A stretch of 64,000 nt of DNA, from assembly GCA_018267825.1 (NCBI GenBank), contig JAFDXR010000003.1:587444-651443 (forward strand). The letters run 5' to 3'. The position numbers were made by a program, and so were the translations under genes. Source of the DNA: Bacteroidota bacterium. GTDB lineage: Bacteria > Bacteroidota > Bacteroidia > B-17B0 > Aurantibacillaceae. Below are positions 1-64,000 of this stretch, piece by piece (the stretch's first letter is position 1; every line of letters starts with the position of its first letter). The notes beneath the pieces are model-generated. The model ran no database searches, was not told the DNA's origin, and saw only the letters and a program-made list of their open reading frames with translations.

Positions 1-966
1 GTAGCCGAACTCGAAGGCGATCTCAACGACCTTGTGAAAAAATGGGAAGCCTGTTTCAATGAGCTTAAAACCGCTCAGCCCCCACAAATACTCTTAGGCG
101 AAATGGACCGCACGAACGCGATGCTTCGTGATTTCCTGAACGCCACCTTCAATGCCATTCATGTAAACGATCAGAGTGTGTATGAAGATCTGAAATCCTA
201 CATTAAAAACATTGCCCCGGATAAGGTCGATATTTTAAAATATTACAGCGGCAAAGTTCCGATTTTTGATCATTTCGGGATTGAGCGCCAGATCAAATCA
301 CTTTTCGGTAAGCACGTGCACATGAAGAGTGGTGCTTACCTGATTATTGAACATACAGAAGCGCTTCACGTATTTGATGTAAACAGTGGAAACCGTGCCA
401 AGAGCGAAAAATCGCAGGAAGAAAATGCCCTGGAGGTAAACCTGGAAGCTGCTGTTGAGGTGGCCCGCCAGTTACGACTCCGCGATATGGGTGGTATTAT
501 TGTGGTTGACTTCATTGACCTTCATAACCCTGAAAACCGCAAGCTGCTTTACGATAAGCTGAAAGAGGAAATGAAATCCGACAGGGCCAAGCACAACATT
601 CTGCCGCCAAGTAAATTCGGATTGATTCAGATTACCCGTCAACGCCTGCGTCCTGAGGTGAATGTAGAAGTTCTGGAAACCTGCCCAAGCTGCGGTGGTA
701 CCGGTAAAGTACAACCAAGCCTGCTATTTGTCGACCAGATCGAAAACACACTTCGCTACATCATTAAAGAACAGAACGAAAAAAATATTACACTCAATGT
801 GCATCCATACATCGAAGCCTTCATCAAGAAGGGTGGCTTCCTGAGAAGCATGCAGTGGAAATGGTACTTTGAGCATAAGCAATGGGTGAAAATCCAGCCT
901 ATGTCAAGCTTCGGATTTATGGAATATAAATTCCACAATAAAAACAACGACGAAATCATTACCTGA
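1..966 (+). CDS. rng: Ribonuclease E/G family endoribonuclease, 3' part (5' end outside window)
   Basis: The reading frame is open from base 1, so the gene begins upstream; about 321 C-terminal codons are visible. The GTG at 34 is internal. The family cuts single-stranded RNA in rRNA maturation and mRNA decay. Both metal-binding aspartates of the DNase I-like catalytic subdomain are visible, in FDVNSG (about visible residue 126) and in VVDFIDL. They are followed by the Zn-link motif CPSCGGTGK, which joins subunits in the RNase E/G family. The tail after the Zn-link is short, as in RNase G, with no long RNase E-type scaffold region. A strong intrinsic terminator follows the stop codon. The N-terminal S1 domain lies outside the window and cannot be checked. 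Confidence 0.93.
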   Translation, partial: VAELEGDLNDLVKKWEACFNELKTAQPPQILLGEMDRTNAMLRDFLNATFNAIHVNDQSVYEDLKSYIKNIAPDKVDILKYYSGKVPIFDHFGIERQIKSLFGKHVHMKSGAYLIIEHTEALHVFDVNSGNRAKSEKSQEENALEVNLEAAVEVARQLRLRDMGGIIVVDFIDLHNPENRKLLYDKLKEEMKSDRAKHNILPPSKFGLIQITRQRLRPEVNVEVLETCPSCGGTGKVQPSLLFVDQIENTLRYIIKEQNEKNITLNVHPYIEAFIKKGGFLRSMQWKWYFEHKQWVKIQPMSSFGFMEYKFHNKNNDEIIT

Positions 967-993
967 TTTCAGCAGAAGCTAAAATCGTTTTAC

Positions 994-1026
994 AAAAAAA
1001 CCCGGTTATCATACCGGGTTTTTTTA
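994..1026. terminator. Intrinsic terminator, bidirectional
   Basis: An 8-bp perfect stem (AACCCGGT at 999-1006 with ACCGGGTT at 1013-1020) has a 6-nt loop and is flanked by an A run on the left and a T run on the right. It sits between the convergent RNase G gene and the lipoprotein gene at 1046-1798, so it can end transcripts from both sides. Confidence 0.85.
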
Positions 1027-1045
1027 TGATGAATAGTTTCGCAGA

Positions 1046-1798
1046 TTATTCGGCCACAATCATTGAAATAAGGAATGACCACACCAGCGCTATAAGCAAC
1101 CCTGCCCCACCCAGTGCAATGGCCAGCGCGGAGAATGTTTTCTGGAATCCGTCGAGATCTCCGTGCCCAAGAACCAGGGCTGTAATACCACAGGCAATGG
1201 CAATAATACCCAGTGCAATGGCGATATAAAAATAGAAAGAGACTGCTGCTATAATAAGGGAATCTATTATGGCAAAAATAGCCAGGATGATAGCCAGAAT
1301 ACCGCAGGCAAAACCAACGATAGATAATATCGTAGATGGCAGGTGATCATCGCCGCCTTTTGCGGAATCTGATTTTTTGGGTTTCTGAACCAACACCTCT
1401 GAAAACGGGAGTTTCGCCAGGTTTTTCAATGTTTTGGCAGAAACCTTTGCTTTCAGTTTGAGAAGTGCTTTAGGATCCGGCAGCTTTTCAGCACTGGCTT
1501 TCGTATCTGCCGGCTTATTGTTGTCCGGTGCGGCTGAGGCTATAGCACCGTCACCTTTGTCTTCCGACTCAACAGGTGCGGGTGTTGTTACTGATAAGTC
1601 TGTCTTTCCATCTACTTCCGGAAGTTCCGCCGGTTTTGTGTTTGTCTTTTTATGGCTGAGCTCTTTTCCTGAGTCATGGTAGTAGCCTTTGGTATACTTA
1701 CGCTGCATAAAATGCAGGTTGCCGCATTGGGCAAAAAAGATGATGATCAGCAAAAGGCCAAATGCCCTGGCTGCAATAGCGCTTATCGGTTTTTTCAT
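1046..1798 (-). CDS. Predicted lipoprotein with C-terminal multi-helix membrane domain, unknown function
   Basis: This 250-residue protein belongs to no family I can name with confidence. It starts with a hydrophobic signal segment ending in FFAQC, a plausible though imperfect lipobox with Cys25. The next stretch contains QRKYTKGYYH, a short motif I associate with small Bacteroidota membrane proteins. Residues 45-150 are a low-complexity linker rich in Lys, Pro, Ala and Asp. From about residue 153 three to four hydrophobic helices follow, rich in Ala, Ile and Gly, resembling DUF4190-type membrane domains. It stands alone between convergent and divergent neighbours. Membrane location is well supported by composition; the function is unknown. 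Confidence 0.72.
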   Translation of the reverse strand: MKKPISAIAARAFGLLLIIIFFAQCGNLHFMQRKYTKGYYHDSGKELSHKKTNTKPAELPEVDGKTDLSVTTPAPVESEDKGDGAIASAAPDNNKPADTKASAEKLPDPKALLKLKAKVSAKTLKNLAKLPFSEVLVQKPKKSDSAKGGDDHLPSTILSIVGFACGILAIILAIFAIIDSLIIAAVSFYFYIAIALGIIAIACGITALVLGHGDLDGFQKTFSALAIALGGAGLLIALVWSFLISMIVAE

Positions 1799-1921
1799 GA
1801 TACGAATATATTACAAAGCCCCGTGCAATACAAAAATTACTGATACCCACAATAAGTGCTAATATTCTCTAAATCAAGCCTCATGATATTTTTTGTTCTT
1901 CGCTATAAGCAGCTAAAGCCT

Positions 1922-1929
1922 TACCTTTG
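1922..1929 (+). promoter_or_regulatory. Candidate -7 promoter box TACCTTTG
   Basis: The sequence matches the Bacteroidota -7 consensus TAnnTTTG exactly and ends only 7 nt before the ATG at 1937. A transcript from it would have almost no 5' leader. No clear -33 TTG at the usual spacing was seen. Confidence 0.4.
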
Positions 1930-1936
1930 ATTTTCT

Positions 1937-2296
1937 ATGCGCAAAGTATCACTCATCCTGTGTTGTATTTCACTGCTTTGTATTGCGGCCTGCAAGCCCA
2001 ATGAGGAAGCTGTAGCCGAAATTCCGGCAGGTGTGCTTACCGAGGAACAGCTTGTTCCGGTGCTGACTGATTGTTACCTGGCCGAAGCGGCTTCGGGAAT
2101 TAATGTACTGAATGTTCCCGGACCAAAATTTGATTCGGCTTACGTTTTCAATCCGCTGAAAGATCATGATATTAGGAAAGCGCAATTTGATTCTTCACTT
2201 GCTTTTTACAGCAAGCATCCTAAAGTATTGAAATCGATATACGAGCGGGTGCTTGAGAAACTCAGCCAGATCCAGGCTGCCAAAAAAATAAAATAA
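1937..2296 (+). CDS. DUF4296 domain lipoprotein
   Basis: This 119-residue protein has an N-terminal lipoprotein signal ending in LCIAAC (lipid-modified Cys19). The mature part carries hallmarks of the Bacteroidota-specific DUF4296 family: a helix reading LVPVLTDCYLAEAA, then FDSSLAFYSKHPKVLKSIYERVL near the end (quoted in two overlapping pieces: FDSSLAFYSKHP and PKVLKSIYERVL). Members are small envelope lipoproteins of unknown function. The ATG at 1937 is preceded by a TAnnTTTG box. The neighbouring gene at 2297 is convergent and its stop abuts this one directly. Confidence 0.82.
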   Translation: MRKVSLILCCISLLCIAACKPNEEAVAEIPAGVLTEEQLVPVLTDCYLAEAASGINVLNVPGPKFDSAYVFNPLKDHDIRKAQFDSSLAFYSKHPKVLKSIYERVLEKLSQIQAAKKIK

Positions 2297-2761
2297 TCAT
2301 TCGCGGATATATACCAGGCTATCGGTATACATCCTGTATTTCAGGTTAACCATCACATGCGGCCCCGGTGAAGCATATTTGTAATAGTTCCCATAGATCG
2401 CTTTATCTTTCACGGCATTCATGGTTTTGAGGCTATCCCAGGTAAAGTTTATAATACCTGAACGAATCTGATACGTGCCCATGGTAAGTGAATAGCCGAC
2501 CTCAAATACACGGTAATACACAAAACCCGAATCAGGCTGCAATTGAAAATACGCAGAATGGTATCGTCCCTGGTTTTCGTATACCCCGGCTTGCCCTTTC
2601 ACTGCTGTAAATGTAGAAGAATGCCTGCCGTTGAGTTCGGCTTCGTATTGCATCACAACCCGGATTAAACTATCGCGCCGGCGCTTGTTTGCGTCGTTCG
2701 TCTGCGATTGTCCCTGATAACATGTAAACAGAACAAACCCTATCAGGATTAACCCACGCAT
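2297..2761 (-). CDS. Small exported protein, unknown function
   Basis: The frame is open from 2794, but I place the start at the ATG at 2761 (154 residues). That start gives a clean signal peptide (MRGLILIGFVLFTC then YQGQSQ) and begins 12 nt after the stop of the upstream EnvC-like gene. The mature protein is rich in Tyr and beta-type sequence and has no cysteine motif or catalytic signature I recognise. It is the last gene of the leftward envelope operon that begins with the nucleotidyltransferase, so an envelope role is likely. Confidence 0.7.
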   Translation of the reverse strand: MRGLILIGFVLFTCYQGQSQTNDANKRRRDSLIRVVMQYEAELNGRHSSTFTAVKGQAGVYENQGRYHSAYFQLQPDSGFVYYRVFEVGYSLTMGTYQIRSGIINFTWDSLKTMNAVKDKAIYGNYYKYASPGPHVMVNLKYRMYTDSLVYIRE

Positions 2762-2772
2762 GCTGTAATGTA

Positions 2773-4110
2773 TCAGCGTCCGTTGAACAGCCATCCGCCG
2801 GGATCCATGGTTTTATTGCCTTTCCAGATCTGGAGGTTCATACTGGTTTTACCATCATCTTCTATAATGGTACCAATAGCCTGCTTGATGGTAACCTTGT
2901 CGCCCTGTTTCACAAACACATCGCCGAGGTTGGAATATACGCTGAGGTATTCGCCGTGCCTGATGATCACCAGTTTACCTCCTGTTGGCGATATGGCTAT
3001 ACTGGTTACTTCGCCTTCAAATACTGCACGGGCCTGTGTTCCTTTGGTCACGCAAATTTCAACCCCGTTGTTATACATAATAAAGCCTTTGATGGCCGGG
3101 TGTTCGTATTCCCCATAACCCTGGCAGATTACGCCTTTGGCAACCGGCCATGGCAGTTTACCACGACTGCTTGCGAAATCGTTTCCTGTTGCTTCCGCTT
3201 CGGCCGTAAGCTCTGGCACAAATACCTTGGCTTCGGGTTTTGTTTCGTTGGTTTTATTTGTTTTGTTGGCCTTATTCGTTTTGATTTTGTTCTCTTTGGC
3301 AGCCTTGGCAGCCGCAGCCGTAGCAGCTTCCTCAGCCTTACGTTTGATCTCGTCGGCAATGAGTTTTTTAATGGCCAGTTGCAGATTCTCAGCGTCCCGT
3401 TTCTTTTGCTCGAGCTGAGCCTTCAGTTCTTTTTCTTTGGCCTGGATCTCTCCAAGCACCGATTCCTGCTCCTGTTTCTCTTTGTCGAGGATCGATTTTT
3501 CTTCCTGTTCATTTCCGAGGAGTACGTTTTTCTCGTGGCGCCTGGCTTCCAGTTCCTGAAGCTTTTCCAGGATGAGGTTTTGGGTAACCATGATCTCCAT
3601 GGCCTGTTTTTTACGGAATTCGGTATATTGCTGAAAATATTTCAGGCGCATGTATGCCTGGTTAAAATTACCGGAAGCAAAAATGAACATGAGTTTGGTG
3701 TACGACTCCTGGTTGCGTTGTGCGAAATAGATCATTTTGGCATATTCCTGCTTAAGCTTGTCGAGTTTCGCCTTCAGCATATCGATCTCTACCTGGTTTT
3801 GCTTTATTTCGCGGTTTACCTGCGTGAGTTCAGCGTTAATGGTTCCAATGAGTTCTTCACGAACCTTTAGCTTGGTATTGATAACGACGATGGTGTTGAT
3901 CTGCGATTTTTTGACCTGCTTGGTATGACTCAGCTGTGAATTGAGCTGTTTGATGTCTTCATTCAGCTTTTTGGTTTTGTCCTGAAGTTCTTTCTGAGAT
4001 TGTTTGGTCTTTGTCTGACCAAAAGCCGGTGAATAGTATGTTCCGATCATGAAAAAGCAGAGACCCCAGAGGAGTCCGCTGATTTTACTTTTGAATCGGA
4101 ATAGGCTCAT
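2773..4110 (-). CDS. EnvC-like murein hydrolase activator (coiled coil plus degenerate LytM/M23 domain)
   Basis: This 445-residue exported protein has a signal peptide ending near PAFGQ. A long coiled coil covers about residues 35-265, then a Lys/Ala/Asn low-complexity linker runs to about 310, and a LytM/M23 domain starts with GKLPWPV at 317. In active M23 peptidases zinc is held by HxxxD and HxH; here the equivalent positions read N347-N-G-V-E351 and S423-M-N425, so the ligands are missing. E. coli EnvC is likewise degenerate and acts by activating amidases at the division site. A role as activator in cell separation is therefore inferred. Its start overlaps the DUF4292 gene by 26 nt, indicating translational coupling. 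Confidence 0.85.
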   Translation of the reverse strand: MSLFRFKSKISGLLWGLCFFMIGTYYSPAFGQTKTKQSQKELQDKTKKLNEDIKQLNSQLSHTKQVKKSQINTIVVINTKLKVREELIGTINAELTQVNREIKQNQVEIDMLKAKLDKLKQEYAKMIYFAQRNQESYTKLMFIFASGNFNQAYMRLKYFQQYTEFRKKQAMEIMVTQNLILEKLQELEARRHEKNVLLGNEQEEKSILDKEKQEQESVLGEIQAKEKELKAQLEQKKRDAENLQLAIKKLIADEIKRKAEEAATAAAAKAAKENKIKTNKANKTNKTNETKPEAKVFVPELTAEAEATGNDFASSRGKLPWPVAKGVICQGYGEYEHPAIKGFIMYNNGVEICVTKGTQARAVFEGEVTSIAISPTGGKLVIIRHGEYLSVYSNLGDVFVKQGDKVTIKQAIGTIIEDDGKTSMNLQIWKGNKTMDPGGWLFNGR

Positions 4111-4978
4111 ACTTTGATGGAATATTTAACGTCAGCTTCTGAGGCTGATTTACATCTATGCGAACATAATTAATTTTGAGGCTTATTTTCTTCTCCGCAC
4201 GTATGTCAATATTAACAGCATGTGGTGCATAAATCGAGTCTGTACCGGCAAACTTATCGTATTCGGCATGGAAGCTCCTGTTGGTGGATACATCAATAAA
4301 ATCATTGCGTATAATCTTAAAGTTCTCCGGGTTCAGTGTCATGGTCTGCAGCGATCGCTTTAACGAATCCTGCCCCGAAACCAGTCGTTTCAACTTCCGT
4401 TTACGTTCGGTACTAAGCATATAATGACAATTCTGCCGATCGGTTACAGGTTTTAACTTATCGTCCTCGTCGTAAAACTCGGCACTGTTTCCAAAAAGAG
4501 CCGCCTGGATGAGGTCATAATCGAGGTCGGCATGCAGCAGCTGGTTGATGTAGTTGAAGTCTCCCTTAAAATACTGTTTCTTGACATACACAACCATTTT
4601 AACAGAGTCGCGGGTAATCAGGAGTTTGGCAATGTCGACCAATCCGATGGCCTGTATGGAAATCCAGATGGCGCTGTCTTTACGCACACGCAGGCGTATA
4701 TCCAGTTTATTATCTTCGCCATCTACATTTACCTCGGCATCTGCTTTTGCACTGATCCAATCGTATTTGAACTCATTATCCCGGATATATTTGATGAGGG
4801 CTTTGGCATTTTTGTAATCCAGCCTGCAGCGGCCTAAAGTTGTATCGAGCTGCTCGGTTGGCGCCAGCTGGGTTTGCTGGAGGTGTTTTTTTGATTTACA
4901 GGAATAGAGTATGCCTAAAAGCATACAAAAGGAGAATCCAAAATATCTAAACCCTGTAGCGGGTAACCATCTATTCAT
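4085..4978 (-). CDS. DUF4292 family lipoprotein
   Basis: This 297-residue protein has a lipoprotein signal ending in LGILYSC (Cys27). The mature part matches the Bacteroidota DUF4292 family: a segment on comparing states (WISAKADAEVNVDGEDNKL), then IWISIQAIGLVDIAKLLIT, and a C-terminal beta-rich half ending in NIPSKYEPIP. The fold of this family is thought to resemble LolA/LolB lipoprotein carriers, which would suggest a periplasm-facing lipid or lipoprotein role; that is family-based inference. Its start overlaps the end of the TPR gene by 8 nt and its end overlaps the EnvC-like gene, so the three genes are tightly coupled. Confidence 0.85.
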   Translation of the reverse strand: MNRWLPATGFRYFGFSFCMLLGILYSCKSKKHLQQTQLAPTEQLDTTLGRCRLDYKNAKALIKYIRDNEFKYDWISAKADAEVNVDGEDNKLDIRLRVRKDSAIWISIQAIGLVDIAKLLITRDSVKMVVYVKKQYFKGDFNYINQLLHADLDYDLIQAALFGNSAEFYDEDDKLKPVTDRQNCHYMLSTERKRKLKRLVSGQDSLKRSLQTMTLNPENFKIIRNDFIDVSTNRSFHAEYDKFAGTDSIYAPHAVNIDIRAEKKISLKINYVRIDVNQPQKLTLNIPSKYEPIPIQK

Positions 4979-6734
4979 ACAATTTCTTATCCGCTATTTT
5001 TTTCTCGAGGGTATCGGATGTACCACCGGCCTGTCTGGCCTCTTTCCAATAGTCTATGGCTTCTTCGGTTCTGCCGAGTTTATACAGCACATCGCCATAA
5101 TGCTCGAGAATAACAGCGCTTTTGTTACCCATTTTCGCCGCCCGGGCCAGCCATTCTTCTGCCTCTTTATATTTTCCCAACTGGTATAAGATCCAGCCAT
5201 ATGTATCGATATACGAGCGGTTGTTGGGCGCGAGTTCATTGCAGCGTTTCGAGTATTTTTCAGCCTTCTCGAGGTTTTGTTTCCTCAATGACAGGTAATA
5301 GGCGTAGTTGTTGAGTATAGATGTATTGTCGGGGTCAACCTTTAATGCATCATCAAATGCTTTATCCGATTTTTCGTAGTTTTTCAGGGCGTTGTAAGCG
5401 TCCCCGAGGTTCGAATAAAACTGGAGCAGGAGTTGGTTATTGTCATACACAAACTCAAGTCCGTCTTTCAATACATCTACTGCTTTCTGATAATTTTTAA
5501 GCTGAATATTGGCAATACCATTTAAAAAATACGTATTCGCCTGGTTAGGGAATAATTCGAGGGCTTCGGCACTATGTACAGCCAGTGAGTCGTAACGGTT
5601 CAGTTCCACTTCCAGCAGCATCAGCTGATTCCAGATCGGGTAACGTCCTTTATCCAGACGGGCTGCCTGCAGGTATTCGTCGCAGGCTTCCTTTATTTTT
5701 TTGTCGCGGTACAGGTAATCGGCATAAATGCTGTGTGCCTCGGCTGCAGAAGGATGCGTTTTAACCATGATCTGACAAAGTTCATACGCCTGCGGAATAT
5801 ACTCGGGATATTGTTCGGTATACTGGTAATAGGAGATGAGGATTTTCAGTTTGGCATCTACTTCGAGATCGGGGTTCTCGAAAGCCAGTTTAACTTCATC
5901 ATTGAACTTCTGCTTGTTCCCCTGCTGCTTGTAGTAATCGGCCAGGGCCAGATGCACCATGGGATTATTGGGATCTATTGCCAGTATGCTCTTGTATACT
6001 TCAAGGGCTTTGTCGTTCTGACCATTTTCCTGGTAAAACTCGGCAAGGTATGTATAGTAGCGTGCTTCGGATGGATCGGTTTGAATGAGTTTGCGGAGCT
6101 CGGCTTCTGCTTCTGCTGTTTTTTTCTGTTGTTTGAGCAGTTTTATTTTATTGAGTGTGAAGGTTTCGCTTTGCCCGAATTTCTTCTCGATATCATCGTA
6201 GGTTTTGTAAGATTTATCGTAGTTGCCTCCATACATGTACTCGGCTGCCAGCCCTTCGTAAAACTCAGGGCGTTCGGGGTAGAGTTTAACCAGGCGGGCA
6301 TACACATCGGCCGCAGCGGCATACTGGCGTTTGTTGTGAAGACACTCAATATACAACAACTGGTACCATTGATTTCTGGGATCATCGTTGGCGCACTCAC
6401 GCGCATACTTAAGTGCATTGTCATACATACCACTGAAGCGGTAAATATTTCCAAGCTCATATTTAACAGCCGCGGATGTCGGGTCGATTTTGAGGCATTC
6501 GCGAAACATGGTTTCAGCGGTTTCCACGTTGCCACGCATGCGTTCTTTACAGGCATCCACGAAAATAGCTCCGAAACGGATCTGATCCTGTTCCGACAAG
6601 CCATGACCATGCGATGCAGCAGCTTGTGATGTTGCAGACGATGTCGTGGATTTAGTGCTTTTACAGGCCGGAAAAGCCAGAATCAAAGCCGTTATGAAAA
6701 CAGTTCCGGAGAAAATATGTTTGCGTAATATCAA
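4971..6734 (-). CDS. TPR-repeat lipoprotein
   Basis: This 587-residue protein begins with a lipoprotein signal ending in LAFPAC (Cys24). The rest is almost entirely tetratricopeptide repeats, about a dozen, with the expected pattern (for example A-x-x-x-Y-x-x-I-L-x-x-D-P-N near 270 and the segment YGWILYQLGKYKEAEEWL near 525). TPR arrays bind other proteins. It starts 2 nt after the stop of the nucleotidyltransferase gene and overlaps the DUF4292 gene. The gene order nucleotidyltransferase, TPR protein, DUF4292, EnvC-like suggests an envelope assembly scaffold; no catalytic motif is visible. Confidence 0.88.
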   Translation of the reverse strand: MILRKHIFSGTVFITALILAFPACKSTKSTTSSATSQAAASHGHGLSEQDQIRFGAIFVDACKERMRGNVETAETMFRECLKIDPTSAAVKYELGNIYRFSGMYDNALKYARECANDDPRNQWYQLLYIECLHNKRQYAAAADVYARLVKLYPERPEFYEGLAAEYMYGGNYDKSYKTYDDIEKKFGQSETFTLNKIKLLKQQKKTAEAEAELRKLIQTDPSEARYYTYLAEFYQENGQNDKALEVYKSILAIDPNNPMVHLALADYYKQQGNKQKFNDEVKLAFENPDLEVDAKLKILISYYQYTEQYPEYIPQAYELCQIMVKTHPSAAEAHSIYADYLYRDKKIKEACDEYLQAARLDKGRYPIWNQLMLLEVELNRYDSLAVHSAEALELFPNQANTYFLNGIANIQLKNYQKAVDVLKDGLEFVYDNNQLLLQFYSNLGDAYNALKNYEKSDKAFDDALKVDPDNTSILNNYAYYLSLRKQNLEKAEKYSKRCNELAPNNRSYIDTYGWILYQLGKYKEAEEWLARAAKMGNKSAVILEHYGDVLYKLGRTEEAIDYWKEARQAGGTSDTLEKKIADKKLYE

Positions 6735-6736
6735 TA

Positions 6737-7744
6737 CTATGCCAGGGTTGTATAATCACTGATGCTGAGTTCCATGGCTTTTGCCATCACTTCACCGCTT
6801 TCGCCGATCATGCTGTTATTGATAACGGCGTTTTTAATTTTCGTATTGTTCTGAAGGATGCTGTTTTTCACTACTGAATCAACGAGTTCAGAACCGGCTC
6901 CCACAGAGGCATGTGGTCCTACAATGGAGTTGCGTATTACAACCTGGTCGCCGATAAAGCATGGTTCAATGACGATGGCATTTTCGAGTTTCACGTCTTT
7001 ACCACGAAGGCGTGCCTGTCCTTTGTCAAATTCAAGTACACGCTGGTTGGTAAATACGGTAGCGTCTTTGTTGCCGCAATCCAGCCATTCTGTTACCTTG
7101 CCCGGTGTGAATCGCGTGCCCTTGCTTTTCATGTTTTCGAGGGCATTGGTGAGCTGGTATTCGCCTTTTTCTTTGATGTCGTTATCGAGCAGGTATTGTA
7201 GTTCGCTTTTCAGGTAGTCGCCGTCTTTGAAATAATAAATACCAATGATTGCGAGGTTGCTTACAAAGGTTTGTGGTTTTTCAACAAAATCGGTGATCAC
7301 GCCCTGTGCATCTACTTTCACTACACCAAACTGACGCGGGTCTTCGATGGCCTGAACCCAGATCACACCTTCCTGGTTGGTATCCATCACAAAGTCTGCC
7401 TTAAAAAGCGTATCGGCGAATGCCACAACGGTTTTGCCACCGATGGAGTCTTTGGCGCACATAATGGCATGAGCGGTTCCAAGGGCTTTTTCCTGGTAAT
7501 AAATGGAGCCTTTTGCGCCCTGGTCTTTGGCTATTTTCACCAGGTTTTCCTCCACTTCTTTACCAAAATCGGGGCCTATCACAAAGGCTATTTCATCCAC
7601 TTTTTCACCACATACTTTCGTAATATCCTCTACAAGTCGCTGTACAATAGGTTTGCCGGCGACACAAATCAGGGGTTTAGGCACAGTAAGGGTGTGGGGG
7701 CGCATGCGTTTACCTTTGCCCGCCATGGGAATTATTATCTTCAT
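6737..7744 (-). CDS. Sugar-phosphate nucleotidyltransferase with left-handed beta-helix tail
   Basis: This 335-residue protein has the Rossmann-like nucleotidyltransferase signature at its N terminus, PMAGKGKRMRPHTLTVPKPL, with the phosphate-binding glycines and the conserved Lys before Pro-Leu. Residues about 245-330 show hexapeptide-like repeats (ENAIVIEPCFIGDQVVIRNS in part) typical of a left-handed parallel beta helix. The family couples an NTP to a sugar 1-phosphate, feeding polysaccharide or cell-wall precursors; the exact sugar and nucleotide cannot be read from motifs. It is the first gene of the leftward envelope operon, 31 nt downstream of a TATATTTG box. Confidence 0.85.
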   Translation of the reverse strand: MKIIIPMAGKGKRMRPHTLTVPKPLICVAGKPIVQRLVEDITKVCGEKVDEIAFVIGPDFGKEVEENLVKIAKDQGAKGSIYYQEKALGTAHAIMCAKDSIGGKTVVAFADTLFKADFVMDTNQEGVIWVQAIEDPRQFGVVKVDAQGVITDFVEKPQTFVSNLAIIGIYYFKDGDYLKSELQYLLDNDIKEKGEYQLTNALENMKSKGTRFTPGKVTEWLDCGNKDATVFTNQRVLEFDKGQARLRGKDVKLENAIVIEPCFIGDQVVIRNSIVGPHASVGAGSELVDSVVKNSILQNNTKIKNAVINNSMIGESGEVMAKAMELSISDYTTLA

Positions 7745-7775
7745 AAGATGCTAAAAATCAAAAAACTATTAAGCA

Positions 7776-7783
7776 CAAATATA
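7776..7783 (-). promoter_or_regulatory. Candidate -7 promoter box for the envelope operon
   Basis: On the minus strand the sequence reads TATATTTG, an exact match to TAnnTTTG. It lies 31 nt upstream of the nucleotidyltransferase ATG at 7744. No -33 TTG at the usual distance was found. Confidence 0.5.
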
Positions 7784-7825
7784 GCTTAAATGTTCTGCTT
7801 TTACAGCCCTTTTGCTCAAAATTTG

Positions 7826-8581
7826 CTAAATCAGCTCGATGCCAATTTTTGCCAGCAGGTCCTGTTTATATGCCCTGGAAACAGGCACCTGAAGACCTGT
7901 CCGCATCACCAATGTACCACCATCGCCTTTCACATATTTTTCGGCCTGCGACAAGTTAACAATATAGGAATTATGGACTCGCATAAACTGAAGTCCTTCG
8001 ATCATCTTCTCAAATGTCTTGAGAGTCTTTGAGATCAATATCCGTTTCCTGGTTTCGAGATAAACATACGTATAATTTGAGTCGGCCTCGAAGCTTACCA
8101 CTTCATTTGAATTTACAATAAAGATTCCCTCACTTGTAGGCAGCATCAATTTTCGTGGCTGAACCTCCTTCCACTGTGCCATCATCCGTTGCATATCCTC
8201 TGAAGCGTGTCCTGACAGTTTGGCCAATCGCTTCTCTGCTTTGGCAACCGCGGCAACCAATTCCTCAATTTCAATAGGTTTCAGGAGGTAATCTACTGCT
8301 TCTACTTTAATGGCATGAATAGCATAATGATTATATGCCGTTGTAAATATCACTTCATAATCGTATTCCGGCAGTTTCTCGATCAATTGAAAGCCATTAC
8401 CAAAAGGCATCTCAATATCCAGGAATAAAAGCTGAGGTCTGAGGGAATCGACAGCTACCCTGGCTTCTTCAATACCCTCATATATCCCCAGAATATCTAC
8501 CTGGGGGCAATACCTACGGATAAGGATTTCAAGTGTTTTGGCACCTTTGAGTTCGTCATCGACAATAATTGCTGTTATCAT
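7826..8581 (-). CDS. LytTR-family response regulator
   Basis: This 251-residue protein has an N-terminal receiver domain (about 1-120) with acidic pocket Asp8-Asp9, phospho-acceptor Asp55 in LLFLDIEMP, a conserved Thr in FTTAYN and Lys in LLKP. A LytTR DNA-binding domain covers about 145-250, recognised by the run FEADSNYTYVYL, the FMRVHNSYIVNL motif and VPVSRAYK. Such regulators bind paired direct repeats upstream of targets. The gene overlaps the histidine kinase by 4 nt, so the two form one operon. The operon is divergent from the lanthipeptide locus, which makes that locus a plausible, unproven target. Confidence 0.93.
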   Translation of the reverse strand: MITAIIVDDELKGAKTLEILIRRYCPQVDILGIYEGIEEARVAVDSLRPQLLFLDIEMPFGNGFQLIEKLPEYDYEVIFTTAYNHYAIHAIKVEAVDYLLKPIEIEELVAAVAKAEKRLAKLSGHASEDMQRMMAQWKEVQPRKLMLPTSEGIFIVNSNEVVSFEADSNYTYVYLETRKRILISKTLKTFEKMIEGLQFMRVHNSYIVNLSQAEKYVKGDGGTLVMRTGLQVPVSRAYKQDLLAKIGIELI

Positions 8582-11562
8582 TTTTTGAAATTTATTTTGG
8601 GAATTACTATTTCTACGCGGGTACCAAGCGCTTCGCCGGCCGCATCTCTCTTATCAACAATGGTAACCTTCTGTTTGTTCTGAAACAAATGTCCAATAAT
8701 CTCCAGCCTGTCGATATTTAAAGACAGTGCCATTGAATGATGTTTCCTGAAATGTTGTTCCTTAATTTTCTCAGACATTTTGCGTCCCACACCATTGTCA
8801 TCAATCACACAAAGAATATAATTGCCTCCATCAATAAATGAAAGGGCAAGGTGACCTACATCCCGTTTGTGCATGAGACCATGCCAGATCGCATTTTCAA
8901 CATATGGCTGTATCAGTAAGGGCGAAATACCATAGGACAATACATCGATGGCCGGATCAATATATATAGTGTGTGTAAACCGGGTTTCAAATCTTAATTT
9001 TTCGAGTTCAATATACAATTCAATTGTTTCAATTTCTTTTTGGAGCGGGATAATTTCATGCCTGGAATTTTCGAGTACATTCCTGATCAATTTTGAAAAC
9101 TTAGACAGGTACCTGTATGCCGATTCCGAATCGTTGGTGAGAACATAATGTTGTATGGAATTGATCGCATTGAATATGAAATGAGGATTCATCTGAGCTC
9201 TGATAGCCTTCAGTTCTATCCTTGCTATCTTTTTCTCCATTTCCGTTTTCTCCCGCTCTTTCTGTTGAAACTGATGTATACGGGTTCTGAGAATGCCATA
9301 AATTGTACCGGTCAGTACAATAGCAAGCCCGAGTATAAACCACCATGCACGCCAGAATGGTTGCCTGATTGTAAAAAGTATTCGTGCCGGTTCGGCACTG
9401 TTTACCATATCGCTATTGATGGCGTACACAAGAAATGTATAATCACCCGGTGGCAAAGTGGTGTACTGTACTGTTTGGTTACTTGTAAAATGCCAGGTCG
9501 TATCCAGTCCCGCAAGGCGGTACTTATACAGCATTTTGCCAGGACTTTTATAAGATAATCCGATGTATTCGAAACGTATAAAATTCTCATCGTGCATCAG
9601 GACATGTTTCCCCTTAAGAGGATGTATTTTTTCGTTTACAACAAAGGAGGTCAGATAAACAGGTGGTTGTACCTTATCCAATTTAAGATGCACTCTGTCA
9701 AATACAGCCACGCCCCTATTTGAGGCAACATAGAGTTCATTGTTTAAAATACACATATCATTAATTTCATCCGACAACAAGCCATCTGTACTGCTGTAAT
9801 TTTCGATTGAGAATTGATCATTGCCCGACAACGTGATTTTACTTATTCCATGGTTCGTGCCAACCCACACTGTTTTATCTCCATCTATTAAAACGGTTTT
9901 ACAAAGATTACTGGCCAGTCCATCCTTTGTCTGAATTCTCTGAAGGCGACTCCCTTTTTTTATAATAAGGCCTGCCCCTTTGGTAGCCATCCAGATCCAG
10001 TGCCGCTTATCTTCTTTTATATCATCAATCCTATTATAAAGAAGCGGATTGTGGCGCCCAAGCGTATCTGATATTCCCGCGAAATTTAAAATAAGTCCCT
10101 GCGGAAGTCCAATCCATATGGAATCTCCTTTGACATAAAGAGAGCTCGCCCGTCTGAATGGCGGTCCCATTGGGACTAAGCGTGCGTTTTTGACATCTAC
10201 TTTTGATAATCCAAGTGAATAGAGGGCATAAATTTCATTTTTTTCTGATACAATCAATTTCCTGATGTATACATCTGATGCCACACCTTTATTAATAACT
10301 TTCAAAAAGCGTCGCTCACCGCTTTCAGCGTCATAGCAGTAGGATTTATTATCCGTTATAATCAGAATATTTCCTCTCTCACCAAATACTGTAGCCTTGA
10401 CTCCATTTAGAAATCTATTCTGTCTGACACCATGCTGTTTGCTGATGCTATTCATGATCCGATTCTCCGTGAAGCATAATATGCTATCATGAAATGGTGT
10501 TATAGAATAAACCTTTTCTCCGGATAATCCTGTAGCCGCATTATAATATCCAAATGAAAGGGACGGAGTATAAAACACACCATGGTTCAAGGTTGTAAAC
10601 CAATAACCGCCTTCCCGATCCTGGCAGACAGAACTAACAGAACTGTTTTCCAGATAATGAACCGGTGCTTTACTCAGGTCTCCCCTGGGGAATACGGAAA
10701 CCCCCTTTCCGGTAGTTCCAAGCCATATATTCTGATCTTTATCGGCATACAAACTAATCAGATCGGCATCATAAAAAAGAAATGATAATTTTTCGTTTTC
10801 CAATTGATACACATTTCCACCATCAAAAAACAAGATTCTGTTCCCTGCCGGAATAGCCTGTCTGAATTGCTCTCCAAGGTTTGAAGTATAGCTCTCCAAC
10901 TCCGCTCTCCGGAAGGTACGGCCAAGTATCAGATGCCTGCTGGTCCTCAATTTCATGCCATCAGGGCCCACTTTATCTTCATTACCATCATATTTTAGCA
11001 ATCCCCTGCCTGTAACTCCCCAAACCCATTCCTTTGGTTTGGGTGACCAGAATTGCCAACCGGTTTCATTAAAAATGATCGGAATCACATTCTTATAATT
11101 ATTCGCGGGAGGCACTTTATAAAATGCATCGCCAAAGTTGTAAGCCACAAACAAAGTATCAGCATCATCGACATATATTGATGTAATGACACTGGAATGA
11201 ATACTATTGCTCAGTACATTGTTTCCTTCGATACTGACAATGGTATCGGAATCAGGGTCATAATACGCCAATTTGCGGGCCATTCCAAAAAACCAGATTC
11301 GCTGCCGGTGATCTTCATATATGTTGAAAATTGTATTGTCCGGCAATCCGTGTTCACTCGTAAACTGTCTGAACGAATACCCGTCATAACGGCATACACC
11401 GGCATCTGTACAAAACCACATATATCCCTTGGAATCCTGAATAGCTTTATACACTTCGGAGCTCGAAAGTCCATCACTAACCGAGTAATTGCGGAACGGT
11501 ATATTCTGTGCCCCGCAAAAAAAAGTGCACAGTAACAGGGCAGTTATTAATCTCAATATCAT
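8578..11562 (-). CDS. Two-component-propeller sensor histidine kinase (LytS/YehU-type)
   Basis: The frame is open from 11616, but the ATG at 11562 gives a signal peptide (MILRLITALLLCTFFCGAQN) and has GAGGTGA four nt upstream, so I choose it (994 residues). A periplasmic sensor with many two-component-propeller repeats (pattern I/V-x-D-x-x-G-x-I/Y-W-F/I-x-T) fills about residues 30-640. A Y_Y_Y domain follows (LYKYRLAGLDTTWHFT), then one membrane helix near 735. The cytoplasmic part has the His_kinase motif MNPHFIFNAIN with the phospho-acceptor His near 791 and an ATPase domain with VENAIWHGL and DDNGVG. The ligand is unknown; propeller kinases in this phylum often sense polysaccharides or envelope signals. 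Confidence 0.92.
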   Translation of the reverse strand: MILRLITALLLCTFFCGAQNIPFRNYSVSDGLSSSEVYKAIQDSKGYMWFCTDAGVCRYDGYSFRQFTSEHGLPDNTIFNIYEDHRQRIWFFGMARKLAYYDPDSDTIVSIEGNNVLSNSIHSSVITSIYVDDADTLFVAYNFGDAFYKVPPANNYKNVIPIIFNETGWQFWSPKPKEWVWGVTGRGLLKYDGNEDKVGPDGMKLRTSRHLILGRTFRRAELESYTSNLGEQFRQAIPAGNRILFFDGGNVYQLENEKLSFLFYDADLISLYADKDQNIWLGTTGKGVSVFPRGDLSKAPVHYLENSSVSSVCQDREGGYWFTTLNHGVFYTPSLSFGYYNAATGLSGEKVYSITPFHDSILCFTENRIMNSISKQHGVRQNRFLNGVKATVFGERGNILIITDNKSYCYDAESGERRFLKVINKGVASDVYIRKLIVSEKNEIYALYSLGLSKVDVKNARLVPMGPPFRRASSLYVKGDSIWIGLPQGLILNFAGISDTLGRHNPLLYNRIDDIKEDKRHWIWMATKGAGLIIKKGSRLQRIQTKDGLASNLCKTVLIDGDKTVWVGTNHGISKITLSGNDQFSIENYSSTDGLLSDEINDMCILNNELYVASNRGVAVFDRVHLKLDKVQPPVYLTSFVVNEKIHPLKGKHVLMHDENFIRFEYIGLSYKSPGKMLYKYRLAGLDTTWHFTSNQTVQYTTLPPGDYTFLVYAINSDMVNSAEPARILFTIRQPFWRAWWFILGLAIVLTGTIYGILRTRIHQFQQKEREKTEMEKKIARIELKAIRAQMNPHFIFNAINSIQHYVLTNDSESAYRYLSKFSKLIRNVLENSRHEIIPLQKEIETIELYIELEKLRFETRFTHTIYIDPAIDVLSYGISPLLIQPYVENAIWHGLMHKRDVGHLALSFIDGGNYILCVIDDNGVGRKMSEKIKEQHFRKHHSMALSLNIDRLEIIGHLFQNKQKVTIVDKRDAAGEALGTRVEIVIPKINFKK

Positions 11563-11710
11563 TGTCACCTCATAAAAATACAGTTTTATGGGATTGCAAT
11601 TCTGGTAACGGCTCATTCAAATCTGTGAAGTACTAATTCTGCATTTCTTTTACACACTAAATGCAACAATTTCACGTCACAGGCAGAGTGCCTTCAGATT
11701 CAAATCACCT

Positions 11711-12886
11711 ATGATTGACCAGACAGATCTAATACTGAACAAAATCATCGAGATTGAAAATGCCCTCCCTGAGAGGATGAGCGATATCGGACTTCATACA
11801 GGAGAAAGCGGGAAAGTGTTATTCTATTGTTACCTATCACACTACCTGAAAAGCAATGCGTATGACTCCAAAATCGAACATACAATCGAAAACATATTTG
11901 AGCGCCTTGACACTGACACAATCAACCCCACTTTTTGCAGGGGCTTATCCGGATTGGTCTGGACAATGAACCATTTAAGAAAAACTGGCATGCTCGAGTT
12001 CGATGATGTTTTCGCTGATCTACACGACACACTTAAGAAATCTGCTTTGGGATTATCTGCTGCCGGTGAATTTGATTTTTTACACGGCGCCGATGGCATT
12101 ATTTATACATTAATGGATAACAATGCACTGGATGAAAAATCAGCAAACGCCTGGCTTAATTCTCTATACGATTTCGCCATCAGGGATTCCCGCGGATGTG
12201 TGTGGGAAACGCTGACTGACGCATCAACCGGGAGTAAAAGCCTTAATCTGAGTTTATCACATGGCATATCCGGAAAGATTATTCTGCTCTCGGAAGTTCT
12301 GAAACGTTTTCCGGAAAACGAATTAACATACGAACTCCTGGATGGCGCAGTCAATTTCCTTCTCTCTTGTCGCAACCCGGCAGGCTTCCGATCGTGGTTT
12401 CCATCTGTGAAACAAACAGATCAACCGGGTGAGATAAGCAGACTGGCCTGGTGCTATGGAGACCTCGGAAACGCTATCTGTTTGTGGCGGGCGTCAGAAA
12501 GCCTGCAAAGAACAGACCTGAAGCAACTCGCTATTGAGCTATTGCTGAATGCCACCAAACGGAGAAATCCTGATCAGGAAAAAATTATTGACGCTGCTTT
12601 TTGCCATGGAGCATCCGGCGTCTCGCATATCTTTCGTCATTTTTACCAGAAAACCGGCATGCCTGAACTGGAACAGGCCAGCAACTATTGGATGCAAAAA
12701 ACCCTTGACTTTTCAAGTCATAAAGATGTCGCAGCCGGTTACAAGTCTTTCGATACAAGGGCTGAAATTTTCAAAAAGGAAGACAGCTTCCTGGAAGGGA
12801 ATATAGGAATTGCCATGGTGATGCTGAATCACCTCCAACCCTTCATGTCTGAAAACCATTGGAATGAGTGTTTTCTCATTCATTAA
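11711..12886 (+). CDS. lanC: LanC-like lanthionine synthetase (class I lanthipeptide cyclase)
   Basis: This 391-residue protein has the length and repeating helical motifs of LanC cyclases, which add cysteine thiols to dehydrated Ser/Thr to close (methyl)lanthionine rings. The three zinc ligands are visible: Cys248 in AWCYGD, and Cys298-His299 in FCHGASG. Further LanC signatures are LHGADG (about 125), SHGISG with His184, and the terminal EGNIGIAMV segment. It is the first gene of the lanthipeptide locus, 87 nt upstream of the precursor gene and in the same direction. The start ATG at 11711 lies 148 nt from the start of the divergent kinase. No TAnnTTTG box was found in front. Confidence 0.92.
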   Translation: MIDQTDLILNKIIEIENALPERMSDIGLHTGESGKVLFYCYLSHYLKSNAYDSKIEHTIENIFERLDTDTINPTFCRGLSGLVWTMNHLRKTGMLEFDDVFADLHDTLKKSALGLSAAGEFDFLHGADGIIYTLMDNNALDEKSANAWLNSLYDFAIRDSRGCVWETLTDASTGSKSLNLSLSHGISGKIILLSEVLKRFPENELTYELLDGAVNFLLSCRNPAGFRSWFPSVKQTDQPGEISRLAWCYGDLGNAICLWRASESLQRTDLKQLAIELLLNATKRRNPDQEKIIDAAFCHGASGVSHIFRHFYQKTGMPELEQASNYWMQKTLDFSSHKDVAAGYKSFDTRAEIFKKEDSFLEGNIGIAMVMLNHLQPFMSENHWNECFLIH

Positions 12887-12890
12887 AATA

Positions 12891-12919
12891 TTGAATATAC
12901 CAACGCGCGGGTACTATTC
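12891..12919 (+). promoter_or_regulatory. Possible promoter of the precursor gene
   Basis: TTG at 12891-12893 and TACTATTC at 12912-12919 are separated by 18 nt. The second matches TAnnTTTG at six of eight positions. If used, transcription would start around 12926, at the 5' edge of the repeated element at 12924-12952. The match is imperfect. Confidence 0.3.
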
Positions 12920-12923
12920 ACTA

Positions 12924-12952
12924 GCGGGAGCCGAAAAGCTAAAGAGTAGGCA
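12924..12952 (+). promoter_or_regulatory. Repeated upstream element, copy A (before lanA)
   Basis: This 29-nt segment recurs at 18771-18800 in front of the T9SS cargo gene. Both copies begin GCGG, then share GCCGAAAAGCTAA and AGAGTAGGCA; they differ at two adjacent bases and one inserted C (27 of 30 aligned columns identical). It ends 21 nt before the ATG of the precursor peptide. The GCC and GGC ends could pair to form a small hairpin. It may be a 5' UTR regulatory RNA or a protein-binding site; I do not recognise a known family. Confidence 0.6.
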
Positions 12953-12973
12953 ATTAAATACAAACATAACAAT

Positions 12974-13153
12974 ATGAAAAAAGTAAATTTAACAGGTAAA
13001 CTTTCTATCAAGAAAGACACTGTAGTAAAGCTTAACAACGAACAAATGAACATGATCATCGGTGGATCTATTGCCACTGGTAAATCCTGCTGTGTATACA
13101 CTACCAGCGATCCATTACATTGCAGCCCAACCGCTGCATCAGGCTGTTGTTAA
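12974..13153 (+). CDS. lanA: Lanthipeptide precursor peptide (59 residues)
   Basis: This short gene lies between lanC and lanB. The leader (1-31) contains KLSIKKDTVVKLNNEQM and ends in MIIGG, a double-glycine cleavage site (Gly30-Gly31) suited to the peptidase domain of the downstream exporter. The leader pattern resembles the class I leaders known from Bacteroidota. The predicted core (32-59) starts SIATGKSCC and ends SPTAASGCC. It holds five Cys, five Ser and four Thr, so up to five thioether rings are possible with at least four Ser/Thr left over. In core numbering Cys are 8, 9, 19, 27 and 28. No homology search was made; call rests on context, leader and core composition. Confidence 0.9.
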   Translation: MKKVNLTGKLSIKKDTVVKLNNEQMNMIIGGSIATGKSCCVYTTSDPLHCSPTAASGCC

Positions 13154-13158
13154 CATTC

Positions 13159-13197
13159 AAATCAGGGAGCGCTATTGATAGCGCTCCCTGATTTCTT
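13159..13197 (+). terminator. Strong hairpin between lanA and lanB (attenuator or RNA-processing site)
   Basis: A perfect 16-bp stem (13159-13174 with 13179-13194) encloses a TTGA loop, starting 6 nt after the lanA stop. Only a short broken T run (ATTTCTT) follows, so it probably acts as a partial terminator or as a 3' stabilising structure for lanA mRNA. Either would make precursor mRNA more abundant than lanB mRNA. Confidence 0.8.
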
Positions 13198-13280
13198 ATG
13201 CAACTATAAGCCTTATCGCAAAGAAAAATCGTAAAACACCATTCTGCAATTTGCATCAGTGACACTCATTATAAGGACAA

Positions 13281-16200
13281 ATGGAAGCAACAACAGATTC
13301 ACCAGAATTTCATCCAAAATTTATCGTCCGGACACCTGTCCTGCCTTTCTCCGATTCCATGCCGAACGACAAATCCGCCTTTTTCGAACTAACCAAACAG
13401 GATATTTTTAAAGAAGCCATATATCTGGCATCAGCCACACTATACAACGAAATGATTAAGTGGCATGAGGGTTTATTATCCGACTCCAAAAGCATTCACA
13501 AACTTACTATTTCGCTCTATAAATATTACACGCGGATGCAGAACCGGTGCACGCCGTACGGTTTGTTTGCAGGGCTCGGTTCCGGCAAATGGGCTGAGAC
13601 GAACGAAGTTACATTCAGCAATAATCCCAGGAATGCTCTGGAAAGGAAAACCAGATTAGACATGAATGTACTATGTACACTGGCACAGGAAATTGCAAAA
13701 CTCGATTGTGTCCGGAACGCGTTAAGATATTATCCCAACAACAGTCTTTATAGGATAGGGAACAATTACAGATACATAGAGCACTTCTATTTGCAAAACA
13801 GACGGTTTCACAATATCAGTAAAGTAGAGTTCTCATCATATCTCGAGGAGGTGCTGCAAGCATGCAGATCCGGACTGAAACACTCTGAAATTACAGAACT
13901 TCTTATCGGAAATGATATCAGTGAAAGTGAAGCATCATCCTTTGTAGATGAACTCATCGCCATTCAATTATTGGTTAACCATCTTGAGCCCACTTTAACC
14001 GGTCCTGACTATTTTGAAGTACTGCATACTCACTTAAAAAACATACAAGCAGAACAGCCATCAAACGAGCTCAACCGAATCCTTGATGCTTTGCATACAA
14101 CAAAAATCCTCATCAAAAAAACCGATGTTGATATATTAAACCCGATTGAAATGTATTGGAATATATTTCAACAACTCCAAGACATTCTGCCTGGCCTGAC
14201 AGAAACCAATTTATTTCAAACGGATTTGTATAAAAAATATGAATCCGCTACCCTGGATCATACTGTTCATGCCCAGCTATCCTCTACGATTCGCTTTCTC
14301 AGAAAAATTTCGCCCAAAACCACCATAAAACCACTCGATGACTTTATACATCGCTTTTACGAGCGGTATGAAGATTATGAAGTGCCTCTGCTAACGGCGC
14401 TTGATGCTGAGGCAGGCATTGGTTATCCGAATAAAAACAATCAGGGGGTTAATGATCTTATAGACGATGTTTACCCTCGCCAACATAACGAAGTCAACAC
14501 GCTCAGATGGGATGCTCTTCAGACTGCCACTTTGAAAATCCTTTGTGATGCCATACGTCAAAATAAAAAAGTGATTAACCTCAGTGAAGCAGATTTCGAA
14601 GGCATCGACTTTTCAGACGGTACTCAACCTCCTTCTTACTCTGTACTATTCAAAGTCATAGACAGATTCTCTCATAAACTGGAAATCCAGATCATCGGTG
14701 GAAGCAGCGGTCTTAATCTGATGGGACGTTTTGCCGGTGGCCATAAAGAACTGGAAAACATGGCCCTGGAAATTGCTGACTTCGAGCAGCGGCAGTTTCC
14801 TGATAAAATTCTGGCAGAAGTTGTGCATCTACCGGAAAGCAGAACCGGAAACATCCTTGCCCGACCCCGCTTCAGGAATTACGAAATACCATACCTCGCC
14901 AAAAGTTCCGTCGATACCGCTCACCAGATACATGTAGAAGATCTGACCCTTAAAATCAGGAACAATAAACTGATTCTGTTTGACAAAAGGTTAAATAAAG
15001 AAATTATACCCCGCATGGGGAACGCACACATGTTCAGTGTTAATAGCCTGCCGGTATATCATTTTCTTTGCGATTTGCAGGCTCAAAATGCCACCACCCT
15101 GTCGTTAGGCTTTAACTGGGGCATTCTGACCAATCAATTTGCTTTTCTTCCGCGGGTTGAATACAACAACACTATCCTGAGTACAGCCAAATGGCGGCTG
15201 AAGAAAGATGATCTTAAAAAACTGCAGGATAAAAAAACGGGCTTAAAAGAAAAACATCAGGCCTTCTCCGAACTCAAGATCCACTCAGGCTTGCCAGATA
15301 AGTTCCTTATCGTGGACGGTGACAATGAATTGCTGATCGACACACAAAACGATATTGCCATTGATGTGTTTATAGACACCATTAAAAACCGGGAAGAACT
15401 TACTTTGGAAGAATACCTTTTTGAAGATGAATCCGCACTTGTAAAAGATTTATCTTTCAGGAGTTATACCAATGAATGCCTGGCCGTTGTTTTGAATGGT
15501 CATGTCGAAAAATCCGAAAACATAACTCCTGTTTCAAAGTATAATAGCCAGGCTCTATTCCCGGCAGGCAGCGAATGGTTATATTACAAAATCTATTGTG
15601 GCGTAAAGACTGCCGATACGATACTGACTGAAAAAATCAAAGCTCTGACCGAGGGCTTTCTTGGCGAACGCTGTATCGATAAGTGGTTTTTTATTCGCTA
15701 CGCTGATCCGGAAACGCATCTGCGGTTCAGGCTGCATATTACTGATTTTAAAAAATACGGACACATTATACAAAGCGTGAATGAAGCCCTGCATCCACTT
15801 CTGGAACAGCACCTTGTATCAAATATACAATTAGACACCTACAAGCGAGAACTCGATCGATACGGAGACAACTCCATTCATCTTGCTGAAGACTTATTCT
15901 ATCACGATAGTGAGTTTGTCGCCGGAATGCTTAACCTGCTTGACCCGGAATCCGGCGGCATTATTCGCTGGAAAATGGCCATCCGATCCGTTGATAGTTT
16001 ACTCGAAGATTTCAATTTAACCCTTGAGCAAAAGCACAGGCTGATTGAAAATCTCAGTCAGGCATTTTTCAGGGAACATGGTGCTCAGAAAGAACTCAAG
16101 GTACTGCTTGATACAAAATTCAGAACCCTGAGACCAGATGTTGAAGACGCATTGAATAAACAACTGGACTTCGGGAAAGACTACTATCCCGCCATTGAAT

Positions 16201-16448
16201 TGCTTAATCGCAGAAGTGTGTTGAATAAACCAATCGCAGGCAAAATTCTTGACATGCAGCATCACGGTACACTCATGCTTGAATTGAATCAACTCCTGGC
16301 GAGTCTGTTGCACATGAATCTGGACCGTCTGTTTATGGGACGCAACAGAACCAATGAGTTTGTGGTTTATGATCTCTTGTCCCGCAGTTACAAAAGTTCG
16401 TTGGCCCGCATGAAGCAGCAGGAAAAGCCCATAGTTTTATGTAAGTAA
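13281..16448 (+). CDS. lanB: LanB lantibiotic dehydratase, full length
   Basis: At 1055 residues this has the size of a complete class I dehydratase. The N-terminal glutamylation domain, which uses glutamyl-tRNA to activate core Ser/Thr, shows the signature RMQNRCTPYGLFAG (Arg85-Gly98). The C-terminal elimination domain (SpaB_C type, about 760-1045) shows EWLYYKIYCG near 765 and DKWFFIRYADPETHLRFRLH near 800. Having both domains in one chain is the classical LanB arrangement, unlike the split proteins of thiopeptide loci. ATG at 13281 is preceded by AAGGAC. It is separated from the precursor gene by the 16-bp hairpin and is followed after 10 nt by the exporter gene. Confidence 0.95.
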   Translation: MEATTDSPEFHPKFIVRTPVLPFSDSMPNDKSAFFELTKQDIFKEAIYLASATLYNEMIKWHEGLLSDSKSIHKLTISLYKYYTRMQNRCTPYGLFAGLGSGKWAETNEVTFSNNPRNALERKTRLDMNVLCTLAQEIAKLDCVRNALRYYPNNSLYRIGNNYRYIEHFYLQNRRFHNISKVEFSSYLEEVLQACRSGLKHSEITELLIGNDISESEASSFVDELIAIQLLVNHLEPTLTGPDYFEVLHTHLKNIQAEQPSNELNRILDALHTTKILIKKTDVDILNPIEMYWNIFQQLQDILPGLTETNLFQTDLYKKYESATLDHTVHAQLSSTIRFLRKISPKTTIKPLDDFIHRFYERYEDYEVPLLTALDAEAGIGYPNKNNQGVNDLIDDVYPRQHNEVNTLRWDALQTATLKILCDAIRQNKKVINLSEADFEGIDFSDGTQPPSYSVLFKVIDRFSHKLEIQIIGGSSGLNLMGRFAGGHKELENMALEIADFEQRQFPDKILAEVVHLPESRTGNILARPRFRNYEIPYLAKSSVDTAHQIHVEDLTLKIRNNKLILFDKRLNKEIIPRMGNAHMFSVNSLPVYHFLCDLQAQNATTLSLGFNWGILTNQFAFLPRVEYNNTILSTAKWRLKKDDLKKLQDKKTGLKEKHQAFSELKIHSGLPDKFLIVDGDNELLIDTQNDIAIDVFIDTIKNREELTLEEYLFEDESALVKDLSFRSYTNECLAVVLNGHVEKSENITPVSKYNSQALFPAGSEWLYYKIYCGVKTADTILTEKIKALTEGFLGERCIDKWFFIRYADPETHLRFRLHITDFKKYGHIIQSVNEALHPLLEQHLVSNIQLDTYKRELDRYGDNSIHLAEDLFYHDSEFVAGMLNLLDPESGGIIRWKMAIRSVDSLLEDFNLTLEQKHRLIENLSQAFFREHGAQKELKVLLDTKFRTLRPDVEDALNKQLDFGKDYYPAIELLNRRSVLNKPIAGKILDMQHHGTLMLELNQLLASLLHMNLDRLFMGRNRTNEFVVYDLLSRSYKSSLARMKQQEKPIVLCK

Positions 16449-16458
16449 TACACACCGC

Positions 16459-18672
16459 ATGCGCAGATTTCCACATTTTATGCAAACCGATTCGATGACA
16501 TGCGGACCCGCCTGCCTGAAGATGGTTGCAAAATATTACGGAAAAAATTACAGCCTGGATGATCTGGTAAGACTTAGCAGAACAGATCGTTCCGGGAGCA
16601 GTCTGCTCGGACTTTGCAACGCTGCAGAAAACCTGGGTTTCCGCGCAAGTGGCGCCAAAATTACATTCTCAGGTCTGACTACTTCCGTAAAACTGCCCTG
16701 TATCATTCACTGGAACAACAGTCATTTTGTTGTTGTATACAAAATAGACAAAAAATTCATTCATGTCTCAGATCCCTCCCATGGCCAGTTGAAATACACG
16801 CACGATGAATTTACCAAAAGCTGGCTGGACGAAGAGCAGGGAGCGGGCATTTCACTGATACTGGAAACAACACCGGAGTTCTATCAAAACAATCCGAAAA
16901 GCAATGACGAAACCCGGAAAAAAGGTTTTCCCTTTCTATTCGGATATCTTCTAAAGCACAAAAAGCCGATCATACAAGTACTTCTGGGGCTTCTGTTGGG
17001 AAGCATACTGCAACTGATCTTTCCATTCCTCACACAAAACATTATCGACAAAGGGATCAGGAACAAAGACATTGGTTTCATTTATCTGATCCTGTTCGCA
17101 CAGCTGATGGTCTTTTCCGGACGGACAACGATTGAAGTCATCCGCAGCTACATCCTCATGCGTGTAAGCAACGACATCAACATCAACCTGGCACGTGATT
17201 TCTTCTCCAAACTGATGAGATTACCTATTCGTTATTTCGACACAAAGATGACTGGTGATATCATGCAGCGTATAGATGATAATCACCGGATAGAGAACTT
17301 TCTGACCGGGTCATCACTTAACACGTTGTTCTCCATGCTCAGTTTCATTGTATTCAGCATCGTTCTTGCCTGGTATAGTTTTCTCATATTTGCCGTCTTC
17401 TTTATCGGCACATTGTGCTATTTTCTGTGGATTCTCTTCTTCATGAAACGTCGGGCCGACCTGGATTACAAACGATTCAACCAGAGCAGCATCAATCAAA
17501 GCAAGATCCTGGAACTAATTAACGGTATGCAGGAAATCAAACTACACAATGCCGAAACACAAAAACGCAGACAATGGGAAGTGGTGCAAACCAGGCTTTT
17601 TGAGATCACTCTGAAAAGCTTATCACTCAGCAATGTACAAAATACCGGATCCTCCTTGATCAATGAGCTAAAAAACATTATCATCACTTTCATTGCAGCC
17701 AGACTTGTCCTGGATAATCACATAACACTCGGCATGATGCTTTCTGTAAGTTACATCACCGGACAGCTTAACTCTCCCGTTCTGGAAATGGTTAATTTCA
17801 TACAACGCTGGCAGGATGCAAAACTCAGCCTGGAACGGCTCAATGAAATTCATCAAAAAGAAGAAGAAGACGCCCCCTCAAAATCACTACTGGCAGAAAT
17901 ACCTGAGGACCTATCCCTTCATTTTGAAGGTGTTTCCTTCAGCTATGGCGGGGCTGCAAACCAGGTGGTACTGGAAGACATATCAGTACAATTCCCGGCG
18001 CACAAAGTTACAGCTATTGTCGGAAGCAGTGGCAGCGGCAAAAGTACGCTGATGAAACTTTTGCTGCAGTTTTATGCGCCAACCAGCGGTGACATATTTT
18101 TAAGTTCCGATTCCGGCGAAAAAAAAACGCACATAAATCTCAGTCAGGTCCAGCCACACAGCTGGCGTGCAAAAACAGGTGTTGTTTTACAGGAAGGCTA
18201 CATCTTCAATGATACAATAGCAGGTAACATTGCCGTAGGCGAAGAAACAATCGACTATGCAAAATTGGAACAAGCCCTCCGGATTGCCAACATCCATGAA
18301 TTTATCAAAAGCCTTCCTCATGGCTATAACACCCGGATTGGCCTGGAGGGCAATGGCATCAGTACCGGTCAGAAACAGCGCATCCTGATTGCCCGGGCGG
18401 TATATAAAAACCCGCAGTACCTGTTTTTTGATGAGGCCACCAGCGCTTTGGATGCAAACAACGAAAAAATAATCATGAACAACTTAAATCAATTTTATAA
18501 AAACAAGACCGTCATTGTTATAGCTCATCGATTGAGCACCGTGAAAAATGCCGATCAGATTATTGTTCTCGACAAAGGCAAAATTATTGAGAGAGGAAAT
18601 CATAAAGAACTCTCCGCAATCAAGGGTGCTTACTACGAGCTTGTGAAAAATCAGCTGGAACTCGGCAGTTGA
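16459..18672 (+). CDS. lanT: Peptidase-containing ABC transporter (C39 peptidase, lanthipeptide exporter)
   Basis: This 737-residue protein has three parts. The N-terminal C39 peptidase (1-130) has the oxyanion Gln9, catalytic Cys15 in SMTCGPACL, His89 in NNSHFVVVY and Asp105 in VSDPSHG, all intact, so it should cut the double-glycine leader. A six-helix membrane domain covers about 160-440. The nucleotide-binding domain has Walker A GSSGSGKST near 522, signature ISTGQKQR in place of the usual LSGGQ, and Walker B YLFFDEATSALD. It would cleave and export the modified peptide across the inner membrane. No outer-membrane or adaptor gene lies beside it. Confidence 0.94.
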   Translation: MRRFPHFMQTDSMTCGPACLKMVAKYYGKNYSLDDLVRLSRTDRSGSSLLGLCNAAENLGFRASGAKITFSGLTTSVKLPCIIHWNNSHFVVVYKIDKKFIHVSDPSHGQLKYTHDEFTKSWLDEEQGAGISLILETTPEFYQNNPKSNDETRKKGFPFLFGYLLKHKKPIIQVLLGLLLGSILQLIFPFLTQNIIDKGIRNKDIGFIYLILFAQLMVFSGRTTIEVIRSYILMRVSNDININLARDFFSKLMRLPIRYFDTKMTGDIMQRIDDNHRIENFLTGSSLNTLFSMLSFIVFSIVLAWYSFLIFAVFFIGTLCYFLWILFFMKRRADLDYKRFNQSSINQSKILELINGMQEIKLHNAETQKRRQWEVVQTRLFEITLKSLSLSNVQNTGSSLINELKNIIITFIAARLVLDNHITLGMMLSVSYITGQLNSPVLEMVNFIQRWQDAKLSLERLNEIHQKEEEDAPSKSLLAEIPEDLSLHFEGVSFSYGGAANQVVLEDISVQFPAHKVTAIVGSSGSGKSTLMKLLLQFYAPTSGDIFLSSDSGEKKTHINLSQVQPHSWRAKTGVVLQEGYIFNDTIAGNIAVGEETIDYAKLEQALRIANIHEFIKSLPHGYNTRIGLEGNGISTGQKQRILIARAVYKNPQYLFFDEATSALDANNEKIIMNNLNQFYKNKTVIVIAHRLSTVKNADQIIVLDKGKIIERGNHKELSAIKGAYYELVKNQLELGS

Positions 18673-18770
18673 AATAGGCTGAATCTGTTAATCACTAATT
18701 TAAAAATGTGAACTACTCAGATTGTATTTTCTCTGTTCTGAAAATCCGACACATTTGGCGCCACAAACAA

Positions 18771-18800
18771 GCGGTCGCCGAAAAGCTAACAGAGTAGGCA
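18771..18800 (+). promoter_or_regulatory. Repeated upstream element, copy B (before T9SS cargo gene)
   Basis: This 30-nt segment is the second copy of the element in front of lanA (12924-12952). It ends 18 nt before the ATG at 18819. A box CACATTTG (one mismatch to TAnnTTTG) lies at 18750-18757, so the element would be at the start of the transcript, as in copy A. Confidence 0.6.
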
Positions 18801-18818
18801 CATTAATCACATAAACCA

Positions 18819-20783
18819 ATGAAAAATTTAAAAACGATCCTCGGAGCTTCAATGCTTATGATGTGTGTCGGGCACAGTGCCTTTTCGCAACGCACCATCT
18901 CAGGACAGATTACTTTAAACCCATGTATCTTCCCTATGGACCAGGACGATTTCAGCAACGCAACGCCATGGAGCCAGATAGACCCAATTACTACGGGAAA
19001 TGGGCGCATTATTGTAAACACAACACAAAACAACATTCTCATCACTCCTAACGAAGCAAGCGGAAGCGGCTGTATGGCACCCGGCCAGGCAGGTGCCTGC
19101 AGTAACCGTGAAATGCGCATTTACAGACCCCTGACTGGAACTGTAAGCAACACTTCATGGAGAACTGAATTCGTGATTAATATCTCAACAGGAAACGCAC
19201 CGAATTACGGCCTTATTGGATTAACATCCGGAACACAAGACCCTGAAGGAAATTACTCACCCTCTTCAGCTTGGGCATGTAACAGCGGCTCAGCAAATAG
19301 TGGTGTTTGGTCGGCAACCTCACAGGATGGTATTTTTGCATCACTTGTGGCGTTTGGCACAAACCAGATTCCAAACAGTTTTAGCTCGCAGCCTTTCACA
19401 CCGGCTAATCAAACCGCGGCAGCCAATGCCACCTCAACCAGTGGCTGGTGTATATACGGTCATGCAAAAAAAGCCGGCGGAAGTTTTTATCCGGCAAGCT
19501 CTCCGTTCAACTCCTCACAGTTAAACTGGTCATGGGGCATTCCATTGCCTGCTTTAAAGACAAACTATTTCATCCGTCTGGAACGCCTCAGTGCCAACAC
19601 ATGTATGATCAGCGTATTTTCGGATGCAGCAAGAACAATCCATATTCCTATGTCGCCGCAATGCTTCCAGATCGATCCGAATATTCAGGGATTAAGCAAC
19701 GTACAGAGCTTTCAGCATCAAAGCGGATCGTTTATGAGAAGTTTAACAGGTGTTATCAGTGACCTGAATATATTCAATAACTGTCCGGGAATTCCAACCC
19801 TCACACTCACTGCATCAAGCCCCTCGGTGACATGTTCGGCAAACACCGTAACGCTTACTGCTACCCCTGGCTTTTCAACATACACATGGAATCCGGGAAA
19901 CATAACCACCACAAGCAATACATTGGCCGTAAGTCCGGGTTCTACAACCCAATACTCTGTAACAGCCGTGTATAATGCTGTTGCCTATCCATGCTTTCAT
20001 CCAACAGCTTCCGTTCAGGTTGGCGGCATGCCAAATTACCTGACGTTCAGTCCACTCTTTGCCATTACTTCAGGCTTACCTCCGGCCAGCCAGTCGTTCA
20101 GTGTAGAAGTAACACCAGTGGCAGGATCAACAAATCTGGACATATCAACAGCACGCACCAACACCGGTTATAACTATGGATACCTCTGGAAAGTAGAAAC
20201 ACTTGATCCGGCAAACAACAACAATGTGTTATGCTCAGTAATCAACCCATCGAACTGGTGGAACAACGCTTCAACAAATGATTTCCCGGGCTATAGCAGT
20301 AACTCAAGTGGCGGTTGCTCTGACAACACCTCCATCACAACGGGCGCAGGAGTATTCGATATTTCACATAAATATCGCATTACCCGTGGGGTATGGAACC
20401 CATGCGCTTACACAGAAGCTACGGTGGCTGTGTCATACTGTACCAATTGCAGAACATCTAACGGCGGACCATCCCTTGTCATTGAGCAGGGTCCGGTAAC
20501 CCGGTCAGAAAGAGTTCCTGTAACGGAAGTAAGTCCACAAAAAACACAAAGCACTGTTATGATTGCCCCTAATCCAAATAATGGTGAATTCAATATCCTG
20601 GTAGAAAACAACCGCACAGAATACACTTACGAAGTTTACGACAGCTATGGTGCATTGCTGCTGCAAAACACCAGTGCCGAGGAGAAACAAGCCGTTTCTA
20701 TCCACGATAGTAAGCCTGGCGTATACATCCTCAAAGTTAACCTCGCCGGAGAAGTTTACATCAAACGGGTCATCAAAGAATAA
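18819..20783 (+). CDS. Secreted protein with T9SS type A sorting domain
   Basis: This 654-residue protein begins with a signal peptide (MKNLKTILGASMLMMCVGHS then AFSQ). Residues about 25-310 form an uncharacterised Asn/Ser/Thr-rich domain with several cysteines. An Ig/PKD-like module covers about 325-405 (TLTASSPSVTCSANTVTL). The end, from MIAPNPNNGEF to the last residues, is a T9SS type A sorting domain, so the protein should be exported across the outer membrane and attached or released. It follows the lanthipeptide locus after 146 nt and shares the lanA upstream element. No protease or immunity motif is visible; its link to the peptide is inferred from the shared element only. Confidence 0.85.
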   Translation: MKNLKTILGASMLMMCVGHSAFSQRTISGQITLNPCIFPMDQDDFSNATPWSQIDPITTGNGRIIVNTTQNNILITPNEASGSGCMAPGQAGACSNREMRIYRPLTGTVSNTSWRTEFVINISTGNAPNYGLIGLTSGTQDPEGNYSPSSAWACNSGSANSGVWSATSQDGIFASLVAFGTNQIPNSFSSQPFTPANQTAAANATSTSGWCIYGHAKKAGGSFYPASSPFNSSQLNWSWGIPLPALKTNYFIRLERLSANTCMISVFSDAARTIHIPMSPQCFQIDPNIQGLSNVQSFQHQSGSFMRSLTGVISDLNIFNNCPGIPTLTLTASSPSVTCSANTVTLTATPGFSTYTWNPGNITTTSNTLAVSPGSTTQYSVTAVYNAVAYPCFHPTASVQVGGMPNYLTFSPLFAITSGLPPASQSFSVEVTPVAGSTNLDISTARTNTGYNYGYLWKVETLDPANNNNVLCSVINPSNWWNNASTNDFPGYSSNSSGGCSDNTSITTGAGVFDISHKYRITRGVWNPCAYTEATVAVSYCTNCRTSNGGPSLVIEQGPVTRSERVPVTEVSPQKTQSTVMIAPNPNNGEFNILVENNRTEYTYEVYDSYGALLLQNTSAEEKQAVSIHDSKPGVYILKVNLAGEVYIKRVIKE

Positions 20784-20805
20784 AAAATCGCACAGCGTGT
20801 GTAAG

Positions 20806-20837
20806 CGGGCTTCCTTATTAAAGGAAGCCCGTTTTTT
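20806..20837 (+). terminator. Intrinsic terminator
   Basis: An 11-bp perfect stem (CGGGCTTCCTT at 20806-20816 with AAGGAAGCCCG at 20821-20831) has an ATTA loop and is followed by six T. It ends the T9SS cargo transcript. Confidence 0.92.
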
Positions 20838-20840
20838 ATT

Positions 20841-20981
20841 TATGGAAATCTGACCTTCCATTCATCTGAATTGTTGAATGCCCGTTCAGACTTCAAAACG
20901 GAAATTGACCTGAAATCCTTAAAGCTGGCCAAAGGCCTCTATATGTATTCATGTGAATTCCGGAAACCAGGTGCTCTCTAA
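20841..20981 (+). pseudogene. Possible remnant of a T9SS sorting domain
   Basis: In one frame this gene-free stretch reads through to a stop at 20979-20981 with TEIDLKSLKLAKGLYMYS in the middle. The pattern E-I-D-L-x-x-L-x-x-G-L-Y-x-Y is characteristic of the final part of T9SS type A sorting domains. There is no start codon context or promoter, and the preceding bases belong to a terminator. It may be the debris of a former cargo gene; chance resemblance is possible. Confidence 0.35.
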
Positions 20982-21094
20982 AAAAGTCATTACCGACTAA
21001 ACGAAAGCTTCTACAATAATGCATGAAGGCGGGTCTTTTAGACGAAACGGGGATATTTTAACAAAAACAAACAGGCAGTTGCGCTTCTGTTTAG

Positions 21095-21102
21095 TATTTT
21101 TG
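21095..21102 (+). promoter_or_regulatory. Candidate -7 promoter box TATTTTTG
   Basis: Exact match to TAnnTTTG, ending 19 nt before the TTG start of the DUF4175 gene. No well-spaced -33 element was identified. Confidence 0.45.
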
Positions 21103-21121
21103 TGTATATACATGCTGCATC

Positions 21122-24100
21122 TTGGCCGAAAACCATAACATACTCATTTCCAAGCTCGACGAGTTTATACGTAAGTATTATAAGAACCAACTTGTAAAAG
21201 GGCTTATATATTCGGCGGCGCTCTTGCTGGTGGCATTTCTGGCAATAGTCCTGGCCGAGTACTTTGCCGAATTCGGTATCGTGGCCCGTACAGTCTTGTT
21301 TTATTCCTTCATCGGCCTTTCAGCTTTTGTGCTGACCCGTTATATTGTAATCCCCCTGCTGAAACTCAACAGAATCGGATCTACCCTCACCTACGAAGAA
21401 GCCTCATCGATCATTGGCAGCCACTTCAGCAACATTCAGGATAAACTGCTGAACACACTTCAGCTTCAGAACAACCATGCCTTTACCGGCAGCGACGACC
21501 TCCTGCTCGCTGGCATCAGCCAGAAAATTGCTGAACTGAAACCCGTTCCGTTTTCTGCGGCCATCAATATTTCCGAAAACAAACGCTACCTCAAATATGT
21601 GATTCCGCCGCTTTTCATTACCATGGCGCTCATCATCATCTGGCCACACATTATTACCAGCAGTACGAGCAAACTCATTCATCACCAAACCTATTTCGAA
21701 AAACAGGCTCCTTTCAGTTTTGTTATTGCCAACAAAGATCTCAATGCCGTTCAGCAACAGGATTATGAGCTCGTTCTCAATCTCAAAGGCAATGAAATTC
21801 CGGGAGAAGTGTTCATTGAAACCGACGGTATTGAACACAAAATGGAAAAAGAAAACAATGTCACCTATAAATACACATTCAAAAATGTACAGAAAAACGT
21901 AGACTTTGTTTTTAATGCGGCTGGCTTCAATTCTTCGTCGTATGAATTAAATGTACTTCCTAAACCTATCCTCACCCGCTTCGAAATCCAATTGAATTAT
22001 CCGGCTTATCTCAACAAAAAGAATGAGTCTGTATCAAATACCGGAGATCTCTCTGTTCCCCAGGGGACAAAGGTTACCTGGCTGTTCTATTCCAAAAATG
22101 CCGATGATGTGGTGCTCCATTTCCCCGATTCAACAATCCGCTCCGGGAAAAGTGGCGAACAGGAATTTACCTTCGCCAAACGCCTCATGCAGAGTTCGCC
22201 ATACAGCATCAAAGCTGTGAATCAGTTCATTAAAAACGGTGCCGACTCTGTGAGCTACGCCATCAACGTCCTGGCCGATCAGTTCCCTGCTATTGATGTG
22301 AGTGAGAAAAAAGATTCGCTGAACCTCCGTAATATTTATTTTTCGGGGTCTGTGCGCGATGATTACGGATTTTCAAGATTGGTTTTTAAATACACACACT
22401 ACACCCAGGATTCAAGCGGTACACCCACTACCAAAAACGGGGAGCAGGTTATTGGTATAAATAAACAAAAGGTTTCTCAACCTTATTTTTATTTCTTCGA
22501 CGGATCGCGCTTCAATCTCAAACCGGGTGACAAAGTAGAATACTATTTTGAAGTATGGGATAATGATGGTGTAAATGGAAATAAATCTTCCAAAACACAG
22601 GTCATGTCGTTCAAGGCGCCAACAGTCGATGAAATGAATGAGCATACCGATAAAAATAATTCTGAAATTAAGTCGGACCTCGACGAAAGCATTAAAAAAG
22701 CCAAACAACTACAGAAGGATCTCAATGACATGAGCCGCAAAATGGCTGACAAAAAGCAATTGGGCTGGGAAGAAAAAAAGAAACTCGAAGACATTCTCAA
22801 TAAACAAAAAGAGCTGCAGCAAAAAATTGAAGAGGCCAAACAGGAAAACCAGCTGAACAACCAGCAGCAACAGGAATTTACACCACCCGACGAATCGATT
22901 CTCGAAAAACAGAAACAACTCGAGAAACTGTTTGAGAACATCATGACCCCGGAGATGAAAAAACTCTTTGATGAACTCAATAAAATGCTTGACAAGCTTG
23001 ACAAAAACCAGGTGCAGCAAAAGCTCGAAGAAATGAAGCTTACCAATAAGGACCTGGAAAAAGAACTGGACCGCACCCTGGAGTCGTTTAAACAGCTGGA
23101 GGTAGAACAGAAAATGCAGCAGACCATCGACAAGCTCGATGAGCTCAGCAAAAAACAGGACGACCTCAGCAAACAGTCTGAGCAAAAAAACGCTGACAAC
23201 AAACAACTCGAGCAAAAACAAAACGAACTCAACAAAGAATTTGACCAGTTGAAAAAAGATGTTCAGGAGCTTGAAAAGAAAAATGAATCGCTCGAAGAAC
23301 CTAATGCGCTGCCTAAAACAGAAGAGCAACAAAATGAGATCAGCAAAGAGATGCAAAACAGCTCTGATCAGCTGAATCAGAACAACAAGAAAAATGCTTC
23401 CAAGTCGCAAAAAAATGCTTCCGATAAAATGCAGGAGATGAAAAATGCCATGCAGAAATCACTGGACACCATGCAGGAAGAACAACCCGAAGAGAACATG
23501 AAAACCCTTCGCCAGATTCTTGAAAACCTGCTCCATCTCTCATTCAGCCAGGAAGACCTCATGAACCGCCTGTCGAAAACAACAGTCAATAACCCCCAGT
23601 TTACCAAAATACCTCAGGAGCAAAAGAAGCTTCAGGACGATTCACGGATTATTGAAGACAGCCTGCTGGCACTCAGCAAACGTGAACCACAGATCAGTGC
23701 GATGGTAAACCGCGAAATTTCGGCCATTCATATGAACATGGGCAAAGCTGTGGATGAACTGGCAGAACGTATGCAGGGCAATGCACAGATGCGTATGCAG
23801 TATTCCATGACCTCCATCAATAACCTCAGCCTCTTGCTCAACGAAGTGCTCGAGCAGATGCAGAAGCAAATGCAGGAAAGCAAAAAAGAAGGCAATGGCA
23901 GCTGCAAAAAACCAGGTAAAGGAAAACCTTCTTCCAAGCCCGGATCCAAACCCGGCATGGCCAACATGCGGCAGATGCAGCAACAACTTAACCAGCAACT
24001 CGAAGATTTGAAAAAAGCGCTTGAAAATGGTCAGAAACCTGGCGATAAGCCCGGCGATAAACCCGGACAAAAGCCGGGCGGACAAAAACCCGGCGGTATG

Positions 24101-24565
24101 GGTATGGGTGGAACACAGGGACAAAATGGCTCTCAGATGATGCCCGGCATGAGCGAACAACTTGCTAAAATGGCCGCACAGCAGGAAGCTATCCGCCGCC
24201 AGATGCAACAACTCATGGATCAGATAAAAGGCAAAGGTGGAAACCCCGGCGGAAACCTGGCAGACCTCATGGAACAAACCGAAAAAGACCTGGTGAATAA
24301 ACACATTACACAGGAAACAATGAAACGTCAGCAGGAGATTATGACTAAACTTTTAGAAAGCGAAAAAGCCGAAAGGGAACGCGAACAGGATGAAGAACGT
24401 AAAAGTAATGAGGCAAAAAATCAAAATTATAGTAACCCTACGCAGTTTTTAGAGTATAAAAGAATGAAAGAAAAAGAACTGGAGTTATTAAATACGGTTC
24501 CTCCTGGTTTAACTCCCTATTATAAAGATAAAGTGAATAATTATTTTAACAGTGTAAACAAATGA
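21122..24565 (+). CDS. DUF4175 family membrane protein with long coiled coil
   Basis: This 1147-residue protein is read from a TTG start at 21122, the first start in frame after the promoter box; the next residues (AENHNILISKLDEFIRKYY) match the conserved family N terminus. Two membrane helices lie at about 25-75 and a third near 155-175. A beta-rich periplasmic part follows to about 500. Then comes a very long Lys/Glu/Gln/Met-rich coiled coil to about 930, and a Pro-Gly-rich region with KPGDKPGDKPGQKPGG-type repeats near 985. The family is widespread in Bacteroidota and has no established function. It shares its stop with the start of the RsbW-like gene (ATGA overlap). Confidence 0.85.
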   Translation: MAENHNILISKLDEFIRKYYKNQLVKGLIYSAALLLVAFLAIVLAEYFAEFGIVARTVLFYSFIGLSAFVLTRYIVIPLLKLNRIGSTLTYEEASSIIGSHFSNIQDKLLNTLQLQNNHAFTGSDDLLLAGISQKIAELKPVPFSAAINISENKRYLKYVIPPLFITMALIIIWPHIITSSTSKLIHHQTYFEKQAPFSFVIANKDLNAVQQQDYELVLNLKGNEIPGEVFIETDGIEHKMEKENNVTYKYTFKNVQKNVDFVFNAAGFNSSSYELNVLPKPILTRFEIQLNYPAYLNKKNESVSNTGDLSVPQGTKVTWLFYSKNADDVVLHFPDSTIRSGKSGEQEFTFAKRLMQSSPYSIKAVNQFIKNGADSVSYAINVLADQFPAIDVSEKKDSLNLRNIYFSGSVRDDYGFSRLVFKYTHYTQDSSGTPTTKNGEQVIGINKQKVSQPYFYFFDGSRFNLKPGDKVEYYFEVWDNDGVNGNKSSKTQVMSFKAPTVDEMNEHTDKNNSEIKSDLDESIKKAKQLQKDLNDMSRKMADKKQLGWEEKKKLEDILNKQKELQQKIEEAKQENQLNNQQQQEFTPPDESILEKQKQLEKLFENIMTPEMKKLFDELNKMLDKLDKNQVQQKLEEMKLTNKDLEKELDRTLESFKQLEVEQKMQQTIDKLDELSKKQDDLSKQSEQKNADNKQLEQKQNELNKEFDQLKKDVQELEKKNESLEEPNALPKTEEQQNEISKEMQNSSDQLNQNNKKNASKSQKNASDKMQEMKNAMQKSLDTMQEEQPEENMKTLRQILENLLHLSFSQEDLMNRLSKTTVNNPQFTKIPQEQKKLQDDSRIIEDSLLALSKREPQISAMVNREISAIHMNMGKAVDELAERMQGNAQMRMQYSMTSINNLSLLLNEVLEQMQKQMQESKKEGNGSCKKPGKGKPSSKPGSKPGMANMRQMQQQLNQQLEDLKKALENGQKPGDKPGDKPGQKPGGQKPGGMGMGGTQGQNGSQMMPGMSEQLAKMAAQQEAIRRQMQQLMDQIKGKGGNPGGNLADLMEQTEKDLVNKHITQETMKRQQEIMTKLLESEKAEREREQDEERKSNEAKNQNYSNPTQFLEYKRMKEKELELLNTVPPGLTPYYKDKVNNYFNSVNK

Positions 24566-24972
24566 TACCGGCAAAAGGGGAAAAGGTTAGAATCGCGTCA
24601 AATGCAGAAAATATAAGACTTGTAGAGCGGCTCGTTGAAGATGTTTGTGAAGTATTTAACGTCAACGAAGATAATTTCGGAAACATTCTGATTGCCGTTA
24701 CCGAAGCCGTTAATAATGCTATATACCACGGCAATCAGGGAAATCCTGATAAACAAATTCAGATCGGTTTCGAGTCTATCGGAAACAACATCATCTTTTC
24801 GGTGTCCGACGAAGGCAAAGGTTTTGATTTCAATAACCTGCCCGATCCCACAGATCCTATTAATATAGACAAACCCAATGGCCGCGGCGTTTTCCTCATG
24901 AAAAACCTTGCCGATAAAGTAGAGTTCTACCAGCAGGGAAAAGAAGTATCGCTCACCTTTAATGTGAATTAG
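24562..24972 (+). CDS. RsbW-like ATP-binding protein (anti-sigma-type serine kinase)
   Basis: This 136-residue protein is a single GHKL ATPase domain. The N box EAVNNAIYHGN (about 48-58), the G1 box DEGKGFD (about 83-89) and the G2 motif GRGVFLM (about 108-114) are all present. Such proteins phosphorylate anti-sigma antagonists and bind sigma factors, or act in related partner switches; no partner gene is next to it. The start overlaps the DUF4175 stop by four nt (ATGA) and the ybeY gene follows after 2 nt, so these three are co-translated. Confidence 0.88.
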   Translation: MIPAKGEKVRIASNAENIRLVERLVEDVCEVFNVNEDNFGNILIAVTEAVNNAIYHGNQGNPDKQIQIGFESIGNNIIFSVSDEGKGFDFNNLPDPTDPINIDKPNGRGVFLMKNLADKVEFYQQGKEVSLTFNVN

Positions 24973-24974
24973 TC

Positions 24975-25403
24975 TTGTCCGTTTCGTTCCACAACCAATC
25001 CATCCGGTTTACACTCAAAAACAAATCCATTCTCCGCAAATGGATTGAATCCACGGCATCTGCCGAAGGCTTTATCACCGGCGATATTGCTTATGTATTC
25101 TGCACCGATGAAGAGCTCCTCGATATCAATATCAGGCACCTCAATCACGATACCTATACCGATATCATTACATTCGACTACACGGAAGACGCCCTGATCT
25201 CAGGCGACATTTTCATCAGTATAGATCGGGTAAAAGAGAATGCAGCAAAATTCAAAACCAGCTTCGAAAATGAACTCCAGCGCGTTATGATTCACGGGGT
25301 GCTTCACCTTTGCGGCTATAAAGACAAAACCAGGGCGCAGTCGGAACTCATGAGAAGTAAGGAAAATACGGCATTGAAACGTCTGGCACGTCTTATGCCA
25401 TAG
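24975..25403 (+). CDS. ybeY: Endoribonuclease YbeY, rRNA maturation factor
   Basis: This 142-residue protein starts at a TTG two nt after the RsbW-like stop. The family processes 16S rRNA 3' ends and takes part in ribosome quality control. The family motif is visible as MIHGVLHLCGYKDK. E. coli YbeY binds metal through three histidines in HGTLHLLGYDH; here the first two are kept and the third position is Asp (GYKDK). I believe this variant is common in Bacteroidota, so the protein is probably active with an Asp ligand. Its last 11 nt overlap the end of the convergent comF-like gene. Confidence 0.9.
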   Translation: MSVSFHNQSIRFTLKNKSILRKWIESTASAEGFITGDIAYVFCTDEELLDINIRHLNHDTYTDIITFDYTEDALISGDIFISIDRVKENAAKFKTSFENELQRVMIHGVLHLCGYKDKTRAQSELMRSKENTALKRLARLMP

Positions 25404-26076
25404 CAAAGGCCATACTGGCCACACTTATCTGCACGCCTTCAGCTTTAAGCAACTCGGCACAACAGGCTTCTACGGTGGCCCCGGTTGTAATCACGTCATC
25501 TACAAGCAAGACATGCTGGCCATCCAGGCTTTCCGGATTCTGAAGTTCAAATTTATCCTCCACATTGCTCCATCGTTCAAATTTTCCCTTTTTGGTCTGG
25601 GTACTGGTATAAGTCTTTCTCACAAGGCTCACCGTATCCAGTGATACACCCATGGCTTTAGCCAGGCCGCTCCCAAACAAAGCACTCTGGTTATAGCCCC
25701 GTTGCTTCAGTTTTTCGGGGTGCAGTGGTACGGGAACTACACAGCTTACATGACTGAACCGCTCTGAATGTGCCAGTTCCCGGCCATACCATTCCCCAAT
25801 GCTAAAAGCTAAACCGGTGTTGGCCTTGTATTTGATATCATGCAGCATCTTCTGGATTCCGCTATGTTTGTGAAAAAGATAATATCCGGCTGCAGAAATC
25901 ACCGGAATCCGGCCATAAAAGAGCTTTTCAACCGGATTTCCGGGTGAAACATGATAATTGCTTTTCGGAAGATTAACGTAACAATAATGGCAAATATGAT
26001 TTTCATGCTTATAAAGTGAATTTCCACAGGCCAGACACTGGCGAGGATAAATGAGCGATATAAAATCGTGAATCAT
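25393..26076 (-). CDS. ComF family phosphoribosyltransferase-like protein
   Basis: This 227-residue protein has an N-terminal zinc ribbon with Cys14-x-x-Cys17 and a second CHYC pair at 29-32, then a phosphoribosyltransferase domain. The PRPP-binding loop HVLLVDDVITTGATVEAC lies near 187-204, and the conserved QRGYNQS is at about 134. ComF proteins are required for uptake of single-stranded DNA in natural transformation in Gram-positive and Gram-negative models; the enzymatic reaction is not established. It stands alone and converges with ybeY. Confidence 0.9.
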   Translation of the reverse strand: MIHDFISLIYPRQCLACGNSLYKHENHICHYCYVNLPKSNYHVSPGNPVEKLFYGRIPVISAAGYYLFHKHSGIQKMLHDIKYKANTGLAFSIGEWYGRELAHSERFSHVSCVVPVPLHPEKLKQRGYNQSALFGSGLAKAMGVSLDTVSLVRKTYTSTQTKKGKFERWSNVEDKFELQNPESLDGQHVLLVDDVITTGATVEACCAELLKAEGVQISVASMAFAMA

Positions 26077-26092
26077 ATTAACTTAAAAATAC

Positions 26093-26100
26093 TAAATTTG
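26093..26100 (+). promoter_or_regulatory. Candidate -7 promoter box TAAATTTG
   Basis: Exact match to TAnnTTTG. It ends one base before an ATG at 26102, which would lie upstream of the expected transcription start (about +7), so the ATG at 26117 is the better start of the following gene. Confidence 0.5.
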
Positions 26101-26116
26101 TATGACACATAAAAGT

Positions 26117-27037
26117 ATGGAACAAACACAACAAAACGAGAATAGAAAAAAAGGCGGTTTACTCTGGGTCCTCATAGGGATATTATTGGTTAGTAACGGT
26201 GTTACTATTTACCTGTGGTTAACCGAAAAAAATAAAGCTGCGGAGCAGGTCGTTGTTACAGAAAAAGTTGTGGTAGAACGCGACAATGTAAAATCGGAAT
26301 TACTTTCATTACAGGAGGAATACAAAACCCTTGAAACAACAGATGAAGGTCTTAAAAAACAGATTGAGGAAAAACAGGCATACATCGCGCAATTGCTCGA
26401 AGAAGCCGATAAGCATAAGGGTGATGCATACGTGATTTCGAAACTCAAGAAAGAAACAGAAACATTACGTACCATCATGAAAGGGTATGTAAGAACCATA
26501 GACTCTTTGGGAACCCTTAATAAAACACTGGTTGCCGAAAAAGAAACCGTGCTGAAAGAACTGGGTAATGAGAAAACGAAAACCAGCAGCTTAAATAAAG
26601 AAAAAGAAGACCTTCAGGCAACCATTCAGAAAGGCTCCATTCTCAGCTGCTTCAATGTTGTAGCCAAAGGTGTGAAATTCAAAAGCGGTGGTAAAAAAGA
26701 AACCGAAACAAGCAAAGCCTCACGCGTTCAGAAAATAAAAGTATCGTTTACCCTGGGTGAAAATAAAATTGCCAAAGCCGGTGAGAAAACAGTGTATGTA
26801 CGCATCATCACCCCCGACGGTAAAGAGATGGCAAAAAACTACGACGATAGCTATCGCTTCACATTCGACAAATCGAATGGGTATTATGCCGGCAAAGAAT
26901 CCCTCAATTACGCCAATGCCGAAATCAGTGGTGTGACTTATTGTGAAGGCCAGGGCCCCTTTGTGCCAGGCAAATACATCATTGAGGTGAGTTGTGATGG
27001 TGTTGTGATTGCCGCCACAAACCTGACTCTCGATTAG
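26117..27037 (+). CDS. Membrane-anchored coiled-coil protein, unknown function
   Basis: The start is placed at ATG 26117 (306 residues) because the TAAATTTG box makes the ATG at 26102 unlikely. One membrane helix (about 17-36, LLWVLIGILLVSNGVTIYLWL in part) follows a short polar N terminus. A coiled coil covers about 40-185. The C-terminal domain (about 190-306) is beta-rich and includes the run FTLGENKIAKAGEKTVYVRI and a segment on PDGKEM. I recognise the general type from Bacteroidota genomes but no functional family. It is flanked by convergent and parallel genes with no clear operon. Confidence 0.75.
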   Translation: MEQTQQNENRKKGGLLWVLIGILLVSNGVTIYLWLTEKNKAAEQVVVTEKVVVERDNVKSELLSLQEEYKTLETTDEGLKKQIEEKQAYIAQLLEEADKHKGDAYVISKLKKETETLRTIMKGYVRTIDSLGTLNKTLVAEKETVLKELGNEKTKTSSLNKEKEDLQATIQKGSILSCFNVVAKGVKFKSGGKKETETSKASRVQKIKVSFTLGENKIAKAGEKTVYVRIITPDGKEMAKNYDDSYRFTFDKSNGYYAGKESLNYANAEISGVTYCEGQGPFVPGKYIIEVSCDGVVIAATNLTLD

Positions 27038-27112
27038 CATTTTTTTGCCTTTCCGGGACTTTGCTTTCTGCTGTAATTTTATTACATTAGTATATGCTAA
27101 ATCCCGGGCATC

Positions 27113-27952
27113 ATGAAGGGTATTTTCATTTTTTGTTTTTCATTATTTTTAATAAGCTCGCAGGCACAGACTCCTGCCGGTAAAAAACTGCCCTATGAAA
27201 AAAATCCGGTTTGGGGCCACGATTACTTCGGCCTGAAACTTGGAGCCGAATCATACAGTTACGGGCGATACCCTGATGCCGTATTTTTTCAGTTCAAATC
27301 CCCTTCCCCCGATTTCATCATTCAGAAAAACATTATCCTCAAAGATATTTCGCGGCTCTACAATGTAAGCATCGGCGGTGAATGGAGCATGAAAAACAGG
27401 CTGTATACCTCGCTCCAGACTGCTTTCAATCCCTGGACTGAAGATCATTTTATTTATAAGATTTCGGCCGGAATCGGTTACGTGTTTTCACTGAGCGATA
27501 ATGAACGTACGCTGCTGCGCCCGCATATCGACCTGTCATGCGGGGGCTACCGCTACAAAATCGGAACCGACTTTAACGATGTCAGCGGGCAAGGCATTCT
27601 GCTCAATGATCGCAATATTGGCAGTCATATCAGCAGTATCAGTTATGTAAACCAGCACATGGCGGTATCCCCCGGCATTGACATTATCTATCAATACGAA
27701 CACATCAATTTTTTTGCAGGCATCGGCTATTATATGCCCTTTGCTTCCAAAGAATACTTTGCCTTTAAGGTAAGTGATACAAAGACGTATAAGGTCAATA
27801 TGTCGGGCTCCGACCTTGTTGCCGATTATGAAGGGCACAGCGTCCGCAGGAACCTGGTGGAAAATATCGGGTTTATTCAGGCCCGGGCCGGTATGACTGT
27901 AAGAATCGGTGAAACCTATCACAACATCCGCAAACAAGTAGCGGAATTCTGA
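27113..27952 (+). CDS. Predicted outer-membrane beta-barrel protein, unknown function
   Basis: This 279-residue protein has a signal peptide (MKGIFIFCFSLFLISSQAQ) and a mature part of alternating polar and aromatic residues with many Gly and Tyr, as in small outer-membrane barrels (for example YKISAGIGYVFSL and FFAGIGYYMPF). No enzyme motif is visible. The last residues, ETYHNIRKQVAEF, do not form the classic terminal aromatic strand, though a final Phe is present. It converges with the DAHP synthase gene with 3 nt between the stops. Confidence 0.65.
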   Translation: MKGIFIFCFSLFLISSQAQTPAGKKLPYEKNPVWGHDYFGLKLGAESYSYGRYPDAVFFQFKSPSPDFIIQKNIILKDISRLYNVSIGGEWSMKNRLYTSLQTAFNPWTEDHFIYKISAGIGYVFSLSDNERTLLRPHIDLSCGGYRYKIGTDFNDVSGQGILLNDRNIGSHISSISYVNQHMAVSPGIDIIYQYEHINFFAGIGYYMPFASKEYFAFKVSDTKTYKVNMSGSDLVADYEGHSVRRNLVENIGFIQARAGMTVRIGETYHNIRKQVAEF

Positions 27953-27955
27953 GTT

Positions 27956-29041
27956 TTATTCAACCTGGTTTTTATTCATCACCTCCGTTTGCACACGAAT
28001 GGATTCTTCGTGAAGCAACATACAGATTTTGTCGATGTAGGCTTTGGAAAGGCCAAGCCTGGCTGCCCATTGCTCGCGGCTTTTGAGAATATCCTGCCAA
28101 CGGTCGAGCTGGAATATCGTGATATCGTGTTCTTTTTTATAAAGACCTATCTGTTCGATAATGGTCATGCGTTTCTTAAGCACATTGAGCAGTTCGTCAT
28201 CAATTTCGTCGATGGCATTACGCAACTGCGACAACTTATCCGTAAACAAAACATTATCGGTTGTTGACTTACGGCATACCAGGCGTTCCACCAAACTCTT
28301 CAGATCGGCCGGGGTCAGTTGCTGTTGAGCATCACTCAGGGCTTTGTCGGGATTGATGTGACTCTCAATCATGAGGCCGTTCATGCCCAGGTCCAATGCT
28401 TTCTGGGCCACACCCTGTATCAGCTCGCGTTTACCGCTGATGTGACTAGGATCGCAGATAATAGGTAATTCCGGTAAAAGAGTTTTCAGTTCAATGGGAA
28501 TTTCCCACAATGGTTTATTCCTGTATTTGGTTTTCCCGAAATAATGAAAGCCTCTGTGTACGGCAGCCAGCCTGGTAATTCCGCTGTTGCTTACACGTTC
28601 AATGGCGCCGAGCCATAATTGCAGATCGGCGTGTACCGGGTTTTTAACCATCACTGGTATATCAACACCTTTCAGTACATCGGCTATCTCCTGCACCGAA
28701 AAAGGGTTTACCGTGGTCCGTGCTCCGATCCAGAGTATATCTACTCCGTGTTTCAGAGCCAGTTCTGTATGCTGGGCATTGGCCACCTCTACAGTGGTTT
28801 TTAAACCCATTTTCTGTACTTCTTTCAGCCACTCAAGTCCTTTTTCCCCCACACCTTCAAAAGCATTGGGGCGTGTGCGCGGTTTCCAGATTCCGGCCCT
28901 GTATACACTCACCCGGCCTGTATCAGCCAGTTCACGGGCTGTTGCAAGCACCTGTTCTTTGGTTTCGGCCCCACACGGCCCTGCAATCAGCAAAGGTTCT
29001 GAAGCAGAGTTTATCCAGGTATTCAGCGGTAGTATCGTCAC
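27956..29041 (-). CDS. Bifunctional DAHP synthase / chorismate mutase
   Basis: This 361-residue protein joins two enzymes of aromatic amino acid synthesis. Residues about 1-260 are a type I-beta DAHP synthase (condensing phosphoenolpyruvate and erythrose 4-phosphate), with LLIAGPCGAE, YRAGIWKPRTRP and the catalytic ICDPSHISGKR. Residues about 267-350 are an AroQ-type chorismate mutase, LRNAIDEIDDELLNVLKKRM. In this fusion the mutase part commonly acts as the feedback-sensing domain. The fusion order is typical for Bacteroidota. It is a single gene, convergent with the barrel protein. Confidence 0.95.
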   Translation of the reverse strand: MTILPLNTWINSASEPLLIAGPCGAETKEQVLATARELADTGRVSVYRAGIWKPRTRPNAFEGVGEKGLEWLKEVQKMGLKTTVEVANAQHTELALKHGVDILWIGARTTVNPFSVQEIADVLKGVDIPVMVKNPVHADLQLWLGAIERVSNSGITRLAAVHRGFHYFGKTKYRNKPLWEIPIELKTLLPELPIICDPSHISGKRELIQGVAQKALDLGMNGLMIESHINPDKALSDAQQQLTPADLKSLVERLVCRKSTTDNVLFTDKLSQLRNAIDEIDDELLNVLKKRMTIIEQIGLYKKEHDITIFQLDRWQDILKSREQWAARLGLSKAYIDKICMLLHEESIRVQTEVMNKNQVE

Positions 29042-29180
29042 GGTTGTTGCAGAAAATAAAATCCCTCAAAGTTCACATTAAAAAAGGCAAAAACCAAATT
29101 ACCCTTTTTGAGGTATAGACTTCCCGGGACCGATTGACGACCTTTGATATATGATTTGTGAACCCGGCCGTGAAAAATCC

Positions 29181-29303
29181 ATGAAATGGCAAAATAACTG
29201 CCCGTTAATGATCGCTTTTGCGGAACACAAAAAGCATAAGAAATGCTGCAAATCTTTCAAAAAAGGAGATCGCTGCAAGAAATGTCCCGGACGTAAAGAC
29301 TGA
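29181..29303 (+). CDS. Small Cys/Lys-rich protein (40 residues), candidate gene
   Basis: In the 298-nt gap between the DAHP synthase and the TPR membrane protein, an ATG at 29181 opens a 40-codon frame. It encodes a basic protein ending KKCCKSFKKGDRCKKCPGRK. The CC-x6-8-C-x-x-C arrangement looks like a small metal-binding knuckle, and I associate the CCK-F/Y-KKG-x-RCKKCP pattern with short Bacteroidota proteins. No clear ribosome site or promoter was seen, and the ATG at 29208 is an alternative start. The rest of the gap shows nothing I can identify. Confidence 0.5.
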   Translation: MKWQNNCPLMIAFAEHKKHKKCCKSFKKGDRCKKCPGRKD

Positions 29304-29339
29304 CTTGTGCAGACAGGAGCCTGTTTACTCCATCACTAC

Positions 29340-31172
29340 CTAATGACAATATTTCTCCAGGGCGCCGCGCGCACCTGTAAAACCTTTTTGATACGCCTGC
29401 GTTAAGTCGGCGCAGGGATTCTGATGGAGATTGGCCCTGGCTACACCACGCCAATAATACGCTTCGGCATAATCCGGTTGAAAACGAATACAGGCGTCGA
29501 GGTCACTCACACAACTTCTGAAATCCTGCTTTTTACCAAAGAGAATAGCGCGCCTCAGGAGGATCATGGCATCTTCGGGGTTGGCCTGCAGACAGGTATT
29601 GTAGCTGGTCATGGCTTTATCAAGTTCATTGATGTCGTCGTAACAGCGCCCCATCAGAAAGAGTGCCTTGGGGTTATTAGGCTCAATAGCCAGTGCTTTT
29701 TCAGCATCGGCTTTCGCTTTCGGAATGTCGTGCATGGTATAATACACATTGCCGCGCCCGACGTATGCTTTTATGTACTGCTTTAAATCAATGGCTTTGG
29801 TAAAATCGGCCAGCGCCTCGGTATAGTGGCCTGTTTGGGCAAACAGCAAACCTCGGTTGTAATAGCCTTTGTAATACTGCGGAGCTATGGCAATGGCTTT
29901 ATTCATGTAGGGCAGGGCTTTTCCGGCATCGCCATGCAGCATATATTCTGCTCCCAGGCTGTTGAGGGCCAGGAATGAATCGGGATATTTATCAACGATA
30001 TCGCTGTACAGTGCAATACTGTTTTTCCAGACAGCCACCCGCGAAAACGTCAGTACACCGTACACCACAAGCAGAACAGCGCACGCGATGCGGAGCCGGG
30101 AGGCACTCAGTTTCAGAACCGACAGAACCAGCAGCGCAAAACCAATCAGTGGTAAATACATGTAGCGGTCGGCAGCAATCACTTCACCAAAGGGAATAAA
30201 CTGCAACACAAGAATGAGGTTGGAAACAATAAACAGCAAGGCCCCTGCCCTTTCATATTGTTTTTTGCGAAGAAATATTCCGAACCACACCAGTACCCCT
30301 GTAAGCATAATGCCACCACCAATCAGGGCCATCAGGGTTTGCTGCGGATACGGATAAATGACCGACAATCTGAGCGGGGCTATGAACTTAAAAAGGTAAA
30401 AAAACAAGGCGTATCCGGCATAGCCGATGCGTTCGTATATCGCATAGTGATGCGTATCATTTATGAACTTGTCTTCGGTACGCGAATATATGGTTACGAT
30501 ACCAATGATGAGCGACACGATGAAAAAGGGTACTTTTTGCAACAGTGTTTTAAATGTCAGGGGTTTTCCGAGAAGGTAGTCCATGGCAAACAAGACCAGG
30601 GGCAGACAGATTGCCGAGGGCTTGCTGAGTGCAGACAGCACATACATCAGAAATGACGTGGCCAGGAATTTCCATCCGCCTTCTTTTACATAACGCACAT
30701 AAAGAATAAGTGACCATATAAAAAACAAACTATAAACGAGGTTGTTCTTGGCGGCTACCCAGGCTACTGTTTCTACCTGCGTGGGGTGCATGCAAAAGAC
30801 AAGTGCCACGAAAAATGCTTTCAGTGAATCGCCCAGGAGCATGCGCGACAGCCGAAACACAAGAAATACGTTGATGGCATGAAACAACAGATTGATGCTA
30901 TGCTGCCAGAAGGCATCGCCCCTGAACAGCATCCAGTCGATGGCAAAACCGATCATGGTAAGCGGAGCGTAATTCCCGACATAGTGCTTTGTAAAAAATG
31001 CCTTCATGTTAAATGTATGTACATCCATATTCCCGAGAAGCACTTCTTTATCATCCCAGCTTATGAAACCGGCAGAAAACACCTTGAAATAAATTACCGG
31101 CACAAGCAGCATCAGCAAAAGCGGATACATCAGATCAGGCTTTTGTTTTATGTGCGTTGCCGCTTTGCTCAT
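29340..31172 (-). CDS. Multi-span membrane protein with TPR repeats (TMTC / GT-C glycosyltransferase-like)
   Basis: The frame is open from 31214, but the ATG at 31172 avoids overlap with the divergent gene and sits at the expected transcription start of a TATCTTTG box (610 residues). The N-terminal 370 residues contain about ten membrane helices. An acidic loop FISWDDKEVLL follows the first helix, as in GT-C fold glycosyltransferases, and HPTQVETVAWVAAKNN resembles eukaryotic TMTC O-mannosyltransferases. Residues about 390-600 are TPR repeats. Transfer of a lipid-linked sugar to exported proteins is a reasonable inference. It is divergent from two glycosyltransferase genes, which fits a glycosylation region. 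Confidence 0.8.
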   Translation of the reverse strand: MSKAATHIKQKPDLMYPLLLMLLVPVIYFKVFSAGFISWDDKEVLLGNMDVHTFNMKAFFTKHYVGNYAPLTMIGFAIDWMLFRGDAFWQHSINLLFHAINVFLVFRLSRMLLGDSLKAFFVALVFCMHPTQVETVAWVAAKNNLVYSLFFIWSLILYVRYVKEGGWKFLATSFLMYVLSALSKPSAICLPLVLFAMDYLLGKPLTFKTLLQKVPFFIVSLIIGIVTIYSRTEDKFINDTHHYAIYERIGYAGYALFFYLFKFIAPLRLSVIYPYPQQTLMALIGGGIMLTGVLVWFGIFLRKKQYERAGALLFIVSNLILVLQFIPFGEVIAADRYMYLPLIGFALLVLSVLKLSASRLRIACAVLLVVYGVLTFSRVAVWKNSIALYSDIVDKYPDSFLALNSLGAEYMLHGDAGKALPYMNKAIAIAPQYYKGYYNRGLLFAQTGHYTEALADFTKAIDLKQYIKAYVGRGNVYYTMHDIPKAKADAEKALAIEPNNPKALFLMGRCYDDINELDKAMTSYNTCLQANPEDAMILLRRAILFGKKQDFRSCVSDLDACIRFQPDYAEAYYWRGVARANLHQNPCADLTQAYQKGFTGARGALEKYCH

Positions 31173-31178
31173 AGTGAA

Positions 31179-31186
31179 CAAAGATA
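31179..31186 (-). promoter_or_regulatory. Candidate -7 promoter box TATCTTTG (minus strand)
   Basis: Exact TAnnTTTG match on the minus strand, 6 nt before the ATG at 31172, so the transcript would be leaderless or nearly so. Confidence 0.4.
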
Positions 31187-31205
31187 AAATTATTACCTTT
31201 ATCCT

Positions 31206-31970
31206 GTGCCACAAATATCGGTCGTCATCATTACATACAACGAAGAGAAAAACATTGCGCGTTGCCTGGATTCGGTAAAAGACATTGCCGATGAAATTGT
31301 GGTGCTTGACTCTTTCAGTACCGATAAGACGCGTGAAATCTGCGAATCAAAAGGAGTAAAGTTTTTTCAGCATGCTTTCGACGGACACATCCAGCAAAAA
31401 AACAGGGCTATAACCTATGCTTCATCGCCCTATATTTTATCACTCGATGCCGATGAAGCCCTTAACGATATACTGTGTAAATCCATTGCAGAGGTTAAGC
31501 AAAACTGGACACACGATGGCTACTACATGAACCGCCTCACCAATTACTGCGGGCATTGGGTGCGGCATTGCAATTGGTACCCCGACACCAAGCTTCGCCT
31601 CTGGGATAGCCGGAAAGGACAATGGACAGGTATTAACCCGCATGATAAATATGAATTGAATGACGGTGATAAAAACACCCGCCACATCAAAGGCGATATT
31701 CTTCACTACAGTTATAACTCCATTGAGGATCATTACAAACAGGTTGAATATTTCACCACCATTGCCTCCAAAGCCTATGTGGAAAAAGGAAAGAAAGCCC
31801 CTCTGTATAAGCTCCTGGCAAACCCTGTGGCAAAATTCATCGATCATTACATCCTCCATCTTGGCTTCCTGGATGGCAAGGCTGGCTATCTCATTTCCAG
31901 GATTTCAGCGTACGCCACCTGGCTCAAATACAAAAAAATAAGACAGATTTATCATGATCGTAGGAGTTGA
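31206..31970 (+). CDS. Family 2 glycosyltransferase (WaaE/KdtX-like)
   Basis: This 254-residue protein starts at a GTG (31206). The GT-A fold N terminus reads ISVVIITYNEEKNIARCLDS, then EIVVLDSFSTDKT with the acidic residue that binds the nucleotide sugar, and LSLDADEAL with the DxD-type motif near 80. The segment HWVRHCNWYPDTKLRLW is typical of the WaaE/KdtX group, which adds a glucose to lipopolysaccharide core; the acceptor here is not determined. The gene overlaps the following glycosyltransferase by 17 nt. Confidence 0.9.
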   Translation: MPQISVVIITYNEEKNIARCLDSVKDIADEIVVLDSFSTDKTREICESKGVKFFQHAFDGHIQQKNRAITYASSPYILSLDADEALNDILCKSIAEVKQNWTHDGYYMNRLTNYCGHWVRHCNWYPDTKLRLWDSRKGQWTGINPHDKYELNDGDKNTRHIKGDILHYSYNSIEDHYKQVEYFTTIASKAYVEKGKKAPLYKLLANPVAKFIDHYILHLGFLDGKAGYLISRISAYATWLKYKKIRQIYHDRRS

Positions 31971-33000
31971 CCTGGAGCGCTTGCGCAATGTGAACAGCGG
32001 GCTCGGGCAATTCTGCCTGCATCTGGCCGCCGGGTTGCTTACACAAAAGCGCAACGACATACACCTGCATTATTATTACCCCCGGAATCAGACCTTCAAT
32101 TTTGATACCGAATACAGCCAGATCGTTTTCTTCGACAAGATTTTCGGTGTAAAGAATCGTTCGCTCGATCTGTTTCATTGCACACACCAGGATTCACGGC
32201 TGTTTCCGGGAAGCACACCAACGGTCATGACTATTCACGACCTCAATTTTCTTGAAAAGTACGACAGCGAATCCAAACGCCGCTCCAGGCTTGCTGCCCT
32301 GCAAAAAAAGGTTTCGCGGGCACATGGACTTGCTTTTATTTCGAAGTATACCAGGGACCTGGCGGCTTCGCATTTAAAATTTCCGGATGTGCCCTTACGC
32401 GTCATCTACAATGGCAATTGCCTTTCTGCAACCGGCGCCGGATCAAAACCTGCGGGTCTGCCATTTGACCATTTCCTGTTCAGCATCGGGATCATTAATC
32501 CAAAAAAAAACATGCATACCCTCATCGGGATTGTGAAGCAAAGTGGTATTCCATTGGTACTGTCGGGCAATAACAGTCACCCCTATGCTGCCGAAATTAT
32601 GGATCATGCCAAAGCCCAAGGTGTTTCGGATAAGGTGTATTTTACCGGGCCGGTAACCGAGCCTGAAAAGCTATGGCTTTATAAAAACTGCCGTGCCTTT
32701 CTCTTTCCTTCGCTGGCCGAAGGATTCGGGCTACCGGTTGTGGAAGCCATGAGCCTCGGAAAACCCGTATTTCTCTCCGACAAAGGTTCGCTTCCCGAAA
32801 TCGGCGGTCAGTTGGCTTATTACTGGAATCATTTTGACGAAGCACACATGCATGATGTGTTTCAGAAAGGTATGAACGATTTTGAAAGCCAGCCCGAAAA
32901 GCGCACGGCACTTATTCAATGGGCCTCTCAATTCAGCTGGGAAAGGGCTGCTGCTGACTATCTCGATTTTTATTCCGAAGTTTATACCCGTTTACCATGA
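31954..33000 (+). CDS. Family 4 (GT1-type) glycosyltransferase
   Basis: This 348-residue protein has a GT-B fold pattern. The N-terminal domain includes DLFHCTHQDSRL and TPTVMTIHDLNFL. The C-terminal nucleotide-sugar domain starts near FLFSIGIINPKKN and contains the EX7E motif in LAEGFGLPVVEAMSLGKPV (near residue 255). Such enzymes transfer hexoses or similar sugars to lipid- or polysaccharide-linked acceptors. It overlaps the upstream GT2 gene by 17 nt and the SDR gene by 4 nt (ATGA), so all three are co-translated. Confidence 0.9.
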   Translation: MIVGVDLERLRNVNSGLGQFCLHLAAGLLTQKRNDIHLHYYYPRNQTFNFDTEYSQIVFFDKIFGVKNRSLDLFHCTHQDSRLFPGSTPTVMTIHDLNFLEKYDSESKRRSRLAALQKKVSRAHGLAFISKYTRDLAASHLKFPDVPLRVIYNGNCLSATGAGSKPAGLPFDHFLFSIGIINPKKNMHTLIGIVKQSGIPLVLSGNNSHPYAAEIMDHAKAQGVSDKVYFTGPVTEPEKLWLYKNCRAFLFPSLAEGFGLPVVEAMSLGKPVFLSDKGSLPEIGGQLAYYWNHFDEAHMHDVFQKGMNDFESQPEKRTALIQWASQFSWERAAADYLDFYSEVYTRLP

Positions 33001-33794
33001 GTATATTTAAGCAAAAAGTAGTTTGGATAACGGGTGCCTCAAGCGGTATTGGTGAAGCGCTGGTACATGCTTTTGCCAGGGAGGGCAGTTTGATTGTACT
33101 CTCCGCGCGACGTAAAGAAGAACTGGAGCGGGTGAAAAAAGCTGCAGGGTTAAATGACAACAACGCTCTTATTATTCCTTTTGATTTATCCGACACTTCC
33201 GGCGCTGCAGATTACAGTAAGCGTATCATTGAAAAATTCGGCAGAATAGATATTCTCATTAATAATGGCGGCCAGAGCCAGCGGGCAGAAGCCATGGCTA
33301 CTTCCGAAACCATTGAGAGGCAGCTGATGGAAGTAAATTATTTCAGTGCCATAAACCTCAGCAAAGCAGTTATTCCATATATGCTCGGGCAGGGTACCGG
33401 CCAGGTAGTGGTAATCAGCAGCATTGCCGGAAAATTCGGATTCTACCTTCGTTCTACATACTCTGCTGCCAAACATGCGCTGCATGGCTATTTCGAAAGC
33501 CTGCGCCTTGAAACGGAAGCGAAGGGGCTTCGGATTCTGATGGTTTGCCCCGGTAAAGTAAAAACCAATGTGTCGTTCAATGCCAAAACAGCCGATGGGC
33601 AGGCACACAACCGGATGGACGAAAGTCATGAACATGCTTTAAGCGCCGAAGCCTGTGCCAGCCAGATTCTGAACGGGATCAAAAACCAGGAGGAAGAGAT
33701 CCTTATCGGCGGAAAAGAGTTGCTCGCCGTTAAAATAAAACGATTCCTCCCAAAGCTATTCGGACGTATTATCCGAAAACAGAGCCCATACTGA
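32997..33794 (+). CDS. Short-chain dehydrogenase/reductase
   Basis: This 265-residue protein is a classical SDR. The NAD(P)-binding motif TGASSGIGEAL lies at 12-22, NNGG near 88, the catalytic Ser in VVISSIAGK (about 140) and the YxxxK pair in YSAAKHA (about 155-159). The sequence runs closest in style to the DHRS7-like group. The substrate cannot be told. It is the last gene of the three-gene glycosyltransferase operon. Confidence 0.92.
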   Translation: MSIFKQKVVWITGASSGIGEALVHAFAREGSLIVLSARRKEELERVKKAAGLNDNNALIIPFDLSDTSGAADYSKRIIEKFGRIDILINNGGQSQRAEAMATSETIERQLMEVNYFSAINLSKAVIPYMLGQGTGQVVVISSIAGKFGFYLRSTYSAAKHALHGYFESLRLETEAKGLRILMVCPGKVKTNVSFNAKTADGQAHNRMDESHEHALSAEACASQILNGIKNQEEEILIGGKELLAVKIKRFLPKLFGRIIRKQSPY

Positions 33795-33915
33795 AGTGGG
33801 TTATCCACAAAAAGAAAAGTTTTACAGGAATTATTGTTAAAATCTTTAGGCCCGGCAGGAATAAAAAGCCCGGTTTGGTTGGACATTATCATTTTTTTTG
33901 TATAATATTGTACAA

Positions 33916-34329
33916 ATGAACTTACGACGACTCCTTTCCGTTTTATTTCTATTGTTTGCGATTGGGCTTACCACGCCTATTATGGCGCAGGTAAAAGGCG
34001 GCCGTAAGCGTGAGCACCGTAATCAGCGTGGTGGTGGTGTACACCTCTTTAAACGTAATAAAAGTGGTGGTCATGCCGATAATTTTGCCAGCAATAAACG
34101 GAATCGCGGATTTTTTGCCCGGATTTTTCACCCTCATAAAGATGGAAGTGCATGGGTTTATAAACCAACCCGGCCAGGCGTAAAACAAAACCGTGAGCAA
34201 CCAAAACTGTTCTCCCGCGAACGCACCAAAAGCAAACGTTATCGCGATGGCTTACTGGCCAAGCAAAACAAGCGACGATCAGCTACCCGAACGCGGGGTA
34301 ACGAAGCTTTCAGTAAGAAAAAACATTAA
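33916..34329 (+). CDS. Small exported basic protein, unknown function
   Basis: The frame is open from a TTG at 33898, but the ATG at 33916 gives a clean signal peptide (MNLRRLLSVLFLLFAIGL then TTPIMAQ) and is preferred (137 residues). The mature part is strongly basic, rich in Lys, Arg, Gly, Asn and His (RKREHRNQRGGG, NKRNRGFFARIFHPHKDG), and ends in TRGNEAFSKKKH. No known domain is recognised; similar small basic exported proteins occur in Bacteroidota. A terminator follows at 34357. Confidence 0.7.
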   Translation: MNLRRLLSVLFLLFAIGLTTPIMAQVKGGRKREHRNQRGGGVHLFKRNKSGGHADNFASNKRNRGFFARIFHPHKDGSAWVYKPTRPGVKQNREQPKLFSRERTKSKRYRDGLLAKQNKRRSATRTRGNEAFSKKKH

Positions 34330-34356
34330 TAACATTTTATAAGCTCCTTTAAACAG

Positions 34357-34384
34357 AATCCCTTTGCTAAAAAGGGATTTTTTA
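34357..34384 (+). terminator. Intrinsic terminator
   Basis: A 9-bp stem (AATCCCTTT at 34357-34365 with AAAGGGATT at 34371-34379), 5-nt loop, then a T run. It ends the transcript of the basic protein and directly adjoins the purD promoter box at 34383. Confidence 0.88.
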
Positions 34385-34390
34385 TTTTTG
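34383..34390 (+). promoter_or_regulatory. Candidate -7 promoter box TATTTTTG of purD
   Basis: Exact TAnnTTTG match, 21 nt before the purD ATG. A TTTG at 34363-34366 lies 16 nt upstream and may serve as a -33 element, though the spacing is shorter than usual. Confidence 0.55.
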
Positions 34391-34411
34391 CGCCATCAAA
34401 CACTTTGCATT

Positions 34412-35704
34412 ATGAACGTTTTAATTCTTGGATCAGGCGGACGCGAACATGCCTTTGCATGGAAAATAGCTCAGAGCAAACGCCTGGAGAATCTCTATAT
34501 TGCTCCTGGAAATGCCGGTACTGCACATTGCGGCACCAATGTCGATATTGCCGTAACGGATTTTGAGGGTATTAAAAACCTCGTATGGGAAAAGGGTATC
34601 GATATGGTACTTGTTGGTCCTGAAGACCCGCTCGTAAAAGGCATTCACGATTATTTTCTGCAAGACGAGGTACTGAAAGATATTCCGGTGATAGGCCCTA
34701 AAAAAGATGGTGCTATCCTGGAAGGCAGCAAGGATTTCAGTAAGCAGTTTATGCTTAAGCACGGCGTACCAACAGCCCGCTACCAGAGCTTTACACGCGA
34801 CAACATTGCTGAAGGAAAGAAATTTCTCGAAACCCTCAACCCTCCTTACGTATTAAAAGCCGACGGACTGGCGGCCGGAAAAGGGGTTCTGATCCTGGAT
34901 GATATAAATGAAGCCCAACAGGAACTTGAAAATATGATCCTGAGTGCCAAATTCGGAAATGCCGGCAATACGGTTGTGATTGAGGAATTTCTGAAAGGCA
35001 TTGAACTCTCTGTTTTCGTTCTGACTGATGGAATTTCCTACAAGCTGCTACCAGCCGCGAAAGATTACAAGCGCATCGGTGAAGGTGATACAGGGCTTAA
35101 TACGGGCGGAATGGGCGCCATCAGCCCGGTTCCTTTTGCCGATGAAGCCTTTCTCCGCAAAGTGGAAGAAAAGGTTGTAAAACCAACCATTGCCGGCCTC
35201 AAAAAAGAGAATATCGACTACCGTGGTTTCATCTTTGTAGGCCTTATGAATTGCGGAGGTGAACCTTATGTAATTGAATACAACTGCCGCATGGGTGATC
35301 CTGAAACAGAAGTTGTGATCCCGCGGATCCAGTCTGACCTGCTCGATTTATTGGAAGGCGTGTCCACACAAAGCCTCGAATCGCGCAGCTATGAGGTTAC
35401 CGGCGATGTAGCCAGTACCGTAGTTATGGTTTCCGGTGGTTACCCGGAAGACTATGTTAAAAATAAGGAAGTTCATAATCTCGATAAAACTACTGATTGT
35501 CATGTGTTTCATTCCGGGACCAAAAATGCCGGCGAAAAGGTGCTTACCAACGGGGGGCGTGTTTTCGCGATCACGGCTTTCGGCAAAACCATTGAAGATG
35601 CCGTATCCAGGAGCTTACGCAACGCCGCCGTGATCGACTATGATCAGAAATATTACCGCAGAGACATTGGCAAAGACCTTATGAATCTGGTGGTGCAAAG
35701 CTGA
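34412..35704 (+). CDS. purD: Phosphoribosylamine-glycine ligase (GAR synthetase)
   Basis: The start is set at ATG 34412 because the reading frame upstream lies inside the terminator and promoter; this gives 430 residues, normal for PurD. The enzyme joins phosphoribosylamine and glycine using ATP in purine synthesis. The N terminus MNVLILGSGGREHAFAWKI, the ATP-grasp segment LKADGLAAGKGVLI, the PAAKDYKRIGEGDTGLNTGG region in part and the metal-binding EYNCRMGDPETE are all present. It appears to be a single-gene unit. Confidence 0.97.
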   Translation: MNVLILGSGGREHAFAWKIAQSKRLENLYIAPGNAGTAHCGTNVDIAVTDFEGIKNLVWEKGIDMVLVGPEDPLVKGIHDYFLQDEVLKDIPVIGPKKDGAILEGSKDFSKQFMLKHGVPTARYQSFTRDNIAEGKKFLETLNPPYVLKADGLAAGKGVLILDDINEAQQELENMILSAKFGNAGNTVVIEEFLKGIELSVFVLTDGISYKLLPAAKDYKRIGEGDTGLNTGGMGAISPVPFADEAFLRKVEEKVVKPTIAGLKKENIDYRGFIFVGLMNCGGEPYVIEYNCRMGDPETEVVIPRIQSDLLDLLEGVSTQSLESRSYEVTGDVASTVVMVSGGYPEDYVKNKEVHNLDKTTDCHVFHSGTKNAGEKVLTNGGRVFAITAFGKTIEDAVSRSLRNAAVIDYDQKYYRRDIGKDLMNLVVQS

Positions 35705-35767
35705 AATATACCCATTGGTACGTACTAAAATTTTGGGGAATTATCCCTCCCGGTAGCGTAATAATCT

Positions 35768-35775
35768 TATTTTTG
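35768..35775 (+). promoter_or_regulatory. Candidate -7 promoter box TATTTTTG
   Basis: Exact TAnnTTTG match, 63 nt before the ketosynthase ATG at 35839; no well-spaced -33 element. Confidence 0.45.
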
Positions 35776-35838
35776 TGGAATTAATCTTTAAACAAATTTA
35801 GATCGCTATTGTTTTTGAGTAAACTGTAGCAAAATGTC

Positions 35839-36981
35839 ATGCCTGATAACGTTTATATAAATAAGATCGCAAAATTTTTACCCGGTAATCCGGTTAATAA
35901 TGATGAGATGGAAGAGTACCTGGGCTTTGTTGGTGGCGACATCCGCTCCCGGGCAAAACCCCTGATTTTGCGTAACAATAAGATTACAAGCCGCTATTAC
36001 GCCATCGATAAACAAGGCAATAGCATGTATACAAATGCGGAAATGACCGCACGGGCCATTAAGAATTTATGTACAGATGGCCGCACTATCCAGGATATTG
36101 ATCTGCTTACCTGCGGCACCACATCACCGGACCAGTTTTTACCGGGTCATGCTCCCATGGTACATGGCTTACTGAATGCTGGTCCTGTTGAGGCTATTTC
36201 TTTTGCCGGTTCCTGCTGTTCAGGCATGAATGCCCTTAAATATGCGCAGATGGCTATTCTCACCGGACAGGCGCACAACGCCGTAACTACAGGATCTGAA
36301 AAACTTTCGCACTGGTTGGCCGCCAACAGTTTTAAAGAGGAAGCCGAAAAAATAAAAGCCGTAGAGGAAAAACCCATTCTCGCTTTTGAAAAAGAGTTTC
36401 TCCGCTGGATGCTTTCCGATGGGGCTGCTGCAGCCTGGGTTTCCGATAAACCCAATACCAACGGCATTTCTCTGAAAATTGAATGGATCGAAATCGTATC
36501 ATTCGCCAATGAAGTGGAAACCTGTATGTATGCCGGTGCCGAAAAAATGCCGGATGGTTCCCTGAAAGGATGGGCTTCGTATAAACAATCTGAGTGGACT
36601 GAAAAATCGCTGTTCGCACTCAAGCAGGATGTGAAACTGCTCGACATTTACATTGCACAACTCGGCACCAAAAAATATGTTGAACTATACAGGAAACATG
36701 GCGTTGATCCGCTGAGTATCGATTGGTTCCTTCCACACATTTCATCAGAATACTTCCGATCGAAAGTAGACGATGAAATGAAAAAATATGGTGTTCAGCT
36801 CCCTCAGGAAAAATGGTTTGTAAACCTCACCAAAGTGGGCAACATCGGATCCGCTTCTATTTTCATTGCCCTCGAAGAACTCATGAATTCAGGCAAACTG
36901 CAGAAAGGCCAGAAAATTGCACTCACGGTTCCTGAGAGCGCCCGCTTCTCATATGCTAACGCTTTACTAACTGTTGTATAA
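35839..36981 (+). CDS. Beta-ketoacyl-ACP synthase III-like ketosynthase (DarB-like)
   Basis: This 380-residue thiolase-fold protein has the KAS III triad: Cys127 in SCCSGMNAL, His300 in WFLPHISSE and Asn335 in KVGNIGSAS. The N terminus (NNDEMEEYLGFVGG, then LRNNKITSRYYAID) matches the DarB-type ketosynthases that occur with dialkylresorcinol and flexirubin genes of Bacteroidota rather than housekeeping FabH. It should condense acyl-thioesters. The next gene (overlap 1 nt) encodes a hotdog dehydratase, and an ABC exporter follows. No DarA-type aromatase is present nearby, so the product is unclear. Confidence 0.82.
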   Translation: MPDNVYINKIAKFLPGNPVNNDEMEEYLGFVGGDIRSRAKPLILRNNKITSRYYAIDKQGNSMYTNAEMTARAIKNLCTDGRTIQDIDLLTCGTTSPDQFLPGHAPMVHGLLNAGPVEAISFAGSCCSGMNALKYAQMAILTGQAHNAVTTGSEKLSHWLAANSFKEEAEKIKAVEEKPILAFEKEFLRWMLSDGAAAAWVSDKPNTNGISLKIEWIEIVSFANEVETCMYAGAEKMPDGSLKGWASYKQSEWTEKSLFALKQDVKLLDIYIAQLGTKKYVELYRKHGVDPLSIDWFLPHISSEYFRSKVDDEMKKYGVQLPQEKWFVNLTKVGNIGSASIFIALEELMNSGKLQKGQKIALTVPESARFSYANALLTVV

Positions 36982-37424
36982 TGATTGAAGTCGGACAGGC
37001 TATCGTAAACAGCGATTCCATTTTAAATTATATTCCTCAACGCCCTCCCATTGTATTGGTGAGCCGTATCTATAAATGCGATGATCAATCGGTAGTTACC
37101 GGCTTTGACATTGCCGAAGGGCATATTTTTGTAAAAAACGGCAAACTGCTGGAACCCGGCGTGATTGAAAACATGGCACAAACAGCCGCATCGGCTGCGG
37201 GTTTCAAGGCTGTGGCCGAAAATACAAGCCCTGCCGTGGGATTCATCGGCAATATCAAAAACCTGAGCATCACGCACCTGCCTGCCGTGGGCAAAGAACT
37301 TATTACCGAAGTCAGCACCAAAACACAGGTTATGAATGTATCGCTTGTAGAGGCCCGCTCATACTGCGATGGCCGGCTGGTGGCAAGCTGCGAAATGAAA
37401 ATATTCCTCCAGGAGAACGCCTGA
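36981..37424 (+). CDS. Hotdog-fold 3-hydroxyacyl-ACP dehydratase-like protein
   Basis: This 147-residue protein has the hotdog-fold pattern of FabZ/ApeP-type dehydratases: ILNYIPQRPPIVLVSRI at the N terminus, then EGHIFVKNGKLLEPGVIENMAQ (two pieces: EGHIFVKNGKLLEPG and GVIENMAQTAAS), which holds the helix dipole region, and a final VEARSYCDGRLVASCEMKIF strand region. FabZ uses His and Glu; here the GHIF motif retains a His and the Glu lies in IENMAQ. It overlaps the ketosynthase by 1 nt, so it probably dehydrates or otherwise handles the same acyl chain. Confidence 0.8.
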   Translation: MIEVGQAIVNSDSILNYIPQRPPIVLVSRIYKCDDQSVVTGFDIAEGHIFVKNGKLLEPGVIENMAQTAASAAGFKAVAENTSPAVGFIGNIKNLSITHLPAVGKELITEVSTKTQVMNVSLVEARSYCDGRLVASCEMKIFLQENA

Positions 37425-37632
37425 AAAACCGGAAAGCGACCGGGACTACCCGTCATTGCGGGAGTTAGCACGCCCCATCTCTGCCCTATTCTTTCATGTC
37501 TTGAACGCAGAAACCGCAGATTATTGAGATTCATACAGCACAGAACAACCGGCAAGCTAATACCGGAGCACCCAGGCAACACCCGTTTCACAGACTGTAC
37601 ATCACAACTACCTAAACTTTCGGGATTATTAG

Positions 37633-37640
37633 TAAATTTG
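37633..37640 (+). promoter_or_regulatory. Candidate -7 promoter box TAAATTTG
   Basis: Exact TAnnTTTG match ending 5 nt before the TTG at 37646. It suggests the ABC genes have their own promoter and that translation may start at the next in-frame TTG at 37661. The rest of the 221-nt gap (37425-37645) shows no gene. Confidence 0.4.
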
Positions 37641-37645
37641 GGGCT

Positions 37646-38404
37646 TTGTCATACATACCCTTGCTGGTCGATATAAAAAATATTTCAAAGTCATACAAAG
37701 ATGCGCCCTACCCGGCGGTAGACCACCTGTCGTTCAGCCTCAGCAAAGGTGATATTTTTGGCCTGCTTGGACCAAACGGCGCCGGCAAAACAACACTCAT
37801 TTCCATGCTCTGTGGCTTATTCAAACCGAGTGCGGGAGAAATATATATCAACGGGTTCAACATGCAAAGCCACCCGAACCAGTGCAAACAGGTTATTGGT
37901 GTGGTTCCGCAGGAAATTGCGCTCTATCCGAAACTCACCGCCTGGGAAAATCTTTTGTTCCTCGGACACATGTATGGCCTGAGTGGCGATGCCCTCCGTG
38001 ATAAAATAAAACTGAATCTGCAGATCCTTGGCCTGGAAGCCAATATGCATCAGAAAATCCAGAGCTACTCCGGAGGCATGAAACGCCGTGTGAACCTGAT
38101 TGCCGGGCTGCTGCATGATCCGCAACTGCTGATCCTGGATGAACCCACAGTCGGCGTCGATATTCAGTCGAAACAGGCAATTATTGATCATCTGAAAAAA
38201 CTCAACCGCGAACGCGGCATGACTATTTTATACACATCGCATCACCTCGATGAAGCGGAAGATTTTTGCACGCATATTGCCATTATTGATACGGGTAAAC
38301 TGATTACACAGGGGGCCACGCGTGAGCTCATCAGTCAATACAACTGCAAGAGTATAGAAGAAGTTTATTTGAAAATAACCGGCCAGAAATTCAGAGATAA
38401 ATAG
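37646..38404 (+). CDS. ABC-2 type transporter, ATP-binding subunit
   Basis: This 252-residue protein is a standard ABC ATPase: Walker A LLGPNGAGKTTL near 41-52, Q loop VVPQEI, signature YSGGMKRR near 141, Walker B LLILDEPTVGVD and the switch His in YTSHHLDE. The YSGGMKRR signature with LDEPTVGVD is typical of the ABC-2/DrrA group that exports lipids, polyketides or drugs. The annotated start is TTG 37646; the TTG at 37661 is equally possible given the promoter box. It overlaps the permease by 1 nt. Confidence 0.93.
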   Translation: MSYIPLLVDIKNISKSYKDAPYPAVDHLSFSLSKGDIFGLLGPNGAGKTTLISMLCGLFKPSAGEIYINGFNMQSHPNQCKQVIGVVPQEIALYPKLTAWENLLFLGHMYGLSGDALRDKIKLNLQILGLEANMHQKIQSYSGGMKRRVNLIAGLLHDPQLLILDEPTVGVDIQSKQAIIDHLKKLNRERGMTILYTSHHLDEAEDFCTHIAIIDTGKLITQGATRELISQYNCKSIEEVYLKITGQKFRDK

Positions 38405-39675
38405 TGAAACTACTCTATAGCATATATAAAGAATACAAAGTGCTGATCCGCGACCGGGCCGGACTCGCTATCACCTTTATTATGCCTACGATTCTGGTGC
38501 TCATTATCACACTGATCCAGGATACCACATTCCGTTCGGTGAACGAGAATGCCATTACACTCCTGCTCGTTGACCGCGACCATGATTCACTTTCCGTACA
38601 GATGGAACGAGCCCTGAACACCACCCGTTTTTTTGAGATCACCAAAAAGAACCTCAGCAATGAAGAAGCCCGTGAACAGGTAGCAGCGGGAAAATACATC
38701 ATCGGCATTATTGTGCCTGAGCATACCAGCGAACAACTCCGCAAACGTTCTGGCGATAAAGTGGCAACCCTGATGGCCAGCATTTCCGGCGACAGCACGC
38801 AAGCTGTAACCACTGACACCAGTAAGCTTCCGCTCCAGTTATACTTTGATCCGATCACCAAAAAAACCTTTCAGAGCATCATCAGCAATTCACTGGAACG
38901 AATTTTGTCGCAGCTAGAAATGCAGAATATGGTGACAGCACTCAATGCCAATATGAAAGAATCTTTTCCGCTGGCAAATCCCAAACCTCTTGAAATGCAA
39001 CCATTGGTCAGTATCCGCGAGGAATACGCTTCACCACATAACAGCAGCATCATTCCCAATTCGGTGCAACACAATGTTCCCGCATGGAGCATGTTTGCTA
39101 TGTTTTTTATCTGCATTCCTTTAGCAGGAAATATCATCCGTGAACGTGAAGACGGCAGTGCATTCCGCCTGCTTACCATGCCCGGCTCATACATGTATGT
39201 TATTCTCGGCAAAATGCTCACCTATGTTATCGTGAGCCTGCTGCAATTTACCCTCATGATGGCCATGGGCATATACATATTACCAATGCTGGGTCTTCCA
39301 CAACTCAACGTTGGCGATCACGTGTTTTCACTTTTTGTGGTCGCCCTGGCTTCGGGACTCGCTGCTACCGGTTTCGGATTACTTGTTGGTACGGTTTCTA
39401 CCTCGCATGACCAGGCTTCGCTTTTCGGTGCTGTATTTGTGATTATGCTGGCCGCCATCGGCGGTGTATGGGTACCTACCTTTGTGATGCCCGAAGTGAT
39501 GCGGAAACTCAGCGGCATTTCGCCGCTCAATTGGGGCCTTGAAGCTTTTTATGGTATTTTCCTGCGTAATGCCGGCCTTAAAGCCGTTCTGCCTCAGGTA
39601 CTTAAACTTTTCGGATTCTTCCTGGCCTGCCTGGCCGGTGCTTTCTACTACCAGAAATACAGACGCCTGAAATAG
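38404..39675 (+). CDS. ABC-2 type transporter, permease subunit
   Basis: This 423-residue protein starts at a GTG overlapping the ATPase stop. One membrane helix near 20-40 precedes a large extracytoplasmic domain (about 45-215), followed by a cluster of five helices at about 220-415 that includes RLLTMPGSYMYVILGKML and ISPLNWGLEAFYGIFL. This is the YhhJ/DrrB-like ABC-2 permease layout with a wide periplasmic insert. With the upstream ATPase it would export an unknown compound, possibly the product of the adjoining ketosynthase and dehydratase. Confidence 0.9.
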   Translation: MKLLYSIYKEYKVLIRDRAGLAITFIMPTILVLIITLIQDTTFRSVNENAITLLLVDRDHDSLSVQMERALNTTRFFEITKKNLSNEEAREQVAAGKYIIGIIVPEHTSEQLRKRSGDKVATLMASISGDSTQAVTTDTSKLPLQLYFDPITKKTFQSIISNSLERILSQLEMQNMVTALNANMKESFPLANPKPLEMQPLVSIREEYASPHNSSIIPNSVQHNVPAWSMFAMFFICIPLAGNIIREREDGSAFRLLTMPGSYMYVILGKMLTYVIVSLLQFTLMMAMGIYILPMLGLPQLNVGDHVFSLFVVALASGLAATGFGLLVGTVSTSHDQASLFGAVFVIMLAAIGGVWVPTFVMPEVMRKLSGISPLNWGLEAFYGIFLRNAGLKAVLPQVLKLFGFFLACLAGAFYYQKYRRLK

Positions 39676-39761
39676 CCTCCAGGGAGTCTGAAAACTCGTC
39701 GTAAAGCGTACCAAACTCCTGTATAGTTCGTATATTTAGCCAGCTAAAAAAACACGAAACT

Positions 39762-41306
39762 ATGACTTCTAAATTAGATTTACTGGAACAGAAAAAAGCA
39801 GAAGCTTTATTGGGCGGCGGAGAAAAACGTATAGAAGCACAACATAAAAAAGGCAAGCTGACGGCTCGCGAGCGTATTCACTTTTTATTGGATGAAGGAA
39901 GCTTCGAGGAAATAGGTATGCTGGTAACACACCGCAGCACCGATTTCGGACTTGACAAAGAACAATACCTGGGCGATGGGGTTGTTACAGGCTACGGTAC
40001 TATTCAGGGCCGTTTGATCTATGTATTTTCACAGGACTTCACCGTATTCGGCGGTTCTTTATCTGAAACGCATGCCGAAAAAATATGCAAGATCATGGAT
40101 CTGGCCATGCAGAACGGCGCGCCGGTGATCGGGCTCAACGACAGTGGTGGCGCACGTATCCAGGAAGGCGTTGTTTCCCTGGGAGGCTATGCCGATATCT
40201 TTTACCGCAACGTACGCGCCAGCGGTGTCATCCCTCAGTTATCGGCCATTATGGGGCCATGTGCGGGCGGGGCAGTGTATTCGCCGGCTATTACTGATTT
40301 TATTCTCATGGTCGAGAACACATCGTACATGTTTGTTACCGGCCCCAACGTTGTGAAAACAGTAACACACGAAGAGGTAAGCAGTGAAGAGCTTGGCGGT
40401 GCCATGACACATGCCAGCAAAAGCGGTGTAACACATTTTGCATGCGCCAATGAACTGGAAGCCATTAATCACATTAAACAATTACTGAGTTACATGCCTC
40501 AGAACTGTGAGGAGAATGCTCCTGCAGTTGAATATTCAAACAATGGTTCAGAAGTCCGACCGGAGCTGAACAATGTTATTCCGGATAATGCCAATCAGCC
40601 CTATGATATGCGCGACGTGATCAATGGCGTGATTGATGCGGATAGTTTCCTTGAAGTGCATAAGCATTTCGCTGAGAATATCGTGGTTGGTTTTGCCCGC
40701 CTGGCCGGGCGCTCCATTGGCATTGTAGCCAATCAACCTGCCGTACTGGCTGGTGTACTTGATATTCATGCCTCTACCAAAGCTGCACGTTTCGTTCGTT
40801 TCTGCGACAGCTTTAATATTCCTTTACTGGTGTTTGAAGATGTACCGGGCTTCCTGCCTGGCACTGACCAGGAGTGGAATGCCATCATTACCAATGGCGC
40901 AAAATTACTTTATGCCTTTAGCGAAGCCACTGTGCCGCGCATTACCGTTATTACGCGCAAAGCATACGGTGGTGCTTATGATGTGATGAACAGCAAACAC
41001 ATTGGTGCCGACATGAACTATGCATGGCCATCGGCCGAAATTGCAGTGATGGGTGCCAAAGGTGCCGCTGAAATTATTTTCAAAGGCGAAATTGCTGCCG
41101 CAAAAGACAAAGACGCCAAGTGGAAGGAGAAAGAAGCGGAATACCAAACTATGTTTGCAAACCCATATCGCGCTGCCGAACGAGGCTTTATTGATGAAGT
41201 GATTCGCCCGGAGCAAACCCGCGAAAAACTGATTCGCGCATTTGGCATGCTCCAGAATAAAGCAGATAAACTGCCCCGCAAAAAACACGGAAATATTCCG
41301 TTATAA
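39762..41306 (+). CDS. Acyl-CoA carboxylase carboxyltransferase (beta) subunit
   Basis: This 514-residue protein has the two crotonase-like halves of biotin-dependent carboxyltransferases. The first includes [20 protein letters not shown] and [13 protein letters not shown], and the second includes [14 protein letters not shown] and [12 protein letters not shown]. The glycine-rich oxyanion loops are intact. The family transfers CO2 from carboxybiotin to propionyl-CoA or acetyl-CoA, or runs methylmalonyl-CoA decarboxylation. The alpha/biotin subunit genes are not in this window. A near-match box TATATTTA lies at 39731-39738, 23 nt before the ATG. Confidence 0.94.
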
Positions 41307-41312
41307 TCATAC

Positions 41313-42284
41313 ATGAGAATTTTTACTACCATTTTTGGGCTCCTGGCGGCTTTGATACTGGCTTTTAGCTGTATCTCCAAAGCTATGCACTGGCCGGGAG
41401 CCAACCTTGGCATTATACTTTCAGCAGGGCTCCTGTCGCCCGTTTATTTATTGCTGACGCTCATTACCGTGGGCATGCAGCGAAAAAGAACCCTGGCAAC
41501 ACTTATTCCCATTGGTTTTTTTGTGGTTATTTTTCTCATCGGTGTGCTCTTTTCGCTGATGCACTGGCCGGGTGGAAAAACCTTTTCACTATTCAGCCTG
41601 CTGATCCTGATCCCCCTGATTTTTGTATTTGCGATTATACATACGGCCAGAAAGCCTGAAGAACGTGCCATATCGCCCGATGCCCTGATTTTGCTGCTGA
41701 TAGCCTGTTCTTTGATTTTCAGTGCCATGCACCGGTCTGTTACCAAAGGGGTATTGGTGGGCAATATACTTTCCAATGAAAATGAAATAGCGCTTTCCAA
41801 AATTCTGGCCAATCACAATTATGATTTGCTGATGCATATCGATAGCACCAGATCCCGGGAGGCCGAGGCTATACAGGTTGCCGCTACAAACTTTAGCACC
41901 TTTGCCGAAAAGCTGAAACATGATATAGGCCTGCGGGCCAATAATGATGAGGCGTTCAGGAGCTACGACCAGATTTCGGAGCTGGACAATCCGGATATCG
42001 GCAGTTATATGATGTATTCAGACGGAAATACAGAACAGCTTGTGTTATTGTATGAAAAAGCCTTACAAGCCATAAACAAATCAACGATACCTGAAGAAAC
42101 AAAAACACATATCCGTGAATTATTGGAATTAAATAAACCCGATTTATTCACCAACGAAAACAGCTGGCAGGAATTATATTTTAAACAAACGCCGGTTATC
42201 TCTATAGAGGCAACACTATCGTCGCTGCAGACCAAGGTTCTCCTGGCTGAAAACATGGCTCTGCAACAACTTCAAAAAAAATAA
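41313..42284 (+). CDS. Membrane protein with repeated MHWPG motifs, unknown function
   Basis: This 323-residue protein has four to five helices in its first 150 residues and a soluble helical C-terminal part. Two helical hairpins share a motif, KAMHWPGAN at about 23-31 and SLMHWPGGK at about 71-79, and a third helix ends AMHRS. The same K-x-M-H-W-P-G pattern is present in GldL, the T9SS motor protein, but the lengths and the rest of the sequence differ, so it is not called GldL. It follows the carboxylase gene after 6 nt and precedes the next gene by 2 nt. Function not recognised. Confidence 0.72.
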   Translation: MRIFTTIFGLLAALILAFSCISKAMHWPGANLGIILSAGLLSPVYLLLTLITVGMQRKRTLATLIPIGFFVVIFLIGVLFSLMHWPGGKTFSLFSLLILIPLIFVFAIIHTARKPEERAISPDALILLLIACSLIFSAMHRSVTKGVLVGNILSNENEIALSKILANHNYDLLMHIDSTRSREAEAIQVAATNFSTFAEKLKHDIGLRANNDEAFRSYDQISELDNPDIGSYMMYSDGNTEQLVLLYEKALQAINKSTIPEETKTHIRELLELNKPDLFTNENSWQELYFKQTPVISIEATLSSLQTKVLLAENMALQQLQKK

Positions 42285-42286
42285 CC

Positions 42287-43030
42287 ATGGCAAAACTTTT
42301 CCTGCTTGCAATTCTCGGAATCGTTTTTTTAATCGCTACACTTGTCTGCCTTATCTTCGGAATTCTGGCTTTTGCAAACAGCAAACCCGGCAAATGGACC
42401 TGGCTCACATGTTCCATTATTTCTATTATCGGGCTTGTGTTATGTATTGTTTTATTTACCCGTAAAGTGATAAAAAAAGCAAGCGGTTTTGCCCAGTCTA
42501 TTGAACACAGCTTAAAAGCACATCCCTATGAAGAAGGCACGGAAGATAAACGGACTTACCTGCTCGACTCCCTGAATCCAAACCCCCAGGTACAACTGAT
42601 CCGTTCATACCTGCCCGATTCTGCAGAAGCAAGTGTTCCGGACGATTTCTACACCTATTTCGGATTCAGCTGGCTCGAGACTTATTACCGCTATCCTTTG
42701 CGTTACCCGTATGCGCTTCATGGCATTATCCTGAACGATGATGCTGATCTGTATAATGAAGCCGGAATTACGGATTTTGCCCAAAGCGACAATAACGGAC
42801 TGAATCTGGATGTGCATCATATAAGAAAACTCGCTTATGATCAACATTTCCTTCTGCTTGAGCTTGGCCAGACCCCCGAAGACCGGAGTTACATGCTGTT
42901 TGTATTCGATAGCGAAACTAAATTCCGTGTAGATTCGGAAGCTGAATTATTCAAACTCGCCACTGAAAAGGGTTACAAAGGGCCTCCATCGCTGATGACG
43001 CTTTTTGAATATAATCAGCTCTTCTTTTAA
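42287..43030 (+). CDS. Membrane-anchored protein, unknown function
   Basis: This 247-residue protein has two N-terminal membrane helices (about 5-30 and 37-60) followed by a soluble domain. The soluble part contains FSWLETYYRYPLRYPYALHG, an acidic segment NDDADLYNE and a terminal LMTLFEYNQLFF. I do not recognise a family. It starts 2 nt after the MHWPG protein, so the two genes are likely to be co-expressed and may act together. Confidence 0.68.
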   Translation: MAKLFLLAILGIVFLIATLVCLIFGILAFANSKPGKWTWLTCSIISIIGLVLCIVLFTRKVIKKASGFAQSIEHSLKAHPYEEGTEDKRTYLLDSLNPNPQVQLIRSYLPDSAEASVPDDFYTYFGFSWLETYYRYPLRYPYALHGIILNDDADLYNEAGITDFAQSDNNGLNLDVHHIRKLAYDQHFLLLELGQTPEDRSYMLFVFDSETKFRVDSEAELFKLATEKGYKGPPSLMTLFEYNQLFF

Positions 43031-43090
43031 GAATCCAGTTTTCTTTGGCCAATTTTGGCATTTTTATTGCCTCTTTGTATCGAAACACTT

Positions 43091-43098
43091 TACATTTG
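43091..43098 (+). promoter_or_regulatory. Candidate -7 promoter box TACATTTG
   Basis: Exact TAnnTTTG match, 17 nt before the ATG at 43116. TTG at 43067-43069 lies 21 nt upstream and could be the -33 element. Confidence 0.6.
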
Positions 43099-43115
43099 TA
43101 TTAAAACTTAGTCAC

Positions 43116-43631
43116 ATGAAACGTATTTTAGCCCTCAGTGCCATTGTATTTGTTCTTTGTTCAGGCTTTATGACTGCCGACGGAGACAAGATTCCAACAG
43201 TAACCCTGAAAGATCTGAACGGTGCGAAAGTCAGCTCCGCCACCTTCACCAACAATGGGAAACCTATCATTATCAGTTTCTGGGCAACCTGGTGTAAACC
43301 ATGTAAAAAAGAACTTGATGCCATTGCTGAAAACTACAGTGACTGGCAAAAAGAAACCGGCGTAAAACTGATCGCTATCTCTATCGACGATGCCCGTAGT
43401 TCAGGAAAAGTGGTGGCTGATGTGAAAGCCAAAGGCTGGGATTACGAAGTGTATATCGACGAAAACCAGGACTTCAAACGCGCCCTGAATGTGATGAATG
43501 TACCTCATACCTTCCTGGTGAATGGTAAAGGTGAAATTGTTTGGAGCCATAACTCCTACTCAGAAGGTGATGAAGATAAATTATTTGAAAATGTAAAAAA
43601 GGTAATCAACGGCGAAAAGCTGGAACACTAA
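43116..43631 (+). CDS. TlpA-family thioredoxin-like protein
   Basis: The frame is open from 43005, but the ATG at 43116 follows a promoter box and opens a signal peptide (MKRILALSAIVFVLCSGFMT), giving 171 residues. The redox centre is WATWCKPC, Cys60 and Cys63, followed by the conserved cis-Pro segment NVPHTFLVNG. TlpA/ResA-type proteins reduce or oxidise thiols in periplasmic proteins, often in cytochrome maturation; the partner is not shown. Two envelope protein genes follow in the same direction. Confidence 0.9.
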   Translation: MKRILALSAIVFVLCSGFMTADGDKIPTVTLKDLNGAKVSSATFTNNGKPIIISFWATWCKPCKKELDAIAENYSDWQKETGVKLIAISIDDARSSGKVVADVKAKGWDYEVYIDENQDFKRALNVMNVPHTFLVNGKGEIVWSHNSYSEGDEDKLFENVKKVINGEKLEH

Positions 43632-43678
43632 ATGTTCATTACCCCATTACACGCTAAAAACAAGACCACTACACGCAG

Positions 43679-45367
43679 ATGAGAATACATTTTACGACCA
43701 TTACACTGGTAATAGCCTGTTTATTTTTAAGTTCCCGCTCTTTTTCACAAATCTCGCAACAAGTCAATGACGAATTGAGTTCCATTCATGGTAACTTTCA
43801 GTTCGATGGTCAGTATTACAGGCCCGACAGTGCTATTGGCGCGCCTTATGTACCGGAAAAAATGCTGAGCAATGCCTTTGGACAGGTTTCCTACACCCGT
43901 GGTAAATTCAGTGCCGGCGGACGTTATGAATCATACAATAACGTGATGCAGGGTTTCGACAAGCGTTATAAAGGCCAGGGCATTGTGAACCGTTACATGC
44001 GTTACAAAACCAACCTGCTCGACATCACCGTTGGTAATTTCTATGAACAGTTCGGAAGTGGTCTTACCCTGCGCGCATATGAAGAACGTGGTTTATTGTA
44101 CGACAACTCCATCGATGGAATCCGGATCATTTCAAACCCGATCAAAGGGATCACCATCAAAGGGCTTACCGGTAAGCAACGGAGCTTCTTTACCATAGGT
44201 CCCGGCATTGTTCGTGGCTTTGACGGAGAGGTAAACATCAATGATCTGTTTGATTCTGTTCTCGGAAATAAAAAAACAAAGGTTATCCTGGGTGGGAGTT
44301 TTGTTGGGAAATATCAGCAGGACCAGGATCCGGTATACAACCTTCCGGAAAATGTAGGTGTATTTGCCGGCCGCATGAATCTGACCCGCGGAGGCTTTAA
44401 TCTGTACACAGAATATGCTTCCAAAAATAATGACCCGTCGTTTCAGAATAACCTGAGTTATCATGATGGTGAAGCATTTTTCCTTTCTACCTCCTATGCC
44501 ACAAAAGGCTTTGCTATTTTACTCCAGGGTAAACGCATCGATAATATGAGTTTCCGCAGCGATCGCGATGCTTCCCTTCAAAACCTCATGATCAATTACC
44601 TGCCGGCAACCACCAAGCAGCACACATACCTGATGCCGGCGTACTACCCGTATGCCACACAACCCAATGGTGAAATTGGCGGGATGGGCGAAATCCAGTT
44701 TAAGGTACCGCGAAACAGTATCCTTGGCGGTCACTATGGCATGGATGTTACCATTAACTTCTCTGTGGCACATGGCTTAAAAGAACATTACCTGCATGAC
44801 ACCGCTTATGGCCGTAATTTTTACAGTGCCGAATGGGGTGCTGTAGGCGAACAGTATTACCACGATTTCTTTATCGAGATCAACAAGAAGTTTACAAAAA
44901 AATGGAAAATGACTGCTTTGTATTCGAACCAGTTCTATAATAAAAACATGGTACAGTTCGGGTCTGACAATGCGGGTTATAACAACATCAATTCCAATAT
45001 CGGTGTGCTCGATATTACTTACAAATATAAATCTTCGTCGGCTATCCGCTTGGAGCTCCAGGGTCTGTTTACAAAATCGGATCCCTTGCACCCGACCATT
45101 GCCAATGGTAGCTGGGGTGTAGGTATGCTCGAATGGACGCCAAACAGCCATTGGTTTGTAGCAGTGCTCGACCAGTACAACTACGGTAATAGCAACCCGG
45201 CCATGCAATTGCATTATTTTCTGGGGAGTGTAGGTTATACCAAGGATGCGCACCGCATCTCGATCAGCTACGGTAAGCAAAGAGCCGGTATTTTCTGTGT
45301 AGGCGGGGTTTGCCGTAACGTGCCAGCTTCCAATGGTTTATCAGTAAGTATTACTACTAGTTTCTAA
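43679..45367 (+). CDS. DUF6029 family outer-membrane beta-barrel protein
   Basis: This 562-residue protein has a signal peptide (ending SRSFSQ) and a mature part made of beta strands rich in Tyr, Gly and Asn. Segments such as GGRYESYNNVMQGFDKRYKG (about 80-100) and the YEERGLLYDNSIDG run are characteristic of the Bacteroidota DUF6029 family, whose function is not established. It ends in VSITTSF, a terminal aromatic strand as expected for insertion in the outer membrane. It lies between the TlpA and Omp28 genes with short spacing. Confidence 0.85.
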   Translation: MRIHFTTITLVIACLFLSSRSFSQISQQVNDELSSIHGNFQFDGQYYRPDSAIGAPYVPEKMLSNAFGQVSYTRGKFSAGGRYESYNNVMQGFDKRYKGQGIVNRYMRYKTNLLDITVGNFYEQFGSGLTLRAYEERGLLYDNSIDGIRIISNPIKGITIKGLTGKQRSFFTIGPGIVRGFDGEVNINDLFDSVLGNKKTKVILGGSFVGKYQQDQDPVYNLPENVGVFAGRMNLTRGGFNLYTEYASKNNDPSFQNNLSYHDGEAFFLSTSYATKGFAILLQGKRIDNMSFRSDRDASLQNLMINYLPATTKQHTYLMPAYYPYATQPNGEIGGMGEIQFKVPRNSILGGHYGMDVTINFSVAHGLKEHYLHDTAYGRNFYSAEWGAVGEQYYHDFFIEINKKFTKKWKMTALYSNQFYNKNMVQFGSDNAGYNNINSNIGVLDITYKYKSSSAIRLELQGLFTKSDPLHPTIANGSWGVGMLEWTPNSHWFVAVLDQYNYGNSNPAMQLHYFLGSVGYTKDAHRISISYGKQRAGIFCVGGVCRNVPASNGLSVSITTSF

Positions 45368-45425
45368 ACGTTAAAAATGCACAGACATGAAAAAAACAAG
45401 GTCTAATTCACTAACTTTATGTATT

Positions 45426-46277
45426 ATGAAACCTATTGTTTATAGCTTTATTGCAGCTTCGGCCTTTGCATTTCTGGGTTGCGATTATGTCAATAAGCCA
45501 ACGTCTGTAACTCCAGGTGGTGGTACAACACCGACGCCGAATGTTGTTACGCGCAAAGTATTGGTAGAAGATTACACCGGTCACGAATGCGGCAACTGTC
45601 CTGCAGCTGCTATCAAGGGCCAGGATCTCGAAAATCTCTATCACGACCAGGTGGTTCTACTGGCGGTTCATGCCGGTTATTTTGCTGATCCTGCTGCTGC
45701 GCCGTTTACGGATGATTTCCGTTGTACAGCCGGAACCGACTGGGATACTTTTTTTGGTATCAGCCAGGGCGCCGGAAACCCCAATGGAATGATAAACCGC
45801 AAAGATTATCCCGCCGGAACACATATTAAAAATCACAACAACTGGGCAGCAGAAACCTCGCCTTTTATAAATCAGGCGGCTGATGTAAAGCTGAGCATTA
45901 CACCAAACTATAATACCTCCGCCAAAACACTCGATGTAAGCGTAAAATCAAAATTCATACATGCCCTCAGTGCCAATTATAAATTATCGGTAGTACTGGC
46001 CGAAGACAGCATTGTGGGTGCACAGAAAGATTACTCTCAAAATCCAAGTGTCATTACCAACTACCTATTCATGCATGTACTTCGCGGTGGCATTAACGGT
46101 AGCTGGGGCGACCCTGTGAATACCGCTGCTGTAGCTGCCAACGACAGCATAACCAAATCGTATACCGGTTTTGCCATAAATCCGTTGTACAATGAAAACC
46201 GCCTCCATGTCATTGCATTTCTCTACAATGCTGCTACCTATGAAGTGATTCAGGTGGAAGAAGTAAAAATGAAGTAA
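45426..46277 (+). CDS. Omp28-related lipoprotein with thioredoxin-like CxxC
   Basis: The frame is open from 45387, but the ATG at 45426 gives a lipoprotein signal ending in AFLGC (Cys19) and is preferred (283 residues). The next domain contains VLVEDYTGHECGNCPAAA, with Cys55 and Cys58 in a thioredoxin-like site, as in Porphyromonas gingivalis Omp28. The C-terminal part is a beta-sandwich-type domain. It is the third gene after TlpA and DUF6029, and a link between the redox protein and this CxxC lipoprotein is suggested by position only. Confidence 0.85.
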   Translation: MKPIVYSFIAASAFAFLGCDYVNKPTSVTPGGGTTPTPNVVTRKVLVEDYTGHECGNCPAAAIKGQDLENLYHDQVVLLAVHAGYFADPAAAPFTDDFRCTAGTDWDTFFGISQGAGNPNGMINRKDYPAGTHIKNHNNWAAETSPFINQAADVKLSITPNYNTSAKTLDVSVKSKFIHALSANYKLSVVLAEDSIVGAQKDYSQNPSVITNYLFMHVLRGGINGSWGDPVNTAAVAANDSITKSYTGFAINPLYNENRLHVIAFLYNAATYEVIQVEEVKMK

Positions 46278-46319
46278 CAGAAGGACCCTGCATAAACGGG
46301 GCATCTTCCTGACCATTCT

Positions 46320-48746
46320 TTAAGATCGCAAACTTGCTCCTGCTTTTTCGGTGTATGTCTTAATCAGTTTCTGCATCACCGCATCAATTTGCTTATCCGT
46401 AAGTGTGGCCTGCTCATCCTGGAGTATAAAACTGAGCGCATAGGACTTTTTGCCGGCTTCCAGTTTATCGCCTTCGTATATATCGAATAGATTAACTTCT
46501 TTCAGAAGTTTGCGTTCCGTTGCAAAGGCCAGTTCTTCGAGCTGATTATACTTCACTGTTTTATCAATGAGCAGGGCCAGATCGCGGCGCACGGCCGGGA
46601 ATTTGGAAATCTCCTGGTAGGTGATCTCTTTTTTATTCGCGAGACTTAAAACATGATTCCAGTTTATATCCGCAAAGAAAACCTCCGATTGAATATCGAA
46701 TTTCTTTGCCAATGATTTCTGCACTAACCCGATAACAGCCAGTGTCTTTTTCTGATGCTTCAATTCAAGTGCATAGGTCAGGTTATCATCTGTATGCTCT
46801 TCGGTTTTGAAAGAAACCTGCAGGCGTTCCAGCAGGCGTTCTACACAAGCTTTCAGATACGAAAAATTTACTTTATTGTTTTCGCCATAAGGGTTTTCCG
46901 CATACTTACGTCCTGTTACAAAAAGGCTTAAATGCTTTTCTTCACTGTAAGGAAAAGCTTCACTATTGGCTGTATATGTTTTCCCGAATTCAAAGAATTT
47001 AAGGTCACTGCTTTTGCGATTGATGTTATATGCCAGGGCCTCCAGGCCGCCATAGAGCATGGATTTGCGCATTACATCCAGGTCGGAGCTTAGTGGATTC
47101 ACTACATTTACCAACCCTTCCGGATTTGAATAATAGGCACTCTTTGTCAGCGAAAGTCCCATGATTTCGTAAAAGCCGAATGAAACCAGGAGACTTGCTA
47201 CAACGTTTTCCGCACGTGTGGTTTGCTCACGGTCAGCATAAGAAGCTGTGAATTTAATCTGCGCCGATGGCTCCACATGGTTATATCCGTAAATGCGCAT
47301 CACTTCCTCCACAACGTCGGCTTCGCGGGTCACATCGGTTTTGTAACGTGGCACGGAGAGCAGCATACTGTCGGCTCCTTCAGAAGCAATGCCGATTCCC
47401 AGAGATAAAATGATCTGGCGAATGGCAGCACGATCAATGTTTTTACCAATCAGGGCCGTACAGTTATCGTATGAAAATGCCACTTTAAACGGCTCGAGTG
47501 GTTGAGGATACAAATCTGTAACGCCCATGCTTACCACACCGCCGGCCAGTTCCAGAACAAGTGCCGCCGCGCGTTTCAGGGCATCGATTACCATATTGGG
47601 ATCTGTACCGCGTTCGAAACGGAATGAAGAATCTGTTTTCAGACCATGGTTTTTAGCGGTACGGCGAACATAACCCGGATCGAAGTATGCGCTCTCAATA
47701 AAAATAGCTTTTGTGTTTTCGGTAACACCACTGTCGAGACCTCCGAATACGCCGGCAATACACATAGGTTCTTCGGCATTGCAGATCATCAGGTCGTTTG
47801 CGGCCAGTTTACGTTCAACACCATCCAGTGTTTTAAACAGGGTTCCTTCGGCACAGGTACGAACCTCAATTTTATTTCCTTTTATTTTCCCGAGATCAAA
47901 TGCGTGTAAAGGTTGTCCCAGTTCATGCAATACAAAATTGGTAATATCCACCACGTTATTGATCGGGCGGAGACCAATCGCTTTCAGGCGGTTCTGCAAC
48001 CACTGCGGCGATTCCTGCACGGTAATGCCACTGATCACCACACCGCTGTAGCGCTTACAGCCCTCCGCATCGCCAATAGAAATCTCAACCTTATTGAGAT
48101 TGGTAGCTTCCGGCAGTTCATGAATGCCTGGCATACGGGCTTCAAAACCATCTTTCTGTACATGTGTATTGAGAATTGCCGAAAGATCGCGCGCTACGCC
48201 ATAATGCGAAGCGGCATCTGCACGGTTTGGGGTAAGCCCGATTTCAAACACATAGTCTGTTTCTATCTTAAATACTTCGGAGGCCGGCGTACCGGTAATT
48301 GTATCGGCAGGCAGCACCATAATACCGGCATGGCTTTTCCCGACACCGATTTCATCCTCGGCGCAGATCATCCCTTCACTAACAGCACCACGGATTTTGG
48401 ATTTTTTAATTTCAAAAGGTTCACCCTCTGTCGGATATAATTTGGTTCCGATAGTTGCTACAAGTACTTTCTGTCCGGCTTCCACATTCGGTGCACCGCA
48501 CACAATGCTGAGCGGTTCGCCTGCTCCGATATCCACCTTCGTGAGGCTCAGCTTGTCGGCGTCCGGGTGTTTTTCTTTATGAATCACTTCACCAACTACA
48601 ATACCTTTCAATCCACCGGGAAGTGTTTCAAAGGTTTCAACGCCTTCTACTTCCAATCCGCTCGAGGTCAGAAATTCATCGACCTGTTGCGGCGTTATGT
48701 TTTCAAGGTTGATAAGGGTTTTGAGCCAGTTGTAAGATGCTTTCAT
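46320..48746 (-). CDS. pheT: Phenylalanine-tRNA ligase beta subunit
   Basis: This 808-residue protein has the full bacterial PheT layout: an N-terminal tRNA-binding domain (GVVVGEV-like run IVVGEVIHKEKHPDADKL near 50), the B3/B4 editing domain, the B5 domain near 415-480, a catalytic-like core, and the C-terminal anticodon-binding FDX-ACB domain (SKFPAVRRDLALLID, about 715-805). It forms an alpha2-beta2 enzyme with PheS, whose gene is not in this window. It is a single gene with no partner alongside. Confidence 0.97.
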   Translation of the reverse strand: MKASYNWLKTLINLENITPQQVDEFLTSSGLEVEGVETFETLPGGLKGIVVGEVIHKEKHPDADKLSLTKVDIGAGEPLSIVCGAPNVEAGQKVLVATIGTKLYPTEGEPFEIKKSKIRGAVSEGMICAEDEIGVGKSHAGIMVLPADTITGTPASEVFKIETDYVFEIGLTPNRADAASHYGVARDLSAILNTHVQKDGFEARMPGIHELPEATNLNKVEISIGDAEGCKRYSGVVISGITVQESPQWLQNRLKAIGLRPINNVVDITNFVLHELGQPLHAFDLGKIKGNKIEVRTCAEGTLFKTLDGVERKLAANDLMICNAEEPMCIAGVFGGLDSGVTENTKAIFIESAYFDPGYVRRTAKNHGLKTDSSFRFERGTDPNMVIDALKRAAALVLELAGGVVSMGVTDLYPQPLEPFKVAFSYDNCTALIGKNIDRAAIRQIILSLGIGIASEGADSMLLSVPRYKTDVTREADVVEEVMRIYGYNHVEPSAQIKFTASYADREQTTRAENVVASLLVSFGFYEIMGLSLTKSAYYSNPEGLVNVVNPLSSDLDVMRKSMLYGGLEALAYNINRKSSDLKFFEFGKTYTANSEAFPYSEEKHLSLFVTGRKYAENPYGENNKVNFSYLKACVERLLERLQVSFKTEEHTDDNLTYALELKHQKKTLAVIGLVQKSLAKKFDIQSEVFFADINWNHVLSLANKKEITYQEISKFPAVRRDLALLIDKTVKYNQLEELAFATERKLLKEVNLFDIYEGDKLEAGKKSYALSFILQDEQATLTDKQIDAVMQKLIKTYTEKAGASLRS

Positions 48747-48817
48747 ATTGCAAAAAATAAAACGTAAAAATACAAAATATTCGCCGTAAAAATCTTGATA
48801 TTTGCAGCGTGGAACTC

Positions 48818-49777
48818 ATGGGTACAGATATAGCAAGAGCAAAGCAGCTGCTCGAAAGAGGGCAGCTTGTGGCTATTCCTACCGAAACCGTATATGGTCT
48901 GGCAGCCAATGCACTTGATCCACTGGCCGCCGCTGCTATTTTTGAAGCCAAGAACCGTCCGCATTTCGACCCCCTGATCATACACACCAACAGCCTCGAA
49001 AAAGTACTGAACTATGTGGAGTTTATTGCACCGCCGCTGCGTAAACTGGCGGATACTTTCTGGCCCGGACCATTAACACTCCTGTTGCCAAAAAAAACGG
49101 TGATTCCGGATATTGTAAGTTCAGGCCTTGACACAGTAGCTGTGAGAATTCCGAAACACCCCTTAACTCTGGATCTGCTTTCGCGCCTTGATTTTCCGGT
49201 AGCAGCACCAAGTGCCAATCCCTTTGGCTATATAAGCCCCACCACCGCTGCCCATGTGCAGAAACAACTCGGGCACAAAGTAGCCTATATACTCGATGGT
49301 GGCCCCAGTGAAGTAGGACTGGAATCGACCATTGCAGGCATGGAGGAAAATACGGTATGTGTGTATCGTCTTGGTGGCCTGGCCATCAGTGATATTGAAG
49401 CCATTGTTGGTCCTGTTGCACTCCGCATCAATCAATCATCGAACCCCAAAGCTCCCGGGCAGCTCAAAAGTCATTATGCGCCGCGCAAGCCTTTATTTAT
49501 AGGTAAACTCAGGGAGCTGGATGCTGATTACAATACAAAATCTGTAGGTATTATTGCCTTTGGTCGTTTTAAAAGCATTAATCCGCATGCTGAAATCATC
49601 AACCTTTCGGAGTCGGGTAATTACCAGGAAGCTGCGGCTAATTTATTTTCGGCACTTCGCCGGCTCGATGAGAGTGCGTGCGAATGTATTATTTCAGAAT
49701 TGCTCCCTGAAGAACATCTGGGGATTGCCATTAATGACCGGCTGAAACGTGCAGCAGCAGAAAAACAGGACAAATAG
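48818..49777 (+). CDS. Threonylcarbamoyl-AMP synthase (Sua5 type)
   Basis: This enzyme makes threonylcarbamoyl-AMP for the t6A37 modification of tRNA. The frame opens at a GTG (48809); I prefer the ATG at 48818 (319 residues). The YrdC core contains VAIPTETVYGLAANA and FWPGPLTLLLPK near the N terminus, and the SxxN substrate motif APSANPFGYISPTTA. The extra C-terminal Sua5 domain follows the linker SHYAPRKPL near 225, which separates Sua5 from the shorter TsaC. A near-match box GATATTTG lies at 48797-48804. Confidence 0.93.
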   Translation: MGTDIARAKQLLERGQLVAIPTETVYGLAANALDPLAAAAIFEAKNRPHFDPLIIHTNSLEKVLNYVEFIAPPLRKLADTFWPGPLTLLLPKKTVIPDIVSSGLDTVAVRIPKHPLTLDLLSRLDFPVAAPSANPFGYISPTTAAHVQKQLGHKVAYILDGGPSEVGLESTIAGMEENTVCVYRLGGLAISDIEAIVGPVALRINQSSNPKAPGQLKSHYAPRKPLFIGKLRELDADYNTKSVGIIAFGRFKSINPHAEIINLSESGNYQEAAANLFSALRRLDESACECIISELLPEEHLGIAINDRLKRAAAEKQDK

Positions 49778-49819
49778 CCCTGTTCTTTTTCAGAAAAAAT
49801 TCCGACGTGTAAAATCTGT

Positions 49820-50515
49820 TTAAGCACCCACCAGGCTTGCCTTCAGGATGCTTTCAAATAAGAAGCGACCGTCTTCGTTGCCCAGGTTAGGATCTGCGGC
49901 ACGCTCAGGGTGAGGCATCATACCAAATACGTTTTTACCGGCATTGCAGATTCCTGCAATATTTTCGATAGCTCCGTTCGGATTAGCTTCGTCCGTAATC
50001 TGTCCGTTGGCATCGCAGTAGCGGAAAATCACCTGGCCGTTTTTATTAAGAGCTGCAATAGTTTCGGCGTCGGCATAGTATTTACCTTCACCGTGTGCAA
50101 TTGGAATTTTGAGGGCTTTATCGGGTACAGAAGCCGTCAGAACAGTCTGGTGGTTCTGGGCTTTGATGTATACATTTTTGCAAATGAATTTACGGCTGTT
50201 GTTGTGAAGCAGGGCTCCCGGCAACAATCCGCTTTCGCAGAGAATCTGGAATCCGTTGCATACGCCGAAAACAAATCCACCGTTTTCAGCGTGTTTGATC
50301 ACCTGTTCCATGATCGGTGAAAAGCGGGCAATAGCGCCGCTGCGCAGGTAATCACCATAAGAAAAACCTCCCGGTAACACAATGTGTGTACAGCCTTCGA
50401 GGTCTGTATTTTTATGCCATAGCTTTACAGTTTCCTGCTTCATGATGTCACGAAGCACATACACCATATCCTCATCGCAATTTGAACCGGGAAATACTAC
50501 AACGCCAAATTTCAT
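49820..50515 (-). CDS. purQ: Phosphoribosylformylglycinamidine synthase, glutaminase subunit
   Basis: The frame is open from 50539, but the ATG at 50515 matches the family start MKFGVVVFPGSNCDED and follows a TAACTTTG box (231 residues). PurQ supplies ammonia from glutamine to PurL in purine synthesis. The class I glutaminase nucleophile is Cys86 in FGVCNGFQ, and the His/Glu pair lies in MMPHPERA near the C terminus. It occurs as a separate subunit, so a small-type PurL and PurS are expected elsewhere; they are not in this window. Confidence 0.96.
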   Translation of the reverse strand: MKFGVVVFPGSNCDEDMVYVLRDIMKQETVKLWHKNTDLEGCTHIVLPGGFSYGDYLRSGAIARFSPIMEQVIKHAENGGFVFGVCNGFQILCESGLLPGALLHNNSRKFICKNVYIKAQNHQTVLTASVPDKALKIPIAHGEGKYYADAETIAALNKNGQVIFRYCDANGQITDEANPNGAIENIAGICNAGKNVFGMMPHPERAADPNLGNEDGRFLFESILKASLVGA

Positions 50516-50536
50516 AGCTTGAATAAATTTAGGCCA

Positions 50537-50544
50537 CAAAGTTA
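50537..50544 (-). promoter_or_regulatory. Candidate -7 promoter box TAACTTTG of purQ (minus strand)
   Basis: Exact TAnnTTTG match on the minus strand, 21 nt upstream of the purQ ATG at 50515. Confidence 0.5.
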
Positions 50545-50591
50545 ATCAAAAAGCCCGGATATTCTCCGGTGTTTTTGAACAAAGTACGGCT

Positions 50592-51584
50592 TTATATCAT
50601 GGATAATTTATGCAGATAAATAACGGCAATTCCGCCGAGAAGCAGAAACAGCAGGGTATTGGCGATTTTAAGCTGTTTCATTTCGGCCAGGTAATCGGCC
50701 AGCAGAATACTCAGCGGAATGGTGTTGGCAATGAAAATAAAATCGCTGTCGTTTCCGATAAAAATATTGATGCTGAGTAATACAAATAACCAGAGCAGGA
50801 TGTATTTGGTTTTTTGCGTTTTGACCTTAGGCCCGAATCCCTTACTTACATAAGACACCAGGGTGAGCACCACCAGGATGATAATCATGAAGAGGAGCGG
50901 GTAGAAATATTCAGAAACAGATGGTTTCTGAAAGGATTCGACCGTTTCTTTGAAAACCGTGAAAATCCTCCAGACATCTTTACCAGCCAGGTAGCTAATC
51001 CCCATAAATAAGTAGAGGGGCAGTAAAAACCCGAGGAGAGTCACGCCCCAGTCGCGCCACTGAAAAGATCTTAGAATGACCAGCATCATAAAGCAGAGCG
51101 GGAAAAGTAAAAGGTATTCGGTATAAAAAAACGGTGAAAGCCCCATAAAAAAAGCGGCTTTGAAAAGGGCGGAAAGTGCATGATCGAGCCGGTAGGTTTC
51201 CATGAAAAAATACAGGGAAATCAACACACAGAGGTTGGCCAGGAGAGCCGGATGGATAAAGGAGTTGCTGTTCGCCGAAAAAGCAAAGAGCATATAGAGG
51301 AATGCCGGCAGATAATTGTTTTTATTCACTACTTCCTGGTTAATCGCCAGGAAATTAACCGCCACTGCACCTATCAGAATCACGAGAAAATTCAATGTCT
51401 GTATAAGCCAGGTGGCACTAAGGCGGTAGTCAATATAGTTGTAAAGAATATGCTGCGGATAAAGCTTATTAACGGCAGCATCGGGAGGCATGGTCCAGAC
51501 CGAAAGTCCGAACAAAATAAGGCAGGCCGGAATCATGATTACAAGAGCCGATTGCAGGCTGTTTTTTAAGGGGCCGACCACCAT
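50592..51584 (-). CDS. Polytopic membrane protein, probably DUF6427 family
   Basis: This 330-residue protein has about nine membrane helices and little else. The run NKNNYLPAFLYMLFAFSANS at about 87-106 and the terminal helix pair fit the DUF6427 proteins of Bacteroidota as I recall them, but this is from memory and needs a profile search. No catalytic signature is visible. It is divergent from the small membrane protein at 51650, and the 65-nt gap between them contains a well-formed promoter for that gene. Confidence 0.7.
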   Translation of the reverse strand: MVVGPLKNSLQSALVIMIPACLILFGLSVWTMPPDAAVNKLYPQHILYNYIDYRLSATWLIQTLNFLVILIGAVAVNFLAINQEVVNKNNYLPAFLYMLFAFSANSNSFIHPALLANLCVLISLYFFMETYRLDHALSALFKAAFFMGLSPFFYTEYLLLFPLCFMMLVILRSFQWRDWGVTLLGFLLPLYLFMGISYLAGKDVWRIFTVFKETVESFQKPSVSEYFYPLLFMIIILVVLTLVSYVSKGFGPKVKTQKTKYILLWLFVLLSINIFIGNDSDFIFIANTIPLSILLADYLAEMKQLKIANTLLFLLLGGIAVIYLHKLSMI

Positions 51585-51590
51585 TTTTAT

Positions 51591-51620
51591 TTGTTGATTA
51601 CGTAAATAATCCTATTTTTG
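51591..51620 (+). promoter_or_regulatory. Bacteroidota-type promoter (-33 TTG, -7 TATTTTTG)
   Basis: TTG at 51591-51593 and TATTTTTG at 51613-51620 are separated by exactly 19 nt, the usual spacing. It lies 29 nt upstream of the ATG at 51650. This is the best complete promoter in the window. Confidence 0.75.
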
Positions 51621-51649
51621 TGCCGTAAACTTACAAAATTACAATCACA

Positions 51650-51859
51650 ATGAACGCTTTAATCGCATTAATGATAACCTGGACCGATGTATTTTATGGT
51701 ATCGGTGATTTCTTCGAGTGGATCTTCAAAGGCATGCGTGGCTTAGGACAGATACCAAATATTATTATTTCTTTCTTTATTCTTTATTATTTGGTTTCGA
51801 GGATTTTCATTATCATGAAACAGAACAAAGAGGCCGACTCTAACGGCACTCTCCGCTAA
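51650..51859 (+). CDS. Small membrane protein (69 residues), unknown function
   Basis: It has two hydrophobic segments: an amphipathic first part (about 3-30, containing WTDVFYGIGDFFEWIFKGM) and a membrane helix at about 38-57 (IIISFFILYYLVSRIFII), then a polar tail KQNKEADSNGTLR. It has a complete promoter upstream and a terminator downstream, which supports it as a real, separately expressed gene. No family is recognised. Confidence 0.75.
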   Translation: MNALIALMITWTDVFYGIGDFFEWIFKGMRGLGQIPNIIISFFILYYLVSRIFIIMKQNKEADSNGTLR

Positions 51860-51880
51860 TATTTTTCCCTTACTCATTCA

Positions 51881-51919
51881 AACCCATTCTTTATTAAAAA
51901 ATAGAGAATGGGTTTTTTA
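51881..51919 (+). terminator. Intrinsic terminator
   Basis: A 10-bp stem (AACCCATTCT at 51881-51890 with AGAATGGGTT at 51905-51914) has an A/T-rich loop with possible further pairing, followed by a T run. It ends the transcript of the small membrane protein. Confidence 0.85.
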
Positions 51920-51947
51920 TTTTCGCAAAATTGATGTACATTGTAAT

Positions 51948-53615
51948 ATGCAAAAACAGTTTTCCCGCTTCTGTATACTGGCAGTGATGTGCTTCCTGTC
52001 TGTAGGTGCATTTGCAACTCACATTGTCGGGGGAGAATTAAACTACAAATACCTCGGCGGTAATAAATACGAAATTCGTGTTACTATTTTCAGAGATGCC
52101 TGTGTCGGACAGGTTGGTTTTGATGATCCTGCTTCATTGGGTGTATTTGATGTAAACAATAACCTGGTTTTGCAAAAACTCATGTCTGCCCGCGACAGCG
52201 GCAACGTGCCACCGATTATTTACGATCCCTGCACCGATGTTCCCGTATTTTTCTGTTACAAGTACTGTCATTATATAGATACCGTTACACTTCCCCCACT
52301 GGCCGGTGGCTACCAGCTGGTATACCAGCGCTGTTGCCGCAACCAGAACATCCTCAACCTTATTAATCCGCAAAATGTAGGTGCCACCTATACCGCCTTT
52401 ATTCCAGGACCTGAAGTAGTGGCGGTTAACAGTAATCCTATATTCCAACATCCTATTCCACCTTTTGTATGTGTGAATAAACCTTTTACCTTCGACAACT
52501 CTGCCATAGACCCCGACGGGGATTCCCTGGTATATGAGCTCTTCACTCCATTCGACGGGGCGTCTGCAGCTGCCCCCATGCCGCAGCCTCCCAACAATCC
52601 ACCTTATGTAACCGTACCATGGCAATCGCCATACAGCACGGCCAACATGCTTGGCGGCGTGGCACTCACGGTGAACTCCAGTACCGGACTTGTAAGCGCA
52701 ACTCCTAATACGCTTGGTTATTTTGTTGTGGGCCTTAAAGTGAAAGAATATCGTGCCGGTGTATTACTCAGCGAAACCCGCCGCGATTACCAGATCATTG
52801 TAAAAGATTGTCCATCGGTGGTTGTGGCCGCTGCCCAGGCTCCACAGGCCATTTGCGGCACCACCAATGTATCGTTCACCAACAACAGTACCGGCAGCGG
52901 TGGCCTTGGCTTCAACTGGTATTTCGGCGATCCTTCTACCAATGCCGACACCTCGCACGTAACCAGTCCAACCTACACCTATCCGGGCACAGGAACCTAC
53001 ACAGTGACACTCGTGGCCTATGTAGCTTCCAAACCACAGTGTAATGATACCGTGCATACAACAGTGGCCATCAGCAATGCTTTCAAAGGTGCATTTACCT
53101 TTACCCCGGTTCCATGTTCCGAAAACATGGTGGAGTTTCATGGCTCCGTGCAGGCACCTCCGGGCACAACTCCTCTATGGCAATGGAATTTCGGTGACAA
53201 CGGCACTGACACCATCCAGGACCCGATGCATCATTATACAGGACAAGGCACCTATATCATTACGCTCGTAACCTACATTCCGAATTCGCTTGGCTGCTAT
53301 GATACCTTACAGGCACAAACCATTAACGTGATCACAAACCCCGAACTCTATATTCCGAATACCTTCACACCAAACAATGATGGGTTCAACGATGTGTTTA
53401 GAGTGAGAGGGCCGGCATTTGGTGTGTTCTACTTTGCCGTATACAACCGCTGGGGCCAGATGATGTTCGAAACCCAGGATCCAAGCCAGGGATGGGATGG
53501 GATGTTCAATGGAAAACCCTGCGATCCGGGTGTTTTTGGTTATTACATCAAGGCACGCTGCAGCGAAAACTCAGACGAAATATTTAAAAAAGGAAACGTA
53601 ACCCTTGTGCGTTAA
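51948..53615 (+). CDS. PKD-domain protein with T9SS type B sorting domain
   Basis: This 555-residue protein has a signal peptide (ending VGAFA) and then THIVGGELNYKYLGGNKYEI, a start common to a Bacteroidota secreted family. PKD modules follow at about 290-375 and 380-460 (each with the NWYFGDPST or WNFGDNGT core). The end, from PELYIPNTFTPNNDGFNDVF, is the gliding motility-associated (type B) T9SS sorting domain. The next genes encode PorP/SprF and an OmpA/PD40 protein. In Flavobacterium johnsoniae SprF is needed for secretion of its neighbour SprB, so this trio is probably a cargo with its dedicated partner. Confidence 0.93.
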   Translation: MQKQFSRFCILAVMCFLSVGAFATHIVGGELNYKYLGGNKYEIRVTIFRDACVGQVGFDDPASLGVFDVNNNLVLQKLMSARDSGNVPPIIYDPCTDVPVFFCYKYCHYIDTVTLPPLAGGYQLVYQRCCRNQNILNLINPQNVGATYTAFIPGPEVVAVNSNPIFQHPIPPFVCVNKPFTFDNSAIDPDGDSLVYELFTPFDGASAAAPMPQPPNNPPYVTVPWQSPYSTANMLGGVALTVNSSTGLVSATPNTLGYFVVGLKVKEYRAGVLLSETRRDYQIIVKDCPSVVVAAAQAPQAICGTTNVSFTNNSTGSGGLGFNWYFGDPSTNADTSHVTSPTYTYPGTGTYTVTLVAYVASKPQCNDTVHTTVAISNAFKGAFTFTPVPCSENMVEFHGSVQAPPGTTPLWQWNFGDNGTDTIQDPMHHYTGQGTYIITLVTYIPNSLGCYDTLQAQTINVITNPELYIPNTFTPNNDGFNDVFRVRGPAFGVFYFAVYNRWGQMMFETQDPSQGWDGMFNGKPCDPGVFGYYIKARCSENSDEIFKKGNVTLVR

Positions 53616-53633
53616 CGCCGTCTTGAAGGATGT

Positions 53634-54680
53634 ATGAAACACATTTATTTACATAAAGCATCAGCCTGTTATAAAACAGTCTGTCTTTTGTTTTCCTGTC
53701 TGTTTACAGTGACTTCGCTACAGGCTCAGGATGTACACTTTTCGCAATACAATGGTTCTATCATTAATGTAAATCCTGCATTTACGGGTTTCTTCGATGG
53801 TGATTACCGCGTAGGTGCCATCTACCGCAGCCAATGGCAAAGCGTACCGGTTCCATATAAAACCTTTTCATTTGCAGCAGACGGACGATTCAAAGGCAAG
53901 AAAATGAAAAGCGATTGCTTCGGTCTCGGAGTGCTTTTTAATAACGACAAAGCCGGTGATACCTATTTTGGTACAAATCAATTTTATTTCTCGGGTTCAT
54001 ACATTCACAAACTCAACAGCGATTCCACCCTGTTGTGGAGCAATGGTGTTACCGTGGGAATTTCGAATGTAGGTTTCAATTACAACAAAATGACATTCGA
54101 TAACCAGTATGATGGTACAACGTATAATCCGACTTATGCCACCGGCGAGAACTTTGCGAAAAACTCAACTACCTATGCCGATATAAATCTCGGAACAGCC
54201 CTGCAATATGCCATCAAACAAAGAGCGTTTGTACAATACGGTCTGAGCTACAATCACCTTACCAGCCCGAAGCTGACTTTTCAGAACAACAACAGCATTA
54301 AAATAGACTCTAAACTCACCAATTACCTGGCTTTTCAATACCCTATTGCCTCGCAGGTGGATGTAGTTGCAGAGATGATGTATTCCCAACAGGGCAAATA
54401 CCACGAGGTGGTTCCGGGCACCATGTTCCGCTTTTACCTCGATCCGAAAACCAACCAGGCTGCCAGCATCGGTGTTTATTACCGCACGAAGGATGCAGTC
54501 ATCGGCCGGATCGGGTATCAGTTCAAAACACTGACAGCAGGCTTCAGTTATGATGTAAATACCAGCAAGTTTCTGGCTGCCACCAACCGCCGTGGCGCAT
54601 TTGAAATCTACGTCAATTATATCTTCAAGAAAATCGTTCCTTTTGTTCCTAAAAAACGGGTTTGTCCAATATATATGTAA
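53634..54680 (+). CDS. PorP/SprF family T9SS membrane protein
   Basis: This 348-residue protein has a signal peptide ending near LQAQD and the family start DVHFSQYNGSIINVNPAFTG, then YRVGAIYRSQWQSVP. The rest is beta-rich, as in an outer-membrane barrel. PorP/SprF proteins assist surface delivery or anchoring of type B T9SS cargo. The gene lies 18 nt after such a cargo gene and ends 7 nt before the OmpA/PD40 gene. The three genes form a compact operon. Confidence 0.95.
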   Translation: MKHIYLHKASACYKTVCLLFSCLFTVTSLQAQDVHFSQYNGSIINVNPAFTGFFDGDYRVGAIYRSQWQSVPVPYKTFSFAADGRFKGKKMKSDCFGLGVLFNNDKAGDTYFGTNQFYFSGSYIHKLNSDSTLLWSNGVTVGISNVGFNYNKMTFDNQYDGTTYNPTYATGENFAKNSTTYADINLGTALQYAIKQRAFVQYGLSYNHLTSPKLTFQNNNSIKIDSKLTNYLAFQYPIASQVDVVAEMMYSQQGKYHEVVPGTMFRFYLDPKTNQAASIGVYYRTKDAVIGRIGYQFKTLTAGFSYDVNTSKFLAATNRRGAFEIYVNYIFKKIVPFVPKKRVCPIYM

Positions 54681-54687
54681 AAACTGT

Positions 54688-56628
54688 ATGCGTAGCTTAC
54701 TGATCATCCTTTCCATCCTGGTATCATCATCCCTGTTTTCACAAAGCATTAAACAGTTTATGAAACAAGGTGAAGCCGCCATGGCCGAAAAGGATTATTC
54801 ATCAGCGGCACAGGTATACAACCAGGTGATCCTGATAGACTCCTCCGATATTGAACACCAATACAAATTTGCAGAAGCATCGCGTCTCAATTATGATAAT
54901 GACGTGGCGCTGCACTGGTACCAGAAAGTATACAAAAAAGACAATGGAAAAACCTATACCGAAGCGCCGTTCTACATCGGCACCTTATTAAAAGGACAGG
55001 GCAAATACAAGGATGCCAAAAAATACTTTGACAAATACTATAAAAAACAGCGTAACAGTAAGGATAAAACCAAAAAACAACTGGCCCTGAAAGCCAAACA
55101 GGAAGTAGATGCCTGTGATTATGCCCAGATACTGGTTAAAAACCCCGTAGATGTAAAAGTAGAACACCTTGATAGTATGGTGAACAGCAAAGTGAGTGAA
55201 TATGCTCCATTTGAATACGACAGCATCCTTTATTTTTCATCGCTGCGTAACGGCAACCAAAAAGATGCCAATGCCGTAAATTATAATAAACTGTATACCT
55301 CGCATAAGAAAGAAGACCGCTGGCAAAAAGCCGAGGAGCTCGACAGCCTCTTTAATAAAAACGGGATTCATAATGCCAACACCTCCTTTAATAAGGATTT
55401 CACCAAAGTATTTGTATCGCGTTGCGGAGCCATTAATGCCACGCAATACCGCTGCAATATTTACATGTCTGAACTGAAAAACGGCCACTGGGGCGAATTG
55501 CAGGCCCTGCCCTCCCCTATTAATGTAAACGGAAGTAACACTACGCAGCCATGCTACAGCGAATTAAACGGCAAAGATGTATTGTTCTTCAGCAGCGACC
55601 GCGCGGGTGGTGAAGGCGCAATGGATATATGGTACGCACCGGTGAATGCCGATGGTACATTCGACATCCCGGTGAATGCCGGTAAAAAAATAAATTCTGT
55701 GGAGGATGATATTACCCCCTGGTATGTCAGAGAAAACAACACCCTCTTTTTCAGCAGTACCTGGCATAAAGGCCTGGGTGGATTTGATATTTTCCGTTCA
55801 GAATATAAGAATAATGATTTCAGTGACCCGCAGAATGTAGGTTACCCGATTAACAGCAGCTTCAACGATATTTATTACAGCATCAACTCCAAAAAAGACC
55901 GTGCTTATGTTTCCTCCAACCGTATCGGTTCTTATTTTGAAGATAAACCCAACTGCTGCAATGACATTTATACGTTTACCATCACACCACTCACCGAACC
56001 GCCAAAACCTATTGATACAACAGCACAGATCATTAACCAGATGAAGGTACTGGTACCCCTGACCCTTTATTTTCATAATGATGAGCCGGAACCGAAAACC
56101 AAGGTGATTGTCACCAAAAAGAATTACAAAAAAACCTACGAAGACTACACCGCTCTCAAGCCACGTTATATCGAAGAATATACCAGGGGCCTTGAAGGCG
56201 ATCAGAAATCCTATGCCGAAAACCGCATCACCAATTTCTTTGAAGACAGTGTGGATGCCGGCATGGAAGATCTCGATAAATTTGCTGAACTGCTGGAACA
56301 GGTATTGAAACGTGGCGAAAAAGTAAAAATAACCATGAAAGGGTACTGCAGCCCGCTCGCCAGTACGGATTACAATGTGAACCTCGCCAAACGACGTATC
56401 AGCAGTCTGCGCAATTACTTCATGGAATACAAAGGAGGCATTTTTGTGAAATATGTCGACAATACCAATGAAGCAGATGGCCGCATCGAATTCTTCAATG
56501 AAGACATAGGCGAGCTGCCCGTCAGCAAGGTCAGCGACGATGTGAAAGATGTCCGCAACTCGGTGTATAGCCCCTATGCTGCAGCTGAACGTAAGATTCA
56601 GATCATCGCTATATCTTACCTCAAATAG
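54688..56628 (+). CDS. OmpA-family protein with TPR and PD40 repeats (PorE-like)
   Basis: The frame is open from 54592, inside the PorP/SprF gene, but the ATG at 54688 gives a signal peptide (MRSLLIILSILVSSSLFSQ) and is preferred (646 residues). TPR helices cover about 20-140, then PD40-type beta-propeller repeats (for example LFFSSDRAGGEGAMDIW and LFFSSTWHKGLGGFDIF) to about 450. The C-terminal OmpA-like peptidoglycan-binding domain is at about 520-640, including GYCSPLASTDYNVNLAKRRI. This layout resembles PorE, which ties the T9SS to peptidoglycan; a second role specific to the neighbouring cargo is equally possible. Confidence 0.9.
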   Translation: MRSLLIILSILVSSSLFSQSIKQFMKQGEAAMAEKDYSSAAQVYNQVILIDSSDIEHQYKFAEASRLNYDNDVALHWYQKVYKKDNGKTYTEAPFYIGTLLKGQGKYKDAKKYFDKYYKKQRNSKDKTKKQLALKAKQEVDACDYAQILVKNPVDVKVEHLDSMVNSKVSEYAPFEYDSILYFSSLRNGNQKDANAVNYNKLYTSHKKEDRWQKAEELDSLFNKNGIHNANTSFNKDFTKVFVSRCGAINATQYRCNIYMSELKNGHWGELQALPSPINVNGSNTTQPCYSELNGKDVLFFSSDRAGGEGAMDIWYAPVNADGTFDIPVNAGKKINSVEDDITPWYVRENNTLFFSSTWHKGLGGFDIFRSEYKNNDFSDPQNVGYPINSSFNDIYYSINSKKDRAYVSSNRIGSYFEDKPNCCNDIYTFTITPLTEPPKPIDTTAQIINQMKVLVPLTLYFHNDEPEPKTKVIVTKKNYKKTYEDYTALKPRYIEEYTRGLEGDQKSYAENRITNFFEDSVDAGMEDLDKFAELLEQVLKRGEKVKITMKGYCSPLASTDYNVNLAKRRISSLRNYFMEYKGGIFVKYVDNTNEADGRIEFFNEDIGELPVSKVSDDVKDVRNSVYSPYAAAERKIQIIAISYLK

Positions 56629-56715
56629 CCTTATAAGGCCTTTGCCAACAAAACAAAAAATGCCTGTTTTACTGGCCAAAAAATCTTTTCTTTGTAAAAA
56701 AATTACCTGCAGCCC

Positions 56716-58341
56716 TTGCTTAAAATAATCGCCTGTATGTTGCTCACCGTTCTGTTTACGCGGTGTGCGCAGATCACACCTTTAACAGGTGGTAAAAAAG
56801 ATACGGATGCTCCACGCCTTCTTAAGGCTGAACCCAAACAAGCCTCTCTGAATTTTAATGCGAAAACCGTGGTGCTTGAGTTCAATGAGTTCATTGTATT
56901 GAAAGACCTTTCGAACCAGCTCATTATAACACCTGCCATGAACCAGCTGCCCGACATTGAGGCAAACGGCAAAACGGTGATCATTAAATTTGCAGAACCC
57001 CTGCAGGCAAATACCACTTATAAAATGGCTTTTGGAAATGCCATTACTGATCTTCGTGAAAACAATCCTTTTCAGGATTTCGAATACATTTTTTCTACCG
57101 GTGAAAGAATCGATAGTCTGACCCTGGCAGGTTCTGTTACAAAGGCATTCGACAACCGGCCTGCGGATAATACGCTGGTATCGCTCTATGATGCGCAGGC
57201 TGCCGACAGTCTTATCTATCGGGAAAAACCTTTGTACATCTGTAAAACAGACGCATCGGGCAAATTCCGTTTCAATTACCTTCCGGATCGTGCTTTTAAG
57301 CTAATCGCTGTTAAAGACGTGAACAAAAACCTGATGTACGATGGCCCGGATGAAATGATCGCATTTTATGACGCACCGGTCAAACCCGATTCAGCCATTT
57401 ATGACCTGAAGCTTTTTAAAGAAACACCTGCTAAAACCTTCATCAGAAAAACTTATGCTACCGAATACGGGAAAGCACAGATCATTTATAATAAGCCTTA
57501 TGTCGATTACACCTCGGCAGATGGAAAAGGTATTTTTGCTTACAGCCCCAACCCGACAAAAGATACGCTGACTATCTATTACAGAGATATGTTCGATACG
57601 GCACGCGTTGTTGTTCGGTATAAAGATCGCAAAGCCGATACCGCGTCGATCCGGATCATGTCGGAAGAAAGCTACAAAAAGCTTGTGCAGAAAAAGAGTC
57701 TGAAATATTTCATAGCGACAAACGTCTCCTCCGGGAGTCTTGAATATTACCGGTTTCCGCAGATCTCCATAAATTACCCTGCCTTATCGGGCAAGATAGA
57801 TCCTGACAGAATTAAATTGACAGAATGGAAGGACAGTATGCTGAACCAGGTTGCAGTTCACCTTACAAATCCCCAAAACGATCTCCTCAACTTTTCACTG
57901 GAAAGTAAACTATCACCTGCAACAGCATATACCCTGACTCTTGAAAAAGGCCTGTTTACTGATAACGCAGGCCGCACCAGCGATTCCACATCCTACAACT
58001 TCAAAACAACATCTCCTGAAGATTATGCCCAATTAAGCCTTAAACTGATGTTCCCAAAAAAAGAAAATTACATTGTTCAGCTCTTAAATGATAAAGATCA
58101 GGTTATCCGAATGGAGTTTAAATCGTTTGCATTGACTGAAACTGCCGAACAAAAATTTGATTTTCAAAATCTCAAACCTGGAAATTATTTTATTAAAGTC
58201 ATTGAAGATGCCAATAATAACGGGCGTTTCGACGATGGTGATTTTATCAGTCATAAACAACCGGAGCGTATTTATTACAATGCAAATCCAATTAAACTAC
58301 TGGCTGATTGGGAAATTGAAAATGAGTGGAAGGTCCAATAA
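56716..58341 (+). CDS. Lipoprotein with N-terminal Ig-like (Big_5) domain
   Basis: This 541-residue protein starts at a TTG (56716), with an ATG at 56737 as alternative. The signal ends in VLFTRC (Cys17), a lipoprotein site. The next segment AQITPLTGGKKDTDAPRLL is highly typical for this Bacteroidota family. An Ig-like domain follows (about 30-130, VVLEFNEFIVLKDL, ending FEYIFSTG), then several beta domains to the end. A late segment has DANNNGRFDDGDF, a calcium-binding type loop. The function is unknown. It follows the OmpA/PD40 gene after an 87-nt gap containing a short palindrome only. Confidence 0.82.
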   Translation: MLKIIACMLLTVLFTRCAQITPLTGGKKDTDAPRLLKAEPKQASLNFNAKTVVLEFNEFIVLKDLSNQLIITPAMNQLPDIEANGKTVIIKFAEPLQANTTYKMAFGNAITDLRENNPFQDFEYIFSTGERIDSLTLAGSVTKAFDNRPADNTLVSLYDAQAADSLIYREKPLYICKTDASGKFRFNYLPDRAFKLIAVKDVNKNLMYDGPDEMIAFYDAPVKPDSAIYDLKLFKETPAKTFIRKTYATEYGKAQIIYNKPYVDYTSADGKGIFAYSPNPTKDTLTIYYRDMFDTARVVVRYKDRKADTASIRIMSEESYKKLVQKKSLKYFIATNVSSGSLEYYRFPQISINYPALSGKIDPDRIKLTEWKDSMLNQVAVHLTNPQNDLLNFSLESKLSPATAYTLTLEKGLFTDNAGRTSDSTSYNFKTTSPEDYAQLSLKLMFPKKENYIVQLLNDKDQVIRMEFKSFALTETAEQKFDFQNLKPGNYFIKVIEDANNNGRFDDGDFISHKQPERIYYNANPIKLLADWEIENEWKVQ

Positions 58342-58680
58342 TCTGATTTTTCATCTCTGCCGACAAAAAAATCGTTCTTTCGAAAAAAAAATTTTACGCC
58401 CGTTTTTGATTTTTTCTGATCACGTATTTTTCAAAACACTACATCATTACTTTTTTAAAAAAACAACGAGCCTTCGAAATGCCTGTAAAATCAATACATG
58501 CAGAGCATCGAAAAAACATTACAAGCATCTGTTTTTCATGTTGCCGAACACGCTTCAGAATCGCAAAAGCGCAATTAACAATTTCAACAAAATCGTGTTA
58601 ATAAAATAATGCTCTGAAAATTAGTTAGCGTTAATAAATTTATTTACTTCGTATTAACAAAATCTCAAAAACAAAAAACC
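58342..58680. other. Gene-free A/T-rich stretch
   Basis: These 339 bases hold long A and T runs and no frame with convincing coding character. I see no exact TAnnTTTG box or hairpin. The promoter of the histone-like gene must lie near the 3' end of this stretch, but I could not place it. Confidence 0.6.
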
Positions 58681-58818
58681 ATGGCAAAAAAAGCAACAGC
58701 TAAAAAAGCAGCTCCAAAGAAAGCTGCTAAAAAAGCAGCTCCAAAGAAAGCTGCTAAAAAAGCAACTAAAAAAGCAGCTCCTAAAAAAGCGGCTAAAAAA
58801 GCTGCTAAGAAGAAGTAA
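58681..58818 (+). CDS. Histone H1-like Lys/Ala-rich DNA-binding protein (45 residues)
   Basis: The protein consists almost entirely of Lys and Ala with Pro, in repeats of the type KKAAPKKAA, ending AAKKAAKKK. This matches the C-terminal tail of histone H1 and the bacterial Hc1/Hc2-like proteins, which bind DNA through charge. The DNA contains a perfect 27-nt tandem duplication (58701-58727 and 58728-58754), then diverged units. It is followed 5 nt later by an intrinsic terminator, supporting a real monocistronic gene. Nucleoid binding is inferred from composition. Confidence 0.9.
   Translation: MAKKATAKKAAPKKAAKKAAPKKAAKKATKKAAPKKAAKKAAKKK
58701..58754 (+). repeat. Perfect 27-nt tandem repeat, two copies
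   Basis: Bases 58701-58727 and 58728-58754 are identical and in frame with the histone H1-like gene, each adding nine residues. Such repeats can expand or contract by slippage without frameshift. Confidence 0.95.
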
Positions 58819-58822
58819 TAAG

Positions 58823-58848
58823 AAACCCCGCTCAGCGGGGTTTTTTAT
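58823..58848 (+). terminator. Intrinsic terminator
   Basis: A 9-bp stem (AAACCCCGC at 58823-58831 with GCGGGGTTT at 58835-58843), TCA loop, then a T run. It lies just after the histone H1-like gene. Confidence 0.93.
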
Positions 58849-58917
58849 TTATAGAGATTTTGTAACTCCCCACAACAAATATTCATTCCATCTTTTCCTA
58901 AACACATCCGTTTAGCT

Positions 58918-58925
58918 TATATTTG
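58918..58925 (+). promoter_or_regulatory. Candidate -7 promoter box TATATTTG
   Basis: Exact TAnnTTTG match, 27 nt before the ATG at 58953. Confidence 0.55.
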
Positions 58926-58952
58926 TTTCCAATTACACAAAAATCACCACCT

Positions 58953-59477
58953 ATGAAAAAACTAGTATCCTCGCTGTTCATTGCATGCGCCGTGCTTGTA
59001 GCAAGCTCATGCGGAAACGGAAAAGACAAACAAGACATCCAGGCTCCTGCCGGCATGGTTGCTCTGGACCTCACAAAATACGGCAAGCCATTTGCCATCT
59101 TTGTTCCTGACACCACATCGGCAAAACTCCAGGTTGTTGAACAAAGCTGGGGAGCACTCGAAATATCTGTTGGAAAAGGTTTCCGTTTATCTATTAAAGA
59201 AGAAGCCGGAGATATCGAATTAAAGAAAAGCGATATTAAAGCAGACGAAGTAAATAAGTTTAAGTCCTTCGTTGTAGAAGAACCAACTACTATTTTCTGG
59301 GAAAGCGAAATTACAAAACCTGAATTTCACTTATACTCCGTTCAAAAACTGGGTAATAGTGCTTACCTGTTCGAAGACTTCAGTACAGCCGATTCTGAAC
59401 CACTATCAAAAGACGCTGTACAGAAAATGCTCGATAGCGCCAAGAACCTGAAAGAAACAAAAAAAGCAGATGCTTAA
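58953..59477 (+). CDS. Small lipoprotein, unknown function
   Basis: The frame is open from 58923, but the ATG at 58953 gives a lipoprotein signal (MKKLVSSLFIACAVLVASSC, Cys20) and follows a TATATTTG box (174 residues). The mature domain (about 28-165) has a mixed alpha/beta pattern with YGKPFAIFVPDTTSAKL and YSVQKLGNSAYLFEDF, and a Lys-rich tail. I recognise no family. It has its own promoter box and terminator, so it is a single-gene unit. Confidence 0.8.
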   Translation: MKKLVSSLFIACAVLVASSCGNGKDKQDIQAPAGMVALDLTKYGKPFAIFVPDTTSAKLQVVEQSWGALEISVGKGFRLSIKEEAGDIELKKSDIKADEVNKFKSFVVEEPTTIFWESEITKPEFHLYSVQKLGNSAYLFEDFSTADSEPLSKDAVQKMLDSAKNLKETKKADA

Positions 59478-59497
59478 CCGATAAAACAATGTATAAC

Positions 59498-59530
59498 AAA
59501 AAACCCCTTCGGATTGCGAAGGGGTTTTTT
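59498..59530. terminator. Intrinsic terminator, bidirectional
   Basis: An 8-bp stem (CCCCTTCG at 59504-59511 with CGAAGGGG at 59517-59524) is extended by A/T pairs, with a GATTG loop. It separates the lipoprotein gene from the convergent TonB gene. Confidence 0.92.
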
Positions 59531-59537
59531 GTTTGGG

Positions 59538-60359
59538 TTAACGAAGCCTGAATGATACAGGCAGATTAAAACGAACCCTCACCGGGTGTCCCCCGTTTTT
59601 ACCTGGTTTGATCCATTTCGGTATTTTACTGATAACCCTGGCTGCCTCCTCATCGCAACCATAACCTATTCCCTTGATCACCTTTACACCTGTTACGTAT
59701 CCAAATTCATCTACCACAAAAGTTACATGTACTGTTCCTTCCTGGCCAATCGCCCTGGCCTGCTCCGGGTATTCAATATTCTCTGCTATAAAACGGATCA
59801 GACCTTTAATGCCACCCGCAAACTCAGGCATCTCTTCAGCAAAAGGAGTTTCCGGTATTTCAGCGCCTGTAGCCGCTAACGTAGATTCCGTTGCAGTCAG
59901 GGTGCTGCTTGTTGTTACGGTCGAAGTGAGCGATGTGCCGGTAGCAGATGGCTCACCCTGACCCGAGGTAGGATTATTGACATCTACCGAGTGTTCGGTA
60001 ACAGCCGCTGTCTCGGAAACAACTGTAGCAATGGCTGTATTCGGTGCAGCCGATGCCGGTGTGGTTTCAACGGGTTCGTGTTTTTCAACCGGTTTTTCCA
60101 TTTCCGAAAGATCCACTGAAATGGTATCAATTAAAGGATCATTGTTCCGGTGTGCTTCTATTATAGTGATATTTTCCGCAGGTTCACTCGCCATCACTGC
60201 AGTGCCAAGCAAAACGGCAATCGAAGAAAACACAATAAGGCACGATTTCATCAGGGTATTCGAATATGCCATCCGGATAGCATAAGCACCATAACTCTTG
60301 TTCCGGTTTTCAAAGACAAGCTCATTGAGCTTGTCAGCATTATTATTGAAGAGTATCAT
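59538..60359 (-). CDS. Energy transducer TonB
   Basis: This 273-residue protein has the TonB layout: a short cytoplasmic N terminus with ENRNKSYGAYAIRM (common to Bacteroidota TonB proteins), a membrane helix at about 36-56, a Thr/Ser/Ala/Val-rich periplasmic linker, and a TonB C-terminal domain at about 175-273 (EGTVHVTFVVDEFGYVTGVK, GCDEEAARV, then PVRVRFNLPVSF). It transfers proton-motive energy to outer-membrane transporters. The linker is Thr/Ser-rich rather than the usual Pro/Lys-rich type. No exbB/exbD genes are adjacent. Confidence 0.94.
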   Translation of the reverse strand: MILFNNNADKLNELVFENRNKSYGAYAIRMAYSNTLMKSCLIVFSSIAVLLGTAVMASEPAENITIIEAHRNNDPLIDTISVDLSEMEKPVEKHEPVETTPASAAPNTAIATVVSETAAVTEHSVDVNNPTSGQGEPSATGTSLTSTVTTSSTLTATESTLAATGAEIPETPFAEEMPEFAGGIKGLIRFIAENIEYPEQARAIGQEGTVHVTFVVDEFGYVTGVKVIKGIGYGCDEEAARVISKIPKWIKPGKNGGHPVRVRFNLPVSFRLR

Positions 60360-60540
60360 AATCTGTTTTTTTATGGTTATACATTTTATTTACAAATCTG
60401 CGGGGGGGTGCACTCCTTCCTGTAATTTGTTAAAGTAAAATTAGAACAGATGCGTGCAGAAACATATCGCTCTTTATGAAGTGGCCGGAATAATCTTTTA
60501 AGTGGCGGATATTACCCGAAAAGTGGAACCGGGAGTAAAT

Positions 60541-60568
60541 GAAAAACCCGGTTTTACAAACCGGGTTT
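60541..60568 (-). terminator. Intrinsic terminator (minus strand)
   Basis: An 11-bp stem (60544-60554 with 60558-60568), three-base loop, is followed on the minus strand by a short T run. It ends transcription of the lipoprotein gene at 60593-61018. Confidence 0.85.
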
Positions 60569-60592
60569 CAAAAAACAAGTAAGGCTCTTTCC

Positions 60593-61018
60593 TTATTGCT
60601 TCACGCAGCTGGCTGTGCAGGTGTCTTTATTTCCGCTGATATTGGTCGTATACGTGAGATTGAGCTGTGTGGCCGTTGAAAGCGTTCCGCTGCCGGCTGC
60701 AAAACCGAAAGATCCCAGCTGCTGATACGGAATCGTCACCGATGTCCCGCTGACATTAGCTTTCGCAGTGGTAGCCAGGTCATAAAAATGGTCGATGAGT
60801 ATCTCTGTTGAAGAAGCCGATGACTTTGTAATATTGATTGTATAAGAAGTAGGTCCTGTTACTTTACTCACTTCATTGCAAAGCCAGTGGCCCACATATT
60901 TATCGCGATCGTCGGTATTTGCGGGTGTACTGACAGGGTCCTCCTTTTTATCGGGAGCACAGGCCACAATACCTGTTAACAGAACAAATGCCAGAACTGC
61001 TGATTTAAACGTTTTCAT
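60593..61018 (-). CDS. Small lipoprotein, unknown function
   Basis: The frame is open from 61096, but the ATG at 61018 gives a lipoprotein signal (MKTFKSAVLAFVLLTGIVAC, Cys20) and lies 18 nt after a TATTTTTG box (141 residues). The mature domain begins DDRDKYVGHWLCNEVSK, a start resembling lipocalin-like small proteins (K-Y-x-G-x-W), and continues in beta strands (SYTINITKS, SGTSVTIPYQQLGSF). It has three Cys, two close to the end (CTASC), that may form a disulfide. Function unknown. Confidence 0.78.
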   Translation of the reverse strand: MKTFKSAVLAFVLLTGIVACAPDKKEDPVSTPANTDDRDKYVGHWLCNEVSKVTGPTSYTINITKSSASSTEILIDHFYDLATTAKANVSGTSVTIPYQQLGSFGFAAGSGTLSTATQLNLTYTTNISGNKDTCTASCVKQ

Positions 61019-61036
61019 ATACTTGGTTTGGTATAA

Positions 61037-61044
61037 CAAAAATA
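61037..61044 (-). promoter_or_regulatory. Candidate -7 promoter box TATTTTTG (minus strand)
   Basis: Exact TAnnTTTG match on the minus strand, 18 nt before the ATG at 61018. It overlaps the T-rich end of the terminator of the upstream giant gene. Confidence 0.45.
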
Positions 61045-61080
61045 AACAAAAAACGCTCCAGGATTTCCCGGAGCGTTTTA
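61045..61080 (-). terminator. Intrinsic terminator (minus strand)
   Basis: A 10-bp stem (AAAACGCTCC at 61050-61059 with GGAGCGTTTT at 61070-61079 read on the plus strand) has a 10-nt loop and is followed on the minus strand by a T-rich run. It ends the giant SprB-repeat gene. Confidence 0.85.
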
Positions 61081-61100
61081 AAAAAAATGAACTCATCCTT

Positions 61101-64000
61101 CTAGTTCGTTTTCAGGAGTGTTACATGTCCGACAAAGGAGTGTTTCTCACCCATGAGATCGTATACGGTAATTTTGTATACATACACATCCTGTTTGGCA
61201 AGACGACCACCTTTTACGCTACCATCCCATCCTTTACGGAAGTTATTGCTTGTGAAAATATTCTCCCCCCAACGGTCGAAAATATCCATGCGGTAATTAT
61301 CCTCATTGATCCCTACACCAACCGGCTGGAAAATATCATTTTTACCATTATCATCCACGGTGAATGCATTCGGAATGTACAGTGCAAAATCAGGGGTAAT
61401 TGTTACCGGCTCTACAGCAGTGTCTTTACAACCATGGTTTGAGAGGGCAACCAGATATACATAATAGGTTCCGGTGTGTTCATAAGAGTGCTCCGGATTT
61501 GCCAGGGTCGATGAGTTATAACCATTAGATGTCGGGTCACCAAAATCCCAATAGTAACTGCTTGCTCCCTGCGACGTGTTCTGGAATGAAACAGTCGGAT
61601 CCAGGATACTTGTTGGATTCGGATTCGGAATAAACGACGCAATCGGCTGAGGATACACTTTGATATAGTTTACTTTCTGGGTATCACGTTTACAGTTATA
61701 AATATTGGTGATCGTCAGGTTTACAGTAAACTTACCTGAATCAGCATACGTGTGTGTCACAGGGCTGCCAGTTCCGCTCTGTGTATCTCCAAAAGTCCAT
61801 GCATACGTATCGCCCGGGCCATTGGATGTAGCCGTAAATGTTACAGCAAGTGGTGCACAGCCTTGCAGAACATCGGCTGCAAAAGTACCCACAGGCAGCG
61901 GGTTTACATTCAGTGTAAATGTGGCAATACCATCCGGAATTGTACATCCGTCTTTCACCGTTACGGTGTAGTTGCCTGGTGAGGCTGCAGTATTTGCTTT
62001 TACTTTAATGCTGTTGGTTGTAGCACCTGTATTCCACACATAGGTATACGGAGCACCGGCACCCGGACTTGTAATATTCGGTGTCAGTGTAACAGAGTCC
62101 TTATCACAGGCCGACACAGAGAATCCTAAAGCAGAAAGCTGCGGTTTTACATTTACCGTAATCACTTTCGGTGATGTTGTACAGTTTCTGCTATCGGCGG
62201 CCGAAACTGTATACTGTGTTGTATTTGTAGGATTCACGGTGATTGGTCCGCTACCGCTTAGTGTACCTGGGTTCCAGGAATATGTGTAGTTAGGTGTACC
62301 ACCACCGGCCTGTGCATAAATCTGGGTTGTTTGTCCGTAGCAGATAGTTGGATCAGGGTTTACGATAAGCGTGAGAATCGGTGGCTCTGTCACGTTTACA
62401 ACAGAGCTCACTGTACAACCGTTGGCATCCGTAATGGTGAATGTATATACACCGGCACCAATATTGGTTACAGTCTGCGTTGTTTGTGCGATCGGGTTCG
62501 ACCAGTTGTATTGGAAGTTAGGCGTTCCTTTGTGGAAGAATACCTGGATCTGTCCGTTCTGGAATCCAAAACACGTTGGTTTTGTTACAATCACTGAATC
62601 CACCACGGGGCTTGCCGCATCCGGCACAATCACAACATCTGTCTTGGAACATCCATGTGCATCGGTAATGATGCAGGTATATGTTCCGGCAGGTAATGCT
62701 GATGCGGTGGCACCGCTTTGGATCGGCGAAGAGTTCCAGTAATACTGGTATGGTGCGGTTCCTCCGGTGAGGTTCACAATGCTTGCACTACCATTGTTCA
62801 ATCCGCATTTCGCAGCTACATCACCCGTAATATTGCTTAGGGCAGCCGGCTCATTAATAACGTAGTTTCCGATAACCGTACAACCATTATTATCTGATAC
62901 GGATACACCATAAGGCCCAGCAGTAAGTCCGCCTGTATTACCACTTGTTCCGGCACTGGCCGGTGTCCATGAGTAACTGTAACCCGGCGTTCCTCCGGTT
63001 ACATTCGTATTGATCGCTCCGTTGGCCTGGCCATTACAGTTTACATCCGTAACAGTAAAGCTGCTGATAACCAGAGGCTGTGGTTGCGTAATGGTTACAG
63101 TTTTTGTTGTTGTACAGGAGTTGTTATCTGTTACTACACATGTATAGGTTCCTGCGCAAAGACTTACTGCCATGTTGCTTGTCTGAGCACCACTGTTCCA
63201 GCTATATGAATATGGCGCTGTACCTCCATTGACAAGCATGGAAGCGCTACCATTGCATAGTCCGTTACAGGTTACGTTAACCGGGTTCTGAATAGCTGAC
63301 ACCAGTTGGGTTGGCTGTGTGATCTGTACGGAAGCCGATGATACGCAACCGGCCGCATCCGTTACCGTGATTGAATGAAGATTGGCATTTAAGTTCGTAA
63401 CGTTTCCGCTGGTCTGACCACCAGACCAAAGTATGCTATATGGTGTTACACCACCTGAGATGCTTGTATTTGCTGTACCATTATTTCCGCCATAACACGA
63501 AACAGGTGTGGTAGCTGTAACAACAACTGTCGGTGCTGCAATATCATTGATATTGGCGATCGCCGTTACTGAACATGTATTGGCATCGGTCACTGTAACC
63601 GAGTAGGCACCGGCTACAATATTGAAGTTGCATGATGTTGCCGTACCGTTGCTCCACATATAGGCAAGTGGTGCAGTACCACCGGACACGTTGGCACACG
63701 CATTACCATTGGCCTGACCACAGTTGGAATTTGACGCTGTAGTTGTGGCAATTAACTGTGCAGGCTGGGTCAGGGTTACCGTAGAAGAAGCCGTACAGTT
63801 ATTCGCGTCCGTAATCACTACATTATGAATGCCGTCGCAAAGGTTAGTTACAGAGAATGTTGTTGCCAGTGATGGTGACCAAAGGAATGTATATGGTCCG
63901 GTGCCACCACTATAACTTACAACTGCTTTACCGTCGCAGGCATTATAACATTTTACATTTGTGCCTGTAGCCACCGCAGTGAACACTGCCGGCTGGGTAA
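61101..64000 (-). CDS. Giant SprB-repeat protein with T9SS type B sorting domain, 3' part
   Basis: The frame stays open to the window edge, so the start is outside; about 966 C-terminal residues are visible. The GTG at 63986 is internal to a repeat. The visible part has at least seven SprB-type repeats of about 75 residues, each with a core such as YSVTVTDANTCS or VSVSDNNGCT and a Cys pair. Then come Ig-like and PKD modules (YAWTFGDTQSGTGS, YYWDFGDPTSNG) and, from FALYIPNAFTVDDNGKND, a type B sorting domain. SprB of F. johnsoniae is the mobile gliding adhesin; a surface adhesin role is inferred. A terminator follows. Confidence 0.93.
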   Translation of the reverse strand, partial: TQPAVFTAVATGTNVKCYNACDGKAVVSYSGGTGPYTFLWSPSLATTFSVTNLCDGIHNVVITDANNCTASSTVTLTQPAQLIATTTASNSNCGQANGNACANVSGGTAPLAYMWSNGTATSCNFNIVAGAYSVTVTDANTCSVTAIANINDIAAPTVVVTATTPVSCYGGNNGTANTSISGGVTPYSILWSGGQTSGNVTNLNANLHSITVTDAAGCVSSASVQITQPTQLVSAIQNPVNVTCNGLCNGSASMLVNGGTAPYSYSWNSGAQTSNMAVSLCAGTYTCVVTDNNSCTTTKTVTITQPQPLVISSFTVTDVNCNGQANGAINTNVTGGTPGYSYSWTPASAGTSGNTGGLTAGPYGVSVSDNNGCTVIGNYVINEPAALSNITGDVAAKCGLNNGSASIVNLTGGTAPYQYYWNSSPIQSGATASALPAGTYTCIITDAHGCSKTDVVIVPDAASPVVDSVIVTKPTCFGFQNGQIQVFFHKGTPNFQYNWSNPIAQTTQTVTNIGAGVYTFTITDANGCTVSSVVNVTEPPILTLIVNPDPTICYGQTTQIYAQAGGGTPNYTYSWNPGTLSGSGPITVNPTNTTQYTVSAADSRNCTTSPKVITVNVKPQLSALGFSVSACDKDSVTLTPNITSPGAGAPYTYVWNTGATTNSIKVKANTAASPGNYTVTVKDGCTIPDGIATFTLNVNPLPVGTFAADVLQGCAPLAVTFTATSNGPGDTYAWTFGDTQSGTGSPVTHTYADSGKFTVNLTITNIYNCKRDTQKVNYIKVYPQPIASFIPNPNPTSILDPTVSFQNTSQGASSYYWDFGDPTSNGYNSSTLANPEHSYEHTGTYYVYLVALSNHGCKDTAVEPVTITPDFALYIPNAFTVDDNGKNDIFQPVGVGINEDNYRMDIFDRWGENIFTSNNFRKGWDGSVKGGRLAKQDVYVYKITVYDLMGEKHSFVGHVTLLKTN

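Follow-up and report, generated by a model that had tools for sequence, protein, structure and literature searches.

Class I lanthipeptide clusters have been described in the Bacteroidetes in some number. The phylum is rich in them according to an account published in 2020 (PMC7268733), in which nearly a quarter of the class I LanCs come from Bacteroidetes and the precursors are portrayed with an LxLxKx5L leader that ends in Gly-Gly, often clustered with a C39 protease. The same account gives the LanB of the pinensins as split into two proteins. A further example in a 2025 review (PMC12328550) is PedA15.2 from Pedobacter lusitanus, which is listed there as a class I lanthipeptide and for which the Gly-Gly protease LahT150 was used. 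As far as these two sources describe the field, the statement in a preliminary description of the present DNA that pinensins are the known Bacteroidota case was too narrow, both because of PedA15.2 (PMC12328550) and because of the Bacteroidetes share of class I LanCs (PMC7268733).

The window analysed here is a stretch of 64,000 nucleotides from a Bacteroidota genome of the family Aurantibacillaceae (assembly GCA_018267825.1, contig JAFDXR010000003.1, positions 587,444 to 651,443). Its positions 11711-18672 carry, on the + strand, four open frames in the order LanC-LanA-LanB-LanT, which, as predicted from the sequence, very probably encode a class I lanthipeptide pathway of the Gly-Gly/C39 type known from Bacteroidota. 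Such clusters being already described in Bacteroidota, the locus is an ordinary further member; it adds one predicted product, whose core lacked any near relative in the protein search, to a cluster-rich phylum. What was least expected is a DUF805b RNA 5′ of the peptide gene and the missing gene for the exporter's partner, the adaptor.

Modification enzymes, exporter and precursor

The dehydratase LanB (13281-16448, + strand, 1055 aa), the single LanB match of the genome, combines in one protein the glutamylation domain Lant_dehydr_N (PF04738, 457.8 bits) and the elimination domain Lant_dehydr_C (PF14028, 229.7 bits). The alignment runs along NisB (4wd9), and the equivalents of both active sites are kept: R85, R89, R815, R817, E857, R860 and H1011 in all aligned rows covering them, and T91 in all covering rows save one, which has Ile. 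The lanthionine cyclase LanC (11711-12886, + strand, 391 aa; LANC_like PF05147, 128.5 bits) matches 8byk (E 2e-10) and NisC 2g02 (E 0.00037), and its zinc ligands C248, C298 and H299 are present in 10/10 aligned LanCs, the window included. In the exporter LanT (16459-18672, + strand, 737 aa), a Peptidase_C39 domain (PF03412, 124.1 bits) is fused to ABC_membrane (PF00664, 108.5 bits) and ABC_tran (PF00005, 89.7 bits); over residues 7-730 the protein can be aligned to 4ry2, an ABC-type bacteriocin transporter, and the triad C15, H89 and D105 is found in all five aligned LanTs, again counting that of the window. Profile searches thus bore out the identity proposed in the preliminary description, as all four proteins match Pfam or NCBIfam models, and the zinc ligands of LanC, both domains of a full-length LanB, the intact C39 triad and the placement of the four frames on one strand were all found as claimed.

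LanC is the more divergent of the two modification enzymes, with 25-35% identity to nine aligned relatives, and the window LanB reaches up to 56%. Replacement by a LanC of other origin was considered and rejected, since the LanCs of the relatives are equally divergent among themselves (23-42% identity); fast divergence suffices to explain the low values. Between L027 and L028, which belong to the same genome, identity is 27% for LanC and 58% for LanB.

The precursor LanA (12974-13153, + strand) has 59 residues, a leader of 31 that ends in Gly-Gly (GG31) and a core of 28 with five Cys and nine Ser/Thr. The calculated monoisotopic mass of the core before modification is 2762.148 Da, which loss of five to nine waters would lower to 2672.095-2600.053 Da. 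Residues 1-31 match the NCBIfam model NF038153 lant_leader_L1a with 40.2 bits (cut-off 22 bits), the sole match above the cut-off in the genome, and the leader KLSIKKDTVVKL fits LxLxKx5L as L10-x-I12-x-K14-x5-L20, Ile replacing the second Leu. The double-glycine leader and Cys/Ser/Thr-rich core noticed earlier are therefore sustained. The precursor had also been called unlisted; this can stand at most for an annotation, because a public leader model recognises it. There is no FNLD-type box in the leader, whose 31 residues include no Phe, and no match to the lipid II motif SxxxCTP(G/S)C in the peptide. One relative of the precursor, P0002, is 60% identical over 75%. For the core, the protein search gave no near relative: only a single protein besides the precursor itself appeared at E ≤0.01, and its core is different. 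Similar leaders adjoin LanB and LanC in relatives, so that the lack of conservation that would have refuted the earlier claim was not found: 14-24 of the 31 leader residues are shared with each of nine compared precursors, and the cores differ. In a survey of 14 loci that had been retrieved with LanB as the only query, a strict pattern recovered a precursor-like frame in eight (that of L030 being doubtful) and a looser pattern two further ones (L031 and L035); of the four loci left, three (L016, L029 and L036) are cut by contig ends. Judged by leader and neighbourhood, the 59-codon frame is a real precursor, and the evidence supports a complete-looking class I locus.

In the pathway as we propose it, the Ser and Thr residues of the precursor core would be dehydrated by LanB and its five cysteines joined into thioether rings by LanC; LanT would cleave behind Gly-Gly and carry the ringed product from the cytoplasm. 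Dehydration by NisB depends on glutamyl-tRNA, and by analogy the LanB of the window may use it too. For the product, the arrangement of the rings, the cut behind GG31, its export and whatever activity it has stand as predictions.

RNA elements and neighbouring genes

Two matches to the cis-regulatory RNA family DUF805b (Rfam RF02914) exceed the gathering score of its covariance model (35.6), one 5′ of the precursor gene (12921-12952, + strand, 39.9 bits), stopping 21 nt before its ATG, and the other 5′ of the gene that follows LanT (18768-18800, + strand, 38.9 bits). Among 33 relative loci, four matches above the Rfam threshold were obtained, all of them directly 5′ of a precursor, and the element is absent from 22 of the 25 precursor-bearing ones. 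The family's only category in the Rfam table is Cis-reg, and a link between DUF805b and lanthipeptide precursors was not found in the literature searched (titles and abstract starts). The idea that the RNA marks a transcription start was dropped because the upstream stretches of 40 copies, once aligned, show no box resembling TAnnTTTG at a fixed spacing, which speaks against a fixed promoter 5′ of it. The first element likely lies in the leader of the precursor mRNA, and its position suggests that it may control the downstream gene.

Directly 3′ of the precursor stop codon there is a 16-bp hairpin (13159-13194, + strand), which may act as a terminator or attenuator. Its folding gave z -4.2 for 146 nt and z -5.4 for 70 nt, and values of z ≤ -3.5 were obtained in 15 of 19 precursor loci, the window included. 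The precursor mRNA would then carry DUF805b in its leader and the hairpin at its end, and we propose that, because of these two elements, the peptide gene would be expressed above, and partly apart from, LanB and LanT.

The gene behind the second element encodes a protein with a T9SS C-terminal sorting domain (18819-20783, + strand; PF18962, 41.6 bits; TIGR04183, 47.4 bits). It has a match in one of 59 other genomes (G012, itself lacking a LanB match) and none at E 1e-5 in 15 relative stretches; matches being so scarce, position and the shared RNA are all that tie it to the cluster, and its membership is doubtful. On the other side of the locus lies a divergent two-component pair (7826-11616, - strand), a LytTR response regulator (7826-8581) and a Reg_prop/Y_Y_Y histidine kinase (8578-11616), which possibly regulates the locus. 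LytTR response regulators are also found directly 5′ of LanA in L032 and L067. The kinase has matches of 30-39% identity in seven of 59 other genomes, six of them without a LanB match, and it is at most a candidate for a dedicated lanthipeptide partner.

A wider reading, tentative and rather improbable, is that DUF805b acts in 5′ leaders, as a switch or as an expression element, for a common export regulon of Bacteroidia that includes class I lanthipeptide precursors. Through that RNA the lanthipeptide of this genome would be tuned jointly with the T9SS protein next door and with further genes for secreted proteins or small peptides, not by nisin-type auto-induction, and the peptide would exit without the usual dedicated adaptor. 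The recurrence of DUF805b 5′ of some class I precursors could matter more than the locus itself, as an Rfam family so far without explanation would gain a set of target genes that can be tested, and the lanthipeptides of Bacteroidota a candidate for their control.

Missing adaptor, gene order and rival explanations

Of eight relatives examined, seven have an HlyD-type adaptor next to LanT. None stands beside the window LanT, and no match of comparable score was found elsewhere in the genome, which is rated 100% complete: the adaptor profile A2 gave 35 bits at most, on three proteins (35, 33.6 and 26.3 bits), versus 446-650 bits for LanT-adjoining adaptors (G044, G023 and G093). The order C-A-B occurs in 0/21 relatives. 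A LanFEG-like ABC transporter was not found among the 17 window proteins scanned, nor was an immunity gene recognised. Counted against a class I pathway are the core without close relative, the C-A-B order, the missing adaptor, the divergent LanC and the lack of a recognised immunity gene.

With no outer-membrane adaptor encoded, the enzymes might work and yet yield no secreted antibiotic, the ringed peptide being periplasmic or a signal. The neighbouring LytTR pair and the lack of an immunity transporter among the scanned proteins also point that way, but one of the three weakly matching proteins might serve as adaptor and regulation by the pair is putative, so that we regard this as a real though minor possibility. 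A good deal less probable is that gene order and missing adaptor are scars of decay in a degenerate or rearranged locus that makes no peptide, as none of the four frames is interrupted or truncated, their catalytic residues are intact, and the contig around the locus, which does not lie at its edge, measures 651,443 bases; the precursor moreover retains its leader with the Gly-Gly terminus, a core rich in Cys, the RNA element and the hairpin. The frame of the precursor is short, and a chance open frame with the true substrate encoded elsewhere could be imagined; its leader score far above the cut-off, the lack of a second such leader in the genome and its conservation beside LanB and LanC bring this explanation close to refuted.

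Comparison with known systems

Like nisin, the predicted class I pathway of the window has a full-length LanB, aligned along NisB, and a separate LanC. It differs in the absence of an FNLD-type leader and of the SxxxCTP(G/S)C motif, in that a C39 exporter takes the place of a separate LanP, and in that the scan of 17 window proteins showed no LanFEG. The preliminary description had concluded that the peptide is unlike nisin, which holds for the FNLD box but does not make the locus unusual: the C39 domain of the exporter accounts for the missing LanP, and neither absence needs a new explanation because the LxLxKx5L/Gly-Gly/C39 type of Bacteroidetes, which the locus fits, is already published. 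Pinensins are likewise class I and from Bacteroidetes, but their LanB, as described, is split, whereas that of the window is one protein of 1055 aa. The PedA peptides of Pedobacter lusitanus NL19 (Bothwell et al. 2021) are likewise Bacteroidota class I products, the likeness being one of description in the review (PMC12328550). The C-A-B-T order and the absence of a LanT-adjoining adaptor set the locus apart from the relatives examined here, to which this comparison refers. With the type portrayed in that account, the window shares the leader motif, the Gly-Gly end, the C39 exporter and the presence of LanB and LanC together, and it differs in the sequence of its core.

A four-gene locus and its precursor

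The preliminary description had placed four frames of a lanthipeptide locus on one strand, and all of them were found where they had been claimed: the cyclase LanC (11711-12886, +; LANC_like, 128.5 bits), a 59-codon frame read as the precursor LanA (12974-13153, +), the dehydratase LanB (13281-16448, +), a single protein with both Lant_dehydr_N (457.8 bits) and Lant_dehydr_C (229.7 bits), and the exporter LanT (16459-18672, +), in which a C39 peptidase is joined to the membrane and ATPase domains of an ABC transporter. The contig measures 651,443 bases and belongs to a genome of 4,823,045 bases rated 100% complete, whose single LanB match is the one in the window. A Bacteroidota origin is suggested by the leader family, by a T9SS sorting domain and by the relatives. 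A large sensor, a Reg_prop/Y_Y_Y kinase, and a LytTR regulator (7826-11616) lie divergent from the adjoining LanC; in two relatives (L032 and L067) a LytTR response regulator likewise stands before LanA.

The enzymes appear intact. LanB aligned with NisB (4wd9) over residues 14-889, and a longer match was obtained to 9g04 (31-1029). In the NisB alignment R85, R89 and T91, together with R815, R817, E857 and R860, are the equivalents of the two NisB active sites. Except for T91, which is replaced by Ile in one aligned row and otherwise kept where covered, these residues are conserved in all the aligned rows covering each, as is H1011, which falls outside the NisB-aligned part. The LanC residues C248, C298 and H299 are kept in 10 of 10 aligned rows, and Q9, C15, H89 and D105 of LanT in 5 of 5.

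That the 59-codon frame is a real precursor had also been claimed, and the evidence upholds it. The NCBIfam class I lanthipeptide leader model L1a (NF038153) gave the frame 40.2 bits (cut-off 22), the only match over cut-off in the whole genome. A Pfam scan of the frame gave no match, and a protein database lists it under PF28317. Its best protein relative, named 'natural product precursor' in the source, shares 24 of 31 leader residues and has a different core. Finally, among 14 loci fetched through LanB alone, eight contain a frame that fits a strict precursor pattern, one of them doubtful (L030, the tail of a 296-aa frame whose leader match of 20.0 bits is under the cut-off), and a looser pattern adds L031 and L035. 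Three of the four loci without a precursor are cut by contig ends (L016, L029 and L036), and in the fourth, L010, LanB is split. Judged on sequence, the frame is thus more than a chance one. The leader model exceeded its cut-off in 22 of 395 genomes drawn from the class, the window's genome counted, and 20 stretches were fetched around such matches. One relative genome (G111, locus L071) holds 19 L1a leader matches; many of these, with short cores, share a single 12-kb contig with two LanCs.

Gene order and export

Gene order was compared in 34 relative loci, a sample that is not independent because 20 of them were picked for their leader match. LanA, LanC and LanB stand on one strand in 17 of the 34, a total raised to 21 by one precursor of the looser pattern (L031) and three found by the leader model (L068, L076 and L084). 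The order A-C-B occurs in 18 of these 21, and the orders B-C-A (L080), A-B-C (L076) and B-A-C (L084, leader 23.8 bits) once each; the C-A-B order of the window was found in none of them. Eight relatives have an extra protein in the LanA-LanC or LanC-LanB gap, namely Erythro_esteras (L028, L069 and L075), Peptidase_S41 (L030, L032, L034 and L067) or CarbopepD_reg_2 (L027), and the LanC-LanA and LanA-LanB gaps of the window hold none. Among papers that mention both lanthipeptide and erythromycin esterase, one (PMC8939145) deals with graspetides.

A C39 LanT is present in ten relative loci, eight of which, all but L068 and L076, were examined. In seven of the eight (L010, L034, L036, L067, L069, L075 and L025) a HlyD-type adaptor adjoins LanT; that of L034 has a Pfam match under the Pfam cut-off and scores 649.6 bits in a profile built with it. 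In L078, the remaining one, there is a 214-aa frame that matches no Pfam family. The window contains no HlyD-type adaptor gene, and the next gene after LanT (18819-20783, +) encodes a protein with a T9SS C-terminal sorting domain. A six-row adaptor profile, A2, scored at best 35, 33.6 and 26.3 bits in the window's genome. The same profile gave 627 (G023) and 650 bits (G093) for rows of its own. Copies outside the profile reached 446 bits (G044, next to LanT) and, for another two in G093, 613 and 607 bits; a search of G028 gave no match. A single distant adaptor used as query retrieved nothing from the window's genome. On the weak A2 scores and the empty single-query search, the dedicated adaptor is missing from this genome.

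RNA elements at the locus

A copy of the cis-regulatory RNA family DUF805b (RF02914) lies at 12921-12952 (+), where it scores 39.9 bits (gathering score 35.6) and stops 21 nt short of the precursor ATG. The RNA family search placed another at 18768-18800 (+), separated by 18 nt from the T9SS-tail gene that follows. When Rfam was applied to 33 relative loci, 570,738 bases in all and without L016, four matches passed the gathering score; they fall in L033, L075 (two) and L078, and each is 21-28 nt ahead of a lanthipeptide precursor. The exact core sequence also stands ahead of the precursor of L085, yet remains under the Rfam threshold. Our own model, R1, gave weaker matches before precursors in L076 (E 0.00086), L009 (0.01), L069 (0.29) and L073 (0.39). 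Because 6 of the 13 copies compared for structure, the window's included, were picked for standing before LanA, R1 does not count LanA linkage independently. Against a simple link between DUF805b and precursors, 22 of 25 loci with a precursor frame of either pattern lack any match above threshold, and the two matches to a sister family, DUF805, in L030 and L034 do not precede a precursor.

Across the 13 copies, the two sides of the four-pair stem change in concert. All four pairs change on both sides (reached in 4 of 500 shuffles), one of them having letters in only three copies. Paired cells make up 97.6%, with a covariation score of 0.615 (each 0 of 500); further pair types give a weaker count (41 of 500). 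The window's genome has six copies over the Rfam threshold and eight with E below 1e-6, and in all eight an ATG follows the CCGAAAA core by 41-48 nt. The genes that follow, classed by eye except for the T9SS-tail protein, encode LanA, three secreted-looking proteins (the T9SS-tail protein included), three small proteins (45-71 aa) and one that is IPT-like. From 30 high-scoring copies taken with their surroundings, eight were dropped because their core lay outside the expected place, and 18 of the 22 readable ones have an ATG at 41-55 nt. Since DUF805b matches at E 1e-5 occur in 212 of the 395 genomes, the element is general and not bound to lanthipeptides; we infer that it may tune the expression of exported proteins and peptides.

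The highest-scoring copy of the genome (L097; contig C19, 17221-17256, minus strand) is followed by a 66-aa peptide with Gly-Gly and a two-Cys tail, which may be another modified-peptide precursor. By eye, DUF805b also precedes small Gly-Gly peptides unlike class I lanthipeptides (L117, L132 and L143) and a bacteriorhodopsin-looking protein (L131).

After the precursor stop codon, a 16-bp hairpin (13159-13194, +) folds with z -4.2 over 146 nt and -5.4 over 70 nt. Counting the window, 15 of 19 precursor loci reach z ≤ -3.5 in the 70 nt after the stop, values that rest on a simple custom shuffle. The hairpin is likely a terminator or attenuator that yields more precursor than enzyme.

Relation to known lanthipeptides

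The lanthipeptide locus of the preliminary description is real and was well read; its class is already published, and the interest comes mainly from the RNA element and from the absence of the adaptor. PMC7268733 describes Bacteroidetes class I precursors with LxLxKx5L instead of FxLD, many ending in Gly-Gly and often clustered with a C39 protease gene, and makes Bacteroidetes the source of nearly one in four class I LanCs. A 2025 review (PMC12328550) names a class I lanthipeptide from Pedobacter lusitanus, PedA15.2, and PMC10352776 places most LanB genomes outside the order Bacteroidales, described there as without LanB. Because the type has been described, the locus is of a known kind. Its novelty is the core, SIATGKSCCVYTTSDPLHCSPTAASGCC, which, in contrast to nisin, does not carry the nisin lipid II motif.
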